22,712 bases of DNA from a virus: the IMG/VR virus record IMGVR_UViG_3300021961_000684, positions 1-22,712 of that record. One strand, given 5' to 3'. The first letter of the stretch is position 1; each line of letters begins with the position of its first letter. Below, one piece after another: positions 1-22,712 of the stretch. A program made the position numbers and the translations under genes. Under the pieces are notes generated by a model, which had not been told where the DNA came from, did no database searches, and saw only the letters and a list, made by a program, of their open reading frames with translations.

Positions 1-256
1 TTCTTAGAGAATCGTCTAGGAGATCGCTCCATAGGCGTAGAATCTTTTCATCACGTTTCTTAGATTCTTCTGGGTCTTCCTGTCCAACAGCTGATCTGAA
101 AGTTGATAGGTCTAGGGCAGCTACTTTGTTCTTGGGCAATGAACTATCGTGACGCATGGCAATACCCAGCATCTTGATAGTTTTTGGATCTTTGATTTTA
201 GCAGCTACATTAGCTTCTTGAAGATCTATTTTATTGAGTACTTGATCTAGTTTCAT
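1..256 (-). CDS. Conserved phage protein, partial (N-terminal 85 residues)
   Basis: An open frame starts at an ATG at 256 and runs off the left edge of the window without a stop. It begins MKLDQVLNKIDLQEA and is hydrophilic and charged, with a run rich in E, K and R near residues 62-78. The start overlaps the stop of the upstream gene as ATGA, so translation is probably coupled to it. I recognise no domain. It is the last visible member of the minus-strand unit that begins with the exported nuclease. Confidence 0.75.
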   Translation of the reverse strand, partial: MKLDQVLNKIDLQEANVAAKIKDPKTIKMLGIAMRHDSSLPKNKVAALDLSTFRSAVGQEDPEESKKRDEKILRLWSDLLDDSLR

Positions 257-1131
257 CCTGATATCAATGCCCTTTTAAAGAATGTTAAGATAGCTCCTAT
301 TTTTTTAGTGTCACCACCGGAAATATCCTTGAGTAACTGTCTAGGACCTTCTGAGAACTGTGATGAATACCCGCTACCATAACTTCTGGTTATGTTGCCG
401 GTAGTTTCTGGATAATAATGACTGGCCGCCATTAGTACTGCTGTGTTAACGGCTGCTGAGATAAAGTCCGGCGAATCACCGGTTCCATTTTCAAGTGCTT
501 CGAGCCCGTTCTGTAATCGTTCAATCCTGTCTAATTTCTTTTTGGCCTTTTCGAATGCGTCATTCTTGATCATGTTTGTGACATGGCCTTTGATGTCTGC
601 CATGGCTGTTTGGATAGCTTTGGCCCACAAAGGTTTAAATTTCTTAACTAAAACTTCGTTGTTTATTTCTGTGGTATCCGCACCTCTTTGGGCGTCGGCA
701 CGTTTTTTCTGTTTGTCTTGGACTGCTGTGGTATTTTTACCAACATAGAATTTTTGTAGTTTGCCAATCTCACCTTTGAGGAAATCGATGATATTACCCC
801 CTCTGCTATCTGTGGCAGTTTTTACTTCGCCACCAGCACTGGCTACCGCTTCATAACTACCTGTGTTGCCGCCTCTGGCTTTGATAGCACCCGTGCCTTT
901 GGTTCCTTGTATGATTACCCAAGCACCCCTGTAGCTATCTTTTAGATCACTCCAAGATATCTTTTCTACCTGTCGATAATCTTGGTCGTGTGCTAGAGCC
1001 ATATCCGAGTGAAGTTTCTTTATGACTTCTTGACCTCCAGGATTACCGGCAATCAATGAAATAGAAGTACTAGCTTCGTTGACATAGTCTTCAAGTAGTT
1101 GGGCAAAAATTTGGCAGCTTTCTAGACGCAT
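253..1131 (-). CDS. Hypothetical phage protein, 292 aa
   Basis: I do not recognise this protein. It is soluble-looking, with no signal peptide or membrane segment. The middle (about residues 140-215) is lysine-rich and probably helical, and residues 75-120 are glycine-rich. The frame could open at 1179, but that would overlap the nuclease gene. The ATG at 1131 follows the nuclease stop as TAAAATG, the same junction seen at two other gene pairs in this window, so I chose it (begins MRLESCQIFAQLL). The downstream partner starts inside its stop codon (ATGA). A virion or morphogenesis role is possible from the late-type promoter upstream of the unit, but that is inference. Confidence 0.8.
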   Translation of the reverse strand: MRLESCQIFAQLLEDYVNEASTSISLIAGNPGGQEVIKKLHSDMALAHDQDYRQVEKISWSDLKDSYRGAWVIIQGTKGTGAIKARGGNTGSYEAVASAGGEVKTATDSRGGNIIDFLKGEIGKLQKFYVGKNTTAVQDKQKKRADAQRGADTTEINNEVLVKKFKPLWAKAIQTAMADIKGHVTNMIKNDAFEKAKKKLDRIERLQNGLEALENGTGDSPDFISAAVNTAVLMAASHYYPETTGNITRSYGSGYSSQFSEGPRQLLKDISGGDTKKIGAILTFFKRALISG

Positions 1132-1132
1132 T

Positions 1133-1567
1133 TTAGTTACACCATGTTTGTTTAGCATCGCCAAAGTATTCGCGAGCAAATCCGTTACGGATTAATTCGG
1201 CACGTAGACTAACACCATTTAGAATGATGTCTCCCAATACACGACCACCAAACTTATCCCATCCATAGAGAACGACCTGATGTTTTTGTGTAGTTGCAAC
1301 TGCATTCTTAGTAAAGGCTGACGCGGCTTGTCCTCGCTGATCTTCAGAAGGGCATTGGGCTCTGTGTCCTTTTTCTGGGGTATCAACTCCAAATATTCTG
1401 ATCGCAAGTTCCGGTTTAAGGGGTGCTGGTAGAAAGGGAGCTGCGATCACCACCGTATCGCCATCGCTTACGCGAAGAATTTTAGCATCGTAGGTTACAC
1501 CTTGTGGTGTTTTCTGTGCGAATGCTAGCATAGGCACAGCAAGTAATAATAGTAGTAGTTTTTTCAT
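1133..1567 (-). CDS. Exported staphylococcal-nuclease-like (thermonuclease) protein
   Basis: This 144-residue protein belongs to the SNase family of calcium-dependent phosphodiesterases that cut DNA and RNA. The family's key residues are visible: the DGDT turn (D35, D37), R57 and the VDTPE motif (D62, E65), and a third-position arginine in GGRVLGD (R109), matching D21, R35, D40, E43 and R87 of the staphylococcal enzyme. Residues 1-18 form a clear signal peptide (two lysines, a run of leucines, then AFA before Q), so the product should be exported to the periplasm or outside. Four-residue tail TWCN contains one of two cysteines. A perfect TATAAATA late-type promoter lies 24 nt upstream, inside the stop region of the preceding gene. 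Likely roles are DNA degradation during late infection or exclusion of incoming DNA; the choice between them is inference. Confidence 0.9.
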   Translation of the reverse strand: MKKLLLLLLAVPMLAFAQKTPQGVTYDAKILRVSDGDTVVIAAPFLPAPLKPELAIRIFGVDTPEKGHRAQCPSEDQRGQAASAFTKNAVATTQKHQVVLYGWDKFGGRVLGDIILNGVSLRAELIRNGFAREYFGDAKQTWCN

Positions 1568-1591
1568 CTCTCAGATCCAAATAAGATACTA

Positions 1592-1599
1592 TATTTATA
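1592..1599 (-). promoter_or_regulatory. T4-type late promoter TATAAATA for the nuclease unit
   Basis: The minus strand reads TATAAATA exactly, the T4 late-promoter consensus centred near -10. It ends 24 nt before the nuclease ATG, leaving a leader of about 20 nt. The TAA stop of the upstream gene lies within it. No -35 element is expected for this promoter class. Confidence 0.65.
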
Positions 1600-2218
1600 C
1601 ACTCTTTTCAGTGTACTCGGCCTTTTTCCAACCTAGTAGATATTCTGCTTTCCAATGGTTTTGATCAAATCCTGTATAGTTTCGCCATTGGTCTCGCTGG
1701 TTCCATATCCTACGAGCAGCATCGTGCCAGTCTGTATGTCGCACAACCCATTCAAAGTTTATCAATCTATTTTTAAAATGTTCGTAATCGTAGTTGTCAT
1801 ACTCAACATGGAGGACTTCGTAGACAGTGCCGTCATTTGCTATCGCATCTAAAGCAAAATCAAACCCCCATTTTCTGCGAGTCCTTAATAATAGATCTGC
1901 TGTAGGTATTGTGGATTTAAGTTGTCGTAGTTGCTGTTCTGCTTCCTTCTCATAGCTACATCGACATAAGAATAGACTATGATCAAGTATTAGATCTTTT
2001 ACTGAATCTTCTAAGGTAAACCAAGGTTCCTGCCAACAGGTATGATTAAGCACAGGATAGTCGATGGGGAAATTCATAGCAGCATAGAACTTTTGCTCTG
2101 CTAGATTTAATTCAAATCCATCTTTGTCATAGTACTGAAAATCTGTAGTTTCTAAATCTTCAACTTGTTTGTTACAAGATGGATTTGACATCAAAGTTAT
2201 TTGATGCCTGTGAAACAT
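1595..2218 (-). CDS. Conserved phage protein of unknown function, 207 aa
   Basis: A soluble protein rich in aromatic residues, with a conserved-looking core around residues 108-165 (TADLLLRTRRKWGFDF, then VYEVLHVEYDNYDYEHF). I recall similar hypothetical proteins in marine phages but know no function. The frame stays open up to 2299, but that N-terminal extension would cover most of the small cysteine-rich gene. The ATG at 2218 follows that gene's stop as TAAAATG, so I chose it. It is the last gene of a coupled run that starts with the lipase. Its stop codon is embedded in the late promoter of the next unit. Confidence 0.8.
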   Translation of the reverse strand: MFHRHQITLMSNPSCNKQVEDLETTDFQYYDKDGFELNLAEQKFYAAMNFPIDYPVLNHTCWQEPWFTLEDSVKDLILDHSLFLCRCSYEKEAEQQLRQLKSTIPTADLLLRTRRKWGFDFALDAIANDGTVYEVLHVEYDNYDYEHFKNRLINFEWVVRHTDWHDAARRIWNQRDQWRNYTGFDQNHWKAEYLLGWKKAEYTEKSV

Positions 2219-2219
2219 T

Positions 2220-2378
2220 TTACTTCTCTGCTTCAGATAGACAAATAGGACAATGACACTCGTTGCAGTCACAGCCCGATTCCATACAACTATTCCCACA
2301 GTGTTTGGGATGCCAACATTTACATTGTGGAACTAATTTCTGATATGCTTCGTTGTCGTCGATATAGTTTTCCATCAT
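2220..2378 (-). CDS. Small cysteine-rich, metallothionein-like protein, 52 aa
   Basis: Translation gives 52 residues with nine cysteines (C19, C21, C27, C31, C36, C38, C41, C43, C46) and three histidines (H23, H26, H42), all within 28 residues. The CxC and CxxC spacing is what metallothioneins and other small metal-binding proteins use, so Zn, Cu or Cd binding is a reasonable inference. Both ends support it as a real gene: its ATG overlaps the upstream TGA (ATGA), and its TAA runs into the next ATG as TAAAATG. Residues 1-18 are acidic with no signal peptide, so it should stay in the cytoplasm unless carried by a partner. It belongs to no family I can name. Confidence 0.75.
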   Translation of the reverse strand: MMENYIDDNEAYQKLVPQCKCWHPKHCGNSCMESGCDCNECHCPICLSEAEK

Positions 2379-2593
2379 TCGCTCCTATCATCTTTCTTGT
2401 CCGGCTTTCCTGCTAGATATCCCGCTATGATACCTACTACGCCAGTGATAGCCATCTTTAATAATTCTATAACACCTTCGTCTGGTGCTCGGCCCGCTCT
2501 AAGTGCTGTAGAAAAATCAGCCACTACGATGAATACTAGGAGGAAAATTACTCCTCCTGTTAGTATCATAACAACTTTATCCCTGGGTGTCAT
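2375..2593 (-). CDS. Small two-helix membrane protein, holin-like topology, 72 aa
   Basis: Two hydrophobic segments are visible: residues 7-25 (VVMILTGGVIFLLVFIVVA) and about 44-61 (LLKMAITGVVGIIAGYLAG). They are separated by a short charged loop and followed by a highly charged tail (KPDKKDDRSE). Size, two membrane segments and charged C terminus fit class II holins, but no endolysin is adjacent, so this remains a topology-based guess. The start overlaps the stop of the amphipathic protein gene by ATGA, and its own stop overlaps the start of the cysteine-rich gene the same way. It therefore sits in the middle of a translationally coupled run with the lipase. Confidence 0.8.
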   Translation of the reverse strand: MTPRDKVVMILTGGVIFLLVFIVVADFSTALRAGRAPDEGVIELLKMAITGVVGIIAGYLAGKPDKKDDRSE

Positions 2594-3381
2594 TGTACTG
2601 CTTTTGTTAGCCCTTTTGGTGCGGTCTTATCACAAATCAATTGTGCAACGATAGGGCTAATAACTGATCCGATGAAGATGCCGACACCGGCAGGGGTAGC
2701 TAAACTAGCAGTCAATACTGTTGGGTTGCAAGTGGCAACCGCATTAACAATAACGGTATTCAAAAGTTTTTCATCGCAATTACCTTTAACACCCGGAATC
2801 AATAGAATTGACTTAGTGATAATACCGCCAACTTCTTTTGCCATTAAAGCATTACTTCCCTTTTTAACCATGTAAGAAACAAACGCTGTGCTGATAGCAG
2901 TAGAAGTTACAGTTCCCGGTTCAGCAGGTTCGGGTTTTGGTGTAAAGTATAAAACACAACCAGTGGTCAATGCCGCATTCAAACCGATGTGACAAGCATT
3001 AGCGTCAGCCCACTTATATGCTTCCATTGCGCCATACTCGACATACTCAACACCCTCTGAGGCATACTTGACAACTTGTGATGATCCTTCTTTCCATACA
3101 TCGCTAGCAACATCAAACCCTTGCTTCGCATATTCTTCTGTATTCTTTGCGACAACAGAAGCAGTATGTTCAACTGCTTTGGCTGTATCATTTGCCAAAC
3201 TGACTGCGAAATCTTTTGTTGCGTTGTATGCGGCGGTAGCAGTTGAAGTAACTGCATTAACTACTGTGTTTGTAGTGTTTACAACAGTATTGACAACAGC
3301 GTTTGTTGCTGATGATACGCCACTAGCAATAGAATTTCCTACACTTGTCCAGCTGCTTTTCTTAAATGGATTCCATCCCAT
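2590..3381 (-). CDS. Amphipathic-repeat, membrane-active-looking phage protein, 263 aa
   Basis: I know no function. Residues 20-128 are a long low-complexity stretch of Ala, Val, Thr, Asn with regularly spaced charges, resembling LEA or apolipoprotein amphipathic helices that lie on membranes. A proline-rich hinge (KPEPAEP, 149-155) leads to a more hydrophobic C-terminal half with a Gly-rich hydrophobic stretch at 226-250. Five cysteines lie at 130, 142, 202, 218 and 250. The N terminus MGWNPFKKSSW has no signal peptide. A strong Shine-Dalgarno sequence (AAAGGAG) is embedded in the last codons of the lipase gene, and the stop overlaps the next start. Tight pairing with a lipase and a small membrane protein suggests joint work at the host membrane. 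Confidence 0.8.
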   Translation of the reverse strand: MGWNPFKKSSWTSVGNSIASGVSSATNAVVNTVVNTTNTVVNAVTSTATAAYNATKDFAVSLANDTAKAVEHTASVVAKNTEEYAKQGFDVASDVWKEGSSQVVKYASEGVEYVEYGAMEAYKWADANACHIGLNAALTTGCVLYFTPKPEPAEPGTVTSTAISTAFVSYMVKKGSNALMAKEVGGIITKSILLIPGVKGNCDEKLLNTVIVNAVATCNPTVLTASLATPAGVGIFIGSVISPIVAQLICDKTAPKGLTKAVQ

Positions 3382-3382
3382 A

Positions 3383-4099
3383 TTATTCTCCTTTGTTTAG
3401 TTTAGCAATGTAATTATTCATAAGATGATCGAATACACCTATGAACTTTTCGCCTTTCATTCGTGCTCTGAGTCGGCTTCTTAACATATCTTTGACCATC
3501 TGCCAGCCTGTGAAATCTCTAAAATCTCCATGAAAGTTCATATATCTATGATTGCCATGATGTCGGAATCCCATCAAAATAAATGGAACTTTAGTGACAT
3601 CATCGCAGTTGTTTTGAACTCGATGGTGTGTGACTTTGAGACTGTTTACAAATGCTCTAGTACCTACTCTAGGTGAACCAAAAGTCACTAGAGTTAAAAC
3701 TTTATCCTGTATCCTGCTGGCAGCGATAGTGGCCATAGCAGCGCCTAGGCTGTGACCAGTGACGTGAACTTTTTCTATATTAGCCAATGCTTTTTCTATC
3801 AAAGGCCATAGTTTGTCTAGTTCTTTCTTAAAACCGTGATGTACCTTCCCACCAGATGCTTCTAGGTTTTTACCGGCTTCTAAGTCTGCTAGGATATCAC
3901 TTTTTTCAGTGACTTCAGTTCCTCGAAAGCTCAACACATGATGATCTGTACCTTTTAACAAATAACCTTGGGCGCCTTTGACATCAAAGAACTCTATGAT
4001 ATCATATCCTTGATCTTTAAACTTCTTTTTTGATTCTTTGGGATTATCGTAGGTTATAGCTGCAACATGAGCAAACTTTAATAATTCTTTTCTTTCCAT
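3383..4099 (-). CDS. Class-3 (fungal-type) lipase family protein, 238 aa
   Basis: This is an alpha/beta hydrolase of the Lipase_3 family, which hydrolyses acylglycerols or phospholipids. Visible marks are the oxyanion-hole region FRGTE (58-62), the nucleophile elbow GHSLG with Ser117 (115-119), the following LVTFGSPRVG strand (137-146), a candidate catalytic Asp at 166/167 in NNCDDVTKVP, and a candidate His225 in VFDHLMNNY. All three catalytic residues appear present, so an active enzyme is likely. There is no signal peptide, so it would act from the cytoplasm, in the virion, or after membrane damage. Shine-Dalgarno AAGGAG lies 6 nt before the ATG. The gene heads a coupled run with the amphipathic and two-helix membrane proteins, consistent with membrane attack or remodelling, which is inference. 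Confidence 0.9.
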   Translation of the reverse strand: MERKELLKFAHVAAITYDNPKESKKKFKDQGYDIIEFFDVKGAQGYLLKGTDHHVLSFRGTEVTEKSDILADLEAGKNLEASGGKVHHGFKKELDKLWPLIEKALANIEKVHVTGHSLGAAMATIAASRIQDKVLTLVTFGSPRVGTRAFVNSLKVTHHRVQNNCDDVTKVPFILMGFRHHGNHRYMNFHGDFRDFTGWQMVKDMLRSRLRARMKGEKFIGVFDHLMNNYIAKLNKGE

Positions 4100-4109
4100 T
4101 TAGTACTCC

Positions 4110-4532
4110 TTATTCGGTTCGATCCTTGTCATCAATGGCGCCGCCACTAACCCACGCAGAACACGATCGTGTGCCGGCACATTTAAAATGTAAAAAGTTA
4201 CAGTAACCTAAATCTGCTTTGTGTATCGTAGCCATAGCATCAGTTTTTTTCTCATCGCCTTTGATACCCGCCTCGATACACGACCACATCTTATCACTAA
4301 CATCAAAAGCCGCACAGTTAGAACACTTCATGGTCTTGGCAGTCTTCTCTGAGATCTTCCAACGCTTGGCCGCTTCCTTCCAATATGATTCTGGTTCATC
4401 TGGATTGGCAGGACCGTAGTGATATTCGTCTATGGCCTTTTGTCTATTCTTTAGATTAACATCTATGTCGTATGTAGCGATGGGACAGCCTTTGTTAGCT
4501 GCTTCTACGATGTTGATATATTTTCTATACAT
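4110..4532 (-). CDS. Conserved phage protein with a six-cysteine cluster, 140 aa
   Basis: The C-terminal half carries C70 and C73 (CSNC), C85, C111, C118 and C124, in the layout MKCSNCAAFDV, MWSC, LGYCNFLHFKC, TRSC. This resembles short cysteine-cluster proteins common in marine phage genomes, and metal or Fe-S binding is likely though unproven. The N-terminal 60 residues are charged and mostly helical, with YHYGPANPDEPESYW resembling a linker. The start follows the virion-protein stop by two bases (TAAACATG). The stop is placed so that the next gene's Shine-Dalgarno follows it directly. Confidence 0.8.
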   Translation of the reverse strand: MYRKYINIVEAANKGCPIATYDIDVNLKNRQKAIDEYHYGPANPDEPESYWKEAAKRWKISEKTAKTMKCSNCAAFDVSDKMWSCIEAGIKGDEKKTDAMATIHKADLGYCNFLHFKCAGTRSCSAWVSGGAIDDKDRTE

Positions 4533-4534
4533 GT

Positions 4535-5872
4535 TTATCTCTGTTCAATCCAAGTCATTGCGGCCAGTGCGTCTTTGCCAGTGTTGGGGCTGGCTATGGC
4601 CAATGTTAGCGTGTCGCTGACTGTGCCCAAGCTGCCTCGGCCAATCTGATATATGGTGTCTTTGTCCAATCTAATGCTGGAGCCACCTCCTCCGCCAACA
4701 ACGAATCCTGAATCAATGTTTACGCCACCAGTGTAAGCAGTGGCTGAAACGTCGTATTGACTAAATGCGTTGGGATCTGGATGATCCACAAAGTTCGCAC
4801 CCGTCAGTGTGGCGTTACGCACCAGTCGGTAGAACACTGAAGTATTGTCTATGGTGGCTGCTTGGAAGGTTGTGGGCAACACGATGCCTTTCAATGCGGC
4901 AGTTTTTAATCTAATGCTGAGCACAGGATAGAAAGTGTTGGCCACTGCCATTCTGTAGCCCGTGATAGCAGAGGTGATGTTTTCTGCGATGCCCAGTTTG
5001 GTGGCTTCACCTTCGGATATGAGACTGTTGGATCCCTGATAGAGATAGTGTGTGCCTGAAACTCCTGTGAGATTTTCTATCTCCAATCTAATGGGTAGAA
5101 AGGGAGTGGAGCTCCACGGCACAGTTACAATATTAGCGTGATTGAATGTGTGGACAGTGTGGGTATATCCGTTGATCACGAAACCTATGATGATCTGTCC
5201 GGCACCGTACCACTCATAGTCAAAAGTGATCATCTGTGCTTTGGTAGCATCAGCCACGATACCACTGTCGCCCAATCCATCCAACCGATCACCGTTCCAC
5301 TGACTGCGGGGTATGCGATTCTCAACCATTGATCCTGATGTGCTGGAACGTACCACCACATTATATTCTGGCAAGCCATCGGCACCCAACACTCCTGCAT
5401 CTTCAAAGAAAAAACCATTGGCTTCATCATAGAGACCCAATCGTCTACGTATGCCTGTGACAGGAGTTTCAAGCCTCACAGCATAGGTAAGTTGAGAACT
5501 GCGACCCGGAAGATATCGCATGACATTGCGAGTCTGTCGAATCACTTTGGATCCTAGTGTGTTGGTCACTGCCATGTCAATCCAGTTGGTATTTGCGTTC
5601 CAAGTGGCTGAGCCGCCTGAGGCTGTGCTTTCATCCCAAACATCTGTTTCTTTACCATACTGGAATGTGTTGAAGAAATCAGTTTGATAGGTTGATATCT
5701 TCATACGGTTCTTGCTGGTATATCCTGCCTGGCTGTCAACGGTCCTCAGTGTTGGCCGGCCTTGGGCATCGTATTCCATGGAGCTGTGAAGATCGTTTAG
5801 GTTGGGATCTCTTGCATGCTCGTAGTTTGTGGTGTTTAACGGGCGATAAGGATTGTTTGGATCATTGGCCAT
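4535..5872 (-). CDS. Virion structural / tail-associated protein, 445 aa
   Basis: A beta-rich, Thr/Ser/Gly/Asn-rich protein without signal peptide, typical of phage structural proteins. Residues 1-56 form an acidic, proline-containing start (MANDPNNPYRPLNTTNYEH). Residues 57-290 form a compact beta-rich domain (MRYLPGRSS, FDYEWYGAGQIIIGF, HTVHTFNHAN), and a second region ends in a glycine run (VVGGGGGSS) and a final beta-rich segment. I have seen comparable proteins in marine T4-like phages annotated only as virion proteins. Position among fibre genes favours a tail, baseplate or fibre role. The DNA is visibly GC-richer than the neighbouring fibre gene. Confidence 0.75.
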   Translation of the reverse strand: MANDPNNPYRPLNTTNYEHARDPNLNDLHSSMEYDAQGRPTLRTVDSQAGYTSKNRMKISTYQTDFFNTFQYGKETDVWDESTASGGSATWNANTNWIDMAVTNTLGSKVIRQTRNVMRYLPGRSSQLTYAVRLETPVTGIRRRLGLYDEANGFFFEDAGVLGADGLPEYNVVVRSSTSGSMVENRIPRSQWNGDRLDGLGDSGIVADATKAQMITFDYEWYGAGQIIIGFVINGYTHTVHTFNHANIVTVPWSSTPFLPIRLEIENLTGVSGTHYLYQGSNSLISEGEATKLGIAENITSAITGYRMAVANTFYPVLSIRLKTAALKGIVLPTTFQAATIDNTSVFYRLVRNATLTGANFVDHPDPNAFSQYDVSATAYTGGVNIDSGFVVGGGGGSSIRLDKDTIYQIGRGSLGTVSDTLTLAIASPNTGKDALAAMTWIEQR

Positions 5873-5875
5873 CTA

Positions 5876-7408
5876 TCACAGACCCCACTTGTTATTCAAA
5901 TAGGCTTCAACAGATTCAATTTCTTGGGTAGTCAGCGTTCTAGTAAAAATTAAGAACTCTCCTATATCTCCAGTAAAATAGTTTGCTCCGTTATTGTTAC
6001 CAATATACAGTGTTGTAATACTAGCACTAGTTGTTGTACCTACTGTACCTGTGAAAGTCAGTGTGTCTTGTGCTCCATTATATCTATATTTTAATCTGTT
6101 ACTATTGCCTGTAGCTGTGCCATCGTAAACTAATGTATGAACGCTAAATCTAGAACTGTCGTTGGTTGTAGTTGACTCGCCTACTCCGGTAGATGCTGCT
6201 ACTGTCCAACGGTTACTGGTGCTGTTATAATAAAAAGCAATTCCGTTTAAAATGTTGGTAGAAAATATTCGAGGGCTGTTGTTGTTTACCGATACAGTTT
6301 CTGCGTTCATTTTAATTAAAGCAAAAACAGTAACCCCTGCTTTGCTGGCCAACCCTGGATATGGGTTAATACTTAATCCGTCGTTGCCGTCAAAACGAAC
6401 TACAGCGAGACTATTCTGCGTGTCGCCTACACCGCTTTGATAGCTGGCTCTTGTAGTTGCTCCACCAATAGGATTAGCATTGTGTGTACCGCTGTTGCTG
6501 TCAGTCCACTGTGTGAATGTCGCTCCGTCGCTGGGATTACTCGGTACAAAGTTAGCACCATTTGCTGCGTCAAATTGCGACTCGAGAACAGTGACTACGC
6601 CTCCGCTAGTTTCCGGAGCAAAAATTTCTTCGATGGTAACTGGAGGAACACTGGTATCTAAAATATCTACAGAAACTGATTCTCCTATGCTGTCCAATGT
6701 TAATGTTAGAGTTTCGGTGCCTTCTGTTGTAAGGTCTTCTACGGTTGTAAGTGTAATGCTGTTGGTTGTTCCAACTACAAAGTTACCAGTAAGGCTGGCT
6801 CCGTTAATATCACCCGAATTAACTCCTGTGATAGTATAAGGTACTGAGGTTCCGTTAGATACGTTTACAGGATAGAGTGTGATTGTAATAGCATCGCCTT
6901 CGTTAACCGAAGCGGAATTAGCACCGAGAGTGTAATGAGGACTTCCGCCGGCGGTCCCTATCCACGGACGACTATCTGTTAATGGATTAATTGTTAGCGA
7001 ATCATCTATTAGTCCGTTTCCATCGTAGGCTTGGCTCAGGGCCAAAACATTATATACATTATTTGTTCTATAATATATCTTTGTATTATCGCCGCCTGCT
7101 TGTCTTTTCTTTTGTGCGATTTCTAATTTTTGAAGCTGACGATCTTGTTTTGTGCCTGCTTGATTTGTAGTACACAATACTACACTATCATTAACGAATC
7201 CCAACGAAGCTATTGTCGCAGAACTATCTCCGTAAGCGATGTCTGTAACTGAAGGATTATTTAATAAACTTACGGTATAGTAATCTGTAGGTAAACCTTC
7301 ATCGGTGGATATAGCTGAAATGAGTCCGTCAATTGTCAACCCATCCGATACTGATACTTGATCTCTAGTTCCTATTAGCCCAACATATTTTACTGTGATT
7401 GTAGCCAT
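5876..7408 (-). CDS. Tail fibre / adhesin with Calx-beta-like and LamG/ConA-like domains, 510 aa
   Basis: Residues 1-85 form a small N-terminal domain (MATITVKYVGL, AYGDSSATIASLG) followed by a charged helix at 88-105 and a linker (IYYRTNNVYN). This is an arrangement I associate with virion-attached fibre starts in marine myophages. Residues about 163-252 look like a Calx-beta domain (VNEGDAITITL, TTEGTETLTLTL). Residues about 275-510 look like a concanavalin/LamG-type lectin domain, ending with the typical GDIGEFLIFTRTLT and YLNNKWGL. Such domains bind surface glycans or proteins, so host recognition is the likely role. The Shine-Dalgarno AGGAAG is embedded in the last codons of the upstream gene, two bases before which it stops. 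By eye the gene is AT-richer than its neighbour, suggesting module exchange. Confidence 0.85.
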   Translation of the reverse strand: MATITVKYVGLIGTRDQVSVSDGLTIDGLISAISTDEGLPTDYYTVSLLNNPSVTDIAYGDSSATIASLGFVNDSVVLCTTNQAGTKQDRQLQKLEIAQKKRQAGGDNTKIYYRTNNVYNVLALSQAYDGNGLIDDSLTINPLTDSRPWIGTAGGSPHYTLGANSASVNEGDAITITLYPVNVSNGTSVPYTITGVNSGDINGASLTGNFVVGTTNSITLTTVEDLTTEGTETLTLTLDSIGESVSVDILDTSVPPVTIEEIFAPETSGGVVTVLESQFDAANGANFVPSNPSDGATFTQWTDSNSGTHNANPIGGATTRASYQSGVGDTQNSLAVVRFDGNDGLSINPYPGLASKAGVTVFALIKMNAETVSVNNNSPRIFSTNILNGIAFYYNSTSNRWTVAASTGVGESTTTNDSSRFSVHTLVYDGTATGNSNRLKYRYNGAQDTLTFTGTVGTTTSASITTLYIGNNNGANYFTGDIGEFLIFTRTLTTQEIESVEAYLNNKWGL

Positions 7409-7410
7409 AG

Positions 7411-7701
7411 TTACTTCCTATAAATGCTAACAGAGTTTCCTCTAAAATCATCTGGATGTTTTGGTCCGTTAACACCGCCACCGGCATCAACTGTTACACT
7501 ATCGATATCGGTGATCTTTTCGTTTGGAGAATTTGCCCAGCCAGTACCGTCATCTTGGGTTAGATCTACAATGTGTTTGAATCGTCGTAGCTCGTCTGTG
7601 CCGCCTTGTATTTCTACATTGGCTTCAATGCCTTTGTCCTCTTCCTGATCGATACCATCTATGATATCTAGAAGTCCTCGTATAATTTCAGTTGCTCTCA
7701 T
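7411..7701 (-). CDS. Small conserved phage protein next to fibre genes, 96 aa
   Basis: The protein begins MRATEIIRGLLDIID, a helical start shared by many phage small proteins, and ends in a proline- and aspartate-containing tail (GPKHPDDFRGNSVSIYRK). It is acidic overall with no membrane segment. I recall similar proteins beside tail-fibre genes in marine phages but no assigned function; a fibre-associated or assembly role is inference from position. Its final codons double as the ribosome binding site for the downstream adhesin gene. Confidence 0.75.
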   Translation of the reverse strand: MRATEIIRGLLDIIDGIDQEEDKGIEANVEIQGGTDELRRFKHIVDLTQDDGTGWANSPNEKITDIDSVTVDAGGGVNGPKHPDDFRGNSVSIYRK

Positions 7702-7738
7702 AGTGATATTTACCGTTAATTAGATTGCCTGTTAATTA

Positions 7739-9151
7739 TTACCAAGTGTCTCCACTCCAGGCTATACGTTTCCAAATATTACCGCCTGCTACATAATCCG
7801 TGCTGGTAAAGGTTAGAGGGAACACGCATTCGTAAGCAACTCCTCCTCCTGCTCCTGTGAAAATGTAGGTGTAGTTTTCATCATGATTTACTATACCAAC
7901 CACTGATGTGGCTCCACCGTCGCTGTCTGATATAATGTCTCCTACTGTGATCTGTAGTGTATCAGCAGTTTTGGTTAGTTGTAAAACATTAGAGTTAATT
8001 GTTGTGTTGCCGTTATACAATGTAGCCACTGTGATCTGATGTCCAACCTGCCCGTAATCTGCGGTACAATAGTAGATGTATGAATTATCAAATGCTACTA
8101 ATCCAGCAACGTCGCCGAAAGCACCTGTGCTGTTTGTAGGAGGAGTGCTGTTTATCCTCATCTTACCAGCAGCAATATCTAAAATATTACCTGCGTGTCC
8201 TACTAATATTGGTCCAGAGACTCCTGACCCTTCTCCTGATTGGTTAGCACCTATGTCAATCTGTCCACCGTTGGTGCTGTCGATGATCACATAGTTTTCG
8301 GCTGTTATCTCTAAGTTGCCCGATGTTTTTGTGATATTGCCTGGAACAGTTAATATACCATCTGTGCCAAAGTACCAGTTTTTGTAAATTAAATTATCAG
8401 GATCTGTTTGATCAATTGCTTCTATACTAACACCTTCACCACTAGCAATATAGAAACCCATACCAACTCTTATTGAAGTATTGTTGCGGTCAAATACTAG
8501 ACCACCTGGCAATGTTAGATCGCCAGTTTGTCCAAAGTTCCAAGTATAACTACTGCTGTCTCCACTGTCGACTATGATGTTAATGTCATCGTTGCTGGTT
8601 AGGCCATCGCCTGTGCCACCACCACCTGTGTAGGCTGTGGTTTGTACTGTGTTGTCTGGAAATGTTAAATCACCGTTGTTATCAAATGTCCAAGTACGTG
8701 TGCCTTCGCCGGCATCTGTAGTAATGGTCACACGATCATTGGTATCACTAACACGCACATTATTTTGCTCGCCACCTAAGAACAAATCAGCAGTACTGCT
8801 ATCTATAGTACCACCAGCACGGATATGTACGTGTCCTGGCACGCCGCCTGTGGGTTCAACGATGATGTATTGCTGACTTCCGTTTCTTCTTAGTTCTTCG
8901 TCGGGCACCAACTTGATAGAATCGTATCCTGCTCCGTCAGCACTATCGGCATCGCCACCGTAGAATGTGCCTTTGTTTAGCACTTTGCTTCGTACATGTG
9001 TGCGAACACCGTCAAACATTAAAAGTTCTAATTTGTTATTATCACCTATAAACAAACCTATTTCACCATAGGGGCGAATTTCGCTGGTGTTACTGTCATT
9101 ACTACCGTTGCCTTCAACTTGTCCAGTAGGTATTCTGTATATCTTTGTCAT
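7739..9151 (-). CDS. Tail fibre protein with repeated WxFxxxGxLTxP motifs, 470 aa
   Basis: This is a beta-rich, Gly/Asn/Thr/Asp-rich fibre protein. A short motif recurs at residues 154-165 (WTFDNNGDLTFP), 204-215 (WNFGQTGDLTLP) and 259-270 (WYFGTDGILTVP), with the PDNTVQTTAYTG extension common in marine myophage fibres. Glycine runs (YTGGGGTGDG, TGAGGG) mark flexible joints. The start MTKIYRIPTGQ is preceded by a G-rich ribosome site. It lies in a row of four large fibre or virion genes sharing one direction. The likely role is host attachment, and the C-terminal 150 residues, which lack the motif, are the candidate receptor-binding tip. Confidence 0.85.
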   Translation of the reverse strand: MTKIYRIPTGQVEGNGSNDSNTSEIRPYGEIGLFIGDNNKLELLMFDGVRTHVRSKVLNKGTFYGGDADSADGAGYDSIKLVPDEELRRNGSQQYIIVEPTGGVPGHVHIRAGGTIDSSTADLFLGGEQNNVRVSDTNDRVTITTDAGEGTRTWTFDNNGDLTFPDNTVQTTAYTGGGGTGDGLTSNDDINIIVDSGDSSSYTWNFGQTGDLTLPGGLVFDRNNTSIRVGMGFYIASGEGVSIEAIDQTDPDNLIYKNWYFGTDGILTVPGNITKTSGNLEITAENYVIIDSTNGGQIDIGANQSGEGSGVSGPILVGHAGNILDIAAGKMRINSTPPTNSTGAFGDVAGLVAFDNSYIYYCTADYGQVGHQITVATLYNGNTTINSNVLQLTKTADTLQITVGDIISDSDGGATSVVGIVNHDENYTYIFTGAGGGVAYECVFPLTFTSTDYVAGGNIWKRIAWSGDTW

Positions 9152-9167
9152 TTAAGTTGCCCCTTGA

Positions 9168-11444
9168 TTAATCCCAAACTTCTGAACCGTAGAATACTGT
9201 GGCACTCCACTGTATTTTCGCAGTAGAACTTTCACCGTCTATACGTTTGTATTTGATTTGATTTTCGTTGTCTTGATGCCATAGTATGGCGTTTTCCCCG
9301 TCAGTGCCACCACTTAACACTTCGGTATGGAAAATGTTATTATCGCCACTGTCCTTGGCAATGTGTATAGTTCCAACCATTGATCCGGCGTCAGTGATGT
9401 AGGCGTGATACTTGATAATAGCACCTCGGAAGTAAGTACCGCCTCCAGGAAGGTCTGCTGAATCCCACCATACTTGAGGATCACCTCCTACATCTCTCCT
9501 TATGTAGAAAGAATCATCTTCAACTTGAACTGTTGGGTCATTGGCATTGACATAGTAGAACATCCAGTTATCACCGCCATCACTGTTTAATGTAGCTGCT
9601 CTGAAAGTCACGTTATCAAAAGATATGTACCATACAGCCGTTGTAGCGGTGTTGTAGTAAGGACTAATAAAAGCATTTATTTCTGTGGTTTTCTTGACTC
9701 TTAGTTCATAGGCATTTACCGTGGTATATGTAGCCCCAGTAATTTCAGTTCTGTTTCTAGATGTTACTGAAACAGATTTGTAACCTGAGACTTCTTCAAT
9801 TCTACGATTGCCGGGTGCTGTTAGTTTAACACGACCTATGCCTTCTGCTGATTTTAATACTGTACCATCTGCGAATTTAACGCCTTCGTTGAGTTTGGTT
9901 AAATCTATTTCATAACGTAGATAACTGAATCCGCCTCCTTGATTGTTTTGAGTCCAATTTATCCACTGTATAGCATAATACTTGTCGATGCTAGGTACAT
10001 ACATTATAGCCTGAGATCCCGGAACACGATTACCTAGATTACCATTATAGGCATCATAGAAGTTTGTGTAGGTTCTTGTCTCAACATCAGTTAAATCATC
10101 CCAACCATCTATGTTCCACTCTGTGCCTGCTGGGCTGACATTTTCGTCCCACTCTATTTCAGTAAATGGATTATAGATACCATTGTTGTTACCTCTAGTA
10201 ATACCAATCTGTAGAGTAGAGTCATCTTCAATAACATCAACATTGTTAGCAGTGGCGTAGTCTGCTTTCTCAAAGAAGTTAGGATCTGTGATTTCTGTTC
10301 TTGTGTAACTATAGGAACCACCATTGTTTTGTCCCCAGTTGGAAAAACTGAATTTGTAGTACCGGTCATTGATGGTATCGTGCATGACCAATTCAGCACC
10401 AATAATGTTGTTACCAACAGCACCGTTCAACGCTGAATAAAATGTTCCATAACTTCTTGAAGCCACGCCTAATAAGTCGTCCCACCCATCACTGTTCCAC
10501 TCTGTGCCTAGAGGACTGGTGTTATTGTTATTATCATATTCTGCTTCTGCTTCTATGTTTAATAAAGCACCGTAGGCACCACGAACCAAGGTCACGCCGC
10601 TACCTATAGCATCACCTGGAGATGCTTGAAGTTGTAGATCTAGCCCGCTATAAGTGCCTGGAGTGTTAGTTGCCGCACCTGAAAAGACAGCATCGGAGAT
10701 AGTTAATAGTTCACCGTTGTCACCAACTGATGCAACTTCAAAATAAACACTGTCTGTGTTGCTGTTGCTGCCTCCTATTTGATAACTCCATACTTTATAG
10801 CGTTGTCCCACAATGTAGCCTGTACCTGGAGTTGTCACAGTTATGGATGTTATCGCAGGACCTTCACCTATGACTACTTCAACTTGTGCTCCTGATCCAT
10901 CACCCGGTGTTGATACAGACACAGGAGAGCCTAATACCACAGGCTGGACAATAAATGGTGAGTTGGTTAGTTCTACATATGGTTGAACTGGTCCTGCTCC
11001 GCCTCCTGTAAACGGGTCGCCATTAAGTTCAACCGTGCCGTTGTCTTTAAGCACAAAAGTATTAGCACCGTTGACTAATCTATCTGTAGTGACCGCACCT
11101 GGAGCATCAGGAACTGGTGTTTCAGTTACCAGTCCGACATCTGTGACCTGTTGTACTTTTAATGTGCCAGCATCGTTACTGAGTTTGATATCTCCAATAT
11201 ACACAGAACCAGTGCTGACAAATATGTCACGCCATTGTTTTGTAGGGGATCCTAAATCTCTGGTATTGTCTATGTCCGGTATTATATGACTATCTACACT
11301 AAGCGGATTAAAAATTGACCCGTCGGTGCCTAAAGTATTGTACAATTCATCAAAATTTTGATTTATTTTCGTGAAAGCTGTACGTAAAGGATCACCGTCT
11401 CCTTTGTTCACTGATGTTCCTAAATTAATCGTTTGTTTTGCCAT
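9168..11444 (-). CDS. Long tail fibre protein with tandem ~130-aa repeats, 758 aa
   Basis: The N terminus (INLGTSVNKGDGDPLRTAF, then INQNFDELY) is a frequent start of tail-fibre proteins in T4-like marine phages. A phage chaperone-like beta prism region follows (RDLGSPTKQWRDIFVSTG). Two copies of a domain occur at roughly residues 288-385 and 417-514, each containing the pattern GTEWN-x-DGWDDL, a TFYxAxNG segment, and NW-x-QNN before a SY-x-R-x-EI strand. The C terminus is a further beta-rich domain. A GTG at 11453 could extend it by three residues, but AGGTGG lies 5 nt before the ATG at 11444, so that start is preferred. It overlaps the small upstream gene by 20 nt. Confidence 0.85.
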   Translation of the reverse strand: MAKQTINLGTSVNKGDGDPLRTAFTKINQNFDELYNTLGTDGSIFNPLSVDSHIIPDIDNTRDLGSPTKQWRDIFVSTGSVYIGDIKLSNDAGTLKVQQVTDVGLVTETPVPDAPGAVTTDRLVNGANTFVLKDNGTVELNGDPFTGGGAGPVQPYVELTNSPFIVQPVVLGSPVSVSTPGDGSGAQVEVVIGEGPAITSITVTTPGTGYIVGQRYKVWSYQIGGSNSNTDSVYFEVASVGDNGELLTISDAVFSGAATNTPGTYSGLDLQLQASPGDAIGSGVTLVRGAYGALLNIEAEAEYDNNNNTSPLGTEWNSDGWDDLLGVASRSYGTFYSALNGAVGNNIIGAELVMHDTINDRYYKFSFSNWGQNNGGSYSYTRTEITDPNFFEKADYATANNVDVIEDDSTLQIGITRGNNNGIYNPFTEIEWDENVSPAGTEWNIDGWDDLTDVETRTYTNFYDAYNGNLGNRVPGSQAIMYVPSIDKYYAIQWINWTQNNQGGGFSYLRYEIDLTKLNEGVKFADGTVLKSAEGIGRVKLTAPGNRRIEEVSGYKSVSVTSRNRTEITGATYTTVNAYELRVKKTTEINAFISPYYNTATTAVWYISFDNVTFRAATLNSDGGDNWMFYYVNANDPTVQVEDDSFYIRRDVGGDPQVWWDSADLPGGGTYFRGAIIKYHAYITDAGSMVGTIHIAKDSGDNNIFHTEVLSGGTDGENAILWHQDNENQIKYKRIDGESSTAKIQWSATVFYGSEVWD

Positions 11445-11667
11445 TGATTCCACCTAATCTTTTAATTGCGTCTAGTTCGTCTTCGCTGCCCTGTGACCGC
11501 ATGAAGCTTGTAAGTTCGTTGTAGTCAGCCATTGTGACTACACGATCTTTACTGAATTCGATAACTTTTTGTGCTAGATCGTGAATGTCGGCATCTTGTT
11601 TGACTTCTTCTCGAGACAGCTCAAGCAAGCGTATGAATAAGGGCACATCTAATCTAACAATATCCAT
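11425..11667 (-). CDS. Small conserved phage protein heading the fibre unit, 80 aa
   Basis: An acidic, helical protein (MDIVRLDVPLFIRLLELSREEVKQDADIHD). Similar short proteins precede tail-fibre genes in marine myophages; no function is known to me. It is the first gene of the minus-strand fibre series and has a GATAAATA late-type promoter 32 nt upstream. AAGG near the start provides a ribosome site. Its 3' end overlaps the next gene's start by 20 nt, so the two are probably coupled. An assembly or chaperone role is only a guess from position. Confidence 0.8.
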   Translation of the reverse strand: MDIVRLDVPLFIRLLELSREEVKQDADIHDLAQKVIEFSKDRVVTMADYNELTSFMRSQGSEDELDAIKRLGGINGKTND

Positions 11668-11676
11668 TTTTTAAAC

Positions 11677-11684
11677 CTTAAATA
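11677..11684 (+). promoter_or_regulatory. Possible degenerate late promoter CTTAAATA for hemA
   Basis: The plus strand carries CTTAAATA, six of eight matches to TATAAATA with the TAAATA core intact, ending 31 nt before the hemA ATG. That spacing equals the better late promoters in this window (20-32 nt). No convincing -35/-10 pair is seen here, so this is the best available candidate but weak. Confidence 0.3.
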
Positions 11685-11699
11685 TAGAGTAATACACAG

Positions 11700-11707
11700 T
11701 ATTTATC
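11700..11707 (-). promoter_or_regulatory. Late-type promoter GATAAATA for the tail-fibre unit
   Basis: The minus strand reads GATAAATA, seven of eight matches to the T4 late consensus. It ends 32 nt before the ATG of the first fibre-unit gene and sits only 8 bp from the hemA start on the other strand, so the two units are divergent from one short region. Confidence 0.55.
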
Positions 11708-11715
11708 GGACACTT

Positions 11716-12912
11716 ATGATTAACAAAGAACCATTTCAACAACTGATAGACAAATTAAAAGCAGAAGGAAAATATCGGGTTTTTAACGATATTCTTCGCG
11801 AAGCTGGGGACTACCCGCATGCCATATGGTACGGGCCCTACAACATCAAAAAGATCGTTAATTGGTGCTCAAACGATTATCTGGGCATGGGTCAGCATAA
11901 AGTAGTCTTAGACGCCATGCGTACAGCACTAGATCAAACAGGGGCAGGTTCGGGCGGTACTCGCAATATCGCAGGAACCAGTCACTATCACGTGGCCTTA
12001 GAACACGAGCTAGCGACCCTACACAAGAAAGCTGGTGCCCTGTTGTTCAGTTCTGCGTATGTGGCCAATGAATGGACTTTGATCGCTCTGGCAAAGATCT
12101 TGCCCAATATTGAATTCGTGTCTGACAGCAAGAACCACGCTAGCCTTATAGAAGGTATGCGTCATAGTCGAGCACCTAAACATGTGTTCAAGCACAACGA
12201 TCTAGATAATTTAAAAACTATCTTAGAAGATGTCACAGAAAGGAAAAAAACGCCCTGTGTGGTATTAGAGTCTGTATATTCTATGGACGGTGATATTTCT
12301 AAATTGAAAGAAATAGTCAAGCTCAGTAGATTATATGCTGCTATTATCTACGTAGACGAAGTCCATGCTGTAGGCCTTTACGGAGAACACGGTGCTGGTA
12401 TCATCGAGAAACTAGGATTAGAAATTGACGTTGACATAGTCAACGGTACGCTTGGGAAAGCCTATGGAGTACAAGGCGGCTATATTGCCGCTGACAAAAT
12501 AGTAATCGATGCTATTAGATCAATCGCCAGCGGATTTATATTCACAACATCAATGAGCCCTGTAACCTGTGCTGGTGCGTTGGCCGCGGTCAAGTATCTT
12601 AAAGAAAACAACGAGCTTAGGATACAACATCAAGAACGTGCGGCCAAACTAAAACAGATGCTACGTGATAACGGTTTACCTGTAATGGATTCTGAAACTC
12701 ACATAGTGCCTGTGCTGGTTGGTGATGCGTTTCGATGTAAGAAGATATCTGATACCTTGCTCAACGAGTATAATATCTATGTACAGGCCATCAACTATCC
12801 AACAGTGCCTGTGGGCACGGAGAGACTACGGTTCGCTCCTACTCCCTATCATACAGATGCTATGATGAGCGACCTAGTTGAAAAGTTAACTATCTGCTTT
12901 AATACCCTCTAA
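11716..12912 (+). CDS. hemA: 5-aminolevulinate synthase (phage-encoded ALAS)
   Basis: This PLP enzyme condenses glycine and succinyl-CoA to 5-aminolevulinate, the first step of tetrapyrrole synthesis by the Shemin (C4) route. The 398 residues match bacterial ALAS end to end. Visible are WCSNDYLGMGQH (50-61), GAGSGGTRNI (77-86) with the Thr82 typical of ALAS rather than Ser of related synthases, NHASLIEG (140-147), ESVYSMDGD (185-193), DEVHAVGLYG with Asp214 and His217, the PLP lysine Lys248 in GTLGKAYG, and the substrate-binding Arg372 in GTERLRF. Arg21 in KYRVF fits the glycine/carboxyl site. Nothing essential is missing, so it is probably active. It stands alone, opposite to all neighbours, with a weak CGGA ribosome site, and its 3' end overlaps the convergent gene by 14 nt. 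Viral alaS genes have been reported in aquatic phages; no heme oxygenase lies in this window. Confidence 0.96.
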   Translation: MINKEPFQQLIDKLKAEGKYRVFNDILREAGDYPHAIWYGPYNIKKIVNWCSNDYLGMGQHKVVLDAMRTALDQTGAGSGGTRNIAGTSHYHVALEHELATLHKKAGALLFSSAYVANEWTLIALAKILPNIEFVSDSKNHASLIEGMRHSRAPKHVFKHNDLDNLKTILEDVTERKKTPCVVLESVYSMDGDISKLKEIVKLSRLYAAIIYVDEVHAVGLYGEHGAGIIEKLGLEIDVDIVNGTLGKAYGVQGGYIAADKIVIDAIRSIASGFIFTTSMSPVTCAGALAAVKYLKENNELRIQHQERAAKLKQMLRDNGLPVMDSETHIVPVLVGDAFRCKKISDTLLNEYNIYVQAINYPTVPVGTERLRFAPTPYHTDAMMSDLVEKLTICFNTL

Positions 12913-13687
12913 CGTATTTTGTACCTTTGATCTGCCACAGCATCTTTTCTTGATAATCTTTGTTAAAGTCGTCATAGGTTTTAACAGTTTCAAGAATAGA
13001 ATCTGTGTGAGCAACAAACTCTTCATCGAACTCCTGATCAGGAAAAGTCTGCTTGAGCCAAGCAAGGTAATGACTGGGCAAGGGATGCAGGTCAACAACT
13101 GGCCTAGTTAAAGGAACACCGAACATCGCAGCATCCCTAACTGTCATAGGCTTACCAGTATAACCTAGCCCGTCTACGAATTCCTGTATAGGCTCACCTA
13201 CCCAAAGATTAGACTCTAACACAGGTGTTAGGAAATCCAAGCCGGGAAACTTATCTAGATCTACGGCCATATCTGTTCTAGAAATAAACAAGACTTTAGC
13301 AGATGTAGATCTCAGAAGAGATTCAGCATAGTTTATCAGGGTCAGTGAATCGTAGATATAGCTATCTTCTTTCCATGTATCTTTGATGTACTGTATTTCT
13401 TTGTCTTTGATAAAAATACTGCCGCCTAGTCTCCAGCTGGTTTCGGGAAACAATCCGCTAATATGTTGGTCATATCTATGATAATCTGTCCACTGTACTA
13501 CAACAGTATCATTTTCGGTCAGCGTGTTCTTTAACACACATTCGCTGATACGCTGTGCCGTAGCACGATTACCTGTGCCAGATATACCCCAATTAAAGAA
13601 TTGATCGTAGTTACGACCTAGTATATCAGCCCAGGTAGGCCAGTTCCACTGTGTGAAGCTACAGCCGAATGTGAACAGTCTTCTCAT
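12899..13687 (-). CDS. SGNH/GDSL-hydrolase-like protein, 262 aa
   Basis: SGNH enzymes are serine esterases or lipases, often deacylating sugars or lipids. The layout is visible: FGCSFT with candidate nucleophile Ser10, NWGISGTGN (32-40) as the Gly/Asn block, a strand [11 protein letters not shown] (62-72) in the place of block III, and [13 protein letters not shown] (199-211) resembling the C-terminal Asp-His block, although the spacing between Asp199 and His201 is one residue shorter than the usual DxxH. His206 is an alternative. There is no signal peptide. It starts inside the clpP stop (ATGA), so it is the second gene of a two-gene unit from the clpP promoter. Related SGNH-like proteins occur widely in marine phages; substrate is unknown. 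Confidence 0.75.
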
Positions 13688-14274
13688 GGACGGTTTGTGA
13701 TTATCTTGTCTACGAGGCCGTAATCTAGAGCTTCCTGTGCTGACATGAACTTGTCACGTTCCATATCTGCTGAAAACTGATCGAAAGTCTTGCCTTTAGA
13801 GTTATGCTTGACATAGATCTCTGTGAGGTTCCGTTTCATCTTGAGGATCTCTTCCGCCTGGATCTGGATGTCTGTGGCCTGCCCCCGAGCACCGCCACTG
13901 GGTTGATGTATCATGTGACGAGCATTGGGCAACATATAACGTTTACCGGCAGCACCTGCCTGTGCTAATAGACTGCCCATAGAGCAGGCCTGACCCATAA
14001 CATAGGTAGCCACGTCGCATTTGATAAACTGCATGGTATCGTAGATGCTCATCCCCGCAGTAACCACTCCGCCCGGACTATTAATAAACAGACTGATCTG
14101 TTTATCTGGGCTTTCAGATTCTAAGAATAGCAATTGGGCGACAACCAAATTAGCCATGTGGTCTTCGATTGGACCGTTTAACATAATAATACGCTCTCTT
14201 AGCAATCTGCTATAGATATCGTATGCTCGCTCGCCCTTGCTGGACGACTCAATTACCATTGGTACTAGGGTCAT
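13684..14274 (-). CDS. clpP: ATP-dependent Clp protease proteolytic subunit
   Basis: A complete ClpP of 196 residues, the normal mature length. ClpP forms a double heptameric barrel fed by ClpX or ClpA. The catalytic triad is intact: Ser98 in GQACSMGS, His123 in [10 protein letters not shown] and Asp174 in [29 protein letters not shown] (64-81) and the N-terminal [20 protein letters not shown] segment are also typical. No Clp ATPase gene is in the window, so it may work with the host ATPase, or serve in capsid maturation as ClpP-like proteases do in some phages. The ATG is preceded by AAAGGA. A sigma70-type promoter lies upstream, and the SGNH gene is coupled downstream. Confidence 0.96.
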
Positions 14275-14301
14275 TTGGTTTCCTTTGTGATTAATTTACA
14301 T

Positions 14302-14330
14302 ATTATACACGAGTTTTTTGATTGACGCAA
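14302..14330 (-). promoter_or_regulatory. Sigma70-type promoter for clpP
   Basis: On the minus strand TTGCGT, a 17-bp spacer and a perfect TATAAT lie upstream of clpP, giving a leader of about 20 nt. The -35 is only a half match. It overlaps the -35 of the plus-strand promoter for the HNH gene, so the two would compete. Confidence 0.6.
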
Positions 14331-14350
14331 GATCAATTATAGTGTAACAT
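14322..14350 (+). promoter_or_regulatory. Sigma70-type promoter for the HNH gene
   Basis: TTGACG, 17 bp, TAACAT on the plus strand, 36 nt before the HNH ATG. The -10 matches four of six. GTTAAATA at 14357-14364 is a possible weak late element just downstream (22 nt before the ATG). Confidence 0.45.
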
Positions 14351-14386
14351 TACGGAGTTAAATACTATTTTATAGAAGTAATCAAC

Positions 14387-14896
14387 ATGAGCACACTACT
14401 CTTGAACGCAGATATGCAACCTGTTAGCCTTCTACCACTAAGCACGGTAGATTGGCAGGAAGCCATACGCTACCTCGTTCTGGACAAGGTAGAAGTATTG
14501 GCATGGCATGACGACTGGATCGTGAGATCCGCACGTTGGGAAACACCAGTGCCTGCGGTTATTATGCTCAAAGAGTATCAACGACCAAAGAGCACTATGC
14601 GACTCAGCAAACGCAACGTATTCCTAAGAGATGAATATCTCTGCCAATACTGCGGCTGTGAAGTCACCGAGGCCAATGCTACTTTGGACCATGTACATCC
14701 TGTAAGCCTAGGTGGTAAGACCACTTGGGAAAACTCGACTACGGCCTGTAAGCCCTGTAACTATCGCAAAGCAGCCCATACCAAAATGAAGCCAAAGCAC
14801 CCACCGCACAAGCCTCATTTCTGGGAATTGGTAGACAAGCGTAAGCGTCGTGGCTATCATATACAGCATCCAAGCTGGGCCGATTTCTTGGCTTGA
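14387..14896 (+). CDS. HNH endonuclease with zinc-ribbon cysteines, 169 aa
   Basis: This is a standalone HNH nuclease of the type found in many bacteria. The N-terminal 80 residues (LLLNADMQPVSLLPLSTVDW, VFLRDEYLCQYCG) are characteristic of that family. The nuclease core shows C86-x2-C89, Asp101-His102 in LDHVHPVSLGG, Asn116 in WENSTTA, and C121-x2-C124 followed by Asn125, giving a zinc-stabilised beta-beta-alpha-metal fold. These enzymes cut or nick DNA; the target is unknown. Context next to a DNA methyltransferase and a second HNH gene suggests roles in DNA modification/restriction, host DNA breakdown or homing. The -35 of the next promoter overlaps its stop codon. Confidence 0.88.
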   Translation: MSTLLLNADMQPVSLLPLSTVDWQEAIRYLVLDKVEVLAWHDDWIVRSARWETPVPAVIMLKEYQRPKSTMRLSKRNVFLRDEYLCQYCGCEVTEANATLDHVHPVSLGGKTTWENSTTACKPCNYRKAAHTKMKPKHPPHKPHFWELVDKRKRRGYHIQHPSWADFLA

Positions 14897-14921
14897 CTTT
14901 ACAAGGGCTGTCTAGTATAAT
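14893..14921 (+). promoter_or_regulatory. Strong sigma70 promoter for the methyltransferase
   Basis: TTGACT, a 17-bp spacer and a perfect TATAAT. The -35 overlaps the TGA of the upstream HNH gene. Its position rules against a TTG start at 14893 and supports the ATG at 14947 for the methyltransferase. Confidence 0.8.
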
Positions 14922-14928
14922 TACTAGA
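14911..14928 (+). repeat. Palindrome over the -10 of the methyltransferase promoter
   Basis: TCTAGTA, 4-base TAAT, TACTAGA: 7-bp arms covering the -10 box and the expected transcription start. This is a good place for a repressor operator. Confidence 0.5.
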
Positions 14929-14946
14929 TGGCCCTTAGGATCACTG

Positions 14947-15897
14947 ATGCCTCTAATTAAACCGTTAAAACCTGTCAACTATCATTTGGATTCTGTGACC
15001 ATCCAGGACATAGAATCTCATAAGAGCATCACTACGACAGAACTACGTAAAGATCTCGCTAATCTTGACAAGTTCTCCGCGACCAGCAATGAGAATAATT
15101 TCGCAGGGAATCCATTTCTATATCATCACCAATTCAAAAATCTATTGAACTGTCGTAGGCAAGATGGCAAGACTATCTATGAGATCTGGGCAGATCCTGA
15201 CGAGCGACAAAAGCTAATTGAACAGACCAAGCAACGCAACCGCGGAGGTCGAACTGCCGCAGGCAATGTCTTTGAATGTTTCCGTATCAACCTAGGCAGT
15301 GTCGTCATGTTCAAAGCGACCACAGCCAAATATCTTTATAAAAAGTACAAGGCCACTGGCGTGTTAGATCCTACAGCAGGTTGGGGCGGCCGTATGCTAG
15401 GTGCGTGGGCCTTAGGCATAGACTACACAGGCATCGATACCAATGTAGAAATGATTCCTGCCTACGACCAGATGATCGCTTTCTTAAATGCCGAGACAGC
15501 AGCCAAGAACAGACTGTTCGAAGCAGATCCTTTTGAACTTAAAATGATTTGGTCTAGCTGTTTGGACGTAGACTTCACACAGATCAAATATGATTTCGTT
15601 CTAACTTCGCCGCCGTACATCAATCTAGAACTCTACGAACACATGGAGCCTTGGCAGAACGACCGAGCGTTCTATGAACTGTTCTTCATCCCTCTTTGGC
15701 AAAAGTGTGTGGACAATATCCAAAAAGGCGGGCATGTGGCGTTTAACATATCGCCCAAAATGTACGAGGATGCTGTCAAGCACGGCCTATCCCCTTGCCA
15801 CGAGGAAGAAGATCTTCTACAACAGATGGGCCAAAAGCACGAAGATCTTAAAAAGGGCAAGAAGAAGCAGGACAAGATCTACGTTTGGAAATGCTAG
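14947..15897 (+). CDS. DNA methyltransferase-like protein with TSPPY motif, 316 aa
   Basis: The protein has the parts of an amino-methyltransferase (N6-adenine or N4-cytosine): the SAM-binding motif I as LDPTAGWGGRMLGA (140-153) with acidic GIDTN (162-166) after the next strand, and the catalytic TSPPY at 220-224 (the SPPY form is commonest in N4-cytosine enzymes). GGHVAFNIS (261-269) fits a later strand. The N-terminal 120 residues (ending in RNRGGRTAAGNVFE) are a probable target-recognition or accessory region. The tail is lysine-rich. I chose the ATG at 14947, preceded by TTAGGA and downstream of the promoter, instead of an in-frame TTG at 14893. It could protect phage DNA from host or phage-encoded nucleases; the base and sequence methylated are not visible. 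Confidence 0.82.
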   Translation: MPLIKPLKPVNYHLDSVTIQDIESHKSITTTELRKDLANLDKFSATSNENNFAGNPFLYHHQFKNLLNCRRQDGKTIYEIWADPDERQKLIEQTKQRNRGGRTAAGNVFECFRINLGSVVMFKATTAKYLYKKYKATGVLDPTAGWGGRMLGAWALGIDYTGIDTNVEMIPAYDQMIAFLNAETAAKNRLFEADPFELKMIWSSCLDVDFTQIKYDFVLTSPPYINLELYEHMEPWQNDRAFYELFFIPLWQKCVDNIQKGGHVAFNISPKMYEDAVKHGLSPCHEEEDLLQQMGQKHEDLKKGKKKQDKIYVWKC

Positions 15898-15898
15898 G

Positions 15899-15927
15899 TT
15901 GACTTATAGCTAATTCTTTAGTATACT
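15899..15927 (+). promoter_or_regulatory. Strong sigma70 promoter for the ParB-like/HNH pair
   Basis: TTGACT, 17 bp, TATACT, starting directly after the methyltransferase stop. The leader to the ATG at 15996 is about 60 nt and holds two inverted repeats. Confidence 0.75.
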
Positions 15928-15929
15928 AA
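15918..15929 (+). repeat. 12-bp perfect palindrome over the -10
   Basis: TTAGTATACTAA is a perfect palindrome covering the -10 hexamer. It shares the TAGTA/TACTA half-sites with the palindrome at the methyltransferase promoter. Confidence 0.5.
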
Positions 15930-15932
15930 CAA

Positions 15933-15974
15933 TACTTGTTAATCAAGTAATCACAGTCGTTTGTTAATCAAACG
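15933..15974 (+). repeat. Two tandem inverted repeats in the leader of the ParB-like gene
   Basis: TACTTG-TTAAT-CAAGTA (15933-15949) and CGTTTG-TTAAT-CAAACG (15958-15974) are 6-bp stems with an identical TTAAT loop, 25 bp centre to centre, sharing the core TTGTTAATCAA. They begin at about the transcription start. They could be operators in DNA or hairpins in the leader RNA. Confidence 0.6.
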
Positions 15975-15995
15975 CATTAACTATAGGAAATTGTT

Positions 15996-17195
15996 ATGTA
16001 TCACAAAAAAATAACCGATAAGTTTGGCACGGACTTGTTCGATGTATTGGGCCCAAAAGAAACTCGTGTCCCTTGGAACTCACTAAGCCTCACAGAGCAA
16101 ACAGCTCGAATTAATAGAATCCCAGAATATGTTAATACTCGGTCGTTGGGTTCGCATCCAACGTTCGTAGACATGCTGTGTTTCTGTTTTCAGAAATTAG
16201 TTAACATGGGCGATGACAACCCACTAAAGGGCATCGACCTACCTGAGTTCAGTTCACTCAATGAAGCGGCAGAGAAAATGAAAATGCCCGCTATGAACTA
16301 TGATCCTACAAACTTACACGACATTATAATTTTAGTAAAGAACGCTGCCAAACAGCGAGACATTTTCCTGCGTCATATCTTTGCTGACATCGTGTTCCGC
16401 TTTAATCCTGGACTTGTGTTTCCAGGTATTGGACGTATGAATTCAAAAGGACAGTTGTTTGTCAACGATGCTCAACATCGTACATTGGCCTGTATGATCC
16501 TTGGCATCGAACAAGTACCGTTGAGCTTTATTCGTTCTGACGATGAGTATTGGGATGTTGCTCAATATGCTGCCATCAATATTCACAGCCTAACTGCTAG
16601 TCCGTTCGATCACTATCGCATTCGTGTACAACGAGCAAACGCCAGTGAAGAAGCAAACATGCCCATAGAAAAAGAAGATAAGATCTGTAAGGAAATGGAT
16701 GCTCTGTTTAATGAACTAGAAGTCGTTGTGGTTGAAAAGAAAGATACAGTGGGTTCCAATTCTAAAGTGCTTACAGGCATTGGTAACATGGTCAAGTATC
16801 GTAAAGACTATTCTAAAGATGCTTTTGAACGAGCAGTTACGATCAATGCTATTCTATTCCCGACTTGTGTGTTTCAAACTGCCAACAGTTGGGGACTCAT
16901 GGAGTTCTTAGAGCATCAGGACAAGAAAGTAGACAAGAAAGAGTTTGATTACAAACTTCGTAGTGCGTTACGCAAGGCTTGGCAAAAACCCAACCAAGGC
17001 AATCGTCTTCACAAAGACATCAAAGACTGTTACAAAGATCAAACAGACTCTGAAGCTAACAACAGTCGTGTGCCAGAGCCTGTGATCATCGCACACGGTA
17101 TTTGGCAAGTGTGTAAAAAGTATGAACCAGACGGCAATTGGATTGAACCGCCATGGCCTGCTAAGATGCAAAAGTTCAAAATGGACTTGGTATGA
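15996..17195 (+). CDS. ParB-like (DGQHR-type) phage protein, 399 aa
   Basis: The recognisable part is LFVNDAQHRTLACMILGIEQVPLSFI (split around residues 154-179), a variant of the DGQHR signature of ParB/sulfiredoxin-fold domains in which Asp-Gly is replaced by Asp-Ala. In this fold the motif binds nucleotide or DNA; relatives include phage ParB-like proteins and DndB-type regulators. The rest (residues 180-399) is mostly helical, lysine-rich and tryptophan-containing near the end, without a known domain. AGGA lies 7 nt before the ATG. The HNH gene downstream starts inside its stop codon (ATGA), so the two products are probably made together. Exact function is unknown. Confidence 0.7.
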   Translation: MYHKKITDKFGTDLFDVLGPKETRVPWNSLSLTEQTARINRIPEYVNTRSLGSHPTFVDMLCFCFQKLVNMGDDNPLKGIDLPEFSSLNEAAEKMKMPAMNYDPTNLHDIIILVKNAAKQRDIFLRHIFADIVFRFNPGLVFPGIGRMNSKGQLFVNDAQHRTLACMILGIEQVPLSFIRSDDEYWDVAQYAAINIHSLTASPFDHYRIRVQRANASEEANMPIEKEDKICKEMDALFNELEVVVVEKKDTVGSNSKVLTGIGNMVKYRKDYSKDAFERAVTINAILFPTCVFQTANSWGLMEFLEHQDKKVDKKEFDYKLRSALRKAWQKPNQGNRLHKDIKDCYKDQTDSEANNSRVPEPVIIAHGIWQVCKKYEPDGNWIEPPWPAKMQKFKMDLV

Positions 17196-17665
17196 AGAAC
17201 TGGACTATTGTAAACGAGTCTATTAATGCTCGTGAACCCTACACTAGTCCAGACGAGGGCACATACTACAATAGAGATTTGTTCAAACACTTTTGTAGAA
17301 ACAAAGACTATAAGTATGTGGCCATCTTTGGCTACTACAAAAGCAAATACAATTGGACTGAGGAACAGGCCCAAAATATGTACGACAAAAGCCCAGACGG
17401 GTGGACAGACGGTCTAGGTGTATATCGTTTATTTGATTGGGGCAAGGGTGAAAACAAACTTAAGATTGGGGAGGATTGGGAATGGCATGAGCCTCAATTG
17501 GATCATATAATTCCTAGGTCAAAGGGCGGGCAAGACACGCCCGAGAACTTCCAGGTATTGCCTGCTATCATTAACAGGATTTTGAGCAACCTCACCGACG
17601 AGTCAGCACCCGCAGTTTTGCCTATTGTTTTGGAACAATTCTCTTCGATTGACAAAAGTCACTAA
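17192..17665 (+). CDS. HNH endonuclease, coupled to the ParB-like gene, 157 aa
   Basis: The HNH core is at residues 99-128: Asp104-His105 in QLDHIIPRSKGGQDTPENF, Asn119, and Asn128 in place of the final His, so an HNN-type site. Unlike the HNH protein upstream it has no cysteine pairs. Residues 1-98 are an aromatic-rich region with no known domain (YKYVAIFGYYKSKYNW), possibly for DNA binding or partner contact. Translation is coupled to the ParB-like gene by ATGA overlap. The -35 of the next promoter lies inside the last codons. Cutting activity is likely, target unknown. Confidence 0.8.
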   Translation: MKNWTIVNESINAREPYTSPDEGTYYNRDLFKHFCRNKDYKYVAIFGYYKSKYNWTEEQAQNMYDKSPDGWTDGLGVYRLFDWGKGENKLKIGEDWEWHEPQLDHIIPRSKGGQDTPENFQVLPAIINRILSNLTDESAPAVLPIVLEQFSSIDKSH

Positions 17666-17677
17666 CGGTGCTATAAT
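17649..17677 (+). promoter_or_regulatory. Perfect-consensus sigma70 promoter for the ligase operon
   Basis: TTGACA, a 17-bp spacer and TATAAT, all twelve consensus positions matched. It lies across the 3' end of the HNH gene and drives the unit starting at the GTG at 17708. Confidence 0.88.
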
Positions 17678-17707
17678 TTACATATTGTTTGATCTTAGGA
17701 GCAGGCT

Positions 17708-18058
17708 GTGCGATATTACATTGTCAGTTGGGATAATTTGGGTGTAGAGTTCTTTCAAGAAATCACAGAACATCACCCAGATATTTGGGCTAAGAATCAT
17801 TTGTTTGACAGCATCAAGCAAAGCAAGAAAGTAGAAAAGCCATTGAGTTTTAACTTAGAGGCCTTGATCCTAAGAGCTCAAGTTAACACGCATCGCCACT
17901 ATGAGATCTATGTGTTCACATCAGAAGAAGACATAGGTCGTGACGAAATTGAACGTTGGTTTGAACGTGACCCACAAGGTTTCGCCAATTGGGTTCGCGA
18001 CAATCACAGCAATAAATTATACAGTAATCGAAAAACAACTAAAGACGTGATCGTCTAA
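17708..18058 (+). CDS. Conserved phage protein of unknown function, 116 aa
   Basis: Starts at GTG with a good TAGGAG site 7 nt upstream. The protein starts MRYYIVSWDNLGVEFF and contains LILRAQVNTHRHYEIYVF and a C-terminal FANWVRDNHSNKLYSNRK. I recall short proteins with this WDxLGxE start and RHYEIY segment in many phages infecting marine and other bacteria; no function is known to me. As first gene after the strongest promoter of the window it is probably expressed early and at a high level. Confidence 0.8.
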   Translation: MRYYIVSWDNLGVEFFQEITEHHPDIWAKNHLFDSIKQSKKVEKPLSFNLEALILRAQVNTHRHYEIYVFTSEEDIGRDEIERWFERDPQGFANWVRDNHSNKLYSNRKTTKDVIV

Positions 18059-18066
18059 GGAGACGT

Positions 18067-18240
18067 ATGGAAACACTTTTGGCTCTATGGTTAATGGCGT
18101 TTGGTAACAAGGCCTATAATGAATTGACAGAACCACCTCCCGAAGTTATAATAACTAAACTACCGGTAGCACCAGAGCTGTACTATCCGGATATCAATCA
18201 AGACATGTGGGATCCTGAATGGATCAACAAGAAAGGCTAA
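18067..18240 (+). CDS. Small protein of unknown function, 57 aa
   Basis: A short reading frame with a strong AAGGAG site 5 nt before its ATG. It starts METLLALWLMAFGNKAYN, a short hydrophobic stretch that could be a weak membrane anchor, followed by a proline-rich acidic part (TEPPPEVII, PELYYPDINQDMW). It sits between two genes of one operon, with the ligase start following as TAAAATG, which supports it as genuine. Confidence 0.7.
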   Translation: METLLALWLMAFGNKAYNELTEPPPEVIITKLPVAPELYYPDINQDMWDPEWINKKG

Positions 18241-18241
18241 A

Positions 18242-19573
18242 ATGCGTACACAACCAGAAGCAGTGATCCAAAAGCTACAGGCTGACAACAGTCGACTGGC
18301 CAAAGAAGCTGTCTTAGAGTCAGCTATGAACGAGGGTTTGGATGAGTTCTTTGAAGGGCTCCGGATGTGTTATGACACTCTATATACATTCGGCGTCAAG
18401 CAGGTGCCTGTCAAAGAACCTGTAAAGGATCCGCAGGGCCTGGGCTGGGCAACTTTTAAAGAGCTAGCAGAACGACTGTATCGCAGAGAGCTCACGGGTC
18501 ATACAGCCAAACGTGCTATCGAACTGTGTATGGATCTAGCCACAGAAGATCAGTGGAATCTTTTCTACGCACCTATCCTACGCAAAGACATGCGAGCAGG
18601 TATTTCGGAAGTGACTATCAACAAGGTAGCCAAGAAGCTGAAGAAGGATCAATATCTCGTTCCAGTATTTGAATGCCAGCTCAGTCACGATGCTGCCAAC
18701 CACGAAGGCAAGCTCACAGGCAAGAAGATCGTAGAACCCAAACTAGATGGTGTTCGCTGTCTCACTGTGGTAGACTACGAAAACAAAACAGTAGTCCAAT
18801 ATACCCGCAATGGCAAAGAGCTGGCCAACTTTGGACACATCACAGACTACTTACAGGGCTTTATGGAAGAGTTTGGACGCAGTTATGTCATCGACGGCGA
18901 GATCATGAGCCACTCTTTCCAGGATCTCATGAAGCAGGTACATCGCAAAGACAATGTCAAAGCACAGGACGCACATCTCAATGTGTTTGATATCCTACCC
19001 CTGTCAGAGTTCAAGAACGGTGCCAGTACTATGGGACAGCGTCGTCGTTCAGCGTTCCTACGTGAGAACTTTTCAAAGATCTTCGCCCAATCAGGCTTTA
19101 TCAATATCGTACCTCAACGTGAGTTTGATCTCGACGTGTTCACAGACGAGATTGAGTTCAAAGACTACATGAAGGACATGGTGGCTGCGGGCTACGAAGG
19201 CATCATGATCAAGTCACCCGACGCGGTCTATGAGTGTAAACGCAGCACCAATTGGATGAAGATGAAACCCTTTATCGAAGTCAGCCTTGCCGTGACACAG
19301 GTCGAAGAGGGCACAGGTCGTAATCAAGGCAAATTAGGTGCCGTAGTATGTGAAGGTGTAGATGATGGTAAAAGGATTGTGGTCAACTGTGGTTCGGGTT
19401 TTACAGACAAACAGAGAGCAGAATTTTGGGAAGCTCGAGATACGCTCGTTGGACAGGTCGTGGAAGTCCGTGCGGACGCAGCAACTCGGAGCCAGGATAG
19501 CGAAGACGTGTGGAGTCTACGCTTCCCGCGATTCATCCGATTCCGTGGCTTTACAAAAGGTGAGAAAATCTAA
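18242..19573 (+). CDS. ATP-dependent DNA ligase, T4 gp30-like
   Basis: Seals nicks during phage DNA replication and repair. All nucleotidyltransferase motifs are visible: motif I EPKLDGVR with the AMP-accepting Lys167, the RNGKE segment (189-193), motif III VIDGE (216-220), motif IV EGIMIK (319-324), motif V WMKMKP (338-343) and an OB-fold domain from about 345 ending in motif VI-like SLRFPRFIRFR. Residues 1-155 form a helical N-terminal DNA-binding domain. Length (443) is a little under T4 ligase (487). It is third in an operon from a consensus sigma70 promoter, fitting early or middle replication use. The downstream gene starts two bases after its stop. Confidence 0.95.
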   Translation: MRTQPEAVIQKLQADNSRLAKEAVLESAMNEGLDEFFEGLRMCYDTLYTFGVKQVPVKEPVKDPQGLGWATFKELAERLYRRELTGHTAKRAIELCMDLATEDQWNLFYAPILRKDMRAGISEVTINKVAKKLKKDQYLVPVFECQLSHDAANHEGKLTGKKIVEPKLDGVRCLTVVDYENKTVVQYTRNGKELANFGHITDYLQGFMEEFGRSYVIDGEIMSHSFQDLMKQVHRKDNVKAQDAHLNVFDILPLSEFKNGASTMGQRRRSAFLRENFSKIFAQSGFINIVPQREFDLDVFTDEIEFKDYMKDMVAAGYEGIMIKSPDAVYECKRSTNWMKMKPFIEVSLAVTQVEEGTGRNQGKLGAVVCEGVDDGKRIVVNCGSGFTDKQRAEFWEARDTLVGQVVEVRADAATRSQDSEDVWSLRFPRFIRFRGFTKGEKI

Positions 19574-19574
19574 G

Positions 19575-19814
19575 ATGGAAAAAGGTGCTATCAAAGACTT
19601 AGCCTACGGTGGCCTAGAAGAGATCTTAAACAATAACAGATACTACTATCACAGTTCGGTAGGCGCTTCTTATAGCCACCTTACTGATCTAGGCAAACAG
19701 GCTGTGATTGAGTTTATGGACATGCTGGCTTGGAAGATCAAAGAAGCCAACGAAATTGATCTAAACGAACGTGCCAAACAACAGGTTATTGATCAACTGA
19801 AGAAGAAGGACTAA
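19575..19814 (+). CDS. Conserved small myophage protein, 79 aa
   Basis: Starts at the ATG at 19575, one base after the ligase stop; the frame is open further upstream but only inside the ligase gene. The sequence (LAYGGLEEILNNNRYYYHSSVG, SYSHLTDLGKQAVIEFM, split around residues 9-48) resembles small proteins next to replication genes in T4-like marine phages. It ends lysine-rich. No function known. The next gene starts inside its stop (TAATG). Confidence 0.8.
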   Translation: MEKGAIKDLAYGGLEEILNNNRYYYHSSVGASYSHLTDLGKQAVIEFMDMLAWKIKEANEIDLNERAKQQVIDQLKKKD

Positions 19815-20068
19815 TGGATAATCGAGACGATTTCGAATATAACAACGAAGAAGAGGCCGAAATGGCCCAAATCCACAGCCTACATATCAATATGAACGCT
19901 GTGGCTGACGTACAGAAACAACTGGCCAAACAACGCAGCCTACCCACCCAATCAGAGTGTCAGGACTGCGGAGATGAAATACCCCCGGAGCGTCAACGAG
20001 CAGTGCCGGGGGTACAATACTGTATCCATTGTCAGGGCCTACAGGAACGTAGGGCCAAAGGGCTTTAA
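19814..20068 (+). CDS. Short TraR/DksA-family zinc-finger protein, 84 aa
   Basis: The C terminus shows the family's C4 zinc finger: C49-x2-C52 and C70-x2-C73, with ECQDCGDEIPPERQRAVPG between and IHCQ at the end, the typical I-P-x-R-x-x-A-x-P pattern. DksA and TraR bind the RNA polymerase secondary channel and alter promoter choice; TraR of F plasmid (73 aa) does so without ppGpp. This protein has a similar size, with an acidic N-terminal region (DNRDDFEYNNEEEAE) where TraR carries its active-site-reaching residues. It could therefore shift host transcription, though that is inference. Translation is coupled to the upstream gene (TAATG). A 9-bp GC-rich inverted repeat lies within the finger coding region. 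Confidence 0.82.
   Translation: MDNRDDFEYNNEEEAEMAQIHSLHINMNAVADVQKQLAKQRSLPTQSECQDCGDEIPPERQRAVPGVQYCIHCQGLQERRAKGL
19980..20014 (+). repeat. GC-rich inverted repeat inside the zinc-finger gene
   Basis: TACCCCCGG (19980-19988) and CCGGGGGTA (20006-20014) form a perfect 9-bp stem with a 17-nt loop, inside the coding region between the two cysteine pairs. There is no strong T-run after it on either strand. Confidence 0.5.
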
Positions 20069-20586
20069 CTCCAATCGGGCAGGGGTCCACCATGGGCCTT
20101 GCCCTTGATCTTCTTGTCCCCAACTGTGATTCTTTTATCGCCAATCTTATGGCTTTTCTTGCCTTCGCGAGCACGATAGCCCTGCGACTTACATGAAGCC
20201 AAATTACTAGCACCCAGGCTGGCGTCCGAGCGGCTGCTAGTACAGAGCTTTTTTGATGCCTGGGTCTCCTCGATGTCTGAGTCCAGGTCGTCAGCTAGTT
20301 CTTCTTCGCCCTGTCGCGAACCCTGTGTGCCCATCATTAGATCATCGTTGATGGGAAAGTCTAGATCGTAGAGATCTTCGGGCAGTTCGCCTGTTTTGAT
20401 CATAAACTCCAGCTGCTCTTCTGAAGGATGTGCTTTCAACAACACCTTGGCAGCTTCATCGTGGGCTTCACCGTTTTCCCAGATGTTGATGTTGTAGTGG
20501 CTGTCATATAACTTGGCCACAGCGTTCATGACCTTGTGATAGTCAGTGGTAAAAATGTTCTCAGTGATAATGTCACGGATTTTCAT
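20065..20586 (-). CDS. Phage protein with conserved basic C-terminal signature, 173 aa
   Basis: Starts MKIRDIITENIF, a common start for marine phage proteins. Residues 1-100 are acidic (AHDEAAKVLLKAHPSEEQLEF, DDLDSDIEE), whereas residues 119-173 are basic and low in hydrophobics (SDASLGASNLASCKSQGYR, IKGKAHGGPLPDW). I recall similar C-terminal tails on several unrelated marine phage proteins, so it may be a shared module. The stop overlaps the convergent zinc-finger gene by 4 nt. Function unknown. The upstream gene's stop overlaps the start (ATGA). Confidence 0.75.
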   Translation of the reverse strand: MKIRDIITENIFTTDYHKVMNAVAKLYDSHYNINIWENGEAHDEAAKVLLKAHPSEEQLEFMIKTGELPEDLYDLDFPINDDLMMGTQGSRQGEEELADDLDSDIEETQASKKLCTSSRSDASLGASNLASCKSQGYRAREGKKSHKIGDKRITVGDKKIKGKAHGGPLPDWS

Positions 20587-20816
20587 GCTAGTTTAGCTCC
20601 AATCATTACACAGCTGACCAGCATGTTTTTGATGTCCATATCGTCAGCTTCTTCGTTTAGTTTATCAGAACGTATTAGGTCAGCCATCAGTGCCTGATAC
20701 TCCGATTCTGATATTTCGCCTCGCTGGCAAGCACCAGTTATCTCTAGGGCAAATTGAGCACGTTGCTCAGCCCAAGGACGTCCGCAGGTGCTTAGAAATT
20801 GCAGTTGTTCTATCAT
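20583..20816 (-). CDS. Small phage protein, 77 aa
   Basis: An acidic helical protein (MIEQLQFLSTCGRPWAEQRA) with no known domain. Two ATGs compete: the one at 20822 has the AGGGAG site directly against it, while the one at 20816 has it 6 nt away and also forms a TAATG junction with the upstream lipoprotein gene, so 20816 is preferred. Its stop overlaps the next start by ATGA. Confidence 0.75.
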   Translation of the reverse strand: MIEQLQFLSTCGRPWAEQRAQFALEITGACQRGEISESEYQALMADLIRSDKLNEEADDMDIKNMLVSCVMIGAKLA

Positions 20817-21193
20817 TACCATCTCCCTAGGATAACACGGCCAGCACGTTCAGCCTGCTGTGCCAACAGCTTCTTTTTGATTTCGCAGTAGGTCTTAGAA
20901 CCCTCACCGCGTTTGACCCACTCTTCAGTGGTAGCCTTCATGGGCTCTACCACACGTAGAACGTCCTTCTGTAGTGTGCCCTTGGCTTGAGAATACAGTT
21001 GGAATCTGCGTAGTTCTTGATCCACACGCTGTACCTGTGCCAGCTGTGGTTGACCACAGTCGATCTGTTCAGCATAGAGTCTAGCATCTACTATGATGCG
21101 GCTTTGGTTATCGTCCCAAAAACTAGGTATCCACGACTGTACACTGGCGCAGCCTGATAATAGTAGAACGAGGGCTAATATAGTGATTCTCAT
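20816..21193 (-). CDS. Small phage lipoprotein, 125 aa
   Basis: The N terminus MRITILALVLLLSGCASVQSW is a lipoprotein signal with lipobox LSGC (Cys15), so the mature protein should be acylated and membrane-anchored. The next residue after Cys is Ala, compatible with outer membrane sorting. Residues 55-120 are charged and probably helical or coiled coil, with cysteines at 46 and 103. The frame extends upstream to 21250 but that would overlap the next gene; the start at 21193 places the signal peptide at the terminus. Size and anchoring resemble an outer-membrane spanin subunit, but without an inner-membrane partner visible that is only a possibility. Other options are superinfection exclusion. 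Confidence 0.8.
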   Translation of the reverse strand: MRITILALVLLLSGCASVQSWIPSFWDDNQSRIIVDARLYAEQIDCGQPQLAQVQRVDQELRRFQLYSQAKGTLQKDVLRVVEPMKATTEEWVKRGEGSKTYCEIKKKLLAQQAERAGRVILGRW

Positions 21194-21197
21194 GTGC

Positions 21198-21713
21198 TTA
21201 TTTAGCCCAGGCCTGTATCTCGCTGGCCAGTCTACGGGGCCAATCTTCACTGTCGGGCGCCGGGATCAAAGGCCACGCTGTCAAGGTGTGTGTTCTCGCT
21301 GACTCAGTGAGCCAAAGCTGCGGTCTGCCAAAACTCTCTGCGGCTCGCTGCCACAGTCTCAGCCTCAACCCTAGATCCCAATCCGGAGTCTGGCCCTGGG
21401 CATGCCACTGATCTGAGACCGCACTGCCCCAACGTACTGGACGATCATCACGATCTATCACAGCTAGGGCCGTGGGTTCAGCAGTGACCCAGACTATCCG
21501 ACGGGGTAGCAGAGCCTGTTCAGCCAAGAGTTCTAGATTGCGTAGATGTAGATTTATCGCTGCTCCAGGTATGCTGAGATTACAGTAGCCAGGACCTAGG
21601 TGATCCTCTAGGCCACGATCTAGACAATGGCCCGAGCCAAATATCACTGTGCTGTGCGTAATCTGTTCAGGAGTATAAGGGCAGGGTCTCTGAGGATAAG
21701 TGATCAAACGCAT
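21198..21713 (-). CDS. Degenerate SGNH-like protein, 171 aa
   Basis: Parts of an SGNH/flavodoxin-like fold are suggested by VIFGSGHCLDRGL near residues 23-35 (in place of the GDS block), YCNLSIPGAAINLHLRNLELL (43-63, the Gly block) and RRIVWVTAEP (71-80). The C-terminal Asp-His block is not evident, so catalysis is doubtful. The gene is strikingly GC-rich (one 60-base line counts to 60% G+C) with many Arg, Leu, Trp and Pro. No clear ribosome site precedes its ATG, and the intergenic DNA before it holds strong inverted repeats. It could also be an unrelated alpha/beta protein. Confidence 0.55.
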   Translation of the reverse strand: MRLITYPQRPCPYTPEQITHSTVIFGSGHCLDRGLEDHLGPGYCNLSIPGAAINLHLRNLELLAEQALLPRRIVWVTAEPTALAVIDRDDRPVRWGSAVSDQWHAQGQTPDWDLGLRLRLWQRAAESFGRPQLWLTESARTHTLTAWPLIPAPDSEDWPRRLASEIQAWAK

Positions 21714-21729
21714 GGGTTATTTACTACTG

Positions 21730-21772
21730 GGATCTCGAAGAGATCCGCGAAGCGGCAAAAATCCAGATTTTT
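21730..21772 (+). repeat. Tandem GAA-triloop hairpins plus A/T stem
   Basis: GGATCTC-GAA-GAGATCC (21730-21746) and CCGC-GAA-GCGG (21745-21755) overlap by two bases and are followed by AAAAATC-CA-GATTTTT (21757-21772). The second contains GCGAAGC, known as an exceptionally stable DNA mini-hairpin. On the minus strand this lies just after a gene stop, so a terminator or RNA-processing role is also possible. Confidence 0.65.
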
Positions 21773-21976
21773 TTACACATAGTCCAAGGCCCACTGTCTA
21801 CGCAGTCCGGGAAAGGCCAAAACTAACAGACTCTGATACTGCTGAGGTATCCAAAAGTCTATGCAGTCCCCACGTATAGAGAGATAGCCCTGATGTCGCT
21901 GTACCAAACTCCATATCTGTTCCTCATCATAGGGCATCAAAGCGTCCAAACGATAGCAGCAGAGCAGAGGTTCCAT
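21773..21976 (-). CDS. Small phage protein, 67 aa
   Basis: A small protein (MEPLLCCYRLDALMPYDEEQ) with several aromatic residues and no known domain. The ATG at 21976 is chosen, but a TTG at 21982 has AGGA at better spacing (6 nt rather than 12), so the protein may be two residues longer. It is the first minus-strand gene in this direction, opposite to a virion gene across a structured 167-bp region. Confidence in it being real comes from continuous coding to the start of the structured intergenic region; I see no homologue. Confidence 0.5.
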   Translation of the reverse strand: MEPLLCCYRLDALMPYDEEQIWSLVQRHQGYLSIRGDCIDFWIPQQYQSLLVLAFPGLRRQWALDYV

Positions 21977-21982
21977 AAACAA

Positions 21983-22123
21983 TAATTATCCTGTTACTGA
22001 GCAAAACACAGACAAAAGTGTGACAGCACCCCCAGATCCCAGGAGTTTTAGGCCACAAACACCCAGACAACCAGCAAAATCCCAGTCACGAGTGTGAAAA
22101 CTGGCACAGTAACAGAATAAATA
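21983..22123. repeat. Divergent 17-bp inverted repeat across the intergenic region
   Basis: The minus strand near 21999-21983 reads CAGTAACAGGATAATTA, the plus strand at 22107-22123 reads CAGTAACAGAATAAATA: 15 of 17 identical, with the first nine perfect. The 167-bp region between the flanking genes holds nothing else I can identify. Confidence 0.55.
22116..22123 (+). promoter_or_regulatory. Late-type promoter AATAAATA for the plus-strand virion gene
   Basis: Seven of eight matches to TATAAATA, ending 20 nt before the ATG at 22144, with AAGGA in the leader. Confidence 0.5.
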
Positions 22124-22143
22124 CCCTAACAAAGGATACGGGA

Positions 22144-22712
22144 ATGGCGCACACAGAAAACGGTATAATAACAGCTGAAGAAGCACGTGAGATCGCGACT
22201 GCTTATAACACAGAAGGGATCACAGAAGAGCAACTGAAAGAACGCTATCGTATCGGCTTGAAAGAAATCCAATACGCAGCAGAAAGAGGCAGCTATGGAG
22301 TGGCTCTGCTGGTACCTGGATCGCTGATGTCGGAATGGACAGCTTTGATCACTGATCAGGGTTTCCGACAGTTCCAAAACTCCACAACTCCCACAGGTGA
22401 ACGTGTGGTAACTGATCAGAGTGAAGATCAAACACTGGAAAGCGTGGAAGTAAACTGGAGCACCTTTGAGTTCACACAGACCGCGACCACACTGCAGCGA
22501 CCCGACTATATAGAACTGCTAGTACGTGTAGAGGGCTATCCATTCAGTCGTAATCTATACTATACACTCACAGGCACACTCACAGCCACTGACTTCCTAA
22601 ACAACCTAAGTGAAGGTGAGATCGCATTTGACCCTATAACGGGCGTGGGCGGCATACTGATAGAAGTAGATCCGGGTGGCAGTCGAGTGGGCAAGACCGT
22701 ACAGGCCTTGGT
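22144..22712 (+). CDS. Probable virion structural protein, partial (first 189 residues)
   Basis: The frame starts at ATG with AAGGAT 6 nt upstream and runs to the window end without a stop. It starts MAHTENGIITAEEAREIATAY, an acidic helical region (1-50), then becomes beta-rich with Thr, Ser and Gly (VEVNWSTFEFTQTATTLQ, YYTLTGTLTATDF, GEIAFDPITGVGGILIEVD). The beta part may be a bulky Calx-beta-like or other decoration domain, but I cannot name it. A late-type promoter and the composition suggest a virion or fibre protein. Its complement also has an open frame (22126-22431), which I treat as a shadow. Confidence 0.7.
   Translation, partial: MAHTENGIITAEEAREIATAYNTEGITEEQLKERYRIGLKEIQYAAERGSYGVALLVPGSLMSEWTALITDQGFRQFQNSTTPTGERVVTDQSEDQTLESVEVNWSTFEFTQTATTLQRPDYIELLVRVEGYPFSRNLYYTLTGTLTATDFLNNLSEGEIAFDPITGVGGILIEVDPGGSRVGKTVQAL

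What the first reader, a model, noticed from the sequence alone, without database searches (positions are those of the whole stretch)
14387..17665. Methyltransferase flanked by two different HNH proteins and a ParB-like partner
HNH (zinc type), SPPY methyltransferase, ParB-like protein and coupled HNN-type nuclease occur in one block with linked promoter architecture. A methyltransferase with nucleases recalls restriction-modification, and a DGQHR-type protein with an HNH nuclease recalls DndB-like or phage exclusion pairs, but I know no described system with this set. It may let the phage mark its own DNA and destroy host or rival DNA.
Basis: inference. Interest (0 to 1): 0.65.

Follow-up and report, generated by a model that had tools for sequence, protein, structure and literature searches.

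The report
Phage ParB-like plus nuclease gene pair
Inside the reported block, two genes (a ParB-like protein and a small DNA-cutting enzyme) form an inseparable, horizontally moving unit found in about 20 lineages of uncultured phages (some of them giant) and described in no database or paper searched here; the methyltransferase and the other nuclease beside it are ordinary neighbours.

Summary
The four genes are real and at the stated coordinates, but they are not one system. HNH1 (14387-14896) and the SPPY methyltransferase (MT; start more likely 14947) are separately promoted residents. In relatives the MT travels with three unrelated restriction-enzyme-like partners; here it is an orphan. 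The conserved unit is the last two genes: a ParB/sulfiredoxin-fold DGQHR-type protein (15996-17195) and an HNH protein (17192-17665), overlapping by 4 bp, with their own promoter and leader hairpins. In IMG/VR, 70 of 72 fetched DGQHR loci (20 lineages at 95% identity) have the HNH within 100 nt, and none of 71 HNH loci lacks the partner. MT lies in the held flanks of only three lineages. The pair is horizontally mobile: synonymous divergence from L001/L002 is 0.40 for the ParB-like gene against 0.72-0.78 for MT, dN/dS is 0.02-0.04, and an empty site exists (L010). At the same MT-ligase site relatives carry a second coupled pair with a GIY-YIG-like nuclease; both pair types share third genes. 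Best reading: a portable, two-component, GmrSD/SspE-like DNA-sensing nickase used against competing or host DNA. Function is inferred. Neither gene passes the GmrSD or DndB sequence models, so it is a new variant, not a member.

The parts
15899..15927 (+). sigma70-type promoter of the pair (TTGACT-17-TATACT)
   Evidence: a comparable promoter lies directly upstream of the DGQHR gene in all 15 divergent loci inspected
15933..15949 (+). leader hairpin 1, TACTTG[TTAAT]CAAGTA
   Evidence: of 262 promoters in all loci held, 12 have this hairpin type and 11 of them precede a DGQHR gene
15958..15974 (+). leader hairpin 2, CGTTTG[TTAAT]CAAACG: same loop, different stem
15996..17195 (+). DGQHR-type ParB/sulfiredoxin-fold protein, 399 aa; first gene of the pair
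   Evidence: relatives in 20 lineages
16353..16358 (+). QR motif (Q120-R121), invariant in 15 sequences
   Evidence: motif named in PMC4619093
16467..16481 (+). DAQHR motif (residues 158-162), equivalent of DGQHR/DGQQR
16566..16580 (+). YxxxN motif (Y191-N195), equivalent of FxxxN
17192..17665 (+). HNH2, 157-aa HNH-family nuclease; second gene of the pair, start overlaps the DGQHR stop (ATGA)
17501..17506 (+). D104-H105 of HNH2 (predicted general base), invariant; with N119 (17546-17548) and N128 (17573-17575) forms D-H-N-N
14387..14896 (+). HNH1, zinc-type HNH protein; neighbour, not part of the pair
14947..15897 (+). SPPY DNA methyltransferase; neighbour, orphan here, paired with restriction-like genes in relatives
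17649..17677 (+). promoter of the downstream resident gene (17708-18058); marks the right-hand edge of the inserted pair

Best explanation
The block contains an inserted two-gene cassette (promoter, hairpin leader, ParB/Srx DGQHR-type protein, HNH nuclease). Shown: strict pairing, translational coupling, purifying selection, recent horizontal movement as a unit, ParB/Srx fold with counterparts of the three DGQHR-domain motifs, and an HNH active-site signature. Inferred: the two proteins form a complex. The DGQHR protein binds a nucleotide and DNA, senses a feature of that DNA (sequence or modification) and licenses HNH2 to nick it, as the DUF262 half does for the HNH half in GmrSD and SspE. 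The phage uses it to damage DNA of co-infecting phages or of the host while its own DNA escapes. Relatives show a modular version: at the same site another ParB-like gene is coupled to a GIY-YIG-like nuclease, and the same third genes follow both kinds of pair.
For: Pairing in both directions: 70/72 DGQHR loci have HNH2 within 100 nt (L066 ends at the contig edge; L030 has a 2OG-oxygenase-like gene in between) and 0/71 HNH2 loci lack DGQHR, down to 25-36% identity. Overlap or near-overlap of the genes (ATGA, TAATG, TAATATG). Distance matrices of the two proteins agree (Mantel r 0.85-0.90, 0/5000 permutations). dN/dS 0.017-0.039 for both genes; synonymous difference 0.40 for DGQHR against 0.72-0.78 for the adjacent MT. 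Nucleotide identity mostly 85-98% inside the cassette against roughly 55-85% outside, and an empty site in L010. ParB/Noc/KorB/Srx are the top PDB matches (prob up to 0.96) and ParB/Srx phage proteins the top BFVD match, E 1.2e-7; VIA Z 5-6 over residues 104-308. Motifs QR, D-x-QHR, YxxxN. HNH2: best match the Gme HNH nicking endonuclease, prob 0.97-0.99, also EcoKMcrA and ScoMcrA. ParB/Srx-DGQQR plus HNH nickase is an established sensor-nuclease design (SspE: PMC9646914; GmrSD: PMC4619093). Partner exchange at the MT-ligase site and shared third genes, L004/L085 50% id E 9e-62 and L103/L079 40% id E 2e-40.
Against: No activity, complex or target has been shown. Foldseek E-values to solved structures are weak (0.015 at best; the fold rests on unanimity of the top ranks). 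No match to the DUF262, DndB or DUF1524 models. SspE, BrxU and DndB were not among the structural matches listed. The glycine of DGQQR is Ala or Met here. Homology between the HNH-type and GIY-type ParB-like proteins is not significant by profile comparison (p 0.09-0.13). How the phage's own DNA escapes is unknown.
Confidence: 0.5

Rival explanations
1. Free-standing homing element: HNH2 cleaves cassette-less alleles near the MT-ligase junction in co-infecting phages, the cassette is copied in by repair, and the DGQHR protein is its DNA-binding or specificity partner.
For: Small HNH proteins in phages are often homing enzymes; the cassette shows clean insertion relative to L010 and recent horizontal transfer; neighbouring loci hold GIY-YIG-like genes. 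An intron-encoded homing nuclease in phage PhiPA3 also acts in competition (PMC11620839).
Against: Known homing nucleases act as single proteins; here an obligate 400-aa ParB/Srx partner is kept under very strong constraint. The pair sits in many unrelated neighbourhoods (GroES/GroEL, ClpX, ligase, others), which does not fit one conserved cut site.
Confidence: 0.25
2. The four genes form one phage restriction-modification system in which MT protects and HNH1/HNH2 cut.
For: They are adjacent in the window, L001 and L002, and four such families are also near each other in L030.
Against: The pair lacks MT in the held flank in 17 of 20 lineages and MT lacks the pair in most loci; MT has other restriction-like partners in relatives; separate promoters; different transfer histories.
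Confidence: 0.07
3. Host take-over nuclease: ParB-like spreading on DNA directs HNH2 to degrade the host chromosome for nucleotide recycling.
For: Structural resemblance to ParB/Noc/KorB clamp proteins covers residues 104-308; phages commonly encode HNH nucleases.
Against: Host-DNA degradation genes are usually fixed core genes of a phage lineage; this pair is accessory, patchy and horizontally moving.
Confidence: 0.1

Closest known systems
GmrSD type IV restriction enzymes (DUF262 + DUF1524; includes BrxU)
   Same: ParB/Srx-fold half with QR, DGQ-R and FxxxN-type motifs joined to an HNH nuclease half with D/E-H-N-N; order ParB core, helical region, HNH; mobile (PMC4619093)
   Different: Two separate overlapping genes; no match to PF03235 or DUF1524; a roughly 100-aa extra helical N-terminus; found only in uncultured phages here, not in bacteria
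SspE (phosphorothioate-sensing nickase)
   Same: DGQQR-type NTPase domain controlling an HNH nickase domain (PMC9646914)
   Different: SspE is one chain tied to SspABCD; no such modification genes were identified among the ORFs examined next to the pair; motif is DAQHR instead of DGQQR
DndB / DGQHR domain (PF14072)
   Same: DGQHR-like motif, QR pair and [FY]xxxN motif, ParB superfamily
   Different: No PF14072 match; partner is a nuclease, not DndCDE
Free-standing phage HNH and GIY-YIG homing endonucleases
   Same: Small mobile nucleases beside conserved phage genes
   Different: Obligate ParB/Srx partner, own promoter and leader hairpins, varied insertion contexts
phrog_2558 proteins of Synechococcus phages (S-IOM18, S-RIM2, S-M1)
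   Same: DGQHT ParB/Srx-like proteins of similar size (BFVD match E 5e-4), encoded next to a DNA-acting enzyme
   Different: Neighbour is a DNA methyltransferase, not a nuclease; the window protein has no PHROG match

Membership tests
GmrSD type IV restriction family | DUF262/GmrSD_N (PF03235) sequence domain | tested here: not met
   No match at E<=1 in hmmscan and none in the window record, while 8 control genomes ring
GmrSD type IV restriction family | ParB/sulfiredoxin fold | tested here: met
   (weak E-values, but ParB/Noc/KorB/Srx fill the top ranks)
GmrSD type IV restriction family | QR, DGQQR and FxxxN motifs | tested here: inconclusive
   QR invariant; D-[AM]-Q-H-R and Y-x-x-x-N instead of DGQQR and FxxxN (motifs from PMC4619093)
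GmrSD type IV restriction family | DUF1524 nuclease half | tested here: not met
   HNH2 matches PF01844 HNH just over its cut-off; DUF1524 not among matches up to E 1
GmrSD type IV restriction family | D/E-H-N-N active-site residues | tested here: met
   D104, H105, N119, N128 invariant in 15 sequences
GmrSD type IV restriction family | NTP-dependent cutting of modified DNA | not testable with these tools
   needs biochemistry
DndB (PF14072) | DndB sequence domain | tested here: not met
   No match; the controls ring in 2 genomes
DndB (PF14072) | dndCDE modification genes nearby | not tested
   The neighbouring ORFs listed were read only by eye; no specific search for dnd genes was made
Free-standing homing endonuclease | single-protein nuclease gene | tested here: not met
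   Obligate two-gene unit
Free-standing homing endonuclease | cuts cassette-less alleles at the insertion site | not testable with these tools
   empty site L010 is known but cutting needs an experiment
Type II restriction-modification with this MT | nuclease and MT consistently linked | tested here: not met
   MT within the held flank of only 3 of 20 lineages that carry the pair
ParB partition proteins | ParA partner and parS sites | not tested
   no dedicated search was run

The most novel reading that the evidence does not exclude
A modular class of phage-borne conflict systems in which a DGQH-type ParB/Srx adaptor targets interchangeable DNA enzymes (HNH in this family, GIY-YIG in sister cassettes at the same site, possibly a methyltransferase in cyanophages) plus an optional third nuclease, with a conserved leader hairpin controlling dose, used by large phages against rival phages.
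Probability: 0.3. Interest if true: 0.82.

Novelty: new variant of a known kind. Interest (0 to 1): 0.58.

Why it matters
Sensor-plus-nickase restriction of the GmrSD/SspE design is known as a bacterial weapon against phages. A split version circulating only among uncultured phages, with swappable nucleases, would mean phages carry the same design themselves, probably in phage-phage conflict. It gives two protein families with no name in Pfam, PHROGs, PADLOC or NCBIfam (beyond generic HNH) a concrete, testable function, and supplies a ready comparison (occupied and empty sites).

Tried and rejected
Four-gene system: rejected by co-occurrence. Relatives in cultured phages: none for DGQHR, HNH2, the L012-type or the L014-type protein. 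Relatives in GTDB genomes: two scans, none. PADLOC: only generic HNH and MTase matches; nothing for DGQHR. Sequence search of the PDB with the profiles: no meaningful match. Profile comparison of the DGQHR family with the L012-type and L014-type ParB-like proteins: p 0.13 and 0.09, so common ancestry is not claimed; L014 and cyanophage P0001 both match phrog_2558, L014 only at E 0.0047. SspE, BrxU and DndB did not appear in the structural lists; this says nothing either way. The covariation count on the hairpins is partly circular, because they were picked as hairpins; I rely on loop conservation, position and specificity instead. GIY-YIG assignment of the L012-type partner rests on motif reading only (Pfam gives none); the L014 partner (E 0.0085) and the L120 third gene (E 0.013) are below Pfam's cut-off. 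Calling the partners upstream of MT restriction-like rests on PD...ExK-type motifs read by eye; PADLOC has no match.
Full report
What is there. The window is a 22.7-kb fragment of an uncultured virus. The four ORFs are present as described. HNH1 is a zinc-type HNH protein that matches PHROG 16726 over nearly its whole length, E 7e-27. MT is an SPPY methyltransferase whose start is more likely ATG 14947, because homologues align from about residue 18 and a promoter sits at 14893-14921. The third protein has no match up to E 1 in PHROGs, PADLOC or NCBIfam and only a sub-threshold chance match in Pfam. The fourth is a weak HNH match. HNH1, MT, DGQHR and the gene after HNH2 each have a sigma70-like promoter; DGQHR and HNH2 share one.

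The unit is the pair. With the window's DGQHR protein, with an alignment of its relatives and with the HNH2 alignment I fetched DGQHR/HNH2 loci from IMG/VR. The pair is adjacent in 70 of 72 loci, which fall into 20 lineages at 95% protein identity. One exception (L066) ends inside DGQHR, the other (L030) has a 2OG-oxygenase-like gene in between; no HNH2 locus lacks DGQHR. Counts of loci include overlapping fetches of the same contig; the 20 lineages are the safer figure. MT is in the held flank of only three lineages, HNH1 of seven. MT itself was found in 39 loci, mostly without the pair. So the four-gene set is a local coincidence of independently distributed parts, while the pair is real far beyond chance.

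How it moves. L010 shows the site without the pair: MT stop, promoter, next gene. In the window, L001 and L002 a segment made of promoter, leader, DGQHR and HNH2 lies between MT and the promoter of the next gene. Inside the segment nucleotide identity to L001 and L002 is mostly 85-98%; outside it is roughly 55-85%. Synonymous difference is 0.40 for DGQHR and 0.43-0.58 for HNH2, against 0.72-0.78 for MT, and dN/dS is 0.02-0.04 for both genes of the pair. The distance matrices of the two proteins agree (Mantel r 0.85 without the most divergent pair, 0.90 with it; 0 of 5000 permutations). The pair therefore moved as a unit and is under strong purifying selection. Distant members sit beside GroES/GroEL, ClpX, ligase or other genes. 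Contigs of 331-364 kb carry it.

Leader hairpins. The DGQHR leader carries one or two hairpins with a G[T..AT]C loop and stems that differ between loci, and even between the two copies in the window. Among 262 promoters in all loci held, 12 are followed by this hairpin, and 11 of these precede DGQHR (folds). Not every lineage has it (L063, L067, L069 and L029 do not by this rule). A role in dosage control of a nuclease is plausible but untested.

Structure. AlphaFold2 with 15 sequences gives pLDDT 82.5 for DGQHR. The best solved matches are Noc, ParB, KorB and sulfiredoxins, with VIA Z 5-6 for residues 104-308; the best viral models are ParB/sulfiredoxin phage proteins, E 1.2e-7. The three motifs listed for the DGQHR/GmrS domain (QR, DGQ-R, FxxxN; PMC4619093) have counterparts in Q120-R121, D158-A-Q-H-R162 and Y191-xxx-N195. 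HNH2 (pLDDT 78) resembles the Gme HNH nickase and, more weakly, EcoKMcrA and ScoMcrA, with invariant D104, H105, N119 and N128.

Sister cassettes. At the same MT-ligase site L012 and L013 carry a 376-aa protein coupled to a GIY-YIG-like gene, a pairing seen in every locus of that family inspected. L014 carries a DGQHT protein with another GIY-YIG-like gene. Third genes after the pair are shared between HNH-type and GIY-type cassettes (L004/L085, L103/L079). Sequence comparison does not prove that the ParB-like proteins are related, so functional equivalence is inferred from architecture and location. In Synechococcus phages a DGQHT protein that the structure search links to this fold sits beside a DNA methyltransferase.

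Mechanism. The nearest known design is GmrSD/SspE: a ParB/Srx-like domain with a DGQQR motif hydrolyses NTP upon sensing DNA and switches on an HNH nickase (PMC9646914). I take the pair to be a split, phage-borne device of this kind, aimed at competing phage or host DNA. Everything from complex formation onwards is inference. The homing alternative is the main rival. Membership in GmrSD or DndB is not claimed, because their sequence models do not match.

Noticed in passing
window 11716-12912 (+): Phage-encoded 5-aminolevulinate synthase (TIGR01821, 572 bits, cut-off 339). Such Shemin-pathway genes in aquatic phages are already reported (PMC11480375).
   Followed up: partly
L001:6226-6945, L008:4113-4880, L020:1849-3000, L035:3389-4507: The MT gene is preceded in relatives by at least three unrelated restriction-like gene families, often overlapping MT by a few bases, while MT itself stays well conserved: a methyltransferase with exchangeable partners.
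   Followed up: partly
L075-L087 and L012-L014: A 370-aa uncharacterised protein strictly coupled to a 127-141 aa GIY-YIG-like gene, with its own conserved structured leader (TAACCYAC..GGTTAGAG hairpin), at the same MT-ligase site in L012 and L013.
   Followed up: partly
L004:4560-5078 with L085:5477-5986; L103:710-1219 with L079:5501-6013: Third genes shared by HNH-type and GIY-type cassettes (50% and 40% identity), GIY-YIG-like by eye.
   Followed up: partly
L088:23697-25635, L089:3791-5709, L090:3968-5920: Synechococcus phages keep a DGQHT ParB/Srx-like protein (phrog_2558) directly upstream of a DNA methyltransferase.
   Followed up: partly
window 13684-14274 (-): ClpP-like protease (NF001368, 321 bits), adjacent to HNH1 in many of the relatives.
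   Followed up: no
L030:4998-6920: A divergent ParB-like plus HNH pair split by a 2OG-oxygenase-like gene, next to a restriction-like gene and MT.
   Followed up: partly
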